Assembly (NCBI GenBank): GCA_000237975.1
Contig: CP003179.1
Span: forward strand, 1,736,001 to 1,800,000
Length of the DNA: 64,000 nt
Direction: 5' to 3'
DNA from: Sulfobacillus acidophilus DSM 10332
GTDB lineage: Bacteria > Bacillota > Sulfobacillia > Sulfobacillales > Sulfobacillaceae
Positions 1-64,000 of this stretch are shown here, piece after piece; positions within the stretch are counted from its first letter, which is position 1; every line of letters begins with the position of its first letter. The notes under the pieces are model-generated. The model did no database searches and was not told the origin of the DNA. It worked only from the letters and a program-made list of their open reading frames with translations. The position numbers were made by a program, and so were the translations under genes.

Positions 1-53
1 CCCACATTGTCCGGGAGTGATAAAAAGCGTATGTGCACTCGATTGGTCACCAT
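1..53 (-). CDS. spoIIAB: Anti-sigma-F factor SpoIIAB, N-terminal fragment
   Basis: A reading frame starts with ATG at 51-53 and runs off the left edge; only 17 codons are visible. The Shine-Dalgarno sequence GAAGGAGGGG sits just upstream. The visible residues (MVTNRVHIRFLSLPDNVG) fit the start of SpoIIAB kinases, where a short beta strand is followed by an S-x-P/Q-x-N motif. SpoIIAB binds and inhibits sigma F and phosphorylates SpoIIAA. It follows spoIIAA by 26 bases on the same strand, the known spoIIAA-spoIIAB-sigF order, so sigF should lie beyond the window. The call rests mainly on position. Confidence 0.8.
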   Translation of the reverse strand, partial: MVTNRVHIRFLSLPDNV

Positions 54-79
54 GGGCCCCTCCTTCTTTTGTCGGTGGT

Positions 80-421
80 TTAGGGGGTAATTGATTCCGA
101 ACGTCCCTTCGGCGCATCCGTGATGGGGATAATCGCGTCGAGTCCCGCCAGTTCCAAGACGGAGCGCACGGCCGGACGGACCCCCGTGAGACTGAGGTGA
201 CGTCCCGTCGGTTTGAGCCGCCGGTAACGGCCTAACAGGACGCCTAGCCCGGAACTGTCAATAAACTCGACGTCCGTCAGGTCGATGGTTAAATGCTTGT
301 CCGAGTAACGGTCGACTAATGCATCGAGTGCCTCGCGTAACGGATCGGCGGTTTTGAGGTCCAGTTCTCCCCGCAGAGCGACCAAAATGGTTTTACCCTG
401 AACGGCATGTACAATCGTCAT
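80..421 (-). CDS. spoIIAA: Anti-anti-sigma factor SpoIIAA (STAS domain)
   Basis: This 113-residue protein is a single STAS domain of normal family length. The signature DSSGLGVLLGRY is at residues 55-66; Ser56 aligns with the serine of Bacillus SpoIIAA (Ser58) that SpoIIAB phosphorylates. Unphosphorylated SpoIIAA binds SpoIIAB and releases sigma F in the forespore. A GGGGA Shine-Dalgarno sequence precedes the ATG. The gene directly precedes spoIIAB and is separated from the upstream zinc-finger gene by a strong terminator, so the spoIIA genes probably have their own promoter in the 50 bases between. Confidence 0.93.
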   Translation of the reverse strand: MTIVHAVQGKTILVALRGELDLKTADPLREALDALVDRYSDKHLTIDLTDVEFIDSSGLGVLLGRYRRLKPTGRHLSLTGVRPAVRSVLELAGLDAIIPITDAPKGRSESITP

Positions 422-471
422 AGCGTCCCCCGCTTTCCAACATCTTCCTTTCCATGATACTGGACCGCGGG

Positions 472-501
472 TAAAAAAAAAGGCGACTGGTGGCCGCCTT
501 T
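472..501 (-). terminator. Rho-independent terminator after the zinc-finger gene
   Basis: On the minus strand the stem AAAGGCG / CGCCTTT with a 9-base loop is followed by a run of T. The stem overlaps the stop codon of the gene at 500-1171 and insulates spoIIAA from it. Confidence 0.85.
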
Positions 502-1171
502 AGGAAGGAGTTTCGTCAGATTCTGCGCTGGTACTTTCGGCCATCCGATGTGGTCGCGTGCGCCAAGCGTCCCATAAGACCTCACCGTTTTCGTCGACCA
601 AACCCTCGACGACCTCGACAACCCCCGGTTCTTGAGAAAATTCGGGAAAGGTTTGGTCGTAGTCGATAGCGGGCGGAGTATCTTGAGGAGTATCGGAATT
701 ACCCCAAGCGGCGACCGCCGACCAAAAATGCTCGCCTTCGGCTTCGACACTGTCGACGGCTCCTGGCGCCGGCGTGCCGTAAGGCGGATGAATCACCTGA
801 GATTCGACCGGCGGATGCCCGACGGGCTCCTGGGCCGCTTGGCACGTTAGGCAATAGATGGCTTCCGGCATGGCCGTCAGACGATCCGCCGGAATCATCC
901 GGCCGCAATGGTCGCAGACACCGTAGGTCCCTTCACGGATTTTTTCCATCGCCCGGGTGATTTGGGCAATATGCTGGTTGATGTCCCAAGCCAGGCCCAG
1001 GTCCATTTCGCGACTGACGGTGTCTGTTCCTAAATCGGCCGGATGATTATCGTAAGAACTTAAGGCGCCGACACTGTCGGTTTCACTTTGGCCTAATTGG
1101 TGTAATAACCGGTCGCGTAGCAGAGACAGTTCTTGCAGCCGAGCGGCCAATCCACCGGGAATCGCATCCAC
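500..1171 (-). CDS. DksA/TraR-type zinc-finger protein (YteA-like)
   Basis: The start is taken as GTG at 1169-1171, 20 bases after the stop of the upstream carboxypeptidase and about 10 bases after GAGAGGAGAG; the frame stays open further upstream inside that gene. The product is 223 residues. The N-terminal half is helical, and a zinc finger CDHCG...CLTC is centred near residue 120, as in DksA/TraR proteins. The C-terminal third is long, acidic and Pro-rich, and less conserved. Bacterial relatives bind RNA polymerase or act in sporulation, but the role here is unknown. It sits between dacF and spoIIAA, which are adjacent in Bacillus subtilis. Confidence 0.75.
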   Translation of the reverse strand: MDAIPGGLAARLQELSLLRDRLLHQLGQSETDSVGALSSYDNHPADLGTDTVSREMDLGLAWDINQHIAQITRAMEKIREGTYGVCDHCGRMIPADRLTAMPEAIYCLTCQAAQEPVGHPPVESQVIHPPYGTPAPGAVDSVEAEGEHFWSAVAAWGNSDTPQDTPPAIDYDQTFPEFSQEPGVVEVVEGLVDENGEVLWDAWRTRPHRMAESTSAESDETPS

Positions 1172-1191
1172 GCTATTCAGCTCTCCTCTCG

Positions 1192-2367
1192 TTATCCGGT
1201 GATACGCCAAAACCAGCGCCAGACCCCTTGACCCCATCCTAAGGCCGGCACCGACGCCGTGGGATAGAGCGAGACCGTCATGAGGACCTGAGACCCCTGC
1301 TTGACCACGATTTTCCCTATCGGTCGGGTGGTGGTTACCGGTGCCCCGACTTCTGGCGGGATGACCACGGTCCGGGTTAACGCGGTTTGGTCTTTAGGTA
1401 CGGTTACATAGGCGTCAGATGTGGCCTGCACCCCGACCATCCGCTGAGTCCCCCGCCGAATGCGCACCGTTCCGAAGAGTTGTCCCTTGCGCGCGATCGC
1501 GACGGTTTCATAGTGCATAAATCCCCACGTCATTAATTCCGCGGCATCGTGAAAGCGGTTTTTGGAGCTGGGGGCGCCCAATATCACGGAGACCATGCGG
1601 GTGTCGCCCCGTTTGGCGGTGGCCACCAGACAAAAGCCCGCCTGCGAGGTATATCCGGTTTTCAGTCCATCGGTCCCCGGGTAGGTGCGAAGCAGCCGAT
1701 TACTGTTGACCAACCACAACGTGCCGCCTTTACCGTTACGGATGGTTCGGTCTTCTCGCATTCGGGTATAGTCGAGAAGGCCCGGGGTGTGAAGCGCATG
1801 GAGCGCTAAAATGCCTAAGTCGTGGGCGGTCGTGTAATGATTGGGATCATGAAGCCCGTGAGGGTTGGCAAAATGAGTCGACACCATCCCCCATTGGCGC
1901 GCCGTTCGATTCATTTCGGCGACAAAGGCGTCAGGGGAGCCGGCCAAGTATTCTCCCAGGGCATAGGCGGCGTCATTGGCGGACCCGACCGCCACGGCCC
2001 GAATCAGTTGTTCTACGGTCATCCGTTCCCCGGGCTCTAACCAAATTTGCGAGCCGCCGACGCGATAGGCTTCTTCGGATACGGGGACCAATTCGTTGAG
2101 TCCGAGCTTTTTGGCGTGCACCGCTTGCAAAACCAAGACTAAGGTCATCAGCTTGGTCACGCTGGCCATCGGCAGTTTTTCATAGGCGTTTTTTTCATAC
2201 AGCACGCGCCCCGATTGACCGTCTAATAATTCCGCGGCTTTCGCGCTAACGGGCGCCGGCGGGGTAAGATTGGCCGCGTAAACCCCTCCTCCACTTGTAC
2301 CTAGCGGGATCCATCCCAGAATACCGGCGAACAGCCAGACGCTCCAGTGTTTTTGTCGCACATCCAT
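1192..2367 (-). CDS. dacF: D-alanyl-D-alanine carboxypeptidase (PBP5/DacF family)
   Basis: This is a secreted or membrane-anchored serine peptidase that trims the terminal D-Ala from peptidoglycan pentapeptides. From the ATG at 2365-2367 (391 residues) there is a hydrophobic leader at 11-32. The three active-site motifs follow: S69-V-T-K72, S129-A-N131 and K236-T-G238, with a C-terminal beta domain and a short Trp-rich terminal helix. A GTG two codons later has better Shine-Dalgarno spacing, so the start could be there. Its position between xerD and spoIIA matches Bacillus dacF and suggests a sporulation-linked role, which is inference. Confidence 0.9.
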   Translation of the reverse strand: MDVRQKHWSVWLFAGILGWIPLGTSGGGVYAANLTPPAPVSAKAAELLDGQSGRVLYEKNAYEKLPMASVTKLMTLVLVLQAVHAKKLGLNELVPVSEEAYRVGGSQIWLEPGERMTVEQLIRAVAVGSANDAAYALGEYLAGSPDAFVAEMNRTARQWGMVSTHFANPHGLHDPNHYTTAHDLGILALHALHTPGLLDYTRMREDRTIRNGKGGTLWLVNSNRLLRTYPGTDGLKTGYTSQAGFCLVATAKRGDTRMVSVILGAPSSKNRFHDAAELMTWGFMHYETVAIARKGQLFGTVRIRRGTQRMVGVQATSDAYVTVPKDQTALTRTVVIPPEVGAPVTTTRPIGKIVVKQGSQVLMTVSLYPTASVPALGWGQGVWRWFWRITG

Positions 2368-2426
2368 TCCCCCAGCCCAAAATTTGAGGCTAGTATCGGC
2401 ATGCGCTCCCGCTTTCATACCTCCCT

Positions 2427-3308
2427 TCAGGCCCGCGGATGGGTTCGATCATAGAGAGGGCGTAGGCGTGATTTCGAGACGTGGGTGTAGATTTGTGTGG
2501 TCGAAATATCTTGGTGACCCAACAGTTCTTGCACGGCCCGTAAATCCGCCCCATTTTCCAAGAGATGGGTGGCAAACGAATGGCGGATCACGTGAGGGGT
2601 TAGCGGTGTCGTAATACCGGCCCGTTGGCCATAGCGTTTGAGGATTTTCCAGAAACCTTGACGGGTTAAAGGCTGTCCGCGACGGGTCAAAAACAGGTGA
2701 TCGGGGCTGTCGACCCGGACCCATCGGGGACGCACTTGCATCACATACCGCTGTAACCAGGTGAGGGCCATACGCCCCAAGGGTACATAACGTTCTTTGC
2801 CGCCTTTACCCAGACACCGAATTTTCGGCGGATCGCTCCACCAGTCGTTAATGGTGAGCGAGAGCAGTTCCGACACCCGAAGCCCGGCGGCGTACAGCAC
2901 TTCCAGCATCGCCCGGTCCCGTAGTCCCTCCGGGGTTTGAACGTCGGGGGTTTCAATCAACCGCACCACCTCTGCCACCGTTAAAAAGTGCGGAAGCGTC
3001 CGGGGGATTTTGGGTGAAGCCAATTGATCCGACCAGGCCGGCACAATGATCCCTTCGCGTTCCAAATAACGCACAAAACTTTTTAACGCGGCCAAGCGCC
3101 GGGCGCGGGTAGACTCGCGGTGACCGGCTTCCAGTAAATCGTGGAGATAGGATATCAATAAAGGTCTGAGGGTGGCAGGATCCGCATCGGGATAGCGGGT
3201 CAAAAAATCGTCGAGGTCCCGTTGGTAGGCTTCTACGGTATTACGGGACAATTGCCGCTCAAAGGCCAACATATATAAAAACGCTTCACGATAGGCCGAT
3301 AACGTCAT
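2427..3308 (-). CDS. xerD: Tyrosine recombinase XerD
   Basis: This 293-residue protein is a standard-length Xer recombinase that resolves chromosome dimers at dif. Residues 1-90 form the SAM-like DNA-binding domain. The catalytic set is visible: Arg144 (LRVSELL), the lysine hairpin GKGGKER at 168-173, His239/Arg242 (HVIRH), His265 (LLGHQ) and nucleophile Tyr274 (TQIYTHV). The Shine-Dalgarno sequence GGGAGG is 6 bases before the ATG. The xerD-dacF-spoIIA order resembles Bacillus. XerC and XerD are hard to separate by eye; synteny favours XerD. Confidence 0.93.
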   Translation of the reverse strand: MTLSAYREAFLYMLAFERQLSRNTVEAYQRDLDDFLTRYPDADPATLRPLLISYLHDLLEAGHRESTRARRLAALKSFVRYLEREGIIVPAWSDQLASPKIPRTLPHFLTVAEVVRLIETPDVQTPEGLRDRAMLEVLYAAGLRVSELLSLTINDWWSDPPKIRCLGKGGKERYVPLGRMALTWLQRYVMQVRPRWVRVDSPDHLFLTRRGQPLTRQGFWKILKRYGQRAGITTPLTPHVIRHSFATHLLENGADLRAVQELLGHQDISTTQIYTHVSKSRLRPLYDRTHPRA

Positions 3309-3320
3309 GGGATCCTCCCG

Positions 3321-3347
3321 GAAAAGGCCCTGCGGGGGCAGGGCCTC
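3321..3347 (-). terminator. Terminator after alanine dehydrogenase
   Basis: On the minus strand a 9-bp perfect stem (AGGCCCTGC / GCAGGGCCT) with a C-rich loop is followed by TTTT. It lies between the ald stop and the xerD start, just upstream of the xerD Shine-Dalgarno sequence. Confidence 0.75.
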
Positions 3348-3356
3348 GCCATATCA

Positions 3357-4475
3357 TCAGTCGACCAATTGTTCCCACGGCGTATAAGGAAGTTGATGGG
3401 CTTCCGCAACCGCCTGATAGGTGACGTGACCGCGATAGACATTGAGTCCGCGCGCCAAGGCCGGATCATGCCGTAACGCCTCCGCAACGCCGGAACGTGC
3501 TAAGGCCCGGGCGTACGGGAGGGTGACGTTGGTCAAGGCGAGCGTCGACGTCCGTGCCACGGCGCCCGGCATGTTGGCTACGGCATAGTGGATGACGCCA
3601 TATTTTTCGTACGTGGGATGTGAATGGGTAGTAACCCGGTCGATGGTTTCGATGGATCCGCCTTGGTCAATGGCCACATCGACGATGACGGAACCGGCCG
3701 TCATGGATTGCACCATTTCTTCCGTGACCAAATGGGGTGCCCGGGCACCGGGAATAAGCACCGCACCAATGAGCAGGTCGGCGGTTGCCACGGCTTCCCG
3801 AATGTTATATTCGTTGGACATCAACGTGCGAATATGGCCGTGGAACAAGTCGTCCAATTGACGCAAGCGGTCCGCGTTAATGTCGATAATCGTGACCTCC
3901 GCTCCCAAGCCTAAGGCAATGCGTGCCGCATTGGTGCCGACAATTCCGCCCCCGATCACGACGACTCGACCCGGTAGCACGCCTGGCACCCCGCCTAATA
4001 AAATCCCCCGGCCGCCGTAGGCTTTTTCCAGGAATTGCGCGCCAATCTGCGTGGCCATACGGCCGGCCACTTCGCTCATCGGTGTCAACAGCGGGAGTGA
4101 ACCGTCGGACAATTGGACGGTTTCATAGGCTATCGCTGTGATGCCGGATTGGCGCAAAGCTTCCGTGAGTTCCCGTTCGGGCGCCAAATGCAAATATGTA
4201 AAGAGAACCAGATCGGAACGGAAATAGCCGTACTCTTCCGGGAGCGGTTCTTTGACTTTAATCACCAGCTGGGCTTGTCCCCAGACGTCGGCCGATTGGC
4301 CGACAATTTGCGCACCCGCGGCCTCATATTGACTATCCGGAAACCCGCTGCCCTCACCGGCCCCTTGCTGCACCAATACGCGATGGCCGTCACGGGTTAA
4401 GGCGAGAACACCGGCGGGCGTCAAGGCCACGCGATTTTCGTCGGGTTTAATCTCTTTGGGTAATCCAATTACCAT
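3357..4475 (-). CDS. ald: Alanine dehydrogenase
   Basis: Ald catalyses the NAD-dependent reversible deamination of L-alanine to pyruvate and ammonia; the product is 372 residues, normal length. Substrate-binding residues of the family are present: Arg15, Lys75 in VIKVKEP, and His96 in YLHLAPE. The NAD-binding Rossmann motif [10 protein letters not shown] is at 171-180, with Asp198 ending the second strand to bind the adenosine ribose. ATG at 4473-4475 is used as the start; a TTG one codon earlier is also possible. The gene is flanked by its own terminator. In spore formers ald supports alanine use and normal sporulation. Confidence 0.95.
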
Positions 4476-4581
4476 CAAATTCCAGTCCTTTCTCTCTTAC
4501 CAGGGAGTGGCTTGGGATACCGAGCACGAGTCGGCATACTCCACTGCCATACTACACTTTTGGCCAAAGGACACAAGGGGG

Positions 4582-5757
4582 TCAACGATTCCGGATTCGG
4601 CCGGGGAGATCACCGGGATCGATAGGCCCCGCATACTGGAGAATTTTTCGGGCGGCCGGGATGCCGTCCCACACGTTCCAATTGACGATTCCGACGACAC
4701 GCCGGTCTTGGAGATAGTAAATGACCCCTTCTTCCCCCGGAACGACCCAATCTATCACGGTGTCGAGCCGGCTATCGATGGTGCCGACCGCTTCGTAACC
4801 GAGGTGAAACATGTCCGAATAGAAAAAGGGTTGATGCTCGTAGGCGGTCAAAGGGCCCACCAAGTTTTGGCCGGCCAGATAGCCTTGCGTGACGGCATGA
4901 TCTTCATGCGGCATGAGCGGATGCCCATTTTGTTCGGCAATGTCTCCGGCGGCAAAAATATCCGGTTGGGATGTTCTTAAAAATGCGTCCACCAAGACTC
5001 CCCGCTGACATTGAAGCCCGGCTTGGCTCAGCCAATCGGTGGCATACGTCCAGCCAATGCCGACGACCGCGAGCTCGGCGCGGACAATACCGCCGGTTTC
5101 AAGCCGGGCCTCTACCCCCTCATTCGTGTCGACAATGTCGGTCACCCGCTGACCGGCGATCAACGTCACGCCATGAGATGTATAGACGGCGGTCAGGTGG
5201 GTGACCACCGGATCCGGAAACCTGTCGGCCAAAGGTCCGGATTGGGGAAACGCCCAGGTGACCTGATGGCCGCGACTGGCTAGGACCGCGCTCATTTCCG
5301 CCCCGATGAAACCGCCCCCGACCACCAATATCTGCCGGGTCTCCCCGTTCAGCCGGCGCCATAATCGGAGGTGATCCAGATATGTCCCCACATAAAAAAT
5401 CGCCGGCGATTCGCCGAATGTGCGGCGGGGCTCGCCGCCCGTGGCGATGAGGAGCTTCCCGTAGCGGGTTTGGTCTCCTCGCCGGTCGGTCAGCGTGTGG
5501 GCTACCGGGTCAATGGCGACCACAGGGGTGTTCAGCCGGAGATCGACCCCTGCCTGTCGCTGCCATTGGGAGAGCCAAAGGGATTCGGTCGGGAGGTCCA
5601 GCCAAAGCTTTTTGGATAAGGGGGGCTTTTGATACGGGGGAAACGGTTCACGGGTAAAAACAGCGATCGGCCCCGAGGCATCGCGCCGTCGAATCCCGCG
5701 AATGGCTGCATCCGCAGCCATCCCACCTCCAACGATAACGTAGGGATATTCCGCCAT
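4582..5757 (-). CDS. FAD-dependent pyridine nucleotide oxidoreductase (ferredoxin-reductase/AIF type)
   Basis: This 391-residue flavoprotein has two Rossmann folds. The FAD motif VIVGGGMAA is at 7-15, the NAD(P)H motif VVGGGFIGAE is near 145-154, and the second FAD motif IFAAGDIAE ends near 275. There are no paired redox cysteines, so it fits the rubredoxin/ferredoxin reductase and AIF class, which passes electrons from NAD(P)H to a small redox protein. The C-terminal ~90 residues resemble the reductase C-domain. Shine-Dalgarno AAAGGAAG precedes the ATG. It is the last gene of the minus-strand run from 10192; the partner redox protein is not visible. Confidence 0.85.
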   Translation of the reverse strand: MAEYPYVIVGGGMAADAAIRGIRRRDASGPIAVFTREPFPPYQKPPLSKKLWLDLPTESLWLSQWQRQAGVDLRLNTPVVAIDPVAHTLTDRRGDQTRYGKLLIATGGEPRRTFGESPAIFYVGTYLDHLRLWRRLNGETRQILVVGGGFIGAEMSAVLASRGHQVTWAFPQSGPLADRFPDPVVTHLTAVYTSHGVTLIAGQRVTDIVDTNEGVEARLETGGIVRAELAVVGIGWTYATDWLSQAGLQCQRGVLVDAFLRTSQPDIFAAGDIAEQNGHPLMPHEDHAVTQGYLAGQNLVGPLTAYEHQPFFYSDMFHLGYEAVGTIDSRLDTVIDWVVPGEEGVIYYLQDRRVVGIVNWNVWDGIPAARKILQYAGPIDPGDLPGRIRNR

Positions 5758-5805
5758 GTGTTCGCTTCCTTTCGCGAGGTCATTGGGCCCATCCGCCCAT
5801 CCCGG

Positions 5806-6666
5806 TTAACCGATGGCCACCGTGGTCTCCGGTAACCCGGAGGCCCAAGCCGTCACTTGGTCTCCCGGCGACACGGCCACCGCTCCCGGGGTGCCGGTGC
5901 TTAAGAGCGCGGTCGGTCGAATGGTGGTCCCTTGCGTCAACCACCACACGAGGGCATCAAAGGGAAACTGCATCGCCTCCGTGGTATTCTCGGCCACCGT
6001 ACGACCGTTATGCAGCGTGCGAACGGTCCGGGGACGATCGGCCTCGGTGGCGGACAGCGGAACAATCCAGGGGGATAGGACCAAAAATCCGTCATAACTT
6101 TTGGCGCGGGTTAAAAACCGGGGATTTTTTCTGAGTACCGTTTCCGCGGTCATATCAATGACCGTGAGCAGGCCAAAGATATGGCGGCTCCATTCATGAC
6201 GCGGCGTATTACGTGCCGAGCGGCCGAAGACCAATGCAATTTCCGCCTCGGCCGTAATCGTACCGATCCCGCGGGGAATGACCAACGTTTCCCCGGAGGC
6301 GAGAAGGGTCGTCGTCGGCTTCATGAAGGTGGCGGGTTCTTCCGGGACTTTTTCGCCCAAATCGTGGGCATGCAACCGATAATTGAGACCGACGCCGACA
6401 ATCCGTTCCGGATCGTGCAAAGGGACGGTAAGAGGGATATCGGCAACCGATTCGCCGAACCGGTTAAACCAATCGCCGTCGAAGGCCTGTTGTTGGATTC
6501 GGTCGGTCAACCCGTGGCGAATGAGGTGTTCCAAGGTGAGGGAGCCGATAGCGGGGACCTCCCCGGCTATCCGATCGAGGCGGAGTCCCCGGTCGCCGAG
6601 GGCCAACACGGCGGTACGTGAGCCATCGGTTCGGACGGCACTGCCCCACTTGATGTCATAAGGCAC
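5806..6666 (-). CDS. Fumarylacetoacetate hydrolase family protein
   Basis: FAH-family enzymes hydrolyse or decarboxylate acyl-pyruvate-type compounds with a divalent metal. The C-terminal domain shows the E-x-E metal motif (AEAEIALVFG), the RAKSYDGF loop and the TGTPGAVAV...PGD segment typical of the family. GTG at 6664-6666 is chosen because GGGGGG lies 7 bases upstream; this overlaps the SDR gene by 11 bases and gives 286 residues. An ATG five codons earlier is possible. Translation is probably coupled to the SDR upstream. The substrate is unknown; the glycolate/lactate-oxidase context suggests 2-keto or hydroxyacid catabolism. Confidence 0.85.
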   Translation of the reverse strand: MPYDIKWGSAVRTDGSRTAVLALGDRGLRLDRIAGEVPAIGSLTLEHLIRHGLTDRIQQQAFDGDWFNRFGESVADIPLTVPLHDPERIVGVGLNYRLHAHDLGEKVPEEPATFMKPTTTLLASGETLVIPRGIGTITAEAEIALVFGRSARNTPRHEWSRHIFGLLTVIDMTAETVLRKNPRFLTRAKSYDGFLVLSPWIVPLSATEADRPRTVRTLHNGRTVAENTTEAMQFPFDALVWWLTQGTTIRPTALLSTGTPGAVAVSPGDQVTAWASGLPETTVAIG

Positions 6667-7387
6667 GGATAAGCCCCCCATCAATCCGAACGGCTGCGCC
6701 ATGAATGTAACTGGCCGCGGGAGACAAGAGCCAGGCCGCCGCTCGACCGAATTCTTCCGGAAGGCCATAACGGCCTAAAGGAATTTGCGCTTCGGAGGCA
6801 TGCCGCACCTCGGGTAACGTGCGTTGTAGGCGCTCCGCTTGGAGCTGATCGAGGGTGCGGACCCGTTCGGTGTCAATGCGTCCCGGCACAATCACATTGA
6901 CACGGATTCCGGCCGGCCCCAGCTCATCGGCTAAGGTTTTGGCCAATCCATGAATAGCGGGACGTAAGACGTTGGACAACATCAAGCCCGGTATCGGGCT
7001 CGTCACCGAAGACGAGGTATTAAACAAAATCGAGGCGTCCCGGTTCATCTGGCGCACCAGCTCTTTGACCAACCACATTGGTCCCAACACGAGTTGTTGA
7101 AAGGCGGTCTGCCATTCATCGAGGGTCAAAGTTTGCCAGGGCTTGGCCGGAGGCCCGCCCGTATTGACAAATATGCCGTCTAGCGGGCGTTGCCCCCAGC
7201 GTGCGACAAACTGCTCGACACTGTCCAATCGGGCCGTGTTTAGCGGCCAAAACTCGTCGGACGCCGGTTCCCGTGATGTCTTATAAACAGACGCGCCTTC
7301 CGATTCTAACGCTTCGGCCACGGCCTGACCTAAACCGCGACTCGCCCCGACTACCAGATATTGTCGCCCTTCCAAGCCTAAGTCCAT
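6656..7387 (-). CDS. Atypical short-chain dehydrogenase without the YxxxK catalytic pair
   Basis: The 243-residue protein has an SDR Rossmann fold with VVGASRGLGQ at 12-21, an NTGG segment at 75-78 and the C-terminal IDGG motif. Where classical SDRs carry Tyr-x-x-x-Lys, this one has Ser138-N-V-L-Arg142, so the usual proton relay is missing; the preceding serine patch (124-127) is kept. A subfamily of SDR-like proteins shares this substitution, but its reaction is not known to me. AAAAGGGG precedes the ATG, 15 bases after the GlcDE stop. It may be a binding protein or use different chemistry. Confidence 0.85.
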   Translation of the reverse strand: MDLGLEGRQYLVVGASRGLGQAVAEALESEGASVYKTSREPASDEFWPLNTARLDSVEQFVARWGQRPLDGIFVNTGGPPAKPWQTLTLDEWQTAFQQLVLGPMWLVKELVRQMNRDASILFNTSSSVTSPIPGLMLSNVLRPAIHGLAKTLADELGPAGIRVNVIVPGRIDTERVRTLDQLQAERLQRTLPEVRHASEAQIPLGRYGLPEEFGRAAAWLLSPAASYIHGAAVRIDGGLIRAL

Positions 7388-7402
7388 GTCCGGTCGCCCC
7401 TT

Positions 7403-9895
7403 TTAATGAAAAATGCCATGCGGGTCAAATAGATGCCGGAGCCGGTCCTGAAGGGTTTTGAGGGAGGGAGACACGGTTTCGCGGGCCTCCGGTGCCCCCA
7501 ATATGTCATAGCCGCCGTGAGCGACAAAAGCGTACACGGCGGTATCGGACGGAGCCGTCTCGAACACCTGGGCCAGTTGGTCGGGCTTAAGCCATCCGGA
7601 TTGATGGTGCTCTTGCCGGATGGCTTGATAGAGACGGTCGATCCGATCTTGTTCCCATTGGAGCCAGGCATCTTCGCCGGGTATCCATTCAAAATGGGCT
7701 AGCTGGGCCGCCAACAGGGTCCGTTGGGCTCCATTCATCACCAACCAGAGGCGGGGTAAAGCCTCGTCCGGCAATTGGCGGATTACCATCCCAGGCGGAC
7801 GGTAGGGGCTTTTCGCCAGAGCCAGCGCTTCACACAGCAAATCCTCCGCCACGGCCGGCGGACTGGCCGCCAGCCAGCGGTCGGTATCGGCCGGACGCAA
7901 TTTGAGGCTCACGCGGGTAATCACCCCCAATTGTCCCCGCGACCCGACAGCGAGTTTGACCATGTCATAGCCGGCGACATTTTTCATGGTTTTTCGGCCA
8001 AAATGGTGTACCCGTCCTTGGCCGTCAACCCATTCGACCGCCAAGAGATCGTCCCGCCAGCCTAAGCCCCAGCTTTGACGCCAATAGCGGGCGTTGGAGG
8101 CAATCAAGCCGCCCACCGTTTCATCTAAAAAGGGTTCGATGCCCGGCAAATCAAAACCTTCGGCGGCAAGCCGGCGGGCGAGTTGTCCGGCGGGCATGCC
8201 GGCCTCGACGTCGACGGTTAAATTCTCTTGGTCCAGGTCGATAAGTCGGTTTAATTGGGTGAGGTTCAAGACGCGAGCATCGGGAACGGGTCGATGTCGG
8301 CGTGCCGTGCCCTGAATGGTAATGGGTTCCTCTTGGTGGACCGCCCATATGACGGACTCGACAACCTCCTCGGTTTTGGTGGGCGTGTCGAACCAATGGA
8401 CGTCGTTCGGGGCGTGAGGCGCCGGTGTCCCGTGTCGGGGATCGAGTACGGCTTTAAACGGATTGAGAAGACCTTTGGGATCCCAAGCCCGTTTGACGCC
8501 CATCATCAGGTCGAGTTCGTCGGCATTATACATAAGCGCCAGATGTTCCACCTTGTCGACGCCGATACCGTGTTCTCCGGTAATAGCTCCTCCCAGCTTG
8601 ACACAGGCTTGGAGAATGTCGTGATCCGCCGCCCGCATCCGGCGAACTTGTTCGGCATTATCGGGGTCATAGGGAATCGTCGGATGTAGATTGCCATCCC
8701 CTGCATGGGCGGCGGTGACGATGGTCACCCCATGTCGGTCGGCAATGTCCAGCACCTCGCGCATCATCGTCGGCAATAAAGGGCGTGGCACGGTGACGTC
8801 TTGCACCCAAAGCCGGGGCGCCAAACGGGCGGCTGCCCCGTAATGCGCCCGGCGACCCCGCCATAAGGCTTCCGCCGCTTCGGGAGAAGCGGCTTGTCGA
8901 ACTTCGGTCGCCCCCGTCTCGGCGGCGAGCTTTGCCACCGTCGCCCGGTCCCGCTCCACTTGTTCGGGGGTGCCGTCGAGTTCAATTAATAACACCGCGT
9001 CGGCACCCGCGGGATACCCGGCATGGGCAAATTGCTCGACAATTTCTATCGAAATCCGGTCCATCAGCTCTAACGCTGCAGGAATAATGCGGGCCGCCAC
9101 AATGCGGGACACCGTGTGCATGGCTTGATCCAAGGACGAAAAGATGGCCAAGAGGGTTGCTTTCGCTTGGGGTAAAGGACTTAACATCAGCGTAGCTTCC
9201 ACAATCAACCCCAAGGTACCTTCCGAACCTACCAGAATTCCCGTCAAATCATAACCGGATCGCCAATCCCCCGTGGCCGGCAAGCGAAGCAATTCCCCGT
9301 CGGCCAACACGACTTCCACGTCGAGGACATGGTTGGCGGTCACCCCGTATTTGACACAATGCGGGCCCCCGGAATTTTCCGCAAGATTGCCGCCGATCGT
9401 CGAAATGCGGTGACTAGACGGGTCGGGCGCGTAGGTCAATCCATGGGCGGCCAGCAATTCTTGTAACTCCGCATTGACGATTCCGGGTTCTACGGTCACG
9501 CGGCGGTTGTCCGGTTCCAGCCGGACGACCCGGTTCATCCGGGCGAAGCTGATCACTAATCCGCCCACGATGGGAATCGTGCCGCCACTCAAATTGGTGC
9601 CGGCTCCCCGACTAATGACGGGGATGCCTCGAGCCGACGCCAGTTTGACAGCAGCAACCACCTGTTCTTTTTCTCGGGGAATGAGCACCGCGTCCGGCCG
9701 GTGACGTTCACCGGTCGCGTCATAACTATACGCCAACAATTGATCCTCGGCCGTAATGAGGATGTCAGGGGGAACCGTTTGTGCCAGTTCCCGCAGAAAC
9801 GCTTCCCGCGTTGCCGGAGTGGGGCGAGGATAATCGCCAATCAATGTCTCTCGTTCGCGAGCGCCCCAAAGCAACAGAGAATGTGTGGAAGCCAT
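7403..9895 (-). CDS. Fused glycolate/lactate oxidase subunits GlcD-GlcE
   Basis: The product (830 residues from the ATG at 9893-9895) joins two FAD-linked oxidase modules. Residues 1-485 are a full GlcD/D-lactate dehydrogenase: the PCMH FAD domain with SRGAGTNLSGG at 95-105, GSEGTLG near 223-229, and the C-terminal cap with HAGDGNLHP (397-405) and GEHGIG (440-445). Residues 505-830 are a GlcE-like second FAD domain with GSRGQLGVITR. In E. coli these are separate proteins that work with the Fe-S subunit GlcF; no glcF is visible here. An upstream in-frame start is rejected because GAGGGGGGA lies inside it. Confidence 0.9.
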   Translation of the reverse strand: MASTHSLLLWGARERETLIGDYPRPTPATREAFLRELAQTVPPDILITAEDQLLAYSYDATGERHRPDAVLIPREKEQVVAAVKLASARGIPVISRGAGTNLSGGTIPIVGGLVISFARMNRVVRLEPDNRRVTVEPGIVNAELQELLAAHGLTYAPDPSSHRISTIGGNLAENSGGPHCVKYGVTANHVLDVEVVLADGELLRLPATGDWRSGYDLTGILVGSEGTLGLIVEATLMLSPLPQAKATLLAIFSSLDQAMHTVSRIVAARIIPAALELMDRISIEIVEQFAHAGYPAGADAVLLIELDGTPEQVERDRATVAKLAAETGATEVRQAASPEAAEALWRGRRAHYGAAARLAPRLWVQDVTVPRPLLPTMMREVLDIADRHGVTIVTAAHAGDGNLHPTIPYDPDNAEQVRRMRAADHDILQACVKLGGAITGEHGIGVDKVEHLALMYNADELDLMMGVKRAWDPKGLLNPFKAVLDPRHGTPAPHAPNDVHWFDTPTKTEEVVESVIWAVHQEEPITIQGTARRHRPVPDARVLNLTQLNRLIDLDQENLTVDVEAGMPAGQLARRLAAEGFDLPGIEPFLDETVGGLIASNARYWRQSWGLGWRDDLLAVEWVDGQGRVHHFGRKTMKNVAGYDMVKLAVGSRGQLGVITRVSLKLRPADTDRWLAASPPAVAEDLLCEALALAKSPYRPPGMVIRQLPDEALPRLWLVMNGAQRTLLAAQLAHFEWIPGEDAWLQWEQDRIDRLYQAIRQEHHQSGWLKPDQLAQVFETAPSDTAVYAFVAHGGYDILGAPEARETVSPSLKTLQDRLRHLFDPHGIFH

Positions 9896-9919
9896 ACCGT
9901 GTCGGTCCCCCCTCAAAAA

Positions 9920-10192
9920 TTATTGCGGAAGCGGAAAATCCAATGGTGACCAGGTTTTCAGCGTTAGCGTGCGGGCTTTTTGGGCGACCACCGGATCCTG
10001 TTCGGCGAGAGTTCGCGCCTCGTCTTCGGAATTGGCCCGATAAATGACCAGACCGCCGGACCCGTCAGGAAACGGCCCGGCCATCACGACCTGCCCCTTT
10101 TTGTATAATTCGTTGAGGTAGGCTAAATGCGCCGGTCGAATTTGTTGGTTTAGTGCCGGATCAATAATGGACAACCACGCAACGTAGAGCAT
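9920..10192 (-). CDS. YciI-like protein
   Basis: This 90-residue protein starts at the ATG at 10190-10192, behind GGAGG with a 5-base gap. It has the YciI/DGPF-type fold pattern: an N-terminal strand (MLYVAWLSIID), a helix containing RPAHLAYLNELYKKGQVVMA, the loop GPFPDGSGGLVIY and a closing DPVV segment. The family is small alpha-beta barrel proteins, some linked to ring-cleavage or dechlorination steps, most without an assigned reaction. It is the first gene of the minus-strand operon that continues with the GlcDE fusion 24 bases on. Confidence 0.82.
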   Translation of the reverse strand: MLYVAWLSIIDPALNQQIRPAHLAYLNELYKKGQVVMAGPFPDGSGGLVIYRANSEDEARTLAEQDPVVAQKARTLTLKTWSPLDFPLPQ

Positions 10193-10317
10193 ATAGTCCT
10201 CCGTATCGGTCGATTTCGGCGCAACATACGGATTACTTCTTCGACGTGAAGGACGGGAATCCTGCAAGGGCTCGCCAGGCTCGGAAGATTCCCGGGGGGG
10301 GAGGTGCGGCAAAAGTC

Positions 10318-11184
10318 ATGGTCGTCTGCGAACGCGTAAATGCGGGATATGATCCCGATACCCCCGTGTTACGAGATTTTCACTCCGTGCTGGCCGGGTC
10401 TTACGGCCTCATCGGACCCAGTGGGGCCGGGAAATCCACGCTGTTAAAGAGTTTGCTGGGCCGGGTGCCATATCTGACGGGTACCGTTCATGTCGACGGG
10501 ATCCTCTTAACCCGGCAACCGCGTGAGATTGCGCGCCTCTTCAGCTATGTTCCGCAGGATAACCGGATACCCGGATTATTGACTTTGGGGGAGTATTTGA
10601 CGGAAATTGCGCGATTAGCCGGATTTTCTTCACGGGTTGCCGCCCACCGGACGCGGTGGGCAGCCGATGCCGTGAATCTCGCGGCGGAATGGCATCGGCG
10701 TTTGGCAGGATTTTCCGGCGGTATGAAACGCCGGGCATTGATTGCGGCCGCGTTGGTCCGCGAGACGCCGTGGCTTCTGTTAGACGAGCCGAGTTTGGGA
10801 TTGGATCCGGCGGAGCAAGACACGTTATATCGTTTGATCGGGCGGTTAAAACACGAACGGCGCATCATTTTGGCCACGCAAGTCGTGGACGACCTGGAAC
10901 CGCTCGATCGGATAGGTATTCTGGTTGACGGGGCCATCCGGCACGAGGTGAGCTGGGACGATTTGGTCAACGCCGTGAAAGGACGCGTCTATCGGACCCG
11001 AGAGATTCCTCCCCCACCCCGCGTGGCGGATATCCTGTGGTCGCCCATGCCGGGCGGCTGGATCAAAGTCATCAGTGCGCACCCGGAGGCTCACTGGGAG
11101 CCGTGGCCGGCCACCCCTCAAGACGGCTATTTGTGGATGGTGCGGACTATCCGACAGGAGGCCCGGTATGACCTGGCGCATTGA
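10318..11184 (+). CDS. ABC exporter ATP-binding protein, subunit 1 (His switch replaced by Gln)
   Basis: The start is ATG at 10318 with GGAGGT 12 bases upstream (288 residues). Walker A GPSGAGKST is at 33-41, the Q-loop glutamine at 80, the canonical signature FSGGM at 132-136 and Walker B LLLDEP at 153-158 with the catalytic Glu157. The switch motif reads ATQVVDDLE, so the usual histidine is Gln. The last ~70 residues form an extra domain after the ATPase core. The next gene overlaps by 17 bases. With the second ATPase and two membrane proteins it forms an ABC-2-type export system; the substrate is unknown. Confidence 0.88.
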   Translation: MVVCERVNAGYDPDTPVLRDFHSVLAGSYGLIGPSGAGKSTLLKSLLGRVPYLTGTVHVDGILLTRQPREIARLFSYVPQDNRIPGLLTLGEYLTEIARLAGFSSRVAAHRTRWAADAVNLAAEWHRRLAGFSGGMKRRALIAAALVRETPWLLLDEPSLGLDPAEQDTLYRLIGRLKHERRIILATQVVDDLEPLDRIGILVDGAIRHEVSWDDLVNAVKGRVYRTREIPPPPRVADILWSPMPGGWIKVISAHPEAHWEPWPATPQDGYLWMVRTIRQEARYDLAH

Positions 11185-11920
11185 AGATTTAGGGTATCGG
11201 ATAGGGCACCGGTGGATATTTCGTGGTGTGTCTTTTGGCATTCCTGCCGGCGTGACGGCGCTGATCGGGCCGAACGGGGCCGGTAAAAGTACGTTGCTGC
11301 GACTATTGGCGGGCATTTACACCCCGACTGTAGGCCGGATTCGCCACGAGGGCGAGGAGTCGGCAGCACGGACCGGCTATGTCCCCCAATTTCCGGGGAT
11401 CTATCCTCAATTAACCGTACAAGAATATTTAGAGCGGACCTTGTTGTGGGCTATGCCTCAACAGTCGACGGCAATCCGACGCGAGCAAATTACGGCCGCC
11501 ATGCGCCATTTCCGGCTTCCGTCGGACCGATTGGGGCGATATCTGGGCCAAACCGAACGACGTCAAGTAGCCCTGGCGGAATTATGGCTACGGCAAGTGG
11601 GTCTGGCCCTGGTCGATGAACCGACCGCCGGTCTCGATCCCGAGGAGCGTTTGGTTTTTTGGCAGCAATTAAATCAATGGCAACAACTCACCGCCGTTAC
11701 CCCCGCGGTTTTGGTGACCACCCATTTGTTATCCGAAGTGGAAGCCTACGCCAATCAGGTGATCGTGTTAGGGAATGGACGGATTTTATATGCGGGATCT
11801 CTATCGGGCTTTTTAACCGACATGGAGGTGACGGGGGATTCCGGGGGATTGGCGGAAGCCTCCCGGCGCCTTTTGACCCAGACGAAACCCCAAGGTCAAA
11901 GGAGGGGTTTCGATGCCTAA
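11168..11920 (+). CDS. ABC exporter ATP-binding protein, subunit 2 (degenerate signature motif)
   Basis: ATG at 11168 follows AGGAGG with 6 bases, within the 3' end of the first ATPase gene; 250 residues. Walker A GPNGAGKST is at 34-42, Q74 is present, Walker B reads LALVDEP with Glu151, and the switch histidine His186 is kept (VTTHLLSE). The ABC signature is degraded to LGQTERRQ at 126-133 instead of LSGGQ. Paired with subunit 1 this predicts one canonical and one crippled ATP site. The gene overlaps the following membrane gene by 8 bases. Confidence 0.88.
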   Translation: MTWRIEDLGYRIGHRWIFRGVSFGIPAGVTALIGPNGAGKSTLLRLLAGIYTPTVGRIRHEGEESAARTGYVPQFPGIYPQLTVQEYLERTLLWAMPQQSTAIRREQITAAMRHFRLPSDRLGRYLGQTERRQVALAELWLRQVGLALVDEPTAGLDPEERLVFWQQLNQWQQLTAVTPAVLVTTHLLSEVEAYANQVIVLGNGRILYAGSLSGFLTDMEVTGDSGGLAEASRRLLTQTKPQGQRRGFDA

Positions 11921-13832
11921 AACCTGGCGGGTCGTTGCCGACAACACCTGGCGCCTGGGCTGGCGCGAACCGTTAGTGTGGCTGGAGTTGTTCTTACTGG
12001 GGATTCTCGCCGGATTGTCGGCGATTGCCACGGTCGGCTCGCCCACCGCCGGTGACGCCGCCGTGCAAATGGCTGCCATTACCTACAGCGTAACGCCTTT
12101 TGCACTGGTCTTGATCATTGGGCAAGTAGGACAACCCGACGACGAAGCTCATTGGTGGGGACTCGTGTGTCCCCTGAACTACGTTGGCGGGCGGGCAGCG
12201 GGGTTTTTACTTCTCGGTCTGGCGATTGAGGGACTGGTCGGGTTGGCCGGATGGCTTTTGATGACGGTATGGGCCGGTACCGACGCGCTATCGGGGCTCA
12301 TGTGGACCGGGTGGTGGCTTCTCATCATGACGCCGAGCCTAGCGTTGGTCGTCTCCTTTTATTTGTGGTTAAGACGCCGTGTGTCGCTGGCCGCTTATTA
12401 CCCGATCGCGATTCTGTCGGCACTGGTGATCGCGTTTTCGGAATATAAGTCCGCCCTATGGTTGACGGTGCTGCCGCATTGGCCTTTTTGGAACCCCTTC
12501 CCCGCTTTTTTGGAATTAGGCTTAGCTTTGCCGCCCCCCTTGCTTCTGCCGTTGGCGGCGAACGGCTGGCTTTGGCTGAACCGGTTGGTCGTGCTGGGAG
12601 TCGCCGGATTGATATTGTGGATCGCCATGAAACCTTCGTCGTCTTACGCGGCCTCCGATTCGAGGCTTTCTCGAGCCTGGCGTGGGGTTTTCGGAGGACT
12701 TTTGATGACGACGGGCGGACTAGCCGTTCTTTTATGGCATATCTCGCGGGTGCTGGCGCCGCTCCCTTTACCGCAACCGATTTCGCTATCCCAATCGATG
12801 ACGATTCGGGGGGCGGTGGTAACCGTTCACCTCCATCCTCAAACCGGACGGTTCACCGGCATCTGGCGCGGGACCCTCGATCGTGTGCCGTCGCGGGCAC
12901 CGGTGACCTTCCTTTTGAATGCGGGGCTGAGGGTGACGCGGGTGACGCTGGGGGGGCACCCCCTTCCGGTGACGGAAAGTCGCGGGCTTCAACCCGCAAC
13001 CGCCGACCGCATCTGGTCGGTGGGCGATCTGCCCTTGCGGGCACGCATCACCGTGACATATCAAGGGACCATGCTTCCCCGTCCGGCCTGGCTACCCTAT
13101 CCTCCCTGGGGCGTGGGCCACCCTTATCCGACGTTAATGGCCGGACAGGATCGGGTATTCCTGGCAGGGGATGGCGGCTGGCTTCCTCAGTGGTCAACAC
13201 CGGATCCCAAGACGCGGGTGGTCATTGACGGCTTATCGCGGCGCTATCCCGTACTCACCGATTTGAGGCCAGCCCCTATGGGGGGGCTTACAGGATCCCT
13301 TCAAAAAGCCTATATCGTGAACGCCCCGCTTTCCCATCGGGGCATCGCGCCCTGGATCGTCTGGTACCGGCCCGGTGCATATCAAACCGTGACCGGATTG
13401 GCGCCTTACGGTCGGGCGTGGAGGATTTTGCATCGGACGATCCCTGGATTACCCGCGCTTACCGTCGTGCCGTCTCCGGTGGTCAGTCATACCACCGTGG
13501 CGGGATCCCTCTTGGTGTGGAGTGAAGCGTTTTGGTACTCCCGCCCCCGTGATGTCTTGGCGGACAGCGGGCAACAACCGACGGTCTTGGCGGCGGCCAG
13601 TCGCCTATTAATTTGGACGGCGCCCCGACCGGTGAATCCCGGTGTGCTCGGCCGCTTGCTGTTAGCGGTTTTTCGCCGACAACCGCAAGCCCGATCGCTA
13701 AAAGAAGCTATCCGCGAAGGCCGGTTGCCGGGATACGGACCTTTATCCCCTTCCGAACGTCTGGCTCTCTTGCAAGCAATCGGCCAACCGGCCTCTACTC
13801 AACAATTGACAAGGTGGTGGCGATCGCTATGA
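11913..13832 (+). CDS. ABC-2-type permease fused to a large extracytoplasmic domain, possibly M1-peptidase-like
   Basis: This 639-residue protein has about eight hydrophobic segments in residues 20-280 (roughly 22-40, 58-72, 95-120, 130-152, 160-175, 200-216, 222-240, 258-278), then ~360 residues predicted outside the membrane. That part is beta-rich (VTVHLHPQ, RITVTYQG) and has an FLAGDGGWLPQ stretch that reminds me of M1-aminopeptidase-type ectodomains fused to some ABC permeases. No HExxH zinc motif occurs anywhere, so any peptidase relation would be inactive. AAAGGAGGGG precedes the ATG. The M1 relation is a guess from pattern; the permease part is more secure. Confidence 0.72.
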   Translation: MPKTWRVVADNTWRLGWREPLVWLELFLLGILAGLSAIATVGSPTAGDAAVQMAAITYSVTPFALVLIIGQVGQPDDEAHWWGLVCPLNYVGGRAAGFLLLGLAIEGLVGLAGWLLMTVWAGTDALSGLMWTGWWLLIMTPSLALVVSFYLWLRRRVSLAAYYPIAILSALVIAFSEYKSALWLTVLPHWPFWNPFPAFLELGLALPPPLLLPLAANGWLWLNRLVVLGVAGLILWIAMKPSSSYAASDSRLSRAWRGVFGGLLMTTGGLAVLLWHISRVLAPLPLPQPISLSQSMTIRGAVVTVHLHPQTGRFTGIWRGTLDRVPSRAPVTFLLNAGLRVTRVTLGGHPLPVTESRGLQPATADRIWSVGDLPLRARITVTYQGTMLPRPAWLPYPPWGVGHPYPTLMAGQDRVFLAGDGGWLPQWSTPDPKTRVVIDGLSRRYPVLTDLRPAPMGGLTGSLQKAYIVNAPLSHRGIAPWIVWYRPGAYQTVTGLAPYGRAWRILHRTIPGLPALTVVPSPVVSHTTVAGSLLVWSEAFWYSRPRDVLADSGQQPTVLAAASRLLIWTAPRPVNPGVLGRLLLAVFRRQPQARSLKEAIREGRLPGYGPLSPSERLALLQAIGQPASTQQLTRWWRSL

Positions 13833-14503
13833 CCTCCAGGTGGATGCGCATCCGCTATGAATGGACGGTGTTAAAAAGTCCCAATTTGGGATTGGTACCG
13901 CTGGCGCTTTTACTGCTGGGACTAACTCATGGGGTTCTCGAACTGGCTTCTCGGTGGGATCGCCACTTTATTGAAAATATGGAGTCTTTTTTTCCCCTGG
14001 CCATTGCCTTGACAACGGTCCCATTGGGGATAATCGACCGGGAGGCCGGGGTGTTGGAGCATGAAATGACACTCCCTTTGGCGGCGATTACCGGATGGCG
14101 GCTGGCCATTTTGTGGACGGTTTTATGGGCCGAAATTCTCATTGGGGTCGCGATTTTAGATAAGCTGTGGGGCCCGGTGCCTTTTTGGGCCGGGGTATTC
14201 GCCGCGCTCGGCCCTGCTCTCTGGCTCTCCGCCTTGGGACTATGGGCGACCTTGATTTTCCCCCGCGTCGCGTTCGGCTATCTCGTCATCTTGGCGTTAC
14301 CGGTGACAGACCTCATTTTGCGGGTTTTGGGCGCTTTTAACGCCATTCCCGGATTACAGCTGATCGATCTTTTTGCCTACCGTTGGAACATCCCCGCCGT
14401 ACCTTGGCCGTGGGTTAAGACGGTTATGGGGGTTGTCGGCTTGGTCGGCCTCACGATGGCCATCCGGTGGCGACGACGCTGGGTGGAACGGGCTTTCCTG
14501 TAA
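13829..14503 (+). CDS. ABC-2-type transporter membrane subunit
   Basis: ATG at 13829 overlaps the stop of the previous gene as ATGA, which fixes the start; the product is 224 residues. It has about six hydrophobic helices (near 20-35, 52-65, 87-105, 117-150, 153-175 and 196-212) and ends in a basic tail (RWRRRWVERAFL). There is no recognisable motif beyond the ABC-2 permease pattern. It is probably the partner of the fused permease, giving an asymmetric transporter. It is the last gene of the four-gene operon and is followed by a hairpin. Confidence 0.75.
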   Translation: MTSRWMRIRYEWTVLKSPNLGLVPLALLLLGLTHGVLELASRWDRHFIENMESFFPLAIALTTVPLGIIDREAGVLEHEMTLPLAAITGWRLAILWTVLWAEILIGVAILDKLWGPVPFWAGVFAALGPALWLSALGLWATLIFPRVAFGYLVILALPVTDLILRVLGAFNAIPGLQLIDLFAYRWNIPAVPWPWVKTVMGVVGLVGLTMAIRWRRRWVERAFL

Positions 14504-14519
14504 GGGGGTCAAGTTCGGT

Positions 14520-14560
14520 TCCCGGCCCGTCGTCAGCCTTTAGGTGACGGTGGGCCGGGA
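14520..14560. terminator. Hairpin between convergent genes
   Basis: A 16-bp inverted repeat with two mismatches (TCCCGGCCCGTCGTCA / TGACGGTGGGCCGGGA) and a 9-base loop sits between the ABC operon and the convergent SDR. No T tract follows on either strand, so it may act as a weak bidirectional terminator or as an mRNA 3' end. Confidence 0.6.
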
Positions 14561-14571
14561 AGTTCCCCACG

Positions 14572-15429
14572 TTACGGTGTCGGTTTTTTGCCGGGCATTT
14601 GAGCCCGAATCGATTCCCATTGGTCCGGGGTCAGGCGGGTCAAATGATTAAACATTCCGGCTCCTTGAAGCCATTCCCCGCCATCAATGGTGACCACCTC
14701 GCCATTGATGTACTCCGCCTGATCCGATATCAAATACGCGGCCAAATTGGTCAGCTCCTCATAACGTCCTACACGGCCTAAGGGAACGCGGTCGGTGACG
14801 CTTTGGGCCAATTCGTCCGTGGGCATGAGACGGGACCAGGCACCTTCGGTCGGAAACGGTCCAGGGGCAATGGCGACCGAGCGGATACCATAATGGGCCC
14901 ATTCGACCGCCAACGAGCGCGTCATCGCCAACACGCCGGCTTTCGCCGCCGCCGACGGCACCACGTAGCCCGAACCGGTCCACGCGTAGGTGGTGACGAT
15001 ATTAAGAATAGTGCCCCGGTGTCCCGCGGCAATCCATCGCTTGCCGGCTTCTAGCGAGGCATAAAAACTACCATGCAATACGATATTGAGAATCGCGTCG
15101 ACGGCCCGCGGGGATAGGTTTTCGGTCGGACTGATAAAGTTACCGGCGGCGTTATTGACTAAGACGTCCAATTGTCCATAGTGGGCGTAGATGGCGTCAA
15201 AAGCCTGATGGAGCGTGTCCGGGTTTCGGATGTCGGTAGCAAACGGAAAGACGGCAATGCCGGCTTGGGCAAATTCTTCGGCGGTTTCGTGTAACACGTT
15301 TTCTCGCCGTCCAATAATCGCCAGGCGTGCCCCCAACTGCCCAAAGCGCTGTCCCATCAGCTTGCCGAGTCCGGTGCCGCCACCGGTAATCAGGACGACT
15401 TTATCTTTTAATAAATCTGCGACAAACAT
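14572..15429 (-). CDS. 2,4-dienoyl-CoA reductase-type SDR
   Basis: The 285-residue protein has the NADP motif TGGGTGLG at 15-22. Its active-site segment matches mitochondrial 2,4-dienoyl-CoA reductase: Tyr148, Ser159 and Lys163 have the same spacing as Tyr199, Ser210 and Lys214 of DECR1, and the sequence between (TGSGYVVPSAAAKAG) is nearly that of the mammalian enzyme. Such enzymes reduce 2,4-dienoyl-CoA to 3-enoyl-CoA so that unsaturated acyl chains can enter beta-oxidation. AAGGAG precedes the ATG. It is the last gene of the acyl-CoA operon and a paralogue of the product of 19492-20289. Confidence 0.9.
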   Translation of the reverse strand: MFVADLLKDKVVLITGGGTGLGKLMGQRFGQLGARLAIIGRRENVLHETAEEFAQAGIAVFPFATDIRNPDTLHQAFDAIYAHYGQLDVLVNNAAGNFISPTENLSPRAVDAILNIVLHGSFYASLEAGKRWIAAGHRGTILNIVTTYAWTGSGYVVPSAAAKAGVLAMTRSLAVEWAHYGIRSVAIAPGPFPTEGAWSRLMPTDELAQSVTDRVPLGRVGRYEELTNLAAYLISDQAEYINGEVVTIDGGEWLQGAGMFNHLTRLTPDQWESIRAQMPGKKPTP

Positions 15430-15451
15430 CCGCGCTCTCCTTCTTTCGACC

Positions 15452-16276
15452 CTAAATAATGCGATAGCGATCCTCGTCGAGACCGACGGTGCCCTGGGCG
15501 ATCAAATCATCCAGATGGCCCAAAATCATCCATTCCCCCATATAAAGCCGGTCAGGGGCCAACCTCTCGCGGTAGACGTGTTCGGCCAGTTCCCGGAGCG
15601 TCATGGGCCGTTGGCGTAAAAGGGCGATAATTTCTTCCGCCCGTTCCAACCGATGATCTAAATAACGCTGCAGATATTCCGCCGGGCGGGTCACCAGATC
15701 GCCATGGCCCGGACCGATCCAGGCGGGATTGAGAGCGATCATCCGGCGCAAGGTGGTTAAATAATCGCGGAGGTTACCGTCCGGCGGGGTTACCACCACC
15801 GTCGTATTTCCCAAGACATTGTCCCCGGCCAACAGTCCACGCGATTCGGGCAACCAGAAATTCCATTGGCCCGGGGTATGGCCCGGCATCGGCAACATTT
15901 CGACCCGCACCCCGCCGACGGTAAACGGTTCCCCGTTTGGAGCCGGTTGCCAAAGAGATAAACTGCCCCAACGCGATTGAGTGACCAAATCATCCGGCGG
16001 TAGATAAATCGGGCAGCCCCAGGTTTGTTGGGCCCATGGACCGGTACCGGTATGATCGGGATGCCCATGGGTGGCATAGACGGCGAGTACCCGGGGCCGT
16101 CCGAGAGCTTCCCAGTCGTTCCAGAGGGTTTTTTGCGCCAGTTCGCCACCGTCGCCGGTATCGACTAAAATGACTTCATCCCGTGAACCAATCCAATAGC
16201 ACTCGGTCGCTTGGTAGGGCGGGAGGGTTCGCCCGGGAACGTGCGAATGAAAAACTCCGGCGGTGATGTGTTCCAC
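15452..16276 (-). CDS. Metallo-beta-lactamase-fold hydrolase (LACTB2/glyoxalase-II type)
   Basis: The GTG start (16274-16276) has AGGAGG six bases upstream; 274 residues. The metal motif HxHxDH is seen as His70-G-His72-P-Asp74-His75, followed by PGHTPGQ, LLAGDN and IGPGHGD, which supply the other ligands. The C-terminal ~70 residues look like the winged-helix tail of LACTB2-type enzymes. These hydrolyse thioesters, nucleic acids or similar substrates; inside an acyl-CoA operon a thioesterase role is plausible but unproven. Confidence 0.86.
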   Translation of the reverse strand: MEHITAGVFHSHVPGRTLPPYQATECYWIGSRDEVILVDTGDGGELAQKTLWNDWEALGRPRVLAVYATHGHPDHTGTGPWAQQTWGCPIYLPPDDLVTQSRWGSLSLWQPAPNGEPFTVGGVRVEMLPMPGHTPGQWNFWLPESRGLLAGDNVLGNTTVVVTPPDGNLRDYLTTLRRMIALNPAWIGPGHGDLVTRPAEYLQRYLDHRLERAEEIIALLRQRPMTLRELAEHVYRERLAPDRLYMGEWMILGHLDDLIAQGTVGLDEDRYRII

Positions 16277-16305
16277 AGAAATCCTCCTGTCTCCCGGTTT
16301 GTCCG

Positions 16306-16980
16306 TTATGGAGCGAACGCTTGCCAGACCGCATCGGCTGTCTCATACCAGTTTAGCCGAATCAAGACATATTGGGTAGGCTGGCTAAGCGCCATGTCTC
16401 CCGCTAACGCTTTTGACGGGCTGATCCAGCGAAAGTCGGCCGTCTCCGACGATTTATGCGGGGTGCGGACGGTCGGTACCCGAACCAAGAAAAACCGCGT
16501 GTCAAACCGTTGAGGAGCCGTCGGCGGCGGAAAAAGGCGGCCGAGATAGGCCAGGGAATCCAGATGTTTACCGGTCAAGGGAGGCGAGGTCGGCAATATC
16601 GTCAGACCGACTTCTTCTTGGGTTTCGCGGCCGGCGGCAACCGCATACGGCCATAAAGGCCTCCTATCGGGCGGTCGCCAATCCTCCCACGGCTCCGGAT
16701 AGGGAACCCCCATCCGGTGAAAATAGTCCCGCGCATCAAGGGCTCCCGCGCGAGCGGCCGCCAGCCGGGCCCGCTTTTCCCAGCCGGCGACGGATTTGGT
16801 CTGGCCCTCGATCCAGCGGGGATCCGTATCCGTGCTGTCGACGGCTCCCCCCGGGAAGACCCACTGGCCGGCAAACGCCCGAAAGTGCCGGGGGCGTTGA
16901 ATGAGGAGTACCAACAACGGATCGGTCGGGGTATCGGTCATCAGGACGACGGTGGCGGCGGCGCGATAGTCGGGGGCCAT
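16306..16980 (-). CDS. Nudix hydrolase (NUDT19-like, split Nudix box)
   Basis: The product is 224 residues. WVFPGGAVDSTD is near residues 40-51, but the catalytic helix AGRETQEEVGL comes some 60 residues later because of a long insertion between the two halves of the Nudix box. This split arrangement is typical of the NUDT19/RP2 subfamily, whose members include CoA diphosphatases. The start is 3 bases after the SDR stop. In an acyl-CoA operon, cleavage of CoA or its thioesters would fit; that is inference. Confidence 0.85.
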   Translation of the reverse strand: MAPDYRAAATVVLMTDTPTDPLLVLLIQRPRHFRAFAGQWVFPGGAVDSTDTDPRWIEGQTKSVAGWEKRARLAAARAGALDARDYFHRMGVPYPEPWEDWRPPDRRPLWPYAVAAGRETQEEVGLTILPTSPPLTGKHLDSLAYLGRLFPPPTAPQRFDTRFFLVRVPTVRTPHKSSETADFRWISPSKALAGDMALSQPTQYVLIRLNWYETADAVWQAFAP

Positions 16981-16983
16981 ACG

Positions 16984-17718
16984 CTAAACCATCGTTAAGC
17001 CACCGGACACGGATAGGACTTGGCCGGTGATATGGGACGCCGCCGGACCGGCCAAAAACCAGATGGCCTGCGCAACCTCTTCCGGTTCTGCAATGCGTCG
17101 GAGCGGAATGCGTTGAATCATGCGCTGGATCAGGTGATCCGCCTCTAACCCGTTGTCGGCTAAGATGCGTGTACGCGTAGGGCCCGGGGCTACACAATTG
17201 ACCCGAATTTGCTGCCGGGCCAATTCTTGAGCAAGAGACTTGCTGAACGCGATAACGCCGCCTTTACTGCCGGCGTAAATCGCTTCACCGGCCATGCCTA
17301 CCCGTCCCGCGTCCGATACCACGTTGACGATGCTCCCGGAGCCCGTCGCCAGCATATCGGGCAACACCGCCCGGGTGGTATAGACCGTACCCCAAAAATT
17401 AGTGTCCATCACCCGCTGCCAATAGACGACATCTTCCTCTAAAAAGCGGGAGGTACGGGTCCAGCCGGCAGCGTTAATTAATATGGTAGGTACGCCCCAT
17501 GCGTCTTTCAATCGTTGGTAGGCACGATTCACCGCTTCCCGGTCGCCGACGTCCAACGCCTCGCCCCAGCCGATTTGGGGTTCGGCCAATCGGGCTTCCG
17601 TGATGCTTTCGGCGTGAAGGGCCCAGATGGCCACGTCGGCCCCTTGTCGAAGCGCTTCTTGGGCGGTGGCGAATCCAATGCCGTGAGCGCCGCCGGTTAT
17701 GAGAACCCGGGGCGTCAT
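16984..17718 (-). CDS. FabG-type short-chain dehydrogenase
   Basis: ATG at 17716-17718 overlaps the CoA-transferase stop as ATGA; 244 residues. The classical motifs are intact: TGGAHGIG near residue 8, NAAG near 83, and Ser...Tyr-A-G-S-Lys (EAIYAGSKGG) near 144-148, with a C-terminal GG motif. The enzyme probably oxidises a 3-hydroxyacyl-CoA or reduces a 3-ketoacyl substrate in this operon. Which substrate and which direction cannot be told from sequence. Confidence 0.9.
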   Translation of the reverse strand: MTPRVLITGGAHGIGFATAQEALRQGADVAIWALHAESITEARLAEPQIGWGEALDVGDREAVNRAYQRLKDAWGVPTILINAAGWTRTSRFLEEDVVYWQRVMDTNFWGTVYTTRAVLPDMLATGSGSIVNVVSDAGRVGMAGEAIYAGSKGGVIAFSKSLAQELARQQIRVNCVAPGPTRTRILADNGLEADHLIQRMIQRIPLRRIAEPEEVAQAIWFLAGPAASHITGQVLSVSGGLTMV

Positions 17719-18575
17719 CGGGCTAATTTCCCGACACGCGGCCAACTCAGATGCAACGCTTGTCGCTCCCGTTCGTAGATGTTGACAAATTTCTCGGCGG
17801 CCTCCGGACCCGATAAGAGCTCCAATTTACGGACCTCCAGGGGATCGGCTTGCCGGATGATGGCAATATCGTCCGGTGTCGGGGGTTCGGTTTCCGGTAT
17901 GGCATGCGGGCGAGTCAACGGAAAGCCGGTTTTTTCCTGCACTTCGTCAAAGCTGACTCCGGGATGAAGACTGGCAATCGTCATTTGACCTTCCGGTCCG
18001 TTAAATCGAAAAATGCCCAAATCGGTAATCAGTACGGTGGGAGCCCCCTGACGCCCCAGTTTGTCACGGGACGGTCCGTTACCGGCGCCGCTTTTAAAGT
18101 CAACCTGGGCGACGACCGAACGCGGCGAATGGTGTAATACGTAATAAAACGTCTCGCTCAGGTGACTGGTGTCTTCCGGAATCCCGCGCGAACCAACTAA
18201 GGCGACTTTCGGCTGTTGCCAGGGCCCGATACATGTGATGTTGGTATTCCCGTATTGGTCGATTTGCGATGGATTGATCCAAATTCGGAAGTGATCGGTG
18301 AAAATCGCATCGAAAATATCTTCCATCGTTAACGGAATGCCTTGTTGAATATCGGTGAGAAATTGTCCTAAGGTCAGGGTCGGCATGGGGGTTACTTCCA
18401 TGCCGGATTCCGGGGTGGACAGGACCGCCAGGTCCGGCGCATAACGGCGTTTGGCCAAGTGGGCGGCTAGGGCCCCAAATGCGGTGACCGAACTGACCAA
18501 GACTTCTCCATGTAACTGACGGGCCATCTGGGTAATCATAAATTCGTCTAAGGCATAGTCCGAAATCAGCGGCAT
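17715..18575 (-). CDS. CoA-transferase family I, beta subunit (GctB/IpdB-like)
   Basis: The 286-residue protein follows its partner alpha subunit by 24 bases and starts behind AAAGGAGG. It has the NagB/RpiA-like CoA-transferase fold pattern with GSRG (residues ~128-131) and an N-terminal LSTPESGME loop. The subunit pair resembles the glutaconate-CoA-transferase/IpdAB branch rather than succinyl-CoA transferases, since I do not see the usual SENG active-site loop. IpdAB opens a steroid-derived ring as a CoA-thioester hydrolase; whether this pair is transferase or hydrolase needs alignment. Confidence 0.82.
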   Translation of the reverse strand: MPLISDYALDEFMITQMARQLHGEVLVSSVTAFGALAAHLAKRRYAPDLAVLSTPESGMEVTPMPTLTLGQFLTDIQQGIPLTMEDIFDAIFTDHFRIWINPSQIDQYGNTNITCIGPWQQPKVALVGSRGIPEDTSHLSETFYYVLHHSPRSVVAQVDFKSGAGNGPSRDKLGRQGAPTVLITDLGIFRFNGPEGQMTIASLHPGVSFDEVQEKTGFPLTRPHAIPETEPPTPDDIAIIRQADPLEVRKLELLSGPEAAEKFVNIYERERQALHLSWPRVGKLAR

Positions 18576-18599
18576 GCTGGTCCTCCTTTCAGTACCCGG

Positions 18600-19463
18600 T
18601 TAGACTTTCAGACGTCCGACCAACGTTTCCACGCCCCCCTGATTTGCCAGGTAGTCCGTATGGCTGACGTTCACGTATTCTTGTTCGTATTGGCGCCAGC
18701 CGGATTCGGTGGCCGCGGCTTTTAAGTAATCCTGAAGGTGGCGGACGTCCGTTCGGTAATCGGGTGCACAGCCCGTAGGATGGGCTCCCCAAGGAATTTC
18801 CACCACCCCCTGGGTATAGACGCGTAAGATTTGCACATCCCGGCCAAAGCGCTGAAGTTCGTCGGTCGATAGCACCCGCTCGCAAGAAATAAAGGTTTTT
18901 TGAGCCGCTTTGGCGCATAACACATCGACATGTCCATCACCGAGAATCACGCCGTTACCTTGCGCGTCGGCATAATTCACATGGATAAGGGCGATATCGG
19001 GTTTTAAAGCCGGAACGGCAATTAAGGGTTCGTCCGAAAAAGGATCGGTGATTTCCCGAAAAGCCGGGTTGACCTTCAGGACATCGGTACCGAGCGTGGT
19101 GTGAGTCGGCATGAACGGGACACGTTTGATTGTCGCATCCAACCCGGCCATCACGGTGTACTCCGTCCATTCTTGAAACCCTGTCATGCCGGATTGGCGG
19201 GCTCGCCGAAAATGGGGGGCTAAGCCCAGAATTTCAAAGCCCACAAAGGCGTAGACGACTTCGCGGACGGATCCGGTGCCGATGAGTAAATCGACGTCCG
19301 GCCCGCCCACATCGACAATCACCCGCAAATCACGACAGTCCGAGCGGGCTAACGCCCGAATTAAGGCCATGGGTTTACGGGATATTGACGATCCGCCGAT
19401 CGCGACGGTGGCCCCCGAAGGAATTTCGGCGACCACCTCATCGATGGTCATACGTTTGTCCAT
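18600..19463 (-). CDS. CoA-transferase family I, alpha subunit (GctA/IpdA-like)
   Basis: The 287-residue protein has the glycine-rich CoA-site loop GATVAIGGSS at 17-26, and the segments PFMPTHTTLGTD (~116-127) and ADAQGN (~164-169) of family I alpha subunits. Glutamates 98 and 101 lie in the region where, from memory, IpdA carries its essential residue; this must be checked by alignment. AGGAGG precedes the ATG. It is transcribed ahead of the beta subunit in the operon with two dienoyl-CoA reductases and an enoyl-CoA hydratase. Confidence 0.82.
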   Translation of the reverse strand: MDKRMTIDEVVAEIPSGATVAIGGSSISRKPMALIRALARSDCRDLRVIVDVGGPDVDLLIGTGSVREVVYAFVGFEILGLAPHFRRARQSGMTGFQEWTEYTVMAGLDATIKRVPFMPTHTTLGTDVLKVNPAFREITDPFSDEPLIAVPALKPDIALIHVNYADAQGNGVILGDGHVDVLCAKAAQKTFISCERVLSTDELQRFGRDVQILRVYTQGVVEIPWGAHPTGCAPDYRTDVRHLQDYLKAAATESGWRQYEQEYVNVSHTDYLANQGGVETLVGRLKV

Positions 19464-19491
19464 GTGTTCCCTCCTGTTCCTCTACGGAAGG

Positions 19492-20289
19492 CTAGGAGGT
19501 TAAGCCCTTCCCTAACCACTCGCCTCCGTCAATGACGAACACTTCCCCGTTGACAAAATCGGCATAGGGTGACAAGAGATAGCTGGCGGCCTGCGCCATT
19601 TCCTCCACGCGGCCGAACCGACCCACCGGAATTTTGGCCAACAGGCGTGCCTCGTCAGCCGGGTCTTGCCATAAGGGGCGGGCGCCTTCCGTGTCGGTTG
19701 GCCCTGGGCTCATGGCATTGACGCGAATATTGTGATGCGCCCATTCCACCGCCAACGTTCGTGTCATCGCCACCACCCCGGCTTTAGCCGCTACCGAATG
19801 CACCGTACGGGGGCCGCCGGTCCAGGCATAGCTCGCCACGATCGAGAGGATGCGACCTCCACGTCCGCTCTCGATCATTCGTAAACCGGCCGCCCGGGTT
19901 ACGTAAAACGTCCCGTTGAGCACAGTGTTGACGACGGCATTCCAACCATTCACGGAGAGCTGGTCCGAATCGACGATGAAATTGCCGGCTGCGGCATTGA
20001 CCAGTAAATCGAGTCGACCGGTTTCTTCCCAGGTTTGATGCACCAATTGGTCGACCTGCTGCGGATCCCGAATATCGGTAGGGACGGCGAGGGCTTGTCC
20101 CCCCTGTTGCTGGATGGTTTGGCGTGCTTTTTCCAGTCGGTCGGCCTTACGGCCGGCCAACACGACGGTGGCGCCCAAGCGGGCTAATTCTTCTGCGATC
20201 CCGAATCCGATGCCACTGCCGCCCCCGGTCACGATCGCGGTACGGCCGGCAAACGTATTGGGAGGTAACATCGTGTCTGGCACAAACAT
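19492..20289 (-). CDS. 2,4-dienoyl-CoA reductase-like SDR (paralogue)
   Basis: ATG at 20287-20289 is chosen because the N-terminal MFV...D then matches the paralogue at 14572-15429 (265 residues). A GTG one codon later has better spacing to AAAGGAG, and an upstream ATG overlaps the ECH stop as ATGA. The NADP motif TGGGSGIG and the active-site segment ASYAWTGG...HSVAAKAG keep the Tyr/Ser/Lys arrangement of 2,4-dienoyl-CoA reductases. Two such enzymes in one operon suggest different chain lengths or double-bond positions. Confidence 0.87.
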   Translation of the reverse strand: MFVPDTMLPPNTFAGRTAIVTGGGSGIGFGIAEELARLGATVVLAGRKADRLEKARQTIQQQGGQALAVPTDIRDPQQVDQLVHQTWEETGRLDLLVNAAAGNFIVDSDQLSVNGWNAVVNTVLNGTFYVTRAAGLRMIESGRGGRILSIVASYAWTGGPRTVHSVAAKAGVVAMTRTLAVEWAHHNIRVNAMSPGPTDTEGARPLWQDPADEARLLAKIPVGRFGRVEEMAQAASYLLSPYADFVNGEVFVIDGGEWLGKGLTS

Positions 20290-20303
20290 TCTCCTTTCCC
20301 GAG

Positions 20304-21098
20304 TCATTCGCCGTGAAAACGCGGTTGACGTTTATGTAAAAAAGCGTCGACGGCTTCCCCGTGATCTTGGGTATGTGCCAAGGCGTCCTGGACATCGCGT
20401 TCCAGTTGCAGCACCTGCTCCCAAGGACGGCTAGCCGCTTGGTCCATCAACTGTCGAATCAAATGGTAGGCCCGGGTGGGCCCGGCCGCCAGTTTATTCG
20501 CCAACTCGTCGAGTTCTTGTTGGAGTGCTTCCGGCGATTGATTGATGCGGGAGGCTAAACCGTAGCGCACCAGATCGTCGGCATTTAACACGCGCCCGGT
20601 CATGGCCAGCGATATGGCGGGTAAGAGGCCCAGACTGTGCACCAAGAGATACGACGCCCCCGTATCGGGTGCCAACCCGACATGAATAAAGGCCGGATTG
20701 AGCTGCGCACGGGCCGAAATCACGCGAAAATCGGTGGCTAGGGCCAGGGCTAATCCCCCCCCGACCGCCGGTCCGTCTAAAACGGCGATGGTGGGTTGCG
20801 GCATCGTCCGGAGGCGTTGGGCGATAGGCAGATATTCTTGCTCGACCAACTGACCCAGAGCAGGTCCGTGCGTTTCGTAATAGGTCTCTAATTCCCGCAG
20901 ATCTTGACCGACCGAGAATGCACGCCCGGCTCCGGCCAAAACCACCACCCGTATTCCCGGATCTTGGGCCACCTGATTTAACGCGGATAATAGGCCCTCG
21001 CGCAGCGGCGTGTTTAAGGCGTTAAGCGCTTCGGGACGGTTCAAAGTGATCGTTGCACGGGCTTCTTGCCGTTCGACAACGATAGTTGGGCTAGACAC
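20304..21098 (-). CDS. Enoyl-CoA hydratase/isomerase (PaaG-like)
   Basis: The GTG start at 21096-21098 has GGGAGGT seven bases upstream; 264 residues. It has the crotonase fold with oxyanion-hole motifs AFSVGQDLREL and GPAVGGGLALALATDFRV. The following LAPDTGASYLL resembles the PaaG/PaaB loop (with Asp instead of the second hydratase Glu), which fits an isomerase or ring-type enoyl-CoA rather than a classical hydratase. It is the first gene of the minus-strand acyl-CoA operon, with a candidate promoter and operator upstream. Confidence 0.87.
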   Translation of the reverse strand: MSSPTIVVERQEARATITLNRPEALNALNTPLREGLLSALNQVAQDPGIRVVVLAGAGRAFSVGQDLRELETYYETHGPALGQLVEQEYLPIAQRLRTMPQPTIAVLDGPAVGGGLALALATDFRVISARAQLNPAFIHVGLAPDTGASYLLVHSLGLLPAISLAMTGRVLNADDLVRYGLASRINQSPEALQQELDELANKLAAGPTRAYHLIRQLMDQAASRPWEQVLQLERDVQDALAHTQDHGEAVDAFLHKRQPRFHGE

Positions 21099-21193
21099 GA
21101 AAAGACCTCCCGTTTTGATGGTATGATACATTGGCTTGGAAGGATTTCCATAAGATCCTATTCGCGAGCCCGGTAAAAATTCCTGCTACCGCC

Positions 21194-21245
21194 ATTATAA
21201 AAACCAATATATGGTAACTCCGGCTATTGTACAATACCGTTACCA
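21194..21245. promoter_or_regulatory. Divergent promoter region with candidate operator
   Basis: Between the acyl-CoA operon (minus) and the rhodanese gene (plus) there is a perfect TATAAT on the minus strand (21194-21199). Next to it is an inverted repeat TGGTAAC-N20-GTTACCA (21212-21218 and 21239-21245) with an inner palindrome ATTGTACAAT at 21226-21235. The repeat covers the place where the minus-strand -35 should be, so a repressor could bind there. The -35 itself is poor. No regulator gene is adjacent. Confidence 0.45.
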
Positions 21246-21264
21246 GGATCAGGAGGCGACCGTT

Positions 21265-22137
21265 TTGCAATCGATTCCTCTTCATGATATGACCGATCCT
21301 CTCGTCGAACCCAAGACGCTGTGGCAGTGGCTATCGGCGGCGGTACCGGGCGTCATTGTGGCGGATTGCCGTTATCGTTTGACGGATCCGGCGGCCGGAT
21401 ATCAACTCTATCAGGCCGGCCATATTCCCGGCGCCTACTTTTTGGATTTAAATCGGGATTTATCCGGCCCGCCGGGAGTAACCGGCGGCGGTCGGCATCC
21501 GCTGCCCGATGCGGCAGCCTTTCGCCGAACCATGGAGCGGTTGGGTCTGACGCCGGACCATTGGGTCATCGCGTATGACGATGAAGGGTCGGGCGCTGCC
21601 CGGCTGTGGTGGCTATTGAAATTTTATGGCCATGACCGGGTGGCGGTGCTCAACGGAGGGTATTCCGGCTGGGTTGAGGCCGGGTTCCCGACGAGTCGGG
21701 ACGTCCCCTCCGAACGGGCGGGGCAGTGGCAGCCCTCCCCCCGGTTGGAATGGGTGACCAGTTATGATGTGGTTGCGAGTCAACGCCGGCATCTGACCGT
21801 TATTGATGCCCGGGCACCCGAGCGGTTTCGGGGGGAGGTCGAACCGATTGATCCGGTCGCCGGCCACATCCCCGGCGCGATAAACGTACCGTATCAATCG
21901 CTCATGTCGGGCCCGGCTCGTTTTCCCGAGAAAGACGCGTTAGTCGCTCGCTTGCCCGTCTTGTCCCCATCTCGACCGGTCATTTATTGCGGCTCCGGCG
22001 TCTCGGCGTGTGTCAATGTCTTGGCGTTTTACCGGGTCGGCCGGCAGCCGGTATTATATGCCGGGAGTTGGAGCGACTGGATTAGCCATCCCGGCGCTCT
22101 TATCGAACGGGGGGAACCCAAAGATCATTCACGGTAA
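21265..22137 (+). CDS. Sulfurtransferase with tandem rhodanese domains
   Basis: TTG at 21265 is taken as the start because AGGAGG lies 8 bases upstream (290 residues); the first in-frame ATG, at 21289, has no Shine-Dalgarno. Two rhodanese domains are present: the first has VADCRYRL and HIPGAYFLDL, the second ends in the active loop YCGSGVSAC, where the Cys in CGSGV is the persulfide carrier. The enzyme moves sulfane sulfur from thiosulfate or 3-mercaptopyruvate to an acceptor, in keeping with a sulfur-oxidising lifestyle. Its 3' end overlaps the convergent phosphatase gene by 38 bases. Confidence 0.9.
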   Translation: MQSIPLHDMTDPLVEPKTLWQWLSAAVPGVIVADCRYRLTDPAAGYQLYQAGHIPGAYFLDLNRDLSGPPGVTGGGRHPLPDAAAFRRTMERLGLTPDHWVIAYDDEGSGAARLWWLLKFYGHDRVAVLNGGYSGWVEAGFPTSRDVPSERAGQWQPSPRLEWVTSYDVVASQRRHLTVIDARAPERFRGEVEPIDPVAGHIPGAINVPYQSLMSGPARFPEKDALVARLPVLSPSRPVIYCGSGVSACVNVLAFYRVGRQPVLYAGSWSDWISHPGALIERGEPKDHSR

Positions 22138-22798
22138 GGCAGAGCTCCGCCAGGAGCCAACCGCCGACGGCGTCGATGGCCCAATGGCCGCCGGTGGCTA
22201 ATACCGCGAAGCCGATCACGAGGGCCCCAACCCGTCGGACGGTCGGTCGGCGCGGCCATAACACGCCCAGGGTGTAGGTACCGCGAAAGGTATGTCCGCT
22301 GGGATAGGAACCGACAAACCAGCGGTGGACAATCGGAGTTCCGGTTCCGGCCGGTCCTCCCCGTCCAAGCCAGTGTCGAAGCAGTTCGGGCGTGATATTG
22401 GTCCAATATTCCAATTGTCGATAGATCAAGGGCTCCGGCGTAGGATGTGGAAACGGGGTAGCCAAACCGTGTTTCAACAGCACCTCAACCAGGGTTCCTC
22501 CGAGAAAGGCTCCCAGAATAGACCATCGTTGACGCGGTTGACGAGAAAGCCAGCGCAGGCCGACCAGCAAAACGGTTAGGGGGAATCCTGCAAACACCCA
22601 TACGAGATTCAAGACCGGCCAGGCCGTACCGACGGCGGCTAAAGTATGGCTGAGGCTCCGATCCAGCTGCTGGATTAGTGACAATCGCGCCAAAAGGGCT
22701 CCCGCCAAAAAGCCTCCCGTCCAGATTCCGATGCTTTGGCGGTGAACGCGCGGGTGGTGAACGATATCGGCATCCTCCCTGGGTTTTCCTGTCACCAC
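22100..22798 (-). CDS. PAP2-superfamily membrane phosphatase
   Basis: The start is uncertain; GTG at 22796-22798, just after the stop of the upstream gene, is used (232 residues). There are about six membrane helices. PAP2 motifs 2 and 3 are clear (PSGHT and GGHWAIDAVGG), but motif 1 is weak: KHGLATPFPHP has the lysine without the usual RP pair. Such enzymes remove phosphate from lipid or polyprenyl phosphates at the membrane. It appears to be in an operon with the degenerate acyl-CoA synthetase upstream. Confidence 0.8.
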   Translation of the reverse strand: MVTGKPREDADIVHHPRVHRQSIGIWTGGFLAGALLARLSLIQQLDRSLSHTLAAVGTAWPVLNLVWVFAGFPLTVLLVGLRWLSRQPRQRWSILGAFLGGTLVEVLLKHGLATPFPHPTPEPLIYRQLEYWTNITPELLRHWLGRGGPAGTGTPIVHRWFVGSYPSGHTFRGTYTLGVLWPRRPTVRRVGALVIGFAVLATGGHWAIDAVGGWLLAELCLTVNDLWVPPVR

Positions 22799-22802
22799 CC
22801 TA

Positions 22803-24173
22803 TCAGTTCGGCACCGAAGGAGCAAGAGCCAGCGATTGGACAAGCGCCGGAATGACGCCGACATTCCGCAAACGTGAAATATCGATTAAGGGGTCCCCGT
22901 CGGCTAATTGTTGCAGGACGCGGGTATCGATATGGCCTTCCCGCGTAATCGGCCATTGGGTGACTCGAATCGGTATCCAGCCTTCCTGTTCGAACGGTGC
23001 GAGGAGCTGTTGATAGGCATCGTCGGCAATCTCCCGGGAGGATTTCATCCAAAGGCGGTTTCCTCGTTCCGAACGGGTCGGCACGGCCAACACCGGAGTG
23101 AGAGGATTCGATAAGGAAAAAACGGTCGGCGGCACCGTCGACATCTCCGCCGAGACGGCGGTCAAATCGGCTCCCGGCCCGGGATCGTCCAATAGGGGTT
23201 CTTCGGCTTTGATCCAGCGTGGCAGCCCTTCCTGCCCCGGACCCCAAAGACTCACCGTCCCGGCATCTTCGACCGTCGTCAAATGCGGGGCGAGCGGGCC
23301 GATAATGATCCGTCCGGACGGGGAACGTTCCAACCAGTCGCCGGGGGTATCTTCGTAGATACTGGCGGGAATCATCCAGGGCCCGTCGGCGATGATTCCA
23401 CGCGGCTCGATCGGGATACCGTCCGGTAAAAGCGTGAGGCTTCCTCCGCGGGCCAATTGGATGAGGACCCATACGAGCATATGCGGCACTTCATACACCC
23501 GGGACACGAGCGTCCAATGACGCGATTCGGCCAATAACGGGATCCGGTCTGTGAGGGCCAAGCCTTCGACTAAAAGGCCCATCCCCGTAAAGTGGTATGG
23601 TTCCGGCCGATCACCGAGGACGATGAATCCGACGGCGCCGGCCGGCATGCTAATGGGATCCAATAGCCCGTGCGCGCGTTCCGTCGCGATCCGCCAGGTC
23701 GTCCAATTGAGGGCGGATATGCCTTCACCCACGGGATAATCCCCCAGATACAGCGTGGTTTCGGTTTGCCGGAGATAGCGCAGAAATTGTTCGGGCGATT
23801 CCGGTTCGGGCAACAAAACGACTGTCCCTCCGACGCGCGCAATGCCAAGCGCCGCCACTACCATGTCGCCGGTAACCGGGCCACTAAGGGCTATCCGGCT
23901 CCCCGGGCCCCAGTGATTGTCCCAGAGCCAGCGGGCGCACCGACCGGCCTCTTGATATAATTGGTCATAAGTCCAAGACCGCTGCGTACCACGGTAAAAC
24001 TCACGGAGAGCGGTTTGAGTTTTTAATTGGGATCCGTGCCGATCGAGGCAATTGCTGCTGAGATTCGCATATCCACCACTAAACCATTCTCCTCGCCGGA
24101 ACACCGTGCGCCAAGGGACATCCCACAGTACGGCGTGACTCATCTCTTCCCATATCCGGGTCGGTTCCGTCAT
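22803..24173 (-). CDS. Degenerate acyl-CoA synthetase-like protein (pseudoenzyme candidate)
   Basis: ATG at 24171-24173 follows AAAGGAGG by 7 bases; 456 residues, shorter than the ~550-650 of active enzymes. The N-terminus is clearly acetyl-CoA-synthetase-like (W-F-S-G-G-Y-A-N-L then NCLDRH, residues 30-46, and GSRIALSGPV near 91-100). The P-loop TSGTTGKPKG is absent: the region reads FIVLGDRPEPYHF near 183-195. No YxTGD motif or catalytic-lysine motif is seen at the C-terminus. It probably cannot adenylate; a binding or regulatory role is possible. The frame is intact, so it is not an obvious pseudogene. Confidence 0.78.
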   Translation of the reverse strand: MTEPTRIWEEMSHAVLWDVPWRTVFRRGEWFSGGYANLSSNCLDRHGSQLKTQTALREFYRGTQRSWTYDQLYQEAGRCARWLWDNHWGPGSRIALSGPVTGDMVVAALGIARVGGTVVLLPEPESPEQFLRYLRQTETTLYLGDYPVGEGISALNWTTWRIATERAHGLLDPISMPAGAVGFIVLGDRPEPYHFTGMGLLVEGLALTDRIPLLAESRHWTLVSRVYEVPHMLVWVLIQLARGGSLTLLPDGIPIEPRGIIADGPWMIPASIYEDTPGDWLERSPSGRIIIGPLAPHLTTVEDAGTVSLWGPGQEGLPRWIKAEEPLLDDPGPGADLTAVSAEMSTVPPTVFSLSNPLTPVLAVPTRSERGNRLWMKSSREIADDAYQQLLAPFEQEGWIPIRVTQWPITREGHIDTRVLQQLADGDPLIDISRLRNVGVIPALVQSLALAPSVPN

Positions 24174-24314
24174 GACCGGGCCTCCTTTGCTTTCCATACC
24201 TTCGCACATCGACCGTTATCCGTACCCATAGGTATGACAAGCCCACGCAAAACATATCTGCGGCCGCATACTTTTTCGGGGCCGGGAACAATTTACTAAA
24301 ACTGACGCCGGTGG

Positions 24315-24378
24315 TTTACGTAAGTGCTATTATTAACATGACGACAATCATTAGGTACATGTACTTTTGCTCGGGAGG
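24315..24378 (+). promoter_or_regulatory. Upstream region of the MarR gene with two palindromes
   Basis: The 255-base gap between the divergent synthetase-like gene and the MarR frame holds the palindromes TTACGTAA (24315-24322) and GTACATGTAC (24355-24364) and a Shine-Dalgarno GGGAGG (24373-24378). MarR proteins usually repress their own promoter through such sites. I cannot assign -35/-10 boxes with confidence. Confidence 0.4.
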
Positions 24379-24428
24379 CGAGTGATACGCGAGCAGACGA
24401 TCCGGCTCGGGCGGCGTTACGGGCTTTT

Positions 24429-24851
24429 GTGCAAGTGATCAGTTTATCGGAGCCTGCACTGTTTGAGCTGTGGCAATCCCATCAGTTAAGCCTCACCCAA
24501 TTTCGGTGTCTTCGGATTTTGCAACGGGATGATTATTTGGCGGGGGATTTGGCTAAACGTTTGGGCATTCAATCGACGTCGCTCACCCGATTGTTGGAAC
24601 GGCTGGAGGCCCGCCAGCTGGTCGAACGGGTATTGGATCATCATGACCGGCGCCGCATTTGGGTGCGACTGACCGATGAGGGTCGGCGCGTGGTGTCCGA
24701 TTTGGACCAGTGGCTGGAAAGCCCGATTTTTCAAGCCATTCAAGAACTATCGGAGGATGAACGTGAGCGGTTGGCTACAGCGCTGAATTTATTGGCTGAC
24801 CGGATCCGCACCGTGACCGAACGGGCCGCTTTCGCCTCCGAACGGCCTTAG
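24429..24851 (+). CDS. MarR-family transcriptional regulator
   Basis: The product is at least 140 residues from the GTG at 24429. A winged helix-turn-helix is visible (LSLTQFRCLRIL, then LAKRLGIQSTSLTRLLERLE, then the wing LDHHDRRRIWVRLT). The frame stays open upstream to 24342 and encodes DTRADDPARAALRAF, which looks like the missing first helix of a MarR protein. That part has no ATG, GTG or TTG, but ACG at 24387 lies 8 bases after GGGAGG. The gene precedes an MFS pump by 21 bases, so it probably controls that efflux gene. Confidence 0.88.
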   Translation: MQVISLSEPALFELWQSHQLSLTQFRCLRILQRDDYLAGDLAKRLGIQSTSLTRLLERLEARQLVERVLDHHDRRRIWVRLTDEGRRVVSDLDQWLESPIFQAIQELSEDERERLATALNLLADRIRTVTERAAFASERP

Positions 24852-24872
24852 CTTAATCAAGGAGGAGACTCT

Positions 24873-26870
24873 ATGGCACAGCGACAGGAGGCGATGACGC
24901 CTCCCCGGCTTGGACCCGGATATAAATGGATTGCCTTATCGAATACTACGTTGGGCATCTTAATGGCGTCCATTAACGGCACGATCCTCATCATTTCCCT
25001 ACCGGCCATTTTTCGGGGAATTCATGTCAATCCCTTGTCGAACGGGCAAACCAGTCTGTTATTGTGGATTTTGATGGGGTTTAACGTGGCCACGACCATT
25101 TTATTGGTATCCTTTGGACGCATTTCCGATACCTATGGACGTGTACGCCTTTATAATCTCGGATTTTTAATTTTTACCGTCGGCTCGATTTTGTTGTTCT
25201 TAACACCGGGCCGCGGATTAGCCGGCGAGTGGGAACTGATTATTTTTCGGTTTGTGCAGGGCATCGGCGGCGCGTTCTTGTTTTCCAACAGTGCGGCCAT
25301 CTTAACGGATGCCTTTCCGGCAAATGAACGGGGATTTGCTTTAGGTCTAAATCAGATCGCCGGTATTGCCGGAGGGGTTATCGGGCTAGTGGTCGGCGGG
25401 CTGTTGTCGTCGATCGATTGGCGTGCGGTATTTTTGGTGAACGTGCCGTTTGGTCTGGCGGGGACCATTTGGGCCTACGTCGCGCTTAAGGAAACGGCAA
25501 CCGTACGGGATAGCAAACAAATCGACTGGTGGGGCAACATCACGTTTGCCGGCGGGCTTTTAGGGGTGATGCTGGGGTTAACCTATAGCATTAGTCCCTA
25601 TCATGGACACACCATGGGATGGCAGAATCCGTTTGTCATGGTGAGTCTCATCGGGGGCCTTGTATTACTTATCGCGTTCGTGATTATCGAAGCCTATGTG
25701 CCGGAACCGATGTTCCATTTGACGCTGTTTAAGACACGGGCGTTTGCCATCGGCAATTTTACCATGCTGTTAGGGGCGATTGCCCGAGGCGGGCTATCCT
25801 TTATGCTGATTATTTGGCTCCAAGGGATTTGGCTTCCGATGCATGGCGTGTCGTTTGCCAATACCCCGTTACAAGCCGGCTTGGACACGATCCCGCAAAT
25901 GGTCGGCTTTTTGCTCTTTGGCCCCGTGTCCGGACGTTTGTCGGATCGCTATGGTCCGCGGTGGTTTGCGACCGTGGGCATGCTGATCACCGCGGTCGGA
26001 TTTTTCCTCATGAATACGTTGCCCGCCGATTTTCATTATTGGACGTTCGCCTTCTATATTTTTATCATTGGCGCCGGGCAGGGCTTATTCGCGTCACCCA
26101 ACACCTCCTCGATTATGAGTGCCGTCCCGCCGAAATACCGTGGTGTCGCATCCGGCATGCGGGCGACTTTTATGAATGCCGGCCAAATGTTAAGTATGGG
26201 CATCTTTTTCACCATGGTCATCAGTTCCCTGGCGAGCGGATTACCCGGGGCCATTGTCGGCGGGTTGAGTCGCTTTCCCCTGCCCCTCGCGATCGTGCAC
26301 GGATTGGCCCATTTACCGCCGATGGCGGTGTTGTTCGCCGCACTTCTGGGCTATAATCCCTTAGCGATGCTTTTGCCCGCGCCGGTGTTACATCACTTGC
26401 CCGCGGCCGCGTTGGCCTCATTGACCAGTCCCCGATTCTTTCCCACGTTGATTGCCCACGCGTTTATGCGCGCGCTCCGGGTGGTGTTTCTGTTTTCGGC
26501 GGTGATTACCTTGGTGGCGGGAATTCTCTCGATCTTCCGCGGAGAACATTTTATCTATGATGACGAGACGGCAGACGATCGCCCCCGTCAGGGTCATGCG
26601 GCACCCTTTCCCGTGCTCGAGGTATTGCTGGCCTTGTCGGCCATTTGGGCCGCGCGGGACGGGCTGAATCCCGATGCGGATCCTGCCCGCGAGGGTGAAC
26701 TACGGCGGGGGGTGGCGCTATTGGCGGCGGCTTTAGGCCGCCCACCGAAAGTTTCCTGGGCCACGTCACAAGATTGGGCCGAGATGGCTCGCCAATCGGA
26801 AAGGCCGCTCATCGCCGATGCGTCTACCCCGGCACCATCCGTTTTAATGGAGGAGGAACCGTCGTCATGA
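24873..26870 (+). CDS. MFS multidrug efflux transporter, DHA2 (14-TM) family
   Basis: The 665-residue protein starts behind AAGGAGGAG. It has the MFS motif [11 protein letters not shown] near residue 86, the motif-C-like [19 protein letters not shown] and around 14 membrane helices ending near residue 560, then a ~100-residue soluble tail. The family exports drugs and organic anions using the proton gradient. Between helices 13 and 14 there is an enlarged loop with several PLP/HHLP segments. The gene is downstream of a marR gene and overlaps the next gene as ATGA. Confidence 0.9.
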
Positions 26871-27253
26871 CAAAATATGTATGGCCTTTGACGTTTTCGT
26901 TGATGATTGTACTGTTGGGCGGTGGCTTGATGCTGTGGCCTTTCGCTCGGCTCCCGGTTCCCCAGGGAGCCTGGGGCTCGGTGCGGCTGACCGATTTTTG
27001 GACGGGAGTCGGGGTTGTGGTCGTCGGCTTCGGTACCGCGTGGGCATGGTGGTCCGCGTTCGGGACGGAAATGATTCGGCAAGGGTACCGGGTCCGTCCG
27101 TCTAGCCCGGACGTCGGTGCTCAGCCCGACCCGGTTGCTCCGGCGGATGACTGGGAACAGTGGCTACGTCCTTTGGCCGAATCCGTGTTGCGCGATTTGG
27201 AGCAGCAGCTGGCCCAAAAGGAAGCGGCACAAGCCAAGGGGGAACGGCTATGA
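26867..27253 (+). CDS. Small membrane protein, unknown family
   Basis: ATG at 26867 overlaps the MFS stop as ATGA; GGAGGA lies 9 bases upstream; 128 residues. Two hydrophobic helices (about 5-25 and 43-63) are followed by a soluble, acidic, helix-forming tail ([20 protein letters not shown]). I do not recognise the family. Tight coupling to the efflux gene suggests an accessory subunit, which is inference. Confidence 0.7.
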
Positions 27254-27483
27254 AGGGCGGGACCGTCGGGTTTATCGTGGCCATGCTGGCCGGCATGTGG
27301 ATGATTTTGGCCCCCTATCTCGTGGGGTTTGGCCATCTGGCCCCCGACGCCTCGGTGGTACGGGGCACCGTGGTGATCGGGATTCTCGTCATCGTCGCCG
27401 CCGGCTTGGGTCTGGTAACTTTTTGGAGTCGGCATTGGGCGGAGTGGGCGGCCGAATCACGGGAGAATGGTGATCCGCGATAA
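27250..27483 (+). CDS. Two-helix membrane protein, SPW-repeat-like
   Basis: ATG at 27250 overlaps the previous stop as ATGA; 77 residues, with AAGGGGG upstream. The first helix reads MLAGMWMILAPYLVGF, close to the Gly-x-Trp-x-x-x-x-Pro pattern of SPW-repeat membrane proteins, and a second helix follows (VIGILVIVAAGLGLVTF). No function is known for this family. It is the last gene of the MarR-MFS run. Confidence 0.68.
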   Translation: MKGGTVGFIVAMLAGMWMILAPYLVGFGHLAPDASVVRGTVVIGILVIVAAGLGLVTFWSRHWAEWAAESRENGDPR

Positions 27484-27551
27484 TCCGCCGTTGCGTGTGG
27501 GGCGCGGCGGTGCCATGATATGGGAGAATGGATGGACAAGGAGGTTCGACG

Positions 27552-28112
27552 ATGGCGGACGCAACACCCGAAAATCCTACTGTACACGCCGATCATGCGG
27601 CGCATGTGGCGGCCACGTATCGCGATTACCAGCAGGCCGAAAATGCCGTGCGGAAGCTATTGGATCGTCAGATTCCGGTGGAGAACGTCTCGTTGGTCGG
27701 CAAAAATTTTTCCTTTCAGGAAAAGCCGCTCGGCTTTACCACCATTGGGGGCGTGGCAAAGCAAGGCAGTAAATTTGGAGCCCTATGGGGCGGGATATTA
27801 GGCCTCTTATTGGGGTTTACCGTCTTTTTCATGCCCGTCACCGGTCCCCTCCTCTTGTTTGGCCCGATTGCCTATGCGTTGACGAGCGCGGTGGAAGGGG
27901 CCATTTTTGGAGGATTAGCCGGGATCCTAATTGGATGGGGCTTGCAACACGAAAAAGCGATTCAATTTGAGCATTCGGTGCAAGAAGGCGAATATCTGGT
28001 AATGGTGAGCGGGACCGACGAGTTAGTCGGTCAAGCCTATTTTATTTTGCAGCAAACCAATCCCACCCATCTCGAAATGTTTAATGCCGCAGAGACCGGG
28101 GAACCCGCCTAA
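27552..28112 (+). CDS. General stress protein YflT-like membrane protein
   Basis: ATG at 27552 follows AAGGAGG by 7 bases; 186 residues. The N-terminal ~60 residues form the small alpha-beta domain seen in YflT/GsP17M-type proteins (ATYRDYQQAENAVRKL...VENVSLVGKNF). Two glycine-rich hydrophobic stretches follow (~77-100 and ~105-135), then a C-terminal segment that echoes the N-terminal domain. It has its own terminator and lies upstream of hsp20, consistent with a stress role; no biochemical function is known. Confidence 0.75.
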   Translation: MADATPENPTVHADHAAHVAATYRDYQQAENAVRKLLDRQIPVENVSLVGKNFSFQEKPLGFTTIGGVAKQGSKFGALWGGILGLLLGFTVFFMPVTGPLLLFGPIAYALTSAVEGAIFGGLAGILIGWGLQHEKAIQFEHSVQEGEYLVMVSGTDELVGQAYFILQQTNPTHLEMFNAAETGEPA

Positions 28113-28118
28113 CTCGTA

Positions 28119-28155
28119 AACCCGGTCGGTCTCACAATGCCCGGCCGGGTTTTTT
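28119..28155 (+). terminator. Terminator after the YflT-like gene
   Basis: AACCCGG (28119-28125) pairs with CCGGGTT (28145-28151), followed by a T run to 28155. The region 28156-28324 after it holds no gene I can support. Confidence 0.7.
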
Positions 28156-28324
28156 ACGGGGCTCCGCCTCCTCTGCCCGCGAACCGGGTTCGGGGTCTCG
28201 TCGGGTTGACGACCGCCATTCGAGGTGGGACAGAGCCGGGACCCGATACCCCTACGGGCGTGTGCGAGCGTCAAACACGGGCATGGCGGCGAGAAAAAAA
28301 TTTTAAGGAGATCCGAAAAATCCC

Positions 28325-28353
28325 TTGACATCTAATTAATCCCGCTGTATATA
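28325..28353 (+). promoter_or_regulatory. Near-consensus sigma-A promoter of hsp20
   Basis: TTGACA at 28325-28330 and TATATA at 28348-28353 are separated by exactly 17 bases. The predicted transcription start is near 28360, immediately before the CtsR-type operator. This is the best vegetative promoter I see in the window. Confidence 0.88.
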
Positions 28354-28362
28354 GAAATTGAA

Positions 28363-28379
28363 AGTCAAAGACAGTCAAA
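28363..28379 (+). promoter_or_regulatory. CtsR operator
   Basis: AGTCAAA-GAC-AGTCAAA is an exact match to the CtsR heptad consensus RGTCAAA-NAN-RGTCAAA known from Gram-positive clp genes. It lies just downstream of the -10 box, where CtsR would block transcription until heat stress. It predicts a ctsR gene elsewhere in the genome. Confidence 0.87.
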
Positions 28380-28400
28380 AACGAAACGGAGGGATGAGCG

Positions 28401-28868
28401 ATGAGTCTCTTACCGATGCGTCGAACCAACCGTAGTGAGGTGCGTGATCCGTTGGTACAACTCCAAAACGACATGAACGACCTGTTTGACCGGGTTTTTC
28501 GGGGCTGGGGCTTCTATGACACGCTGGACACGCGGCCGTTATTCGCGCCGGCGTTAGACGTGGAAGAAGACGACCGGCACTACTACTTGCATCTGGACGT
28601 GCCGGGTGTCGACATCGGGGATATCACGGTTGAGGTGGACAACGGGGCTTTGATTATCAGCGGGGAGAAACGCGACGAGCGTGAAAAGAATTCCCGCCGG
28701 GCCCACACCAGTGAGCGCTATTACGGCCGCTTTTACCGAGAAATTACGTTGCCCCAAGATGCGGACACGGAGCAATTGAAAGCGGAGTTAAAGCGCGGGG
28801 TGTTGACCGTCACGATTCCGAAGAATGCGTCGAGTACCCGCCGCGCAATTCCCATCCAAGGCGAGTAA
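28401..28868 (+). CDS. Small heat-shock protein Hsp20
   Basis: This 155-residue ATP-independent chaperone binds unfolding proteins in the cytoplasm. The alpha-crystallin domain spans about residues 48-140 (from FAPALDVEEDD to the conserved LKRGVLTVTIPK), and the C-terminal I-P-I motif used for oligomer assembly is at 150-152. Shine-Dalgarno GGAGGGA precedes the ATG; an earlier ATG is out of frame. Its promoter and CtsR operator are unusually clear, and a terminator follows. Confidence 0.96.
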   Translation: MSLLPMRRTNRSEVRDPLVQLQNDMNDLFDRVFRGWGFYDTLDTRPLFAPALDVEEDDRHYYLHLDVPGVDIGDITVEVDNGALIISGEKRDEREKNSRRAHTSERYYGRFYREITLPQDADTEQLKAELKRGVLTVTIPKNASSTRRAIPIQGE

Positions 28869-28876
28869 ACCGAAAA

Positions 28877-28907
28877 CCCCCGGGGATTCCCCAGGGGCTT
28901 TTCTTTT
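28877..28907 (+). terminator. Terminator after hsp20
   Basis: A stem CCCCCGGGG / CCCCAGGGG with one mismatch and an ATT loop is followed by CTTTTCTTTT. It separates hsp20 from the convergent membrane-protein gene. Confidence 0.85.
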
Positions 28908-28915
28908 GGGATTAA

Positions 28916-29680
28916 CTAGATGGTGACCGGTCGGGTGACCGCTTCGGATTCGTGTGGATGGGTATCTGTTGCCGCTTGGGCGTAGATATAGGCGAACGAT
29001 GCAAATAAGGCGGTATTGGTAAGGGCGAGCACGCCGAACACCAAGGTACCGAACCAGGTGGCAATCGTCCAGGACACCGCCGCGGTGAACATTTGGGTTA
29101 ATGCCAAGCCCAATAACCAAGCCCAGGGAACAAACCAGTATTCACGCGTCCGGGCAACCGTCCGACCGGGATTAGCGAGGTAAACCGAACGCCAAAAAAG
29201 TTCCGGGACGGCTATGCCGATAATCGCTAGCCCCATCACGTCTTCGGCCAAGGTGGGTACCCAAGGATGATGAGCCATCCCAATGGGCGCTTTAAAGATC
29301 CCCATCGTCAGCACGGCAATGGTCAAGGTAACGCCCAGTCCCACCGTGGCTTTAAAAAACCGGGAACCTTGAGCGGGACCCCACCGTTGTAAAATCCGTC
29401 GACCGATGACCGCCGCGACAAGTCCCAAGCCGAAATACGCCAGGGTCAAACGAGGCCAATCCGTGACTAAGGCGGCGACTTCCCGGTGAAAGGTCAGTGC
29501 CACCAGCGGGTCATTAATAGGCTGGATCTCCAAATAGATGAAAGGTGCTGCGGCGGGAACCGCCAGCAGGACGCCCCACACCCATAAACTCCCCACGATT
29601 AATAACGGCATCCAGCGCCGCCATTCCTGTTCCCAATATTGGCCGAGACGGATCCAACCGGTCTTCCACGGTTCAGACAT
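28916..29680 (-). CDS. Multi-pass membrane protein, unknown
   Basis: ATG at 29678-29680 follows AAAGGGGG; 254 residues. About six to seven hydrophobic helices are visible (near 24-45, 72-92, 108-125, 142-157, 185-205 and 210-235). No known motif is seen; an isolated His-His (AHHPWVP) and several tryptophans near helix ends recall respiratory-chain membrane proteins, but no haem-ligand pattern is convincing. It is downstream of two small membrane proteins on the same strand, probably one operon. Confidence 0.7.
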   Translation of the reverse strand: MSEPWKTGWIRLGQYWEQEWRRWMPLLIVGSLWVWGVLLAVPAAAPFIYLEIQPINDPLVALTFHREVAALVTDWPRLTLAYFGLGLVAAVIGRRILQRWGPAQGSRFFKATVGLGVTLTIAVLTMGIFKAPIGMAHHPWVPTLAEDVMGLAIIGIAVPELFWRSVYLANPGRTVARTREYWFVPWAWLLGLALTQMFTAAVSWTIATWFGTLVFGVLALTNTALFASFAYIYAQAATDTHPHESEAVTRPVTI

Positions 29681-29703
29681 CCCTCGTCCCCCTTTCAAGC
29701 ACG

Positions 29704-30024
29704 TTACGGCAACGACTTGACGCTTGGATACAATGTATTGGTGCTTTTTAAATAGCGTTCGAGCTCGGCAGAATGTGATTGCCGGATATGCCACATAAAG
29801 GATTGCTGGGCCGTTGTACGCGGCGGCGGCAAAGGCTTGGGCAATGCGCCAATCGCCATAATCGACGTCACCATAATAAACGTGGTGACCGCTAAAATCA
29901 AATGCATGCCGATAAGCCGCCGCCGTAGCGGCCGACGACGGGCATCAAACCGAATGAAAAACGTCAAGCCGGTTAAATAGGTGAATACATAGAATCCATA
30001 AGTAAAATACAGCACCCAGTGCAT
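29704..30024 (-). CDS. Small two-helix membrane protein
   Basis: ATG at 30022-30024 has GTAGGAG 7 bases upstream; 106 residues. It has two hydrophobic helices (about 3-26 and 41-60) separated by a basic linker (DARRRPLRRRL). The second helix begins with a His (GMHLILAVTT). A soluble C-terminal ~45 residues follow. The architecture resembles the neighbour at 30043-30276. I do not recognise the family. Confidence 0.7.
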   Translation of the reverse strand: MHWVLYFTYGFYVFTYLTGLTFFIRFDARRRPLRRRLIGMHLILAVTTFIMVTSIMAIGALPKPLPPPRTTAQQSFMWHIRQSHSAELERYLKSTNTLYPSVKSLP

Positions 30025-30042
30025 CAAGTGTCTCCTACTACG

Positions 30043-30276
30043 CTAGAGGGCGTTGGGATTAAATACCGCGAACGAAAAAAGCACCAGCGTAATGGTGGCG
30101 AAAATAATATGCAATACGACCCAATTGAGCGGAAGGGTTTTCGGGGCCAAATGCACCGTGGTGCCCCGCCGCCGCGGCTTAGGCGGTCCAAACAACGCAA
30201 ACCCGAAAAACACAAACGCTCCAGTGGCAGCCGTCACCAATAAGCCTAGATAGGTAATCACCAGCGCACGTTCCAT
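30043..30276 (-). CDS. Small two-helix membrane protein
   Basis: ATG at 30274-30276 with GCAGGGA upstream; 77 residues. Two hydrophobic helices (about 5-28 and 50-72) are joined by a basic linker (PPKPRRRGTTVHL). The second helix starts VVLHIIFATIT, with a His placed as in the neighbour at 29704-30024. The pair may be diverged duplicates of a membrane subunit; no function can be named. Confidence 0.68.
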   Translation of the reverse strand: MERALVITYLGLLVTAATGAFVFFGFALFGPPKPRRRGTTVHLAPKTLPLNWVVLHIIFATITLVLFSFAVFNPNAL

Positions 30277-30368
30277 GGGTTCCCTGCCGTTTCTGCCGGG
30301 CCGATCTCCCCTCACCTTCGCCGAATCAGGTACAATAGGACCATTATCAAGTGAAAGGATGGAGGCTC

Positions 30369-30479
30369 ATGAATCAATTTCTGATCATATCGGCCGCATT
30401 TTTTGTGGTCGCCTTGGGTTTGTCCGCTTTTATTTACATCGGGGAGCGCCGTGAAGGCCACGCCCGCGATGACGATTGA
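30369..30479 (+). CDS. 36-residue single-helix membrane peptide
   Basis: The frame ATG (30369) to TGA (30477-30479) has GGAGG 3 bases before the ATG. It encodes one hydrophobic helix (residues 3-23) followed by a charged tail ERREGHARDDD, i.e. a single-pass membrane peptide. TACAAT at 30331-30336 could be its -10, with no clear -35. It converges on the 32-residue gene with 6 bases between their stops. No homologue family comes to mind; small subunits of membrane complexes or type I toxin-like peptides are the alternatives. Confidence 0.6.
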   Translation: MNQFLIISAAFFVVALGLSAFIYIGERREGHARDDD

Positions 30480-30485
30480 CGCGGA

Positions 30486-30584
30486 TTAAAACTCGTAATC
30501 GTGTAACAGCTTGGACGCTAACACAATAATCGTCAAAATGAAAAGCGGTACATCGGTCAGAAAAACCGTTGTCACAAATTGCAT
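30486..30584 (-). CDS. 32-residue single-helix membrane peptide
   Basis: ATG at 30582-30584, preceded by AGGAGGTGA with ideal spacing, the strongest Shine-Dalgarno in this region. The peptide has one hydrophobic stretch (about residues 4-25, with a Pro at 13) and a polar tail KLLHDYEF. Upstream lie the palindromes CCAAGCTTGG (30634-30643) and ATCATA-T-TATGAT (30661-30673), possible operator sites. The function is unknown. Confidence 0.6.
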   Translation of the reverse strand: MQFVTTVFLTDVPLFILTIIVLASKLLHDYEF

Positions 30585-30733
30585 CGTCAGTCACCTCCTA
30601 GTATTTGCGAATGTAATTTTAAGATACTCCATTCCAAGCTTGGGAGCAATCACACGCCATATCATATTATGATGTTTTTCATTAATTGTGCTGATACGCG
30701 CCATTCGCGCGGCTTGCCGCAACATTCGGATCT

Positions 30734-31372
30734 TTATGACCGAATATCCCGGGGCGGCAAGGGATAATACGGGCTTTCATGGTTCGGATCCACAAGCGCC
30801 CGATATTTATCCAGCACTTGCTTTAAGTCGGCCCAGACCGGCCGTTTCCACTCGGGATTGCGTAATAAGGCGGCCGGGTGGTAAGTGGGCATGAACCACC
30901 GGTTGTCCCGAACAATCCACCGGCCGCGCCAGCGGCTAATCCGAGCGGCCGGATCGATCAGGGTTTGCAGGGCCGTACTGCCCAACAGAACCACAATGAT
31001 CGGGTCGATAAGCGTCATTTGTGCATCTAAATGGGGGCGGCAGGCCAACCGTTCGGCCTCGGTGGGAATTCGGTTACCCGGCGGTCGGCACTTGACGATG
31101 TTTAAAATATAGGCGTGCTCAAAGCGGGTCATGCCCATGGCCGCCAACATCTTATCCAACAGTTGGCCCGCGGCGCCCACAAACGGGCGGCCTAACCGGT
31201 CTTCTTCGGCGCCGGGACCTTCCCCCACGAACACGAGGGCGGCTCGCGGGTTGCCTTCGCCAAACACGACGTGTTGGGCGGACCGGCGGAGCTGGCACCG
31301 GTGGCATTGACGGACTTCTTCGGCTAATAGCCGGAGTCTTTCTTCCGCGGCGTCTTGACGGGCTTGGTCCAT
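30734..31372 (-). CDS. Family 4 uracil-DNA glycosylase (4Fe-4S)
   Basis: The enzyme removes uracil from DNA. ATG at 31370-31372 follows GTAGGGA; 212 residues, usual for the family. Four cysteines that bind the 4Fe-4S cluster are at 23, 26, 95 and 111 (CHRC...C...C). The active-site motif GEGPGAEEDRLGRPFVG is at 50-66, and the HPAALLR motif is present near the C-terminus. Thermophiles and acidophiles often use this family to counter cytosine deamination. It overlaps the VKOR gene by 49 bases. Confidence 0.93.
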   Translation of the reverse strand: MDQARQDAAEERLRLLAEEVRQCHRCQLRRSAQHVVFGEGNPRAALVFVGEGPGAEEDRLGRPFVGAAGQLLDKMLAAMGMTRFEHAYILNIVKCRPPGNRIPTEAERLACRPHLDAQMTLIDPIIVVLLGSTALQTLIDPAARISRWRGRWIVRDNRWFMPTYHPAALLRNPEWKRPVWADLKQVLDKYRALVDPNHESPYYPLPPRDIRS

Positions 31373-31758
31373 CGTGTCATCCCTACCAACACTAAAATCG
31401 CCACTTGGGTTACCGTACACCAAAGACAAAGATGGTGTACCGCCCATTCCTTTGACCAGGCATACACCACGCCCCCTATGCCGAGAAGGCTCCAGTAAAG
31501 GTGATAGCGGGAGGCGTAGCGGTACGCCTCCCAATATCCGACAAGCCAAAATAAGGCCCAAACGCCTAAAGGCAGTCCGGCGAGGTGGCTCCCGGCCGAC
31601 GAAACGACGGCCGCACAGTTAATAACCGGCAGGACCGCGGAACCTGGACAACCAGCCGTCCGAGGCGCGGCATTGACCCAGAGCGTGGCCAGGGCCGCGC
31701 CGGCCGCAATGGCTGTCAGCCCGATGGCCGTGCCGCGTCCCGGATGGCTGGATGCCAT
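31324..31758 (-). CDS. Vitamin K epoxide reductase (VKOR) family protein
   Basis: This 144-residue integral membrane protein has about four helices. It carries the VKOR cysteine set: Cys37 and Cys48 in the periplasmic loop, the conserved serine (VVSS), G-x-P (GLPLG) and the CxxC pair Cys111-L-W-Cys114. Bacterial VKORs reoxidise thiol-oxidising proteins using quinones, supporting disulfide formation outside the cell. No thioredoxin-like partner is fused or adjacent. GGAGGGG precedes the ATG, just after the sucB stop. Confidence 0.87.
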   Translation of the reverse strand: MASSHPGRGTAIGLTAIAAGAALATLWVNAAPRTAGCPGSAVLPVINCAAVVSSAGSHLAGLPLGVWALFWLVGYWEAYRYASRYHLYWSLLGIGGVVYAWSKEWAVHHLCLWCTVTQVAILVLVGMTRWTKPVKTPRKKDSGY

Positions 31759-31761
31759 GGC

Positions 31762-32970
31762 CTACCCCTCCAACAACAAGGCCTCGGGGTCTTCAATAAA
31801 CTGCTTGACGGTCACTAAAAACCGAACGGCTTCACTTCCGTCCACAATCCGATGGTCGTAGGACAAGGCGATGTACATCATCGGCCGGATCTCTACTTGG
31901 CCGTTAACCGCCACCGGACGCTCTTGAATTTTATGCATGCCCAAGATGCCGACTTGGGGGGCGTTTAAGATAGGCGTCGACAAAAGTGATCCAAACACCC
32001 CGCCGTTGGTAATCGTAAACGTGCCGCCTTTCAGTTCGTCTAACGTCAGCTTATTGTCGCGGGCCCGGCGGGCCAATTCCGCAACCTGTTGCTCAATCTC
32101 GGCAAACGTCATCCGGTCGGCGTTTCGTAACACCGGGACGACTAAGCCTTGATCGGTGGCAACGGCAATGCCGATATCGTAGTAATGCTTAATAATCATT
32201 TCCTGACCACGGATTTCCGCGTTTAACCGCGGGAAGGCTTTCAAGGCGCCAATAACCGCCTTGGTAAAAAACGACATCAATCCAAGACTCACACCGTACC
32301 GTTCTTTAAACGCGTCTCGTCGACGCTGACGGACGGCGAGCACCGTAGACATGTCGACTTCGTTAAACGTGGTGAGCATGGCCGCCTGATGTTGCGCTTC
32401 GACCAAGCGGCGTGCGATGGTCAGCCGACGAGACGACATGGGGATATGTTCTTCCTGCCGTTCGGACCACGCCGCATCGGGTGATAGGGCCCGGGGTTCC
32501 GGTTGCGGAGCTCGAGGGGGTGGCGGCGGTAAAACCGGATTCTCGGGCGGTTTGGTGGCGGCCAAGACGTCGTCTCGGACGATGCGCCCCTTGGGACCCG
32601 AGCCTTGGAGCCGAGCTAAATCAACCCCTTGTTCTTTGGCCAATCGCCGAACATCGGGCGTCGCCCGGACCCCTTCGTCCACCACCGGCGCCGAGTCGGA
32701 CACCGGGGGGACCGCCGCCGGCGGGGCGGCGGTGGCGCCGGCCTCGATGGTGGCGAGACTGCTGCCGACCGCCACCGTACTGCCTTCCGGCGCCAGAATC
32801 TTCGTAATCACGCCCGCCGTTTCGGCCGCGACTTCCAAATTGACTTTATCCGTTTCGAGTTCGACCACCGGTTCTCCCGGAGAGACGGCCTCCCCTTCCT
32901 GCTTTAACCAACGGCCTACGGTGGCTTCAACCACCGACTCGCCCAATTCCGGTACCTTCAATTCAGACAC
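31762..32970 (-). CDS. sucB: 2-oxoglutarate dehydrogenase E2 (dihydrolipoamide succinyltransferase)
   Basis: E2 transfers the succinyl group from lipoate to CoA in the TCA cycle. The 402-residue protein has a lipoyl domain (1-80; lipoylated Lys42 in ELETDKVN), an Ala/Pro-rich linker, the E1/E3-binding domain (about 103-140) and the catalytic domain with His373 in DHRIVDG. The start is GTG at 32968-32970, overlapping the E1 stop by one base (TAGTG), with GGGAGGG upstream. E3 (lpd) is not in the window. Confidence 0.96.
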
Positions 32971-35810
32971 TACCGATGCCCTCCCTGTGTTGACACTTTG
33001 CTTTCCCCTAAGGCGTCCTGGACAATGCGGCCTTGTTCTTCTTCATGCATTTCCGGAAATCCTTCGGCCGTTGCCGCCCGCTCGGGCCGGCCGGCGTAGC
33101 GCAACGTGCGGCCAGGCGGCAAGTGGGCTTCCAGTCGAGGCTGGATATACCGCCAGGCTCCCATATTGCGGGGCTCTTCTTGCAACCAGACCACGTCCGT
33201 TAAATTGGGGTAACGGTGGAAGATGGCCTCAATCTCGCCATCGGGGAACGGGTAAAGCTGTTCGAGACGGATAATCGAAACGTGTTCGGGGACATGACCC
33301 CCTAAACGGGTTAATACGTCGACCACGACTTTACCGCTAAGCAATATGACCCGTTCGATAGATTCGGGGTGTTCTTTCGCCGCCTCGTGCTCCAATACCG
33401 GTTGAAAGCGGCCGTGGCTCAAATCATGAAGACTAGAAGCCGCTAACGGATGCCGCAAGAGACTTTTCGGGGTCATAATCACGAGCGGCCGCGGATCCCG
33501 CCGTAAGAGATGGCTTTGTTGGCGCAATAAATGGAAATATTGCGCGGCCGTGGTGCAGTTGGCTATCCGCATGTTGTTGTCGGCCGCCAATTGCAAATAG
33601 CGCTCGAGTCGGGCACTGGAGTGTTCCGGGCCTTGCCCTTCATATCCGTGAGGCAATAAAAGCACCAGACCCGACCGTTCTTTCCATTTAGCTCGGGCCG
33701 CCGATAAAAATTGGTCAATGATCACTTGGGCCGCGTTGGCAAAATCGCCGAACTGGGCTTCCCAAAGCGTCATGACCGTGGGAGCTTCCACATTATACCC
33801 GTATTCAAACCCGAGCACTGCCGCTTCCGATAACGGACTATTATAGACGGCGAACGAAGCCCGCGCCGACGGCAGGTGTTGGAGCGGCGTATATTTTTGA
33901 TTGGTATCGACATCATGCAATACCAAATGCCGTTGACTAAATGTTCCCCGTTCCGAATCCTGCCCCGACAGGCGAATCGGCGTTCCTTCCGCCAAAATCG
34001 ACGCAAATGCCAATGTTTCTGCCAAACCCCAGTCGATACCGTTGGGTTCGGTCAAATTGTCCAACCGTCGTTGGAGTTGGCGAGCCAGTTTCGGATTGGG
34101 ATGAAACGCTTCAGGCCATTGGTGCGCTTCTCGGGCTAATCGGATGAGCTCGTCGGCGTCGACGGCGGTCGGTTCGGCCAACGCAATTAAGGCGTCCGAC
34201 CAGGTGCTGGGTTCCGGCTCATCCGGCGGGATGACGCCGTCTTGGACGCGGTCTTTGGCTTCGACCAGCCGAGCGTGAACCTGCCCCGCCATCTCTTGCA
34301 CCTCTTCGGGTGTGACAATCCCTTCGCTCACCAGGCGGTCGGCAAATAGGGCGCGGACGGTGGGATGACGGGCAATTTTTTGGTACAGGACCGGCTGCGT
34401 ATACGCGGGTTCGTCTCCCTCGTTGTGTCCCCAGCGCCGGTAGCCCACCAAGTCAATCAGGAAGTCTTTGTGAAAGCGTTGGCGGTATTCAAACGCCAGC
34501 TGAACCGCCAAAAGGCACGCCATGGGATCATCGGCGTTGACATGGACCACCGGAATTTCATAGCCTTTGGCCAAATCACTGGCGTAGAGCGTGGATCGGC
34601 CTTCTTCCGGACCGGTGGTAAAGCCGAGACCGTTATTCATAATGATGTGGACCGTGCCGCCGGTGTGATATCCCGCCAACCGGGAGAGATTGAGGGTTTC
34701 GGCGACAATCCCTTCTCCCGGAAAAGAGGCGTCCCCATGAATGGCAATCGCCATGGCCCGGTCGACCTCCAGCGACGGCTGGCCCGGATGCCGCGTGTCT
34801 TCTTGGGCCGCGCGGGTGGCCCCTTGAATGACCGGATTGACGAATTCCAAATGGCTCGGGTTATTGGCCAGGGTTATCCGCGCTCCCGATAATTCCCCGT
34901 CCCGCAACAATTTATGGGCGCCTAAATGATACTTCACATCGCCCGTCCAACCGGCGTTGATCCCCATTGACCCTTCCGACGGCACGAGTTCCTTGTTGGG
35001 TGCCGAATGGAATTCGGAGAAGATTTTTTCGTAGGGTTTCCCTAAGATGTGGGCCAGCACGTTTAAACGGCCCCGGTGGGCCATCCCGATGGTCACTTCG
35101 TGAATACCCTGTTTCACGGCCTGGGCGATTAACGAATCGAGCATCGGCACCAACATGTCGGTCCCCTCGATAGAAAACCGTTTTTGGCCGGGAAAAGTGG
35201 TATGCAAGAACCGTTCGAAACCTTCCACTTCGGTTAATCGGAATAATAACGCCCGTTTTTCCTCGGGGGAAAACGACACCGTCAGTCCCCCGCCTTCGAC
35301 TTGTTGGCGTAGCCAGTCTCGCTCGTCAAAATTGTGGACGTGACTGAAGTCGTAACCTAAAGGGCCGGAGTAGACTTGCCGGAGGATTTTCACGGCTTCC
35401 AAGGCATTTGGCGCTTGCCGAAGCCCCCGGGGCCATACGACGGTAGCCGGCATTTGCGCCAAGTCGTTATCTGTAATACCCATGACTTCAGGATCGTCGA
35501 CGACTTTGCGCGGCGAGACGCCCAAGGGATCAAAAGAGGCTTGCAAATGGCCAAACTCGCGAATCGTTCGTGCCAGTTGCACAGCCTTGACAATCTTTTC
35601 GGTCGGGATGGTTGTGGTCGGTCCGGCAACGGGTTGGGCCGTTGTCTCGCCCCCTAACCACCGTTCCCACCACGCTGGATCCAGTTGTTCGATAAGCGCC
35701 CGCGTTTCGGGATCCACCGAATCGGGGTCATTCCGGTAACGTTCGTAGGCCTCGGCCAAGTAGCCTAAATTGGGACCTACAAACCACTCGAATACCTGTT
35801 GTGTATCCAT
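32970..35810 (-). CDS. sucA: 2-oxoglutarate dehydrogenase E1 (thiamine-diphosphate dependent)
   Basis: E1 decarboxylates 2-oxoglutarate and transfers the succinyl unit to lipoate of E2. From the ATG at 35808-35810 it is 946 residues, normal for SucA/OdhA. Visible motifs are the N-terminal FEWFVGPN start, [10 protein letters not shown], the TDP-binding [13 protein letters not shown]...NNGLGFTT, and the C-terminal transketolase-like part with [27 protein letters not shown] lies upstream. It is cotranscribed with sucB. Confidence 0.96.
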
Positions 35811-35903
35811 GTACGTGTTGTCCCTCCCTCTCTGGCAGCATGTACCCGCCAGCGGGGTAATCAAGCTCGCCAGCCGGTGCTCGATGTGCGCGATTCCTCG
35901 TTC

Positions 35904-35909
35904 ATATTA
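35904..35909 (-). promoter_or_regulatory. Extended -10 promoter candidate for sucA
   Basis: On the minus strand TGCTAATAT forms an extended -10 box about 95 bases upstream of the sucA start. No good -35 is seen. The stretch between the sucA start and the riboswitch (about 36169) holds no gene; it also contains a short AT-flanked inverted repeat near 36010-36034 (CCGA / TCGG flanked by AAAAATCT and ATTTTT) of unclear role. Confidence 0.45.
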
Positions 35910-36108
35910 GCAGAAAAAGGAGTGTCCGGCGTAGTAAAGTGTGGGCGTTTTGCCGGCACAACATGTGTTCGCGCCATTGGCAATATTCCCAGGTATTGTT
36001 GAGGGCGGCAAAAATCTCCGAGACTTCGGATTTTTAGGGGAATCCGGGGATTTGAGCGCATATTACGGGGAAATCGCCGTCATAGCCTGTGAGCCGAGAA
36101 TCTTCTGC

Positions 36109-36138
36109 CTGACAAGCCGGATCGCGATTCGGTAGACT
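36109..36138 (+). promoter_or_regulatory. Promoter candidate upstream of the riboswitch
   Basis: CTGACA (36109-36114) and TAGACT (36133-36138) are spaced by 18 bases, placing the start of transcription near 36145, about 25 bases before the aptamer. A second TTGACA at 36150 has no suitable -10 and is not used. Confidence 0.5.
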
Positions 36139-36168
36139 AAGGTCGGTTTTTGACAATAAAGCCACTAA

Positions 36169-36297
36169 TTTGCCGAATTTCGCCGATGGCGGAACCGGGG
36201 AACCCAGTTATGGGGTGAATCAGTAGGTGTCTACTGTAGGGTGACCTCTCTCGCGCCCGAACCCGTCAGCTAACCTCGGAGGCATACGAGGGGGATA
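36169..36297 (+). promoter_or_regulatory. Cyclic di-AMP riboswitch (ydaO/yuaA leader)
   Basis: The segment carries the hallmark conserved blocks of the ydaO class in order: TTTGCCGAA, GGAACCGGGGAACCCA, TGGGGTGAATC, TAGGGTGACCTCT, CGCCCGAACCCG and TCAGCTAACCTCGGAGGCA; the flanking TGCC and GGCA can form P1. These switches bind c-di-AMP and turn off cell-wall and ion-transport genes. Only about 20 bases separate P1 from the GTG start and the Shine-Dalgarno GAGGGGG directly follows, leaving no room for a terminator, so control of translation is likely. That last point is inference. Confidence 0.92.
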
Positions 36298-36303
36298 TTC
36301 TCA

Positions 36304-37035
36304 GTGAAAATGATGGCAACCGCATTGGCGTTAGGCGCTCTATCGGGCGCAGGATTGGCGGTTCCGGCGATGGCCGCTTCACCGACGACGGTCCAGTTGG
36401 AAGCGGTTCATCCGGCCATGCAACAGATCTTGAGTTATGGGGATACTGGGCATTGGGTGATGACGTTACAGGCCGATTTAAATCAATTAGGTTATTCGGC
36501 GGGGCCAGTGGACGGGGTGTTTGGCCCCAAAACCGAGGCGGGATTAAAAGCCTTTCAATCGGCGCATCAGCTTCCGGTTACCGGAGAAACGAACCCCGTG
36601 ACCTGGCAAGATATCCTATCCGGTTTTGGTTTAATGCCGGCTGCCAGTGTGACCGACACGTCGTCCAGTGTGCCCCAAGCCGCCGGGCCGGCAATGATTG
36701 ACGGTCGCCCGGTGTTGCATGTCTATCATATGTTGGCAACGGCCTATGGTCCTAGTTTGGCCGACAATTATCCTTATGGGCCAACCGACTATTTCGGTCA
36801 GCCGTTAGAACCCGGCATGGTGGCCGTCGATCCGTCGGTAATTCCGTTGAAGTCTACGGTATATGTGACCGGTTATCAGGACGCCTATTTACCCAGCGGA
36901 GGGTTTTTAGGGCAAGCGATGGATACCGGTGGAGCCATTCAAGGGATGCGGATTGATATTTACATGGACCAAAGTCCGTCCGTGGTCTCGAATTTCGGTA
37001 TTCAACCGGTCACCGTCTACGTCTTAGGTCAATAA
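36304..37035 (+). CDS. Secreted cell-wall protein: peptidoglycan-binding domain plus 3D domain
   Basis: The start is GTG at 36304, 9 bases after GAGGGGG. The 243-residue product has a signal peptide (1-25, ending in AMA), a PG_binding_1 domain (about 44-108: GHWVMTLQADLNQLGY, DGVFGPKTEAGLKAFQ) and a C-terminal 3D domain (141-242) with VAVDPSVIPL, DTGGAIQG and RIDIY supplying the three aspartates. 3D domains act in MltA-type and resuscitation-type muralytic enzymes. Control by a c-di-AMP riboswitch fits cell-wall remodelling. Confidence 0.92.
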   Translation: MKMMATALALGALSGAGLAVPAMAASPTTVQLEAVHPAMQQILSYGDTGHWVMTLQADLNQLGYSAGPVDGVFGPKTEAGLKAFQSAHQLPVTGETNPVTWQDILSGFGLMPAASVTDTSSSVPQAAGPAMIDGRPVLHVYHMLATAYGPSLADNYPYGPTDYFGQPLEPGMVAVDPSVIPLKSTVYVTGYQDAYLPSGGFLGQAMDTGGAIQGMRIDIYMDQSPSVVSNFGIQPVTVYVLGQ

Positions 37036-37042
37036 TCCGATA

Positions 37043-37073
37043 GCCAATCCCCCGGACTTCCCGGGGGATTGGC
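37043..37073 (+). terminator. Perfect hairpin after the 3D-domain gene
   Basis: GCCAATCCCCCGG and CCGGGGGATTGGC form a perfect 13-bp stem with a 5-base loop right after the stop. No T tract follows, so it may stabilise the mRNA end or terminate weakly. Confidence 0.6.
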
Positions 37074-37128
37074 CTGGGACTTGCGTTGCCCCCGAAAGAA
37101 GCCGTACGCTCGGATGGGGGGTGGCCAG

Positions 37129-37698
37129 GTGCCCTATTTCATCATTTTTTCCGCCATCTTTTTGGCGGAGCTGCCGGATAAAACATCGTGGGCAACCATG
37201 TCGCTAGCCAGCCGGGGCCGTCCGTTAAGCGTGTGGGCCGGTTCGGCTTTGGCACTGGCTAGTCAAACCGCGCTTGCGATTTATGCCGGGCAATGGCTGG
37301 CCCGCTTTCCCCGCAATTGGGTGCATGGGATGGGCGCTATCGCCTTTTTGGGGTTTGCGGTGTGGCATTGGCGGGAATCACGGGAGCCGAACGAGGGGGA
37401 GGATTCGGTGTCTTCCCGTGCGACCCCGGGCGCTCGGCTCTTCCTCCAAGCCTTTCTGACGGTATTTCTCGCGGAATTTTTGGATATCACGCAGTTGGCG
37501 ACCGTGGCGTTTTCCACACGCTATCCGCATCATCCGGTCACGTTATTCGGGATCGTAACGGCGGCGTTAGTCTTGGCCAGCGGTATATCCAGTTGGGCGG
37601 GCCGTTGGGTTCAAAACTGGGTGAGTCCGCGTCGACTGAGTCAATTGGCGGCTCTCTTATTTTTGAGTTTAGGCATTTGGACCGCTTGGAGTCTATAA
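37129..37698 (+). CDS. UPF0016/GDT1-like membrane cation transporter, divergent motifs
   Basis: GTG at 37129 follows GGGGGG by 7 bases; 189 residues with six helices in two homologous halves. Each half has the family position E-x-G-D-K/R-T, but here they read FLAELPDKTSWATM and FLAEFLDITQLATV, so both glycines and the second basic residue are replaced. UPF0016/GDT1 proteins export Mn2+ or exchange Ca2+/Mn2+. The acidic residues that define the site remain, but ion choice may differ. The mid-loop is acidic (EPNEGEDS). Confidence 0.82.
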   Translation: MPYFIIFSAIFLAELPDKTSWATMSLASRGRPLSVWAGSALALASQTALAIYAGQWLARFPRNWVHGMGAIAFLGFAVWHWRESREPNEGEDSVSSRATPGARLFLQAFLTVFLAEFLDITQLATVAFSTRYPHHPVTLFGIVTAALVLASGISSWAGRWVQNWVSPRRLSQLAALLFLSLGIWTAWSL

Positions 37699-37811
37699 TC
37701 GGGTAACCAGATTCCCTCGACAGGCGTTACAATGAATGCAAGACATGAATCGGCGGTTCTAAAGGGGATAGGACGACGAACGCACGGGACGAGCGGGCAT
37801 TTCAGGAGTTT

Positions 37812-38285
37812 GTGGAAGCCTATGGGGATCGGGCACTTCGATTCGCCTTTGTCACCTTGCGTTCCCGTCCAGATGCAGAGGATGTCACGCAAGAGGCTTT
37901 TATGCGTCTTTGGCGGCACACGGTGCGCCGGGGCGTCGATACCCTTACCCCCGCCCTCTTATATCACACGGTGACGAACCTTTGCCGCGATCGGATGCGG
38001 CACGCCAAACGGCATCCCGAAGATCCGACGGATTTCCTGGAGACACCCCACCCGGCCGTGGATGATCGACTTCCCGATCCGAAGCCTTCGCTTGTGGAGG
38101 CCGTTATGCAATTAGCTCCGCCCGAAAGGCAATGTGTGTTGTTGTTTTACTATATGGACCGCAGCTTGAAAGATACCGCACGCGTTCTCGGAGTGAGTGA
38201 GCAAGTGGTGAAAACACGCCTCTATCGCGCCCGGCAACGGTTAAAAAACCAACTGGAGCCCTTATGGAAGGAGGGAAGCTTATGA
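37812..38285 (+). CDS. ECF-type RNA polymerase sigma factor
   Basis: The product is 157 residues from the GTG at 37812, where AGGAG sits only 3 bases upstream. Sigma region 2 (AEDVTQEAFMRLWRH) and region 4 (LAPPERQCVLLFYYMDRSLKDTARVLGVS with VKTRLYRARQRLK) are clear. The frame is open upstream to 37749 and reads NARDERAFQEF, the typical ECF N-terminus, without a standard start codon; ACG codons at 37773 and 37776 lie 5 and 8 bases after AAGGGG. It overlaps the next gene as ATGA, a usual sigma/anti-sigma arrangement. Confidence 0.9.
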   Translation: MEAYGDRALRFAFVTLRSRPDAEDVTQEAFMRLWRHTVRRGVDTLTPALLYHTVTNLCRDRMRHAKRHPEDPTDFLETPHPAVDDRLPDPKPSLVEAVMQLAPPERQCVLLFYYMDRSLKDTARVLGVSEQVVKTRLYRARQRLKNQLEPLWKEGSL

Positions 38286-39772
38286 CTCCGGCCTGGTTTG
38301 ATGATGACCATTGGGGCGAAGAACTGGATCGCGAACTGGGTGAGCGTTATGGGCTCCATTTTAACCCAGACTGGAATCCGGTGCGTCGACGGCCCGTGAC
38401 CCGCACCCGTTGGCAGCGACTGGGTTTTATTGCCGCTTCGATGGCCGTGGCCGGGATTTTGGGCTTGCCGTGGATTGAGCCGTTACCGGAGCATCATGTG
38501 GCCATCGGCTCGCCGAGTTTTTCTTCGCTGAATCTTCCGACCGAAGCGGCCTCCGTAGTGACGGCACTCGGTGGGCGTGCCGATTACCAAGTGGAAGGGA
38601 TGACGCCGGTCTATGGCCACTACCCGGTGGATGCACCAACCGGACGCGCCTTATCCCTGAGCGGTTCGTTTCATTGGCGGGGCATTTCGGGCACCCAACT
38701 GGTCCTCCAATTAGATACCAAAGACCACGTCCAACGTGGGGTGTTATTCGACCAAAGCGCCCCCGTCTATACGTTTGCGGGGGTTGATGTGCAACAAGGC
38801 AGCGTGGTGCCCACCGTTTTGCCGGCTCAACCGGCTCGTGGCTGGTGGTTTCTGGAAGGCACCGAGAGTCTGACCTCGTTTTCGGCGGCGGGCGATCACG
38901 TCTATGTGACCCACGGGGCCCGATGGGCGGACCTCGTCGGGCATCAAAAAGATTACTGGGCCAATGTTCCTCGAACGGCTAACCAGGCGGTGATCAATTC
39001 CACCATTGCTGGACTGCCTACCGATCCCCTGACGGCATTGTTGGTTGAAGAGCTGCCGTCCGGGTTAAGCCTGGGTTACATTACCCGGGACGGTGGTCGT
39101 CATTGGCGGGCTTGGGGATTAGGCGAGCAAAACATTTCTGGGGTCATGAGTTTAGGGTCCTATTTTTGGGCGATTTTCAATGGCAGTGTCGCCCGCAGTA
39201 CAGACGGTCGGCACTGGACAACGTTATTGGCGCTGAATACGGCGCGCTGGCAAGTGGAAAGTTTTGCCGTCAATCCCGCCAATCCGCAAAACATTGCGGT
39301 CGCGCTGATTCCGGTCGCGGGCCAAGGCACCGGGCCGGTTTTGGAAACAACCGACGGCGGGGTCCATTGGCGCCCGATGGCCAATTTCCCGGCGGTCGGG
39401 CGAGCCCCTTCGGCGATGGCCATGAATGCGCATCAGGGGATCGTCGGTTTGGTCAATTTAAACGGTCCGGTGGTGGTCCAATATCAACCGCCGTCTCGGC
39501 GATGGCAGCTCTTTCCGGTACCGGCCGCCCAAACAGCGAGCGGCCTCGGGCAGCTGGCGGAAGCACCGAACGGGAACATTCTTTACGGATCGCCCGACGG
39601 AACGATTTATGAATGGCTGACCCAAAAACATCAATGGGTGCGCATGAATCCCCCGCCCGGTGCCGATCCGGCTCATGCTCCCGCCCAACCGCTACAGGCC
39701 ATCGGCAACCAGCAAATTTTGGCCGGCTATAACCACAGCTGGTACATCTTTTGGCAACCGGCAAATCCCTAG
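38282..39772 (+). CDS. Membrane-anchored beta-propeller protein, putative anti-sigma/sensor
   Basis: ATG at 38282 overlaps the sigma stop as ATGA and follows AAGGAGGGA; 496 residues. A short acidic cytoplasmic part (1-45) leads into one membrane helix (46-63). The long outer domain has repeated Asp-box/BNR units (TRDGGRHW, STDGRHW, TTDGGVHW) typical of sialidase/photosystem-stability-factor-like beta propellers. Its position suggests it holds the ECF sigma factor and senses something outside the cell. No ZAS zinc motif is present in the cytoplasmic part, so this would be an unusual anti-sigma factor. Confidence 0.75.
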   Translation: MTPAWFDDDHWGEELDRELGERYGLHFNPDWNPVRRRPVTRTRWQRLGFIAASMAVAGILGLPWIEPLPEHHVAIGSPSFSSLNLPTEAASVVTALGGRADYQVEGMTPVYGHYPVDAPTGRALSLSGSFHWRGISGTQLVLQLDTKDHVQRGVLFDQSAPVYTFAGVDVQQGSVVPTVLPAQPARGWWFLEGTESLTSFSAAGDHVYVTHGARWADLVGHQKDYWANVPRTANQAVINSTIAGLPTDPLTALLVEELPSGLSLGYITRDGGRHWRAWGLGEQNISGVMSLGSYFWAIFNGSVARSTDGRHWTTLLALNTARWQVESFAVNPANPQNIAVALIPVAGQGTGPVLETTDGGVHWRPMANFPAVGRAPSAMAMNAHQGIVGLVNLNGPVVVQYQPPSRRWQLFPVPAAQTASGLGQLAEAPNGNILYGSPDGTIYEWLTQKHQWVRMNPPPGADPAHAPAQPLQAIGNQQILAGYNHSWYIFWQPANP

Positions 39773-40530
39773 TCTTCCGAATGTAAAAATCGTTGCACCC
39801 GACGCCGGTAATTATCGTTATCTGCCAATTGGCTGGTTCGACTTTCCCAGGCCTCTTCTTCCGTTGCGGTCCATCGCCGACCCCAGTCGTGGAGCATCGT
39901 TTTCATGAGGGCAATCGCCGCCGGGTCGTTATCCACGACGCGCCGGGAGTAGTCCAACACCCAGTCCCATAATTGCTCGTGATTCACGATCCAATTGACC
40001 AGTCCCATTCGCTGGGCTTCGGTCGCCTCGATCAGCCGACCGGAGAACAGTAAATCTTTGGCATGGGCAGGACCGACCAATTGGGCTAAGAGAGCGGAGG
40101 GTAACGGGCCATAGGCAATTCCAAGCTTAGCCGGTGTCACCGCGAAGCGGGCGGTTTCGTCGGCCACTCGGAGGTCGCACGCCGTGGCGATCTCGACGCC
40201 CCCACCGACCACATACCCGCGTAAAATGGCCAAGGTCGGCTTCGGGCAATTCATGAGTCGTCGGACGGTATTTTCCGTTAGGGTGTGGTACGCCCGCGCG
40301 TCTTGGGCGTTGAAGCGATGGGTTGGAAACTCGCGGATATCGGCCCCGGCGGAAAAGGCGACGGAGGAATCCGAGAAGAGCCACACCATCCGGACGTCCG
40401 GATTATCGGAGACCCTTTGGACGGCGTCCCCCAAATCACGCCATAAATCCCGGGTAAACGCCTGCCGCGGGGCTGGCGAATCCCAGTGGATCCGGGCGAT
40501 ATGGTCGGCAATGTCAACGGTTAGGCTCAC
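39769..40530 (-). CDS. Enoyl-CoA hydratase/isomerase family protein
   Basis: GTG at 40528-40530 with AGGAGG upstream; 253 residues with the crotonase fold. Oxyanion-hole motifs AFSAGADIREF and GYVVGGGVEIATACDLRVAD are intact. The first catalytic Glu of classical hydratases (P-E at the equivalent of rat Glu144) is replaced: the segment reads FAVTPAKLGIAYGP. The second Glu position also looks changed (AHAKDLL). Hence an isomerase, hydrolase or other crotonase reaction is more likely. Its stop interlocks with that of the convergent propeller gene. Confidence 0.82.
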   Translation of the reverse strand: MSLTVDIADHIARIHWDSPAPRQAFTRDLWRDLGDAVQRVSDNPDVRMVWLFSDSSVAFSAGADIREFPTHRFNAQDARAYHTLTENTVRRLMNCPKPTLAILRGYVVGGGVEIATACDLRVADETARFAVTPAKLGIAYGPLPSALLAQLVGPAHAKDLLFSGRLIEATEAQRMGLVNWIVNHEQLWDWVLDYSRRVVDNDPAAIALMKTMLHDWGRRWTATEEEAWESRTSQLADNDNYRRRVQRFLHSED

Positions 40531-40561
40531 GGGGTTCCTCCTACGCTTCGGGTATTGGCGG

Positions 40562-40587
40562 AAAAAAGGCTCGCCGATGGGCGAGCC
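40562..40587 (-). terminator. Terminator after the thiolase gene
   Basis: On the minus strand GGCTCGCC and GGCGAGCC form a perfect 8-bp stem with a 4-base loop, followed by TTTTTT. Confidence 0.92.
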
Positions 40588-40601
40588 CCTCTTTCCGGGG
40601 A

Positions 40602-41744
40602 TTACAGTCGTTCAATAATCGTGGCCACCGCCATCCCCCACCCGATACACATCGTAATGAGTCCGTATCGTCCGTGGGTTTGTTCCAAGTGATTGAGGGC
40701 GGTCAACACCAATCGGGCACCGGAGGCTCCGAGCGGATGACCGAGCGCAATCGCGCCGCCATGCGGGTTGACTTTGGTCCAATCCGGCCGGTATTCTTTG
40801 CCCCAAGCCAGGACCACCGACGCAAAGGCTTCGTTGATTTCGATCACATCCATCTGCTCGAGGGTCAGTCCGGCTTTTTGGAGCACTTTGGCCGTGGCCG
40901 GAATCGGACCGGTCAGCATAATGACCGGGTCAACCCCCACCACGGTCATCGCGACAATGCGGCCCCGGGGGGTCCACTGATGGCGGACCAAAGCCTCTTC
41001 CGACGCCAACAACAAGGCGGCGGCGCCATCCGTGATTTGGCTGGAGTTACCGGCCGTAACGCGCCCGTCGGGTTTAAAAGCCGGTCGCAATTGGGCCAAT
41101 TTTTCCATCGAAGTATCGGGCCGCGGCCCTTCGTCGGTGGTGAGCCGTCGGGTTTCCCCGTCGGGGGTCTGGACAGTCACGGGCAAGATTTCCCGGTCAA
41201 AATATCCCGCTTGTTGGGCTTCAATGGCTCGTTGGTGACTGGTTAAGGAATAGGCGTCCAGTTCCTCCCGCGAAAGCTCCCATTTCTCCGCGATGAGCTC
41301 GGCGGAAATGCCCTGCGGCACAATCTGAAAGCGATTTAACAGTTCTTGACTAAATGTGGACCCATCGGACCCCATGGGTACCCGTGACATGGATTCCACG
41401 CCGGCGGCAATCACCACGTCGTGCACATCGGCACGAATGGCTTGGGCGGCTTGGTTGACGGCTTCCAAACTCGATGCGCACATGCGGTTAATGGCGACAC
41501 CGGGTACTTCCACCGGAAAGCCGGCAATTAAGGGGGCGAGCCGACCGATATTAAAGCCTTGTTCCCCCACTTGTGTCACACATCCAAGCCGCACATCTTC
41601 CACCAGGGCGGGATTGATGCCCGTGCGTTCGACCAATCCCCGAAGGGTCAGAGCGGCCAGATCATCCGGTCGGATACCGGAAAGCCCGCCTTGACGGCGC
41701 CCGAAGGGCGTCCGCAGGCCATCCACTATATACGCGTCACGCAT
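40602..41744 (-). CDS. Acetyl-CoA acetyltransferase (thiolase)
   Basis: The thiolase performs CoA-dependent cleavage of 3-ketoacyl-CoA or condensation of acetyl-CoA; 380 residues. The nucleophile Cys89 is in NRMCASSLEA, the histidine motif is NPHGGAIALGHPLGASG, and the C-terminal CIGWGMAV holds the second catalytic Cys. AAAGGGG precedes the ATG. With the SCP2 protein and acyl-CoA dehydrogenase upstream it forms a short beta-oxidation operon ending in a terminator. Confidence 0.94.
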   Translation of the reverse strand: MRDAYIVDGLRTPFGRRQGGLSGIRPDDLAALTLRGLVERTGINPALVEDVRLGCVTQVGEQGFNIGRLAPLIAGFPVEVPGVAINRMCASSLEAVNQAAQAIRADVHDVVIAAGVESMSRVPMGSDGSTFSQELLNRFQIVPQGISAELIAEKWELSREELDAYSLTSHQRAIEAQQAGYFDREILPVTVQTPDGETRRLTTDEGPRPDTSMEKLAQLRPAFKPDGRVTAGNSSQITDGAAALLLASEEALVRHQWTPRGRIVAMTVVGVDPVIMLTGPIPATAKVLQKAGLTLEQMDVIEINEAFASVVLAWGKEYRPDWTKVNPHGGAIALGHPLGASGARLVLTALNHLEQTHGRYGLITMCIGWGMAVATIIERL

Positions 41745-41774
41745 GATGATCCCCTTTCCTGGGCGGGTTTTTTC

Positions 41775-42098
41775 CTAGCTAATCAGGGTTTGCAGCTTTA
41801 ATGCCAGACCCATGTCGCCGGCCACCGACAGTTTGCCGCTCATGAAAGCCGACATGGGATTGAGTTGGCCGCCGGCTAACGCTTTAAAGTCAGCCGCGGT
41901 CATCGAAATCGTGACGCCGGGGGCAGGCGCCGTGCCCGCTTCGACGGTCGCACCGGACGGGGTGACGGTGACGTAATATTGCGCTCCGTCGTCGCCGCTC
42001 AGATTAAATTGATAAGTGCCTTGTGAATTGGCCAGCTGGTCCGGTGTTTTGCCGGCCAGGCGGTTTTTGAGCTCGTGAAACACTTCTTCCGTTGTCAT
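41775..42098 (-). CDS. SCP2 sterol-carrier domain protein
   Basis: This stand-alone SCP2 domain of 107 residues shows the pattern MTAADFKALAGGQLNPMSAFMSGKLSVAGDMGLALKL typical of the C-terminal lipid-tunnel half (residues ~66-102; given here as consecutive motifs MTAADF, LNPMSAFM and LSVAGDMGLA). SCP2 domains bind fatty acyl-CoA or sterol-like ligands. AGGAGG precedes the ATG. Placement between acyl-CoA dehydrogenase and thiolase suggests handling of hydrophobic acyl-CoA. Confidence 0.92.
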   Translation of the reverse strand: MTTEEVFHELKNRLAGKTPDQLANSQGTYQFNLSGDDGAQYYVTVTPSGATVEAGTAPAPGVTISMTAADFKALAGGQLNPMSAFMSGKLSVAGDMGLALKLQTLIS

Positions 42099-42116
42099 TC
42101 TGTTGCCTCCTAAGGT

Positions 42117-43256
42117 TTATAACAAGCGGGTCATAACCCGCTTTTGAATTTGGGTGGTTCCTTCATAGATGGACATGATTTTCGCGTCACGGAACCATTT
42201 TTCAACCGGAAAGTCCCGCATATAGCCATACCCGCCCAGGGTTTGCACGGCTTGGGTCGTCACTTCCATGGCCATATCGCCGCAAAACGCTTTGGCCATG
42301 GAACCCTCTAAATTACAGGACTGTTGATTGTCGGCCAACCAGGCGGCCCGATACGCGAGCAACCGACCTGCGTCAATTTTGGTGCGCATCTCGACCAACG
42401 GGAACGAAATCGCTTGGTTGTGATAGATCGGCTTATTAAATTGCACGCGTTCCTTAGCATATTGTAACGCATATTCATAAGCCGCCCGCGCCACCCCAAC
42501 GGCTGCAATGGCGACGGTGGGCCGGGAGTGCTCCAACATTTTCATCGCGCCCAAAAAAGCTTGCCCTTCAGGACCGAGGCGGTTGGCGGCCGGGACACGC
42601 ACCTGGTCAAAATGGACTTCGGCGGTGTGACTGGCCCTAAGACCGAGTTTTTTGAACTTTTTCCCGCTGGAAATGCCGGGGGTTTTTCCGTCGACAATGA
42701 ATGCGCTGACACCCGCATAGCCTGCCGCCGGGTCGGTTTTGGCGAACACCACATAGACATCGGCAATGCCCCCGTTGGTGATAAAGGTTTTGGTGCCGGT
42801 AATGAGATAGTCGTCTCCATCGCGGACGGCCCGGGTTGACATATTGACCACATCCGAACCCGCATTGGGCTCGGTTAAACACATGGCGCCCAATCGGACG
42901 TGATCGGGGTCGGTAAAGCGGGGCAGCCATTGTCGCTTCTGCTCCTCACTCCCCATTTCTAAAATCGGCAGTGCCGCCAAACCAATGCCCCCCATGGCGG
43001 TGGCGATTCCGGCGCAGCCCCAAAAGAGCTCTTCGGCGATCACTAAGGAGCTCAGGAGGCTGGTAATGCCGCCGCCTCCGTAGGCTTCCGGCAGGTTATA
43101 GGCTAAAAGTCCGATTTTAGCGGCTTTTTGGAGGACCTCCCAGGGAAATTCCTCCCGTTCGTCGTAGTCCTGGGCGACGGGACGCATTTCTTTTTCGGCG
43201 AATCCGTGGGCCCATTCGCGGAGTTCCAGTTGTTCCGGGGTTAACGCAAATTCCAT
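42117..43256 (-). CDS. Acyl-CoA dehydrogenase
   Basis: This FAD enzyme introduces the alpha,beta double bond in acyl-CoA; 379 residues, normal length. Signature segments are CLTEPNAGSDV near 130-140, the FITNGG motif near 160, QTLGGYGYMRDFPVEKW and the catalytic base Glu in SIYEGTTQIQ close to the C-terminus. AAGGAG precedes the ATG. It is the first gene of the acd-scp2-thiolase operon. The substrate chain type cannot be read from sequence. Confidence 0.94.
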   Translation of the reverse strand: MEFALTPEQLELREWAHGFAEKEMRPVAQDYDEREEFPWEVLQKAAKIGLLAYNLPEAYGGGGITSLLSSLVIAEELFWGCAGIATAMGGIGLAALPILEMGSEEQKRQWLPRFTDPDHVRLGAMCLTEPNAGSDVVNMSTRAVRDGDDYLITGTKTFITNGGIADVYVVFAKTDPAAGYAGVSAFIVDGKTPGISSGKKFKKLGLRASHTAEVHFDQVRVPAANRLGPEGQAFLGAMKMLEHSRPTVAIAAVGVARAAYEYALQYAKERVQFNKPIYHNQAISFPLVEMRTKIDAGRLLAYRAAWLADNQQSCNLEGSMAKAFCGDMAMEVTTQAVQTLGGYGYMRDFPVEKWFRDAKIMSIYEGTTQIQKRVMTRLL

Positions 43257-43439
43257 TGGCTATCGCTCCTTGGTGCGATCGATTAATCGGTGACGTCTTG
43301 ACTTCTATTTTATTGCATCCATCATTATTTTACCACAGCAAATGTTTTTGGGAAACGTTTGGCTGAAACCCTATCGTCTTTTCGTTGGCGGGGAAATTTG
43401 TTCGATGTTTTTTACGCCTTCTAGGAGCGGTAAAACACA

Positions 43440-43503
43440 ATAGCCGGGCCGATCACCACTCCTTCAGGGGATTTCCGATGCGATCACCGGGACCGGCTAT
43501 GAT
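43440..43503 (+). promoter_or_regulatory. lexA upstream region with paired repeats
   Basis: Arms ATAGCCGG (43440-43447) and CCGGCTAT (43493-43500) are inverted, and CGATCACC occurs twice in direct orientation (43450-43457 and 43481-43488). TATGAT at 43498-43503 may be the lexA -10. No GAAC-N4-GTTC Bacillus SOS box is seen here or upstream of recA. The rest of 43257-43547 holds no gene. Confidence 0.45.
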
Positions 43504-43547
43504 ACACTAAAGATCAGTAACGTCGGCTTAACGGCATGAGGTGGAAC

Positions 43548-44147
43548 ATGAGGCGGAGCGCGGCAGAGCGTCAGCAGGATATCTTACAATTCATCCAACG
43601 CTATCTTCAGCGGTATGGATACCCTCCCTCCGTGCGGGAAATTGGGGCCGCCGTCGGCCTGAAATCCACCGCCAGTGTTGCGCGCTATTTGAAGCGGTTG
43701 GAAGAAGGCGGGCTAATTTCCCATCCTCCCGCGAAGCGGCGGGCCTGGCGCGTCGAACGTGACCGGGGCGAACCGCCGGTTCCCGTCCCTTTAATTGGCC
43801 GCATTACCGCGGGCCAGCCGATTTTAGCGGTCGAAAATGTCGAGGATACCTGGTCCGTGACGCCGAGCCTTTTTTCCCGTCAGCCGGATTATTTTTTGCG
43901 TGTCAAAGGTGATTCCATGATTGGCGTCGGCATTTTCGACGGGGATTTGGTCGCGGTCGAGGCCGTGAATACGGCGGATAGCGGGGATATCGTGATTGCC
44001 GTCATCGGAGAGGAAGCGACCGTGAAAACGCTCGATATCACCCCTCACGGACTCCGGCTTTTACCGGCGAATCCCCGTTATCAGCCGATTGAGCATCCCT
44101 ATATCCAGGTGATCGGCCGAGTCATTGGCCTGGTCCGCACCTATTAG
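43548..44147 (+). CDS. lexA: LexA SOS repressor
   Basis: LexA represses DNA-damage genes and cleaves itself when RecA filaments form. The start is ATG at 43548, where GAGG lies 6 bases upstream (199 residues); an earlier in-frame ATG at 43536 lacks a ribosome site. The winged HTH is in residues 1-70 (PPSVREIGAAVGLKSTASV). The cleavage site Ala88-Gly89 (ITAGQP) and the Ser123/Lys160 dyad (GDSMIG, ATVKTL) are intact. Its stop interlocks with that of the convergent ynbB-like gene. Confidence 0.96.
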   Translation: MRRSAAERQQDILQFIQRYLQRYGYPPSVREIGAAVGLKSTASVARYLKRLEEGGLISHPPAKRRAWRVERDRGEPPVPVPLIGRITAGQPILAVENVEDTWSVTPSLFSRQPDYFLRVKGDSMIGVGIFDGDLVAVEAVNTADSGDIVIAVIGEEATVKTLDITPHGLRLLPANPRYQPIEHPYIQVIGRVIGLVRTY

Positions 44148-45337
44148 TCCAACGCGGCTTGGAAAGCCTGGTCGACCGCCAATAGGGTGTGCCAACGGTT
44201 AATCCCGCCTTGAACATAGACGCGGTACGGCTCTCGCATGGGGGCGTCGGCCGAGAGTTCCAACGATGCACCGGCGACGAATCCGCCTGCCGCCATAATC
44301 ACCGCATTAGGGTATCCGGGCATCGCCCACGGTTCCGGCGTCACATGCGCATCCACCGGAGACCACGCCTGAATCGCTTGGCAAAAGCGGACGATCCGTT
44401 CAGGTCGGCCTAATTCGAGGCTCACGACAATATCGTTACGGTCCCATTGGGATACGGGCGGATCGACCGGAATCCCTAAGGCCTCGGCTTTGGCGCTAAG
44501 ATAGAGACCGCCCATCAACGCCTCTCCGACGAGGAGCGGCGCCAAAAAGAGCCCTTGCGCCAAAAGACGTTGGTATGGATGGGTGGCTCCCACTTCCCGC
44601 CCGATTCCCGGGGCGATGAGTTGATCCGCGACTTTTTCGACTAAGGCCTCTTGACCGGCGACATAGGCCCCTGTGGGAGCAATGGCGCCGCCCGCGTTTT
44701 TCATCAAACTGCCCACGACTAAATCTGCGCCCCAATGCCCCGGCTCTTCCGGTTGGGTGAATTCGCCATAGCAATTATCCACCACGGCATAGGCACCGCC
44801 CTGATGGGCCCACTCAATCACCGGTCTTATATCCTGTGGGCCCCAGGCCGGCCGGGGTTCATAGCCGCGAGACCGTTGAATATAGACGATATCGCCCGGA
44901 TTCGGCTTTTCACGCACGCGATCCCAGGCGGGTCGTCCGTCGCTCTGGGTGGGGAGCGCAATGATCTCCCATCCCCATTCGCGGCTTAATTGGGCGATGA
45001 CGCCCGCTAACGTGTCATAGACGCGTCCGTTGGCGAGCCAAATCCGTTGGGTTTGCGGACCGAACGCCCGTAAAGTGGTCGTGAGGGCGTGGGTGCCCGA
45101 TACCCATTGGGCCCGCAGAAGTCCCGCCGGGCAACCAAAAATTTCGGCGACGATCCGGTCTAAGATGTCGCGTCCGCGGTCTCCATACCCATAGCCGGTG
45201 GTGCCTTGTAAATCTTGGGTAGACAGCCCGCTCTGGCGGAACGCGTCGACGACGCGGCGGGAATTCTTTTGCACAATCGTTTCGATATATCGCCAGGCAG
45301 GTTGCAGGGATGTGAATACGTCTGACAGGCTGGTCAT
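44144..45337 (-). CDS. ynbB: PLP-dependent YnbB/aluminium-resistance family protein
   Basis: This fold-type I PLP enzyme of 397 residues is related to cystathionine/methionine gamma-lyase. The PLP site is visible: Asp187 in VVDNCYGEF and the Schiff-base lysine Lys213 in GSLMKNAGG, with the SGTHA phosphate loop near 80-84. The family is conserved next to spoVK and lexA in Bacilli but its reaction is not established; some members are annotated as aluminium resistance. AAAGG is directly adjacent to the ATG, so the start is uncertain. Confidence 0.88.
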   Translation of the reverse strand: MTSLSDVFTSLQPAWRYIETIVQKNSRRVVDAFRQSGLSTQDLQGTTGYGYGDRGRDILDRIVAEIFGCPAGLLRAQWVSGTHALTTTLRAFGPQTQRIWLANGRVYDTLAGVIAQLSREWGWEIIALPTQSDGRPAWDRVREKPNPGDIVYIQRSRGYEPRPAWGPQDIRPVIEWAHQGGAYAVVDNCYGEFTQPEEPGHWGADLVVGSLMKNAGGAIAPTGAYVAGQEALVEKVADQLIAPGIGREVGATHPYQRLLAQGLFLAPLLVGEALMGGLYLSAKAEALGIPVDPPVSQWDRNDIVVSLELGRPERIVRFCQAIQAWSPVDAHVTPEPWAMPGYPNAVIMAAGGFVAGASLELSADAPMREPYRVYVQGGINRWHTLLAVDQAFQAALD

Positions 45338-45361
45338 CCTTTCTGAACGGGCCGGAACCGG

Positions 45362-45964
45362 TTACCAATTGCGCCGGGTCAATAGCTGTTTTAACTCCCG
45401 GAAGCCTTGGTGCGTTATCGCGGATACGGAAATGAGCAGGAGTCCCCGATACCGCTCCCGTAATACCCGATAACCCCGGTCGGCCCCGGTTTTGTCCATT
45501 TTGTTGGCTAAGATGGTGTAGCCACGTCGCGCGCGGCAATAGGCTACCAAGGCGTCATCGGTCCCCCACTCTTCCGGAGTATAACGTGTCACCGCGTGGG
45601 CGTCCACTACATGTAACACGACCGGTGAGCGGGCCATACGCTCTAACGTCATGGCAATCTGTTGGCGGACCTGCGGATCCTCGGAGATTTGGTGATCCAA
45701 TCCGACGGTATCGATGAAGGCCCAAGGGTCTGGGTGCCGGCGGTCACGCAGTTCGACTTGAAAGGTTTGCAAACGCCGGGTTTTGGGCGCGCTCGGCGAC
45801 ACCAGTTCGCGTCGGGCGCGTTCAACCCACAGACGGCGGGTAAAGGGCTCTCCCCCCTCGTCCGCCGTGAGCCAGCGAATATCCCGATGCCCAACATATT
45901 GGGCAAAATTTAAGGCCAACAAGGTTTTGCCCACATTCGGACGGCCTACAATTAAGGCTTCCAT
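45362..45964 (-). CDS. Small Era-like GTPase in the spoVK-ynbB interval
   Basis: The product is 200 residues. G motifs are complete: G1 GRPNVGKT (7-14), G3 DTVG (85-88), G4 NKMD (154-157) and G5 SA (180-181). It is essentially a bare G domain without the HflX or Era accessory domains. In Bacillus subtilis the slot between spoVK and ynbB is taken by ynbA/hflX, so this is either a reduced or an unrelated replacement. AAGGAGG precedes the ATG, which overlaps the spoVK stop as TGATG. The target is unknown. Confidence 0.85.
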   Translation of the reverse strand: MEALIVGRPNVGKTLLALNFAQYVGHRDIRWLTADEGGEPFTRRLWVERARRELVSPSAPKTRRLQTFQVELRDRRHPDPWAFIDTVGLDHQISEDPQVRQQIAMTLERMARSPVVLHVVDAHAVTRYTPEEWGTDDALVAYCRARRGYTILANKMDKTGADRGYRVLRERYRGLLLISVSAITHQGFRELKQLLTRRNW

Positions 45965-46962
45965 CAGAAGCCTCCTTCAAAGTCTTGCCAAGTTAACAGC
46001 ATTAAATCATGTCGCGTCAACGGGGTGTGGCGGGCCAGCAATCGGACTGCCTGACGCCGGATGGCGTATTCCAACAGGTTTCGTACCATCCGGGCGTTGC
46101 CGGCGTTTTTGTGCCAATAGCCTTCATTGTCGGTCAGGATTCGTAAAAGGTTCGCATCCGCTTCCGGCGAGAGTAAATAATCGCGTTGCCGAACCATTTG
46201 GTGGGCAATCAACCAGAGGTCATGGCCACCGTAATTGGGAAATTCCAGGCGAATGGGAAAGCGGGACATGAGCCCGGGATTACTGGCCATGAGCCATCCC
46301 ATCTCATCCGGGTATCCGGCTAAAATGAGGAGAAATTCTCCCCGGTGGTTTTCCATGGCGGCCACCAAGGTGTCGATCGCCTCTTTGCCGAAATCTTTTT
46401 CCCCTCCGCGGGCCAACGCATAGGCCTCATCCAAGAACATCACCCCGCCCAGCGCCCGCTTAATCACGTCGCGGGTTTTTTGGGCAGTATGGCCAATATA
46501 TTCTCCGACGAGATCGGCCCGCTCGACCTCGACCAGATGGCCTTTCGCCAGGACGCCCAAGGCGTGAAATAGACGGCCTAAAATCCGGGCAACGGTGGTT
46601 TTTCCCGTGCCGGGCGCCCCGGAAAACACCATGTGTAACATATGGGGGTCGGTGGCCAATCCGGCGTTTTCGCGCAGCGCTTGAATTTCGACCCAGGCCC
46701 GAATCTCGCGCACCATCCGTTTAATGTCCGTGAGCCCGATTAACTGGTCGAGATCGCGTAAGACGTCTTCCGGCGTTTCCGCTTGCGGCTCGGGCGGGCG
46801 GGGCCGCGGCGGATTGGGCTTGGCCGGTCGGGTGGGACCGTCTTGTAACGCCTTTAAATAGCGTAAGGCGTCGTCCGGCGCCAACCGACCACCCTCGACC
46901 CAATGATAGATTTCTTCCGTTGACGTCGGGCCCAGCGGGGGCGGTGTCCAAGAATCCGTCAT
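45964..46962 (-). CDS. spoVK: SpoVK-like AAA ATPase (CbbX family)
   Basis: The 332-residue protein has a small N-terminal helical region, a Pro-rich linker (42-60) and one AAA+ module. Walker A GAPGTGKTT is at 115-123, Walker B VMFLDEAYAL near 174-183, and the conserved sensor regions follow (LILAGYPDEM). SpoVK is a mother-cell sporulation ATPase in Bacillus. AAGGAGG lies upstream of the ATG. It is the first gene of spoVK-GTPase-ynbB. Confidence 0.9.
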   Translation of the reverse strand: MTDSWTPPPLGPTSTEEIYHWVEGGRLAPDDALRYLKALQDGPTRPAKPNPPRPRPPEPQAETPEDVLRDLDQLIGLTDIKRMVREIRAWVEIQALRENAGLATDPHMLHMVFSGAPGTGKTTVARILGRLFHALGVLAKGHLVEVERADLVGEYIGHTAQKTRDVIKRALGGVMFLDEAYALARGGEKDFGKEAIDTLVAAMENHRGEFLLILAGYPDEMGWLMASNPGLMSRFPIRLEFPNYGGHDLWLIAHQMVRQRDYLLSPEADANLLRILTDNEGYWHKNAGNARMVRNLLEYAIRRQAVRLLARHTPLTRHDLMLLTWQDFEGGF

Positions 46963-47132
46963 CTGGTTTCTTTCCTCCTTCGAGGTACGGTGAGGCGAGG
47001 CGCCTGGAGCCGATCGGTTTACTATACGTCGCTACCGGCGATTTCTGTCCTGATTCGAAAAAAACCCCGCTTCGGTGGCAAGTTGTCCACCATCCCGGCA
47101 TAGATTGGAGGACAAGAATAGGGGGGCGGCTC

Positions 47133-48110
47133 ATGATAGAACGGTGGACGGACTTCAAACGGGACAGGATGTCACGCTGGAGCGAGGCCGTCATGACGGC
47201 GACAGGCGCTTTCATCATGACGCTTATCTTGCCGGGATTTCCGGCCGCACCAGCCGGCCAATCGGTCCCGACTCGACGTATCGAACCGCCGACGGTTAGC
47301 CAACCGGATCGCCGGGAATGGGTGTTGTTGGCCCAGGGCCGCGTGCGTAAGGTGGTGCCCCGTCCAGCGGCACCGACCGGCCAAGTCTATCGGATCCAAT
47401 GGGGAGATACCCTCTGGACCCTGGCGGAGCGGTTTCACGTGACGGTCAACGACCTGGAAGAAGCGAATCATCTGACCTCGCCGGAAATTTACGCCGGACA
47501 GTCCCTCATCATCCCGGAAACCTACCAGGTAACCGCCGGAGATACCTTAGCCAGTGTGGCCAAAAAATTCGGGGTCCCGTTAGTGCTCCTGTGGCATACC
47601 AATCGGCTGGTCAGCGACAAATTAAAGCCGGGGCAAACGTTGGTTATCCCCTACACCGGCTCCCTGCCGGAAACCTATGCGGCGCCTACCCTGTCTACCC
47701 CGGACCCCTTAGGCAATTTACCGAATCGGGGGGCACCGGTAACGACGGCACAGTTTACCGCCAATGATCTCTTGATGTTAGCCCATTTGGTTCAAGGAGA
47801 GGCCGGCGATCAACCGTTTCTGGGACAAGTTGCGGTTGCCGCGGTTGTGTTAAACCGGTTAAAAACACCCGGCTTTCCGAAAACCCTGGCCGCGGTGATT
47901 TGGGATCCGGGACAGTTTGAAAGTGTCAGCGACGGGGCCTACTGGCAAAGTCCCGGCCCCTTGGCTTTTATGGCCGCCAAAGCCGCCATGGCGGGGTGGG
48001 ATCCCACCGGCGGCGCGCTCTATTTTTATAACCCGTCCTTGCCCCATGCGGCCTGGATGGACACGCTGCCCCAAACGGCGGTGATCGGAAGCCAGGTGTT
48101 TTGCCGCTAA
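47133..48110 (+). CDS. LysM plus SleB-type spore cortex hydrolase
   Basis: ATG at 47133 with GGGGGGCGG upstream; 325 residues. After an N-terminal membrane/signal helix (about 18-40) there are two LysM domains (85-129 and 131-174), then the Hydrolase_2/SleB domain (about 210-325). The general-acid Glu is expected at 223 in LVQGEAGDQPF. SleB enzymes cut cortex muramic-delta-lactam peptidoglycan during spore germination, and the LysM repeats bind the wall. It is divergent from spoVK, supporting a sporulation role. Its stop interlocks with miaA. Confidence 0.92.
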   Translation: MIERWTDFKRDRMSRWSEAVMTATGAFIMTLILPGFPAAPAGQSVPTRRIEPPTVSQPDRREWVLLAQGRVRKVVPRPAAPTGQVYRIQWGDTLWTLAERFHVTVNDLEEANHLTSPEIYAGQSLIIPETYQVTAGDTLASVAKKFGVPLVLLWHTNRLVSDKLKPGQTLVIPYTGSLPETYAAPTLSTPDPLGNLPNRGAPVTTAQFTANDLLMLAHLVQGEAGDQPFLGQVAVAAVVLNRLKTPGFPKTLAAVIWDPGQFESVSDGAYWQSPGPLAFMAAKAAMAGWDPTGGALYFYNPSLPHAAWMDTLPQTAVIGSQVFCR

Positions 48111-49030
48111 CGGCCTAAGGAGGCGGTAATGGCGTCTACGGCTTGCTCGGGCGTCCAGGCACTTAAGTCGAGCCAACGCGCCATTTTCTCCGAGCGAAAC
48201 CAGGTGAGCTGGCGTTTGGCGTATTGCTGCGTATGACGGATAATCAGGCGATCCCGTTCTTCGGCGGTCAACTGACCATAAAGCCACTGAACCACTTCCC
48301 GATAGCCGATCGCGGATAGGCTTTGGGCATGGGGGGGGACTCCGTTAGCCAAAAGGCGCCGGACCTCGTCGACCAACCCGGCTGCCAACATGTCCCGGAC
48401 CCGCTGTTCAATGAGGCGGTGCAATTGACTGGGAGGCCGGGACAACACCCAGTAGCGTACGGCGTAGGGCGATTCGCCCGGGGATCGCTTCAAGCGGCGG
48501 CCGGTGTGAAAAAAGACCTCTAAAGCCCGGACGAGTCGGCGATGATCGTTCGGTTGGATGGCGACGTAACTGGCGGGATCGACCACCCGCAACTGGCGGC
48601 GTAAGCCGTCCCATCCTTGGGTTTCGCCTTGCCTCATGAGGCGAGCCCGCCACGGCGTTGCGCCGGCATCCTCGGGGAGGTCAAAATTTTGAACGACCGC
48701 CCGAATCCAGAGACCGGTACCGCCGACCAAGATCGGTAATCGGCCGCGGGCAGCAATCTCGGCAATGGCCTTTTGGGCGGCCCGTTGATAATCGGCGACC
48801 GAAAACGGTTGATCGGGTTCTACAATATCAATCAGGTGGTGGGGAATCTTTTGACGGATCGCGGGCGAAACTTTCGCACTTCCGATATCCAGTCCGCGGT
48901 ATACTTGGGCGGAATCCGCCGAGACGATTTCGCCGGCCAACTGTTCCGCGACCGCTAAACTCAGCGCGGTTTTACCCACCGCCGTCGGACCGGCAATGAC
49001 CAACAAGGGAATTTTAGCCGCGGCGTCCAA
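48107..49030 (-). CDS. miaA: tRNA dimethylallyltransferase MiaA
   Basis: MiaA transfers the dimethylallyl group to A37 of tRNAs reading UNN codons. The P-loop GPTAVGKTAL is near the N-terminus, followed by ISADSAQVYRGLDIGSAK, the PHHLIDI motif and GGTGLW. TTG at 49028-49030 is used (307 residues); TTG at 49042 is equally possible, since the only Shine-Dalgarno (GAGGAGG) lies inside the mutL 3' end. Translation is presumably coupled to mutL. The mutS-mutL-miaA order is conserved in many bacteria. Confidence 0.93.
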   Translation of the reverse strand: MDAAAKIPLLVIAGPTAVGKTALSLAVAEQLAGEIVSADSAQVYRGLDIGSAKVSPAIRQKIPHHLIDIVEPDQPFSVADYQRAAQKAIAEIAARGRLPILVGGTGLWIRAVVQNFDLPEDAGATPWRARLMRQGETQGWDGLRRQLRVVDPASYVAIQPNDHRRLVRALEVFFHTGRRLKRSPGESPYAVRYWVLSRPPSQLHRLIEQRVRDMLAAGLVDEVRRLLANGVPPHAQSLSAIGYREVVQWLYGQLTAEERDRLIIRHTQQYAKRQLTWFRSEKMARWLDLSAWTPEQAVDAITASLGR

Positions 49031-50732
49031 AACGACGGTCAACCTCCTCTAATGTCAAGTGTAATATCGTAGGCCGCCCGTGCGGACACCCGCGAGGATC
49101 TTCGGTTTCGGCCAAATCATCGATGAGCGCCTGCATTTCTTGGTGACTCAACGGCCGATTCGCCTTTATCGCAGCTTTACAGGCCGCCATGGCGAAGAGG
49201 GGTTCTTCCACCCAGGAAATGGGATGGGACATGCCGGCGTGCGTCGGCTCCTCCAACGCCTGCAATACCGTCCGCAATACGCCGGCATAGTGCGTCACGT
49301 CACGAAACGCGGTGGGAACCGCCTGAATGGCCACAGTCGTCCCCCCGAGTTCGACGAGGTCAAATCCGAGCGTTCGCAAATGCTCGCGATGATCTTGGTA
49401 GGTGGCCCATTCGGCCGCCGAAAGGGTTTCGGTTTGCGCCATTAAGAGCGGCTGGCTGGTGCGGACAGCCTCCCCCACTCGGCGGAAGTGCTCGAAATAA
49501 ATGCGTTCGTGGGCGGCATGCTGATCGATGATGTAAAGCCCGTCGGGTCCTTGGGCTAAGATGTATTTGGCCTGCCATTGGGCCAGAGGGACCAATCCGG
49601 CATATTCGGGGTGACGGGATGCCGAGCCGAGACCCGCGGGAGGACCCGACAACTCCCAGGTCGGTTGCAACACGGGTCCGGGCGCCAAATCCCGAGCTTC
49701 TTCCTCAGAGACCGCCGGGGCGTTTAGGGCAAAAGGTTTGGCGGCCTCCGCCAACGCGTCTTGAACCGCCCGGTGGCAAAGCGCCGCGACTTGCCGTTCG
49801 CCTAACAACCGGACTTCCGCTTTGGTGGGATGGGCGTTGGGATCCACCGTGTCCGGATCCAATGTCAGCCACAACCAAAAATAAGGATATCGGCGGTCGG
49901 GCAACTCGGGTTTGAACGCTTCTTCTATCGCGCTTCGAAGTGTCCAGTTGGTAATCCAGCGCCGGTTCAAATAAAGTCCTTGCCCTGCCCGATTGGCCCG
50001 GTGAACGTGCGCGGGAGCCACATATCCTTGAATCCTTAAACCGCGACTGAAGGTGTGGTCGATCGCAATCACCTGTTCGGCCAGATCCCGCCCGAAAATA
50101 GCCATAATGGCCGCCAGCCGATCCCCCGTACCGCCGGTCTCCAGCAATCGGCGATCATGGTGCCATAAGGTTATGCCGACATCCGGGCGACAAAGCGCCA
50201 ACTGTTGAACCACCTGCTGACAAGCCGCCAGTTCGGCGGCCGGACTTTTGAGCGCCTTTTGGCGCGCCGGGACGGTATCGAATAAGCGGGTGACCTCGAC
50301 CTGGGTGCCCTCGGACATCGCGCGGGGCGCGAGGTCACCGATGCGGCCAAATTCCACCGTGAGCGCGTAGCCGACGGCCGCGCCCGATTCGCGGGACGCC
50401 AAGGTCAAATGGCTGACCGACGCAATGGCGGCCAGGGCTTCGCCTCGAAAGCCCAGCCAGGGGGAATGCCCCAGGTCATCCAAACGGGTGAGTTTCGACG
50501 TGGTATGGCGTTCGGTGGCCAGCATCAAGTCCTCAGGGCCCATTCCGATGCCGTCGTCTTTGACGGATATCCGGGCCAGGCCGCCCTCGTCCAATACGAC
50601 CCGACACTGGCCGGCATTGGCGTCGAAACTGTTTTCCAGCAGTTCTTTGACGATGGAGGCGGGCCGTTCGACGACTTCCCCTGCGGCAATTTGGTTGGCC
50701 ACCACCGGATCCAATCGGTGAATACGTCCCAT
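49014..50732 (-). CDS. mutL: DNA mismatch repair protein MutL (endonuclease type)
   Basis: ATG at 50730-50732 with GGGGGGA upstream; 572 residues. The N-terminal GHKL ATPase has IAAGEVVERP, DDGIGM and the TSKL...LGFRGEAL segment. The C-terminal domain keeps the metal-dependent endonuclease motifs: DQHAAHERIYFE at 403-414, ACKAAIKA near 517 and CPHGRP at 549-554. This is the type that nicks the nascent strand itself, expected in genomes without MutH. It starts one base after the mutS stop. Confidence 0.96.
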   Translation of the reverse strand: MGRIHRLDPVVANQIAAGEVVERPASIVKELLENSFDANAGQCRVVLDEGGLARISVKDDGIGMGPEDLMLATERHTTSKLTRLDDLGHSPWLGFRGEALAAIASVSHLTLASRESGAAVGYALTVEFGRIGDLAPRAMSEGTQVEVTRLFDTVPARQKALKSPAAELAACQQVVQQLALCRPDVGITLWHHDRRLLETGGTGDRLAAIMAIFGRDLAEQVIAIDHTFSRGLRIQGYVAPAHVHRANRAGQGLYLNRRWITNWTLRSAIEEAFKPELPDRRYPYFWLWLTLDPDTVDPNAHPTKAEVRLLGERQVAALCHRAVQDALAEAAKPFALNAPAVSEEEARDLAPGPVLQPTWELSGPPAGLGSASRHPEYAGLVPLAQWQAKYILAQGPDGLYIIDQHAAHERIYFEHFRRVGEAVRTSQPLLMAQTETLSAAEWATYQDHREHLRTLGFDLVELGGTTVAIQAVPTAFRDVTHYAGVLRTVLQALEEPTHAGMSHPISWVEEPLFAMAACKAAIKANRPLSHQEMQALIDDLAETEDPRGCPHGRPTILHLTLEEVDRRFGRRG

Positions 50733-50733
50733 G

Positions 50734-53262
50734 CTATTTCCCCCCAAGCCGCGCTTGCCATTGTTGTAACCATTGCCACGCTTCGCGGGGCGACACGTCG
50801 TCCAGATTGAGGGCTAAGAGGGATTGCCGAAATTGCTCCCAAATCGGGTCCGGCGCAAACAGCGTGATCTGCTCGGCGGGCGCGGCGGCACTCGGATGGC
50901 GGGATTCCAGCTCCTTTAAATACGCTTTGGCCCGGGCGATGACGGTGGGCGGCAAGCCGGCCATTTGTGCCACGTGAATCCCATAGGATCGGGACGCCCG
51001 ACCGGGAATCACCCGATGGGTAAAAATCGGTTGCCGGGCGGTTTCCACGACCTCGACGGTGAGATTCGTCATATGGGGATGCTGTTCGGCCAAATCGGTC
51101 AGCTCATGGTAATGGGTGGCAAATAGGGTGATGGGGCCGTCGGCTGTCGCCAGCCGCTCCATCACGGCCAAAGCCAACGCCATTCCGTCATAGGTGGAGG
51201 TGCCCCGCCCTAATTCATCAAGCAGCACCAAGGCCCGGGATCCGGCTTGCCGTAAAATGGCGGCCACTTCTTCCATTTCGACCATGAACGTGGATTGCCC
51301 GCGCACCAAGTTGTCGTCCGCGCCGATGCGCGTCAGGACGGCGTGTCGTACCGGCATTTGAAAACGACGGGCGGCTACTCCCCCGCCGATTTGGGCCATC
51401 AGGACATTTTGGGCGATCGCCCGCATGTAGGTCGATTTGCCTCCCATATTAGGTCCGGTAATCACGATGGCCCGGCAAGGCGGACTAATCGTCAGATCGC
51501 TTACCACGTAATCCTCGAGATGCTGCGCCAGCACCGGATGTTGCAATCCTTCAATGACGACAGGAGCCGCGTCGTCGACCCATTGGGGCGAGGTATAGTG
51601 ATAGCGGACCATTGCTTCCGCCAGCGCATTCAACGCGTCCCACTCCGCCAGTCGGCGGGATACCCGGGTTAAGCGGTCGGCGGATTGGGTAATCGCTTGC
51701 AGCCATTTTTCCGTCCAATCCCGTTCCCGTGCCCGGATGGTGCCGTCCGCCGATTGAATTTGGTGTTCCAGTTCCCGCAGCGCGTCTGACGAATAGCGTT
51801 CGGTATGGGTGGTGCTCTGCCGCCGCTGCCAGTCGCCAGGCACTTCTTTGGCCTGACTTTTCGTGACCTCGAGATAATAGCCGTAGGTTCGGTGGTATCC
51901 GACCCGGAGACTTTTGATACGGGACCGTTCGCGTTCGGTCGCCTCCAAGAGGGCGAGCCGCTCCCGCTGGTCACGCAATAATTGCCGTTGCTGATCGATC
52001 TCCGGATCTAATCCGTCTTTGACTAAGGGCGAATCGTCCCAGCGGGCGGGCGGAGGATCGATCAAGCCATCCAAAAGGGTGGCGAGTTCGGTCCAGTCGG
52101 TATCCTCCGGATCGAGCCCAGAGGCGTCCGGTGCATCAACCAATAGGGCGGCGATGGTGGGAATGCGCGACAATGCGGTGCGAATCGCCGCCAGGTCCCG
52201 CGGTCGGGCCAGCCCGAGTACGGTACGGGCGACCCGCCGCGATAAATCCCCCACTTGGGCTAACGCTTCACGTAGTTGGTCACGGACGAGAGCCTTTTGA
52301 ACCAGCCACACGACCCGCCGATGGCGGCTTTCAATCGCCGCGCGATCGGCCAACGGCCGCTCCAGCCATTCCCGCAAAACCCGGGAGCCCATTTTGGTGG
52401 CCGTTAAATCGAGGTGACGATAAAGGGAATAAGGGCCATCCACGATATCGAGCTGCGCAAGTTGGGTCGGCCCGATGCGGACACTCCCGCCCAGGGCATG
52501 CCAAACGATTTGGGTCAGGTGCCGCGGTGAACGCCGTTGCAGCGATTCCAGGTACCGCCACAAAGCCCACAGAACGGGCGCCAACCGTGGATGGGCGGGA
52601 TCGTCGATTCCCCAACTTTTTAAACTGACGCTATGAAATGCCGAGGCTAAATATTTCTCGACCGCCAGCGGCGAAACTTTTTGAAACCATCCGTCGGCCG
52701 TTACCGCTCGCGAGGTGACCTCAAACGGCAACGGGTGATTACTCAAAAATTCGTCGGGATGCCAAAGCGCCCACAATTCTTGAAGCTGCTCGAGGTCTCC
52801 TTCCGCCAGACCGCCTTCGACCAGGTGGACGGTACCGGTACTGAGTTCGGCCACCGCCAGGGTCCAGCCCGACCGATCGCGATACCATACGGCCAGGCGC
52901 GGTACCCCCTCGTCGTCTTCCGGAATCACGGTACCGGGGGTCAACACCCGCACAATTTGGCGATCGACCAAGCCTTTGGCGAGTGCCGGATCCTCCATTT
53001 GCTCGGCGATGGCCACGGTATAACCGGCCTCCAACAGTTTTCGGGCGTATTGATGCAGCGCATGGTGCGGTACGCCGCACATCGGTACCCGGCCATCCCG
53101 CGAGGTCAGTTGGAGGTCCAGTAAAGGCGCCGCGAGTTCGGCATCCGGACCGAACAACTCGTAAAAATCCCCTAAGCGAAAAAGCAACAAGGCGTCCGGT
53201 TGTTCGGCCTTGAGTCGGTAATATTGGTCTAGCATGGGCGTGGTTTTGACCGGATGGCTCAT
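50734..53262 (-). CDS. mutS: DNA mismatch repair protein MutS
   Basis: MutS recognises mismatches; 842 residues. The mismatch-reading Phe-x-Glu is seen in GDFYELFG (about residues 30-37), the P-loop GPNMGGKST at 603-611 and Walker B DELGRG at 682-687, followed by FATHYHEL. The C-terminal 30 residues form the short dimerisation helix region. The start overlaps the ppx-like stop by 4 bases. MutS and MutL here should act with the sliding clamp. Confidence 0.96.
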   Translation of the reverse strand: MSHPVKTTPMLDQYYRLKAEQPDALLLFRLGDFYELFGPDAELAAPLLDLQLTSRDGRVPMCGVPHHALHQYARKLLEAGYTVAIAEQMEDPALAKGLVDRQIVRVLTPGTVIPEDDEGVPRLAVWYRDRSGWTLAVAELSTGTVHLVEGGLAEGDLEQLQELWALWHPDEFLSNHPLPFEVTSRAVTADGWFQKVSPLAVEKYLASAFHSVSLKSWGIDDPAHPRLAPVLWALWRYLESLQRRSPRHLTQIVWHALGGSVRIGPTQLAQLDIVDGPYSLYRHLDLTATKMGSRVLREWLERPLADRAAIESRHRRVVWLVQKALVRDQLREALAQVGDLSRRVARTVLGLARPRDLAAIRTALSRIPTIAALLVDAPDASGLDPEDTDWTELATLLDGLIDPPPARWDDSPLVKDGLDPEIDQQRQLLRDQRERLALLEATERERSRIKSLRVGYHRTYGYYLEVTKSQAKEVPGDWQRRQSTTHTERYSSDALRELEHQIQSADGTIRARERDWTEKWLQAITQSADRLTRVSRRLAEWDALNALAEAMVRYHYTSPQWVDDAAPVVIEGLQHPVLAQHLEDYVVSDLTISPPCRAIVITGPNMGGKSTYMRAIAQNVLMAQIGGGVAARRFQMPVRHAVLTRIGADDNLVRGQSTFMVEMEEVAAILRQAGSRALVLLDELGRGTSTYDGMALALAVMERLATADGPITLFATHYHELTDLAEQHPHMTNLTVEVVETARQPIFTHRVIPGRASRSYGIHVAQMAGLPPTVIARAKAYLKELESRHPSAAAPAEQITLFAPDPIWEQFRQSLLALNLDDVSPREAWQWLQQWQARLGGK

Positions 53263-53996
53263 GATTCCGGTGGCCCCTTTCGTCCTAAACTACGGGTCAA
53301 CCATAGCCCTTCTAACAAGCCGCGCTCCGATAGTCGGACAAACGGCCAGCCATAATGGTCCCAAAATCGTTCGAGCACGATTAACCCCCCCTGAAAGAGG
53401 GCTTGCCGTTCCGGGGTCAACCAATTCGCCAGTTCGTGGCGCCGATGGCCGACCCGGGTAATGTGTTCGCGGTTGATGACGGGCCGGTTCCATAGCCGTG
53501 CCAACACCCCCGCCGTTCCGCCGATGACTACCGGAGGATGATCCGACAAGGGAGGCCAGCTCCAGTCCGTTTGGGGCCGCAACGCGCCCGCCGGAATGCT
53601 CCAACTGTCCCGAGGGGTGACACATTCCGTGCTGCCACCCCCAATGTCGAGCAGCACGTTAAGATCGGGATGCTGTGCCTTGACGCCGATCCAGGCCAGC
53701 CGCCCTTCCAATCGGCCATCCAAAGGCCACCAATCGTCAAAATACCGCCGGACCACCGACACCAGCTGGGGCCGCATCCGTAGTCCTTCGCCGCCGGCCA
53801 CCAAGGGAGCCGGCCAATGATGATGGGTTAATAAGCCCCGCCACCGGCCGAGCAGTTGATCAAGCCGGCCTTCCGCGTCCTCGCGCAATAAATTGACCGT
53901 TTGGTAATCGCGCGCCCAGGGGGTATCGAGCTGGGGCGCCACAAACAGGACACTTGTGGTAGTGCCCAACTTGATGATTGACGCTGCGGTCACCAT
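53259..53996 (-). CDS. Short Ppx/GppA-family phosphatase-like protein
   Basis: The 245-residue protein is shorter than the ~310 of usual exopolyphosphatase domains. Actin-like phosphate motifs are partly visible: IKLGTTTSVL at the start (normally IDxGSNSxR), LLDIGGGSTE near 116-125 and VIGGTAG near 155. The C-terminal SERGLLEGL matches the family. The first loop has lost the Asp and Asn-Ser pattern, so activity is uncertain. It is translationally coupled to mutS. Confidence 0.82.
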   Translation of the reverse strand: MVTAASIIKLGTTTSVLFVAPQLDTPWARDYQTVNLLREDAEGRLDQLLGRWRGLLTHHHWPAPLVAGGEGLRMRPQLVSVVRRYFDDWWPLDGRLEGRLAWIGVKAQHPDLNVLLDIGGGSTECVTPRDSWSIPAGALRPQTDWSWPPLSDHPPVVIGGTAGVLARLWNRPVINREHITRVGHRRHELANWLTPERQALFQGGLIVLERFWDHYGWPFVRLSERGLLEGLWLTRSLGRKGPPES

Positions 53997-54110
53997 GTCA
54001 CTCCGTCACCTGCCATTATCCGACATTATATCAAAGCCGGAGGGCGGGTCGATCTGATAGAATGAATTGACGAGTCGGTCGGTATCATCATGACGAGGAG
54101 GATCGGGCGG

Positions 54111-55322
54111 GTGCGGTCCGGATGGCATCAGCGGTTGACCGTTTGGAGTATCGCGGGAGTGATGGGCAGCTTGGCCTTCGGACCGGTGACCGAGGCCGCT
54201 CCTCCGCCCTTGTCCGCCTCCGCCGCCATTTTAGTGGACGGCAATACCGGCCAGATTCTCTATGCGCGGCGTCCGTTGGCGGAGTATTATCCGGCCTCGA
54301 TTACGAAAATCATGACCGCCTATTTAGCGATTCAAGACGGGTGGCATAAAACGGTGGTCGTGTCACCGGCGGCGGCGGCCCAGATTGGTTCGAGCTGCTA
54401 TCTGAAGGCCGGTGAACGACTCCCGATGCCGGCGGTGGTGACGGCAATGATGCTGGTGTCCGGCAACGACGCGGCCTATGCGGTGGCACAAACCGTTGGC
54501 GGCACCGTTCCTCGTTTTGTGGCGATGATGAATCGCCAAGCCGGGCTTTGGCATGCACCCGGGATTCATTTCGATAACCCGGACGGATTACCGGATCCCC
54601 GTCACCTCGTATCCGCCTGGGGGATGGCCATCATTGCCCGGCACGCCATGGCTAATCCTATTTTTGCCCGTATCGTGAGAACGCGGGTTACCGCCTTGCC
54701 GCCCGATCCGACGCCCCGCGTGTTTTATAATCAAAATCAACTGTTATATACGTTTCCGGGTGCGGTGGGCGTCAAAATCGGATACACCATCGAAGCGGAC
54801 GAAACCATTGTCGCCGCCGCACGGCGCCACGGCGTATTTTTGATTGAAGTCCTTTTGCACGATACCCCGGCCGGCCTCTGGCCGGATGCGGCCAATCTGC
54901 TCGAGTGGGGATTTCAATCCTATTACCCGCTTACGTTATGGCGGTCGCAGGCGGTCATCGGCCGCCTTCACATTGCCGGGCGGACCGTTGCGGTGACGAG
55001 CCGGGTGCCGGTGACCGTCCTGGCTTCGCGCCAGTCCGGGCGAAAGGGAATTCGTTGGCGAATCCGTCCCAGTCCTCGGCTGTCGGTGGCGGCGGGGGTG
55101 AGAAAAAACCAACCGGTCGGCACGCTGGAGGTGTGGGTCAATGGACGCCCGGCCCTTCAACAACCGGTGGTAGCGGCCGAGAACCTGCCGCCCAATCCTC
55201 CCCGCATGACGTACCGCTGGTGGTGGCTCGGGCTGCCAAGTGCCGTTTGGCTCTGGGGCGTCAGGGTTCGGAGGCGGATGAAAGGGATAGGAGCCGCCCA
55301 TTTGTTTCCCGTCCGCCGTTAG
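54111..55322 (+). CDS. D-alanyl-D-alanine carboxypeptidase-like protein with KIG in place of KTG
   Basis: GTG at 54111 is preferred because GGAGG lies 9 bases before it, inside the ATG-started frame (403 residues). The leader is at 10-30. Motifs are Ser63-I-T-Lys66 and Ser117-G-Asn119, but the third motif is Lys222-Ile-Gly224 instead of KTG. The third-motif Thr/Ser normally contacts the substrate carboxylate, so activity or specificity may be altered. A Trp-rich C-terminal helix (YRWWWLGLPSAVWLW) probably anchors it. A paralogue is at 1192-2367. Confidence 0.88.
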   Translation: MRSGWHQRLTVWSIAGVMGSLAFGPVTEAAPPPLSASAAILVDGNTGQILYARRPLAEYYPASITKIMTAYLAIQDGWHKTVVVSPAAAAQIGSSCYLKAGERLPMPAVVTAMMLVSGNDAAYAVAQTVGGTVPRFVAMMNRQAGLWHAPGIHFDNPDGLPDPRHLVSAWGMAIIARHAMANPIFARIVRTRVTALPPDPTPRVFYNQNQLLYTFPGAVGVKIGYTIEADETIVAAARRHGVFLIEVLLHDTPAGLWPDAANLLEWGFQSYYPLTLWRSQAVIGRLHIAGRTVAVTSRVPVTVLASRQSGRKGIRWRIRPSPRLSVAAGVRKNQPVGTLEVWVNGRPALQQPVVAAENLPPNPPRMTYRWWWLGLPSAVWLWGVRVRRRMKGIGAAHLFPVRR

Positions 55323-55380
55323 ATTTGGCGAGCGATAGACGTTATCGGTTCAGAATCCACGAGGAGGCCCGGATTTTTTC

Positions 55381-55965
55381 ATGCTATCACATGTGACGAA
55401 CGCGATATTGGCCCTGGGCGTGTACGGGGTTTTAATCGGCATGATTTTGGAGAGTTGCTACATCCCGGTGCCTTCCGAAATAATTTTGCCGTATGCGGGT
55501 TATTTGGTCTACAGCGGACGGGCCAGCTTTGTCGGCGCCGTCTTGGCGGGATTGGTCGGAGGGCTTATCGGTGCGTCGATCGGGTATTTAATCGCCCGTT
55601 ATGGCGGTCGCCCGCTCGTCGAACGCTATGGTCGGTATGTCGGGATTCACGCTCGCGGATTGGATCGGGCGGAATCCTGGTTTCGGCGCCATGGCGACGG
55701 CGCCGTATTTTTTGGTCGGTTGTTACCCGGCATTCGAACCTACATTTCCCTGCCGGCCGGCGTGGCGGAAATGCCCTGGGGCCGGTTTTTGGTATTCACG
55801 TTTCTCGGGGCACTTCCTTGGACCGTCCTTTTCACCTATGTCGGGTATGCCTTGGGTCAGCATTGGACTCAAGTGGGCAGTTATTCGCACGCTTTTTTCG
55901 CCGTGACCCTCATCGCACTGATTATTTGGCTGGGATGGCTTCGTCGGCGGCGTAAAGCCGGATAG
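55381..55965 (+). CDS. DedA/SNARE-associated family membrane protein
   Basis: The 194-residue protein has the DedA features: ESCYIPVPSEIILPYAGYL near 24-42 (with the acidic residue and Pro-x-Pro-x-E), the re-entrant-like G-rich helix (LVGGLIGASIGYLIARYGG), then GRLLPGIRTYISLPAGVAEM, whose Arg is conserved. DedA proteins move undecaprenyl phosphate or phosphatidyl lipids across the membrane and affect cell-envelope stability. GAGGAGG lies 12 bases upstream. Its 3' end overlaps the convergent membrane gene by 44 bases. Confidence 0.9.
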   Translation: MLSHVTNAILALGVYGVLIGMILESCYIPVPSEIILPYAGYLVYSGRASFVGAVLAGLVGGLIGASIGYLIARYGGRPLVERYGRYVGIHARGLDRAESWFRRHGDGAVFFGRLLPGIRTYISLPAGVAEMPWGRFLVFTFLGALPWTVLFTYVGYALGQHWTQVGSYSHAFFAVTLIALIIWLGWLRRRRKAG

Positions 55966-56356
55966 CCTCGCCGGCCAGCAACCAGGGAATCATCCAGAGG
56001 GTTAGGGGCCCGTGTTCATATACGGGCCCGAAAACCACCACGGCTAGACTGCGGAGTCCTACGGCCCCCAGCAATATCGGCTCCAGTGGCTCGATAAGCC
56101 GGGTAATTCCTTGTCCCGGGATCGCCCAGGGCAGGAGGAAACCGGCTAAATATCCGCTCATCCCGGCGGCCAGGCTACCGCCCGTGAGCCATAGACTGAG
56201 TAACGCCAAGCCGGCATCCAAGGATTTACTCCAGGCGGATATCCCCCGACGGGATTTCCATAACGATCGGACGGCTTCCAGCGTCAACACGAGGCCGCCC
56301 GCGGTCCACCAAAAGAGAATCCCGTGATGACTCATATGGTGAACCGTCCATAACAC
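55922..56356 (-). CDS. Polytopic membrane protein, start unresolved
   Basis: The product is at least 144 residues from the GTG at 56354-56356, with about four hydrophobic helices. The frame continues upstream without stop to 56482 and adds EWWSLAAALLVGF...GWAIGVWLG, two further convincing hydrophobic segments, but contains no ATG, GTG or TTG; a GGGGGAGGGG stretch lies at its beginning. The gene follows the GH18 gene on the same strand. No family is recognised. Confidence 0.6.
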   Translation of the reverse strand: MLWTVHHMSHHGILFWWTAGGLVLTLEAVRSLWKSRRGISAWSKSLDAGLALLSLWLTGGSLAAGMSGYLAGFLLPWAIPGQGITRLIEPLEPILLGAVGLRSLAVVVFGPVYEHGPLTLWMIPWLLAGEAIRLYAADEAIPAK

Positions 56357-56482
56357 GCCGAGCCAGACCCCTATCGCCCAACCGAGTGCCCGAGGTCCGT
56401 CATTGCTGCGAAATCCAACCAGCAGGGCCGCGGCAAGACTCCACCATTCGTTCGCGAAGATCCCCTCCCCCTGGCCGCCGAG

Positions 56483-57550
56483 TTAACGGGTAACCGGGAC
56501 GTTTTTCCAAAAGGCGCTATCTTCCATCCCGAGCCGCCAAAGCGCGATGCCGGCCAAATGGTCGGCCTGAGCCAATCGGATGCGGGCATGGGCCGAGCGG
56601 TCGCCCATAAACCATACGACGTGCGACGAACCCGTAGACGATTGGTAGACAAAACGATTTTGAGACTCGGACGGAATATAGGTGATCGGTACATGATGAC
56701 TTTGGGCCAAGGCTTTCGCTTCCACGTCCGAAACGGTACTGGCGGGCCCCGGACCTCCCGTGTTTAACCAATCATACCCGTACATCCCGATGGCCAGAAT
56801 GATACGGTTAGCCGGTACGAGCCGAAGGGCCTGCCGGACGTTGGAGGCGACCCAATCATAGGGTGCGACGGGCCCCGGCGGCCCTCCGCTGTAATGATGA
56901 TCATACGCCATAATGATGAGGGCGTCCGCGGTTCGCCCCAGGGCCCGGTAATCGTAGGCGCCGTTGATGCTGGTGGGAACCCCCAGCAGGGGAAACACCG
57001 AAACCAGCACCTTTTTATGCAAGGGGTGGAGTTGTTTGGCGACATCGCCGACAAATTTGGAGAGATCCGAGCGACTACTCGGGTTCAGCAGCTCAAAGTC
57101 GAGGTTGATCCCGTCCAAACGGTCTTGCACCACCACCCGGCGAATAGCGGCCGCCGCCTTGAGCCGCGTGGAGCGGGTCCAGAGGACATCCGAGCTGCCG
57201 TTGGCATTGACAAACAGCGGGATGACACCAATATGATGGGCATGTGCCTGGCTGACCAGCGAATTATCGTATCCCGTATCGGTGACGCTCCCGTCCGGGT
57301 TGACGCTAAACCATAGTGGACTGACCATGGTCAGATGTTGCCAGTGTTGGTCAAACGAGGGACGCGAACCGGGGTCGCCCGGTGACGGATTTTCATAAAA
57401 TCCCTCCACTTGAAATTGCCCCGGAGGAAAGGGCGCGGCCGGTCGCCGATGCCCCAGCCAGCCGATGAGGAGCAACAGGACAATGACCACGCCGGCCGTA
57501 AGGGCGGCACTTTCTCGTCGGTGGTGACGGATCCAATCTTGCCAATTCAT
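56483..57550 (-). CDS. Membrane-anchored glycoside hydrolase family 18 protein (spore-hydrolase type)
   Basis: The 355-residue protein has an N-terminal anchor (15-31) and a TIM-barrel GH18 domain. The catalytic motif DGINLDFE is at 146-153; the first inner Asp of the usual DGxDxDxE is Asn, while the acid Glu153 is kept. The same style is seen in YaaH/SleL and YdhD-type spore peptidoglycan hydrolases (N-acetylglucosaminidases). No LysM is present. AGGAGG precedes the ATG. Confidence 0.88.
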   Translation of the reverse strand: MNWQDWIRHHRRESAALTAGVVIVLLLLIGWLGHRRPAAPFPPGQFQVEGFYENPSPGDPGSRPSFDQHWQHLTMVSPLWFSVNPDGSVTDTGYDNSLVSQAHAHHIGVIPLFVNANGSSDVLWTRSTRLKAAAAIRRVVVQDRLDGINLDFELLNPSSRSDLSKFVGDVAKQLHPLHKKVLVSVFPLLGVPTSINGAYDYRALGRTADALIIMAYDHHYSGGPPGPVAPYDWVASNVRQALRLVPANRIILAIGMYGYDWLNTGGPGPASTVSDVEAKALAQSHHVPITYIPSESQNRFVYQSSTGSSHVVWFMGDRSAHARIRLAQADHLAGIALWRLGMEDSAFWKNVPVTR

Positions 57551-57604
57551 GGTATGGACCTCCTGGACAAATTACACTACGATTGCCAGTATGGCCCACC
57601 CTCA

Positions 57605-57814
57605 CTATGAGTTATGCTGTCGGGAGGGAAATACGATGACAGGGGCGGAAGGCCGAACGGCGGCAGGCGGCTCGGCAGGAAATGCGGTCGTCAGCAATTC
57701 TAACAACACCCGCCGACTCGTACGCAAACGGGTTAATTCCTGTTCCAATTGACGGATTCGCTGCCGTAGGCGAAGTATTTCCTCGTCTCGCGGATCCTCT
57801 TGGGGTGGATTCAT
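57605..57814 (-). CDS. Small coiled-coil protein
   Basis: The 69-residue product starts behind AAAGGAGG. It is a predicted coiled coil with regular Leu/Ile spacing from residue 11 to 41 (EEILRLRQRIRQLEQE), then a Pro/Ala-rich tail. It lies 54 bases upstream of the GH18 gene on the same strand. I do not recognise it; the Shine-Dalgarno sequence and heptads are the evidence that it is real. Confidence 0.6.
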   Translation of the reverse strand: MNPPQEDPRDEEILRLRQRIRQLEQELTRLRTSRRVLLELLTTAFPAEPPAAVRPSAPVIVFPSRQHNS

Positions 57815-57897
57815 GATCCCTCGCCTCCTTTGCCCCTAATATACCCGTGGTGATGGTAGAATATTCCGGGTGGACTTTGTCAGAAAGGGCGAAATCG

Positions 57898-58308
57898 ATG
57901 ACGTTGGAAGAAACCGATATTGTGATGATGGGCGAGACCGACGCGTCCGGCATTGGTCATTTTATTGGCCAGTTGAGGCTTTTGGAACGGGCGGAATTCT
58001 ATTTTATGAAAGCCATAGGGCTTCCCTATCACGCTGATATGTTTGACGACTATCTCCTGCCTCGCGTCCATCTCGATGTAGATTATCTCGACCCCTTGCA
58101 TTTTGCGGACCAGGTGCAATATGACGTCACCGTTTCGCGCATCGGGCGGACGTCCTTTACCCTGGCGATCACCGTCCGGCGGTTACCGGACGCGGTGGAC
58201 GCCATGCGGGGCGCGATTACGTTGGTGCTGCTGGATGCGAAAACCGGGCGCCCAACCCCCCTGCCGGATCCATGGCGTCGTCAATTGGCTCGTTACCAGA
58301 CCCAATGA
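57898..58308 (+). CDS. Acyl-CoA thioesterase, hot-dog fold (4HBT type)
   Basis: ATG at 57898 with AAAGGG upstream; 136 residues. The 4-hydroxybenzoyl-CoA thioesterase signature ETDASGIGHFIGQLRLLERAE is at about 13-33 (given as ETDASGIGHF and RLLERAE); its Asp is the catalytic residue. The hot-dog strands and the VHLDVDYLDPLHFAD segment follow. It hydrolyses short-chain or aromatic acyl-CoA. A perfect terminator follows directly. Confidence 0.88.
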   Translation: MTLEETDIVMMGETDASGIGHFIGQLRLLERAEFYFMKAIGLPYHADMFDDYLLPRVHLDVDYLDPLHFADQVQYDVTVSRIGRTSFTLAITVRRLPDAVDAMRGAITLVLLDAKTGRPTPLPDPWRRQLARYQTQ

Positions 58309-58310
58309 CG

Positions 58311-58348
58311 GAAGCCCTCAGGCATTTCCTGAGGGCTTCACGGGTTTT
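58311..58348 (+). terminator. Terminator after the thioesterase
   Basis: A perfect 12-bp stem GAAGCCCTCAGG / CCTGAGGGCTTC with a 5-base loop is followed by ACGGGTTTTT. Confidence 0.88.
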
Positions 58349-58403
58349 TCCGGCAAAATGGACGCATCCAACGGGGCGCCGGAGAAAGACGGTATCCCGG
58401 CTT

Positions 58404-59879
58404 TTATTGACTCAGGCGACCGGCAAGCTCGACAAAGGTTCGCACCATTACGCCGGTCGGACTATTTTTGACTCGATTGAGGGGGCCGCGATCCGTCCAG
58501 GCCGTGCCGGCGATGTCGAGGTGGGCGAAGGGAACGGTACCGGCAAACTCCGCGATAATCATGCCGCCGGTAATCGTCCCGGCATCGCGTCCCGGCGCAT
58601 TTTTGATATCGGCAATGTCCGACCGATAGAGTTTGCGAAATTCGGGATAGGTCGGCAACCGCCAGACGCGTTCGCCCGCCGATTCGGCGGATTGCAGGAC
58701 GAGGGCGGCCAGGGCGTCGTCCTGCGAGACTAAGGCCGTGGCTTCATGTCCGAGGGCCACCATAACCGCTCCGGTCAAGGTCGACGTTTCAACAATCCAG
58801 TTCACGCCCAGATGAGCCGCGTAACTCACGGCGTCGGCCAAGGCTACCCGACCTTCCGCATCGGTGTTGGTGATTTCAATGGTTTTACCGTTAAACGCTT
58901 TGAGCACGTCGCCCGGTTTATAGGATGTCCCGCTGGGGATATTCTGGGCCACCGCCATCAATCCGACCACGTTAATCGGCAGGGCCAAGTCGGCAATAGC
59001 TACCAAAGCCCCCAACACCGCGGCCGCACCCAACATGTCGTATTTCATGTCTTCCATCCCGGGGGCGCTTTTCAGGCTAATGCCGCCGGAATCGAAGGTA
59101 ATGCCTTTTCCGACCAACGCCAAGGTCGGGCCGCCGGGTTTACCCTCATATCGCATGACGACGAGGCGCGGCGGATAGGCGCTGCCCTGCCCGACACCCA
59201 GAAGACAGCCCATGCCCATTTCCGCCAGCCGGGTCTCGTCGAACACTTCGACATCAAATCCGTGTTGCTGTCCGGCCTCCACCGCGGCTTCGGCCAGTTT
59301 GGCGGGATAGAGGTGGTTCGACGGCCGAGCGCCTAATTCGCGGGTGAGATTTTGGGCCTGGGCAATCACACGCCCACGGGCCAACCCGGCTTCGGCATCC
59401 TCGCCCGCCAATCCCAACAACCATACCTGTTCTAACCACTGTTTCGGCGGCTCCGACTTATATGTAGCAAATTGCCAGCACCCTAAAAGAACCCCTTCTG
59501 TGAGCGATGAGGCCGCGTCTTCCGGGGTGAGATCGATGCTCGGCAATTGGATCGCAAGCGTTTTGGCTTTCCATTGGTCGGCCGACATGCCGGCTTGGCC
59601 CGCCATCATCCGGAGTTCCCGACCGGTGAATGTCTCGGACGGTCCCAATCCAATCAAAAGAATGCGGCGTGCCGGCAGTTTGCCGAGGGTGAGGGTTGAC
59701 CAGGTTTGAAGCCACCGGCCGCGAAACTCGTCCGCGGCGATCGCTGCCTGAATCGCCCCGTCCAACGCCTGGTCGAGTTCGGTGAGAAGGCCCCCTTCGA
59801 GTTGATCGCTAAAGACCCCCACCGCCAGGACGTCGGCGGAAACCCGGGTGGCATGCGCCCTGTTCAAAATAATGTCCAT
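58404..59879 (-). CDS. pepA: Leucyl aminopeptidase PepA (M17)
   Basis: This two-metal aminopeptidase has 491 residues from the ATG at 59877-59879, with AAGGAGG upstream. The M17 catalytic domain is the C-terminal half, with VGKGITFDSGGISLK (metal-binding Lys and Asp) and NTDAEGRVALADA (metal ligands and Arg) clearly visible. The N-terminal ~170 residues form the usual regulatory domain. It lies between a thioesterase and a dipeptidase, so the block is peptide-degrading. Confidence 0.96.
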   Translation of the reverse strand: MDIILNRAHATRVSADVLAVGVFSDQLEGGLLTELDQALDGAIQAAIAADEFRGRWLQTWSTLTLGKLPARRILLIGLGPSETFTGRELRMMAGQAGMSADQWKAKTLAIQLPSIDLTPEDAASSLTEGVLLGCWQFATYKSEPPKQWLEQVWLLGLAGEDAEAGLARGRVIAQAQNLTRELGARPSNHLYPAKLAEAAVEAGQQHGFDVEVFDETRLAEMGMGCLLGVGQGSAYPPRLVVMRYEGKPGGPTLALVGKGITFDSGGISLKSAPGMEDMKYDMLGAAAVLGALVAIADLALPINVVGLMAVAQNIPSGTSYKPGDVLKAFNGKTIEITNTDAEGRVALADAVSYAAHLGVNWIVETSTLTGAVMVALGHEATALVSQDDALAALVLQSAESAGERVWRLPTYPEFRKLYRSDIADIKNAPGRDAGTITGGMIIAEFAGTVPFAHLDIAGTAWTDRGPLNRVKNSPTGVMVRTFVELAGRLSQ

Positions 59880-59942
59880 AAAACGCCTCCTTCGTTCAAA
59901 CCGTCCCTGTCGGCGGGTGATCGTTCCCGCCCCCAAGGACCG

Positions 59943-60905
59943 TTATGCCCAGATATCATACAAAAAGTTTATGTAATTTTCACCTAGCACCCGGCGAATG
60001 GTGTCGTCCGACAGTTGTCGATCGGCTAACCGTTCCGCCAACCGAGGCCATCCGGTCACATCTTCCAAACCGGGTACCGGTTCCTCGACCCCGTCAAAGT
60101 CGGAGCCAATGCCGGTATGGCGGTCATCGCCCACGACATCTAACGCGTGGACAATATGGTCGACCACGCGATCCAAATCGGCGGTTCCGCCGAGGAAATC
60201 GCGAACAAACGTGATGCCTTGGATACCGCCCTTTTCCGCGAGCGCCCGGATTTGGGCGTCGCTTAAGTTGCGTCGGTGGTCCTTCAGTGCGCGGCAATTG
60301 GAGTGCGAGGCTATGACGGGTTTTTGGCTCACCGCCAGCACGTCCCAAAAACCCGCTTCAGCCAAATGCGACACGTCGACAATCATGCCGATCTCGTTCA
60401 TTTGGTGAACGACTTGTCGGCCGGCCTGGCTTAACCCGCCACCGCCCGGGTCTTCGCCGGCACCGTCGGCCAGCAAGTTGCGTTGATTCCATGTCAAACT
60501 CATTAACCGCACGCCCAACCGATAGAGTAACCGGACGATATGACCCGGACCGGTGACCGCATCGGCCCCTTCAATGGATAACAACGCGGCAATTTTTCCC
60601 GAGGCGAGGGCCGCATCTAACGAGGCCCGGTCATTCACCGGCATCACCAGATCGGCGGCGTGCCGGACTTCTTCCCAAAACGCGTCGATATACGCCAAGG
60701 TCCGTGTGAGGGCCCGGTCCGGCTTGTATTCGGGCTCGACCCAACAGGAGAAAAATTGCACCCGATGACCGACCTGCCGCATGCGGGGGAAGTCAAGCTG
60801 GCCTTTGGTACTCGTTTCGGTCAGGTGGCGCTGACCGGAAAGAACGGCGCCTAGGCTATCGGCGTGGGTGTCCACCGTAATGATGTCGGTTTCTTTCCAG
60901 CGCAT
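59943..60905 (-). CDS. Membrane dipeptidase (M19 renal-dipeptidase family)
   Basis: The 320-residue zinc dipeptidase has DTHADS (12-17; His14 and Asp16), the bridging Glu112 in SIEGAD, ASHSNCRAL near 205 and GIGSDFDG near 262. AAAGGCGG precedes the ATG. Family members cleave L,D- or D-containing dipeptides, some from peptidoglycan. It lies between pepA and ymdB on the same strand. Confidence 0.93.
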   Translation of the reverse strand: MRWKETDIITVDTHADSLGAVLSGQRHLTETSTKGQLDFPRMRQVGHRVQFFSCWVEPEYKPDRALTRTLAYIDAFWEEVRHAADLVMPVNDRASLDAALASGKIAALLSIEGADAVTGPGHIVRLLYRLGVRLMSLTWNQRNLLADGAGEDPGGGGLSQAGRQVVHQMNEIGMIVDVSHLAEAGFWDVLAVSQKPVIASHSNCRALKDHRRNLSDAQIRALAEKGGIQGITFVRDFLGGTADLDRVVDHIVHALDVVGDDRHTGIGSDFDGVEEPVPGLEDVTGWPRLAERLADRQLSDDTIRRVLGENYINFLYDIWA

Positions 60906-60923
60906 ACGGTTCCGCCTTTCTGG

Positions 60924-61703
60924 CTATTCGCGATAGAAAATCCGCTCGACTTGGAGCGAGCGGCCGGTTTCCGGGTCGACGTCAACCAATAAACCGCCAA
61001 ATTGCCCCGCCCCGTGCGCGGTTTCAAACCGCACCGGCATTTGGGTCGTCAGCTTTTTAATCACGAGCTCGGTCTGCACGCCAATTACCGAATCGCGCGG
61101 GCCGGTCATTCCCAAGTCGGTCAGAAAAGCCGTGCCTTGGGGCAAAATCCGCTCATCTGCCGTTTGCACGTGCGTATGGGTGCCGACCACTATCGAAACC
61201 CGGCCATCCAAGTACCACGCGAGAGCGGCTTTTTCGCTGGTCGTTTCGGCGTGAAAGTCGACGACGACGATCCGGCTTTGTTCGGGCAATGAGGATAGCA
61301 GGCCATCCATGGTGCGAAACGGATCGTCATATTGAAAGGGCATAAATGCTCGTCCGGCTAAACTCACGACCACCACCGGAATCCCCCCCGGGCTTACCAC
61401 GACATATCCGTGTCCCGGGGTACCGGGAGGTAAATTCAGCGGTCGGAGCAAATGAGGCACATCATCGATAAATTGAAAGATCTCTTTTTTATCGAAAATA
61501 TGGTTGCCGGAGGTCAAGACGTGCACTCCGGCGCTCAAGAGTTCATCCATGATGTCATGGGTGAGACCGTTACCGCCGGCGGCATTTTCTCCGTTGGCCA
61601 CCACTAAATCTAGTGGAGTCTCCCGCTTCAGGCGGGCGAGGTGCTCACGAACCAGTCGACGCCCGGTTTTGCCGACGATATCACCAATCAAGAGAATGCG
61701 CAT
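60924..61703 (-). CDS. ymdB: YmdB-family metallophosphoesterase
   Basis: The 259-residue protein matches the TIGR00282/YmdB family: RILLIGDIVGKTGR at the start, NGENAAGGNGLT, SGNHIFDKKEI and the histidine motif GTHTHVQTADERI, which supply the di-metal site. Bacillus YmdB is a 2',3'-cAMP phosphodiesterase involved in biofilm and spore decisions. GGAGGCG precedes the ATG. In Bacillus the rny gene lies immediately next to ymdB; I see no rny here. Confidence 0.94.
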   Translation of the reverse strand: MRILLIGDIVGKTGRRLVREHLARLKRETPLDLVVANGENAAGGNGLTHDIMDELLSAGVHVLTSGNHIFDKKEIFQFIDDVPHLLRPLNLPPGTPGHGYVVVSPGGIPVVVVSLAGRAFMPFQYDDPFRTMDGLLSSLPEQSRIVVVDFHAETTSEKAALAWYLDGRVSIVVGTHTHVQTADERILPQGTAFLTDLGMTGPRDSVIGVQTELVIKKLTTQMPVRFETAHGAGQFGGLLVDVDPETGRSLQVERIFYRE

Positions 61704-61721
61704 AGAGCGCCTCCACCCAGT

Positions 61722-62234
61722 TTAGGTATTGAAAATGAGGACGCGCCCTTCCTCCCGCAATGCCACGACTTGCCCGGATCCGTGCTGCACCACCGCCGCC
61801 AACCGTTCTTGAATGGTTTCTTCTTGAACCAACATTTCTTCTTCCAATAAGTCATGAGGGTCGGCAAGGACGCTTAAATTAAAGTGATCCCGTAAGACTT
61901 CGATAAACATGCCAATTTCCTCCACCGACACCGTATCGGTATCGCGGGTGAGTTCGATGCTAAGAAGTTCTCCCACTTCACTGGCACTCATGGTGAGTGT
62001 TTTGAGCGGTCGACCGGTGATTTGGCGGTAGCTGGCCAGCACGTCATACGTTTGTTCTTGCAGTTTTGTCCATGTCTCTTCCGAGAGCGGTCCCCGCACG
62101 ACAAACGTCACTTGCAACGCTTTGGCCTCCGGATCACATTGAACGCTGCCAACCTCTGGATAGCGCATAATGACGGCAATCAGTGTGCCCAATCCGCGGG
62201 TGCTGCCACCCCAACCGTATGTCGTCATTTGCAC
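61722..62234 (-). CDS. Conserved-looking protein of unknown function
   Basis: GTG at 62232-62234 is chosen because AAAGGGG lies 8 bases upstream (170 residues); an ATG two codons later is possible. Residues 30-75 form a beta-alpha-beta pattern (VQVTFVVRG...), and the C-terminal part has an acidic helix (DLLEEEMLVQEETIQERL) and a final beta hairpin. I do not recognise the family. It occupies the position between ymdB and recX and is likely cotranscribed with ymdB. Confidence 0.72.
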   Translation of the reverse strand: MQMTTYGWGGSTRGLGTLIAVIMRYPEVGSVQCDPEAKALQVTFVVRGPLSEETWTKLQEQTYDVLASYRQITGRPLKTLTMSASEVGELLSIELTRDTDTVSVEEIGMFIEVLRDHFNLSVLADPHDLLEEEMLVQEETIQERLAAVVQHGSGQVVALREEGRVLIFNT

Positions 62235-62359
62235 AGAACCCACCCCTTTCCGAGCAACCCTGGTTATGGCAGTATGCTATGTCATGCCACAACGAAGGGC
62301 TGTATGGCGACTCAAATTCTCTCCCGGTGCCGCCATGATGCGATACCGATGATGCCTGC

Positions 62360-62827
62360 TTAGTCATTCTCCCAGTGGTCGGCGGTCGCTTGAGCGTCGT
62401 CCCATGACTCGCTAATTCGGGCGATCACCGCACGCGGAAACCCTTCTCGCACCAGGCGGCGCAGGAGGCGAGCGCGCTCACGAGGATCATCTTTATCGTA
62501 ACGCCTTAATAACGCTTCGGCAATCTCTTGCCAGTCAACTTCGCGTGACTCGGTTTGACGAAATCGGGCGACCCACTCTTGATCTAACCGGCGGCGTTGG
62601 AGACGGGCGGCAATTTTCCGGGGCCCTGCGTGATGGGCCAAACCTTGACGAATCACGGCATCGTACACCGCGTGTTCATTGATCCAGCCGTGTTCCAACA
62701 AATCGTCGATGACGGTCTTGACCTCGTCCGGGTCAAACCCTTTGGCTAACAGCCGCTGTTCGAGTTCGGCGGCACTGAGATTACGTTGGCTGAGCCAGCG
62801 AAGCGCCCAGCCGCGTGCACTAGTCAA
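62360..62827 (-). CDS. recX: RecX, RecA regulator
   Basis: RecX caps RecA filaments and limits their growth. The 155-residue protein is all helical with three-helix repeats, and has the motifs L-x-x-R-x-L/S-x-E-L-x-x-x-L near 12-24 ([13 protein letters not shown]) and [15 protein letters not shown] near 47-61. The start is TTG at 62825-62827, overlapping the recA stop, so translation is probably coupled. recA-recX pairing is common. Confidence 0.93.
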
Positions 62828-63851
62828 TCTCGGGCGGCACGACCGATGCCGTCGCCGTCGTCTCCCCCATCACCTGTTGGCGTATGCGGGTTTCCAACTC
62901 ATTGGCCAAGTCGGGATTCGTTTTGAGAAATTCGCGGGTGTTTTCCCGCCCTTGGCCGAGCCGGGTATCTTGATAGGCATACCAGGCGCCACTTTTTTGG
63001 ACTAACCCGAGGTCCACCGCCAAGTCCAGAATGCTGCCTTCGCGCGAGATGCCCTCGCCGTATAAGATGTCGAATTCCGCTTGTTTAAACGGCGGGGCGA
63101 CCTTGTTTTTCACCACTTTGACCCGCGTCCGGCTGCCGACGACCTCATTGCCCTGTTTCAAACTGTCGACCCGACGGACTTCGAGTCGGATGGACGCATA
63201 AAATTTTAAGGCGCGACCCCCGGGGGTGGTTTCCGGATTGCCAAACATGACCCCCACTTTTTCCCGCAATTGGTTGATAAACACGGCAATCGTGCGGGAT
63301 TTGGAGATCGCCCCGGTTAACTTCCGCAAGGCCTGAGACATTAATCGAGCCTGCAGGCCGACATGGGCATCGCCCATTTCGCCTTCGATTTCCGCTCGGG
63401 GCACCAGCGCCGCCACCGAGTCGATGACGACGATATCCACCGCCCCTGATCGCACCAACGCTTCCGCGATTTCGAGAGCTTGTTCACCGGTGTCCGGTTG
63501 GGAAATCAAGAGATCGTCTAAATTGACCCCGAGTTTGGACGCATATAACGGATCCAGCGCATGCTCCACGTCTATGAAGGCCGCCACGCCGCCGCCTTTT
63601 TGCGCTTCGGCGATGGCGTGTAATGCAATGGTGGTTTTTCCGGACGATTCCTGGCCATAAATCTCGACCACGCGTCCCCGCGGGAGTCCTCCGACTCCCA
63701 TCGCGAGGTCGAGTGTGATGCATCCTGTCGGAATGACATCAATGGCCGTACGTGTCGATTCTTGGCCCAGACGCATAATCGAGCCTTTGCCGAATTGTTT
63801 TTCAATCTGGGCCAATGCCAGATCTAATGCTTTTTCCCTGTCCATTGCCAT
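62820..63851 (-). CDS. recA: Recombinase RecA
   Basis: RecA promotes strand exchange and triggers LexA cleavage; 343 residues. Walker A GQESSGKT is at 66-73, the catalytic Glu96 is in DVEHALDP, Walker B VVIDSV ends near 145, and the loop L2 segment with [10 protein letters not shown] is intact. The C-terminal tail is short and only mildly acidic. GGGGGAGGAA lies upstream of the ATG. No Bacillus-type SOS box is visible in the 150 bases upstream. Confidence 0.98.
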
Positions 63852-63920
63852 CGGATTTCCTCCCCCACCCTAAAAACCCTGCCTGGCATTCAATTCGCGG
63901 TTGATTGCCAATTTCCTGCC

Positions 63921-64000
63921 TTAGCGGGGGCGCGCCGGCTCCAGGTTTACGCTCTTACCCCGGATGACGATGGCGCCGACATTTTGCAGAACCTTGTGGG
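63921..64000 (-). CDS. 3' end of an unidentified upstream gene
   Basis: The last 25 codons of a minus-strand frame (ending ...NLEPARPR, TAA at 63921-63923) enter from the right edge. It would end 69 bases upstream of the recA ATG. Too little is visible to name it; in many Firmicutes cinA or a similar gene lies here, but the residues do not let me confirm that. The other two frames contain stops in this stretch. Confidence 0.35.
   Translation of the reverse strand, partial: HKVLQNVGAIVIRGKSVNLEPARPR

Follow-up and report, generated by a model that had tools for sequence, protein, structure and literature searches.

Gene organization of the locus

The window analysed here, a stretch of 64,000 nucleotides from the chromosome of the acid-loving bacterium Sulfobacillus acidophilus NAL-T, contains a block of four same-strand genes (10318-14503) that encode two ABC ATPases (A1 and A2) followed by two permeases (P1 and P2), with successive reading frames overlapping by 17, 8 and 4 bases (Table 1). 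The genes that flank the block on both sides lie on the opposite strand, and the sequence 14505-14575, where P2 and the SDR gene converge, folds into a strong hairpin (MFE -40.1 kcal/mol, z -5.3) that probably acts as a bidirectional terminator; given that hairpin 3' of P2 and the orientation of the flanking genes, the block looks like a stand-alone operon. A promoter scan was uninformative, returning 1 candidate against 2.1 expected.

The SDR and FAD-oxidase neighbours are common to only part of the relatives of the block, and no conserved partner gene for substrate, processing or biosynthesis was found beside it in most of them, so that any choice of ligand is a guess. Four relatives (L031, L032, L033 and L035) share a gene about 0.1-1 kb upstream of A1, on the same strand as the block in three of the four, for a protein of approximately 460-520 aa that is predicted to be secreted or anchored in the membrane.

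Table 1. Features of the four-gene block and its ATPase motifs, in window coordinates.
Feature	Position	Strand	Description
A1	10318..11184	+	ABC ATPase 1, 288 aa
A1 Walker A	10414-10440	+	GPSGAGKST
A1 signature	10711-10725	+	FSGGM
A1 Walker B	10783-10788	+	LLLDEP, DE
A1 H-loop	10879-10881	+	ATQVVDD, Gln188
A2	11168..11920	+	ABC ATPase 2, 250 aa
A2 Walker A	11267-11293	+	GPNGAGKST
A2 degenerate signature	11543-11557	+	YLGQTERRQ, LGQTE
A2 Walker B	11615-11620	+	LVDEP, DE
A2 H-loop	11723-11725	+	VTTHLL, His186
P1	11913..13832	+	permease 1, 639 aa; NosY-like ABC-2 membrane domain and fused ectodomain (modelled)
P1 ectodomain	12774..13829	+	residues 288-639; predicted fold of M1 aminopeptidase N-terminal and catalytic domains, without HEXXH
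P2	13829..14503	+	permease 2, 224 aa; stand-alone ABC-2 membrane domain (modelled)
Hairpin	14519..14561	.	probable bidirectional terminator of the operon (MFE, z)

Motifs of the two ATPases

Both ATPases match PF00005 (E 1e-21 each), and their best solved relatives are the nucleotide-binding domains (NBDs) of ABCA proteins, and also NosF; as judged from their sequences, A1 and A2 are NBDs of the DrrA/ABCA-like kind. A preliminary description of this DNA had reported that A1 joins a normal FSGGM signature to a Gln in place of the switch His, and that A2 keeps the His and carries the signature LGQTERRQ. Both readings were confirmed by HMMER alignments to ABCA1 and ABCA3, in which A1 Gln188 and A2 His186 each fall on the H-loop His and the LGQTE of A2 aligns with the LSGGM/YSGG signature, so that neither the His nor the signature lies elsewhere in these chains. 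The catalytic Glu (LLLDEP) and the Q-loop Gln are both present in the window A1.

Of the approximately 50 ABC ATPase domains encoded in this genome, only A1, two LivF/UrtE-like proteins (EQN) and the second half of an RbsA-like protein lack the H-loop His, and the most deviant signature is that of A2. Measured against this background, the pattern of motifs in A1 and A2 is evidently not one of chance; a Gln at the H-loop is not unique in the genome, but its pairing with a partner of degenerate signature is. The two LivF/UrtE-like ATPases (L066 and L054, at G000:C1 3159000-3169985) read AEQN and VEQN at the H-loop, and provide another natural example, within this genome, of a partner that lacks the His. 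It was also observed that the window A2 (11830-11920) is without the C-terminal tail P-x-L-x-D-A/G-Y-L present in all of its relatives, and that a matching tail is retained in the window A1.

Permease folds and a pseudo-aminopeptidase ectodomain

Neither permease is named by Pfam or NCBIfam, and matches to the ABC2_membrane Pfam families are weak and limited to some P1 homologues. In AlphaFold2 models of the two proteins (pLDDT 77 for P1 and 88 for P2), residues 3-243 of P1 superimpose on NosY with Z 21.0 (rmsd 2.7, 223 residues aligned), and P2 matches NosY (Z 14.4), ABCG5/G8 (Z 13.0) and ABCA4 (Z 12.3). As modelled, both membrane domains have the ABC-2 (type V) fold of NosY, ABCG and ABCA proteins and are unequal, in agreement with the earlier assignment of an ABC-2 type with two unequal permeases. 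Because a profile comparison of the two domains does not make them clearly alike (E 0.18), their kinship rests on the shared fold.

P1 owes its length to an ectodomain of approximately 350 residues, which had not been noted previously. In the model, the membrane domain is followed by a further helix (residues 251-281) and then by the ectodomain, for which the odd number of helices implies an outer location. The ectodomain model matches the M1 aminopeptidases IRAP, ERAP1 and LTA4H (Foldseek E about 1e-8, VIA Z about 13) over 310-319 aligned residues at an rmsd of about 7, a value which indicates that its two lobes are probably arranged differently from those of the aminopeptidases. An hhalign comparison of its N-terminal part with a profile of active M1 enzymes gave E 2.5e-5; the reversed profile gave 0.35, and the best of 50 column shuffles 0.14. 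The M1 fold is thus supported independently by structure and by profiles with negative controls. The HEXXH(18)E zinc site was absent from every P1 homologue examined (about two dozen), and PF01433 has no match in P1.

No fusion of an ABC-2 permease to an active M1 domain was found in the genomes of the class and phylum; the long M1 frames that were inspected (L178-L191) contain HEXXH and, by their TM count, no ABC-2 domain, and gave no match to the P1 or P2 profiles where compared. Fusions of ABC-2 permeases to active M1 peptidases are, we presume, annotated in other phyla. A literature search for M1/ABC permease fusions returned none, nor did it return any paper on ABC-2 permeases whose extracytoplasmic domain is of the pseudo-M1 type, the arrangement that P1 appears to present.

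Distribution and conservation of the block

Relatives of P1 occur in 14 of the 34 genomes of the family, a patchy presence which indicates that the system is dispensable. Across the class, the P1 and P2 profiles identify the same 23 genomes (with 2 weak outliers each), in which the two genes occur together and as single copies. A scan of genome contigs with the P1 protein alone gave no match, as compared with 16 loci for the P1 profile, among whose named sources are metagenome bins of Sulfobacillus benefaciens and S. acidophilus and an isolate of the Alicyclobacillaceae; the corresponding single-protein search of 299 phylum genomes returned only the genome of origin, and a search for the block on plasmids gave no match. 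The order A1-A2-P1-P2 is kept in every relative whose contig reaches far enough (contig ends truncate A1 or both ATPases in some of them), and the four reading frames remain open among divergent genomes.

Motifs were tallied in 21 A1 and 22 A2 homologues. The Walker A Lys is present in all of them (21/21 and 22/22), the Q-loop Gln in 14/21 and 20/22, and the catalytic Walker B Glu in 13 of the 21 A1 sequences (absent from 8) and in all 22 of A2. The H-loop His is found in 1/21 A1 and 22/22 A2 sequences, the signature Ser in 21/21 and 6/22, and a full SGG signature in 18/21 and 0/22; Fisher tests of A1 against A2 (p 2e-11 for His, 4e-7 for Ser and 0.0014 for Glu) are descriptive only, as the sequences are not independent. 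Within A1, the His is replaced by Q, T, S, R or I and the Glu by Q, H, G or T, and the A2 signature takes many forms. The block is conserved and the loss is complementary across related genomes; in no surveyed relative do both ATPases have every motif. The lineage-specific losses of the Walker B Glu and Q-loop Gln from A1 are additional to the preliminary description. In L029 and L030 the A2 signature reads LDGGQ, with both glycines kept, and is the least degenerate of the set; the H-loop residue of the A1 partner is Ser.

A single predicted site of ATP hydrolysis

The motif losses fall within one composite site, formed by the Walker motifs and His position of A1 and the signature of A2, and the opposite site, formed by the Walker motifs and His of A2 and the signature of A1, is complete in nearly all relatives. 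The residues of this canonical site are highly conserved, while those of the other (A1 His and Glu, A2 signature) drift. The one exception is L033, in which the A1 signature reads VSCAT and neither site is complete. Counted by motif, an A1:A1 dimer would contain no complete site, an A2:A2 dimer likewise none, and an A1:A2 dimer exactly one. This complementary loss argues for an obligate A1:A2 heterodimer with one hydrolytic site and, together with the conservation of the block, supports the original proposal that the A1 site is degenerate and the A2 site canonical. From these motifs we infer both the assembly of the heterodimer and hydrolysis at one of its sites.

With a probability of about 0.72, the block as a whole encodes one heterotetrameric type V exporter, comprising an A1:A2 heterodimer, a single hydrolytic site and an outward-facing dead M1-like domain. 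In the mechanism that we propose, A1 and A2 would form a head-to-tail heterodimer in which ATP would be bound and hydrolysed at the site made up of the Walker A and B motifs, Q-loop and His of A2 and the FSGGM of A1. The site made up of the Walker motifs of A1 and the degenerate signature of A2 would bind ATP (as the Walker A Lys in all A1 sequences suggests) with little or no hydrolysis, and would act mainly as a hinge or ATP glue that holds the dimer, as proposed for Pdr5-like pumps; hydrolysis at one site in an ATP-held dimer is indeed the scheme proposed for degenerate-site transporters. The membrane channel would consist of two unequal halves, P1 and P2, and the seventh helix of P1 would place the dead M1-aminopeptidase-like domain on the outer side; this domain may bind or gate an exported (or sensed) ligand. 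That this ligand is a peptide is a guess.

A first alternative accepts the heterodimer and supposes that both sites hydrolyse ATP, the substitutions being tolerated and serving only to tune the rate. An H-loop Gln is by itself no proof of inactivity, since the two LivF/UrtE-like ATPases of the same genome also have it; the window A1 has its catalytic Glu and Q-loop Gln, and in some relatives the A2 signature reads LDGGQ or LSxxx. Set against this are the losses of the Glu from 8/21 and of the Q-loop Gln from 7/21 A1 sequences, with no loss of the Glu from A2, and hydrolysis at both sites is rather improbable. Two separate homodimeric transporters, with A1 serving one permease and A2 the other, are about as unlikely: that arrangement has been proposed for PmtAB/PmtCD and LugEF/LugGH, similarly built staphylococcal four-gene clusters thought to yield two transporters, and the solved PmtCD structure has C2 symmetry, but in nearly all relatives A1 is without the His and A2 without the signature, so that no homodimer would have a complete site, and each genome that has P1 as a single copy has P2 likewise. 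A membrane assembly that is decaying or does not transport, such as a sensor, with ATP sites under relaxed selection would fit the patchy presence of the block, the loss of the A1 signature in L033 and the shortened C-terminus of the window A2, and is very improbable in view of the four open frames in divergent genomes and the invariance of the A2 His and Glu and the A1 signature Ser.

Phylogeny and the order of decay

The A1 sequences form one monophyletic group (support 0.99) and the A2 sequences another (support 1.0), which indicates that the pair is older than the split of these lineages, and the two groups nest in a clade with the ABC-2 ATPases of single-ATPase relatives (support 0.91). 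In a tree of P1 and P2 with its root at the lineage most distant by taxonomy (L125), this lineage has a full A1 (FSGGM, Gln, Glu and His) beside an A2 of degenerate signature (LGAAE); in all other lineages the A1 His is gone, and several are also without the A1 Glu or Q-loop Gln. The combination seen in this single lineage suggests that the A2 signature decayed first, probably, and the catalytic residues of A1 later.

In one single-ATPase relative, L128 (G363, 3463-7800), the adjacent ATPase has every motif (YSGGT, DEP, STH) and is encoded beside two permeases: a P1-like ABC-2 protein (P1 profile match E 1.2e-7) whose M1-like ectodomain has no HEXXH, and a small ABC-2-like one. These genes are followed by the gene for an ECF sigma factor and by another ABC unit. 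L128 thus shares with the block an ATPase, a permease with an M1-like ectodomain and a small permease, differs from it in its single full-motif ATPase and its ECF gene, and may represent a regulated version of the same kind of transporter. Two further three-gene sets, L130 (2561-6402) and L131 (minus strand), consist of a long-ectodomain permease, a small P2-like permease and one ATPase with FSGGM and DEP; the P1 profile matches the L130 permease weakly (E 0.003) and gives no match to that of L131.

Most work on degenerate ATP sites has dealt with fused or type IV transporters, the halves of which are hard to separate. In the present system, two ATPases and two permeases are encoded by separate genes and natural intermediates exist (a single canonical ATPase, a pair degenerate only in the signature, pairs in which the His is then lost, and pairs in which the Glu is lost as well), so that the role of the degenerate site could be tested by mixing natural subunits.

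A more ambitious scheme, combining one-site asymmetry that arose independently of Pdr5, decay in the order A2 signature, A1 His and A1 Glu/Gln, and an outer pseudo-aminopeptidase that binds peptides, is tentative, and its elements are unlikely all to hold jointly. If true, the block would encode a previously undescribed kind of peptide exporter or peptide-sensing pump.

Comparison with known systems

The best structural match for both permease models is the NosY subunit of NosDFY (Z 21.0 and 14.4), a solved complex which contains one ATPase (NosF) and one permease (NosY), and whose partner NosD is not a fused M1 fold. TM287/288 and other type IV heterodimeric exporters resemble the block in combining one consensus and one degenerate site, and are unlike it in their type IV membrane fold and fused NBDs. 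The block also differs from the four-gene Pmt and Lug systems of staphylococci, whose products are believed to assemble into two transporters. For the ectodomain, yeast Tma108 provides a precedent, as a protein of the M1 family that is discussed together with its inactive homologues and binds nascent peptides; by analogy, peptides are a reasonable guess for the ligand of P1, although Tma108 is ribosome-associated and is not fused to a transporter.

The preliminary description considered unequal sites in an ABC-2-type exporter to be little described. That does not hold for such exporters in general, given Pdr5, ABCG5/G8 and some ABCA proteins that also have a degenerate site; it stands for the bacterial version, in that a literature search for a heteromeric or four-polypeptide bacterial type V exporter with a degenerate site found none. 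ABCG5/G8 shares with the predicted product of the block a heterodimeric type V architecture in which one site is degenerate and the membrane halves are unequal, but is composed of two fused half-transporters, and its degenerate site combines an altered signature with a Walker A Lys to Arg change, whereas that Lys is kept in 21/21 A1 sequences. A close parallel in layout is the yeast drug pump Pdr5 (PDR subfamily), which has a type V fold and one composite hydrolytic site: its NBD1 contains a good signature (VSGGE) and is missing catalytic residues, and its NBD2 contains intact Walker motifs and H-loop and a mutated signature (LNVEQ), the same arrangement as in A1 and A2. Pdr5 is, however, a single eukaryotic polypeptide that begins with an NBD and has no M1-like ectodomain, and the two asymmetries are assumed to be of separate origin. 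Members of the PDR/ABCG group have an NBD fused N-terminal to a membrane domain in one chain, whereas the four domains of the block are separate genes; it resembles Pdr5 in its working and is no member of that group. As predicted from its sequences and models, the block is a real and conserved bacterial variant of the one-site type V exporter, built of four polypeptides and carrying a pseudo-M1 ectodomain.
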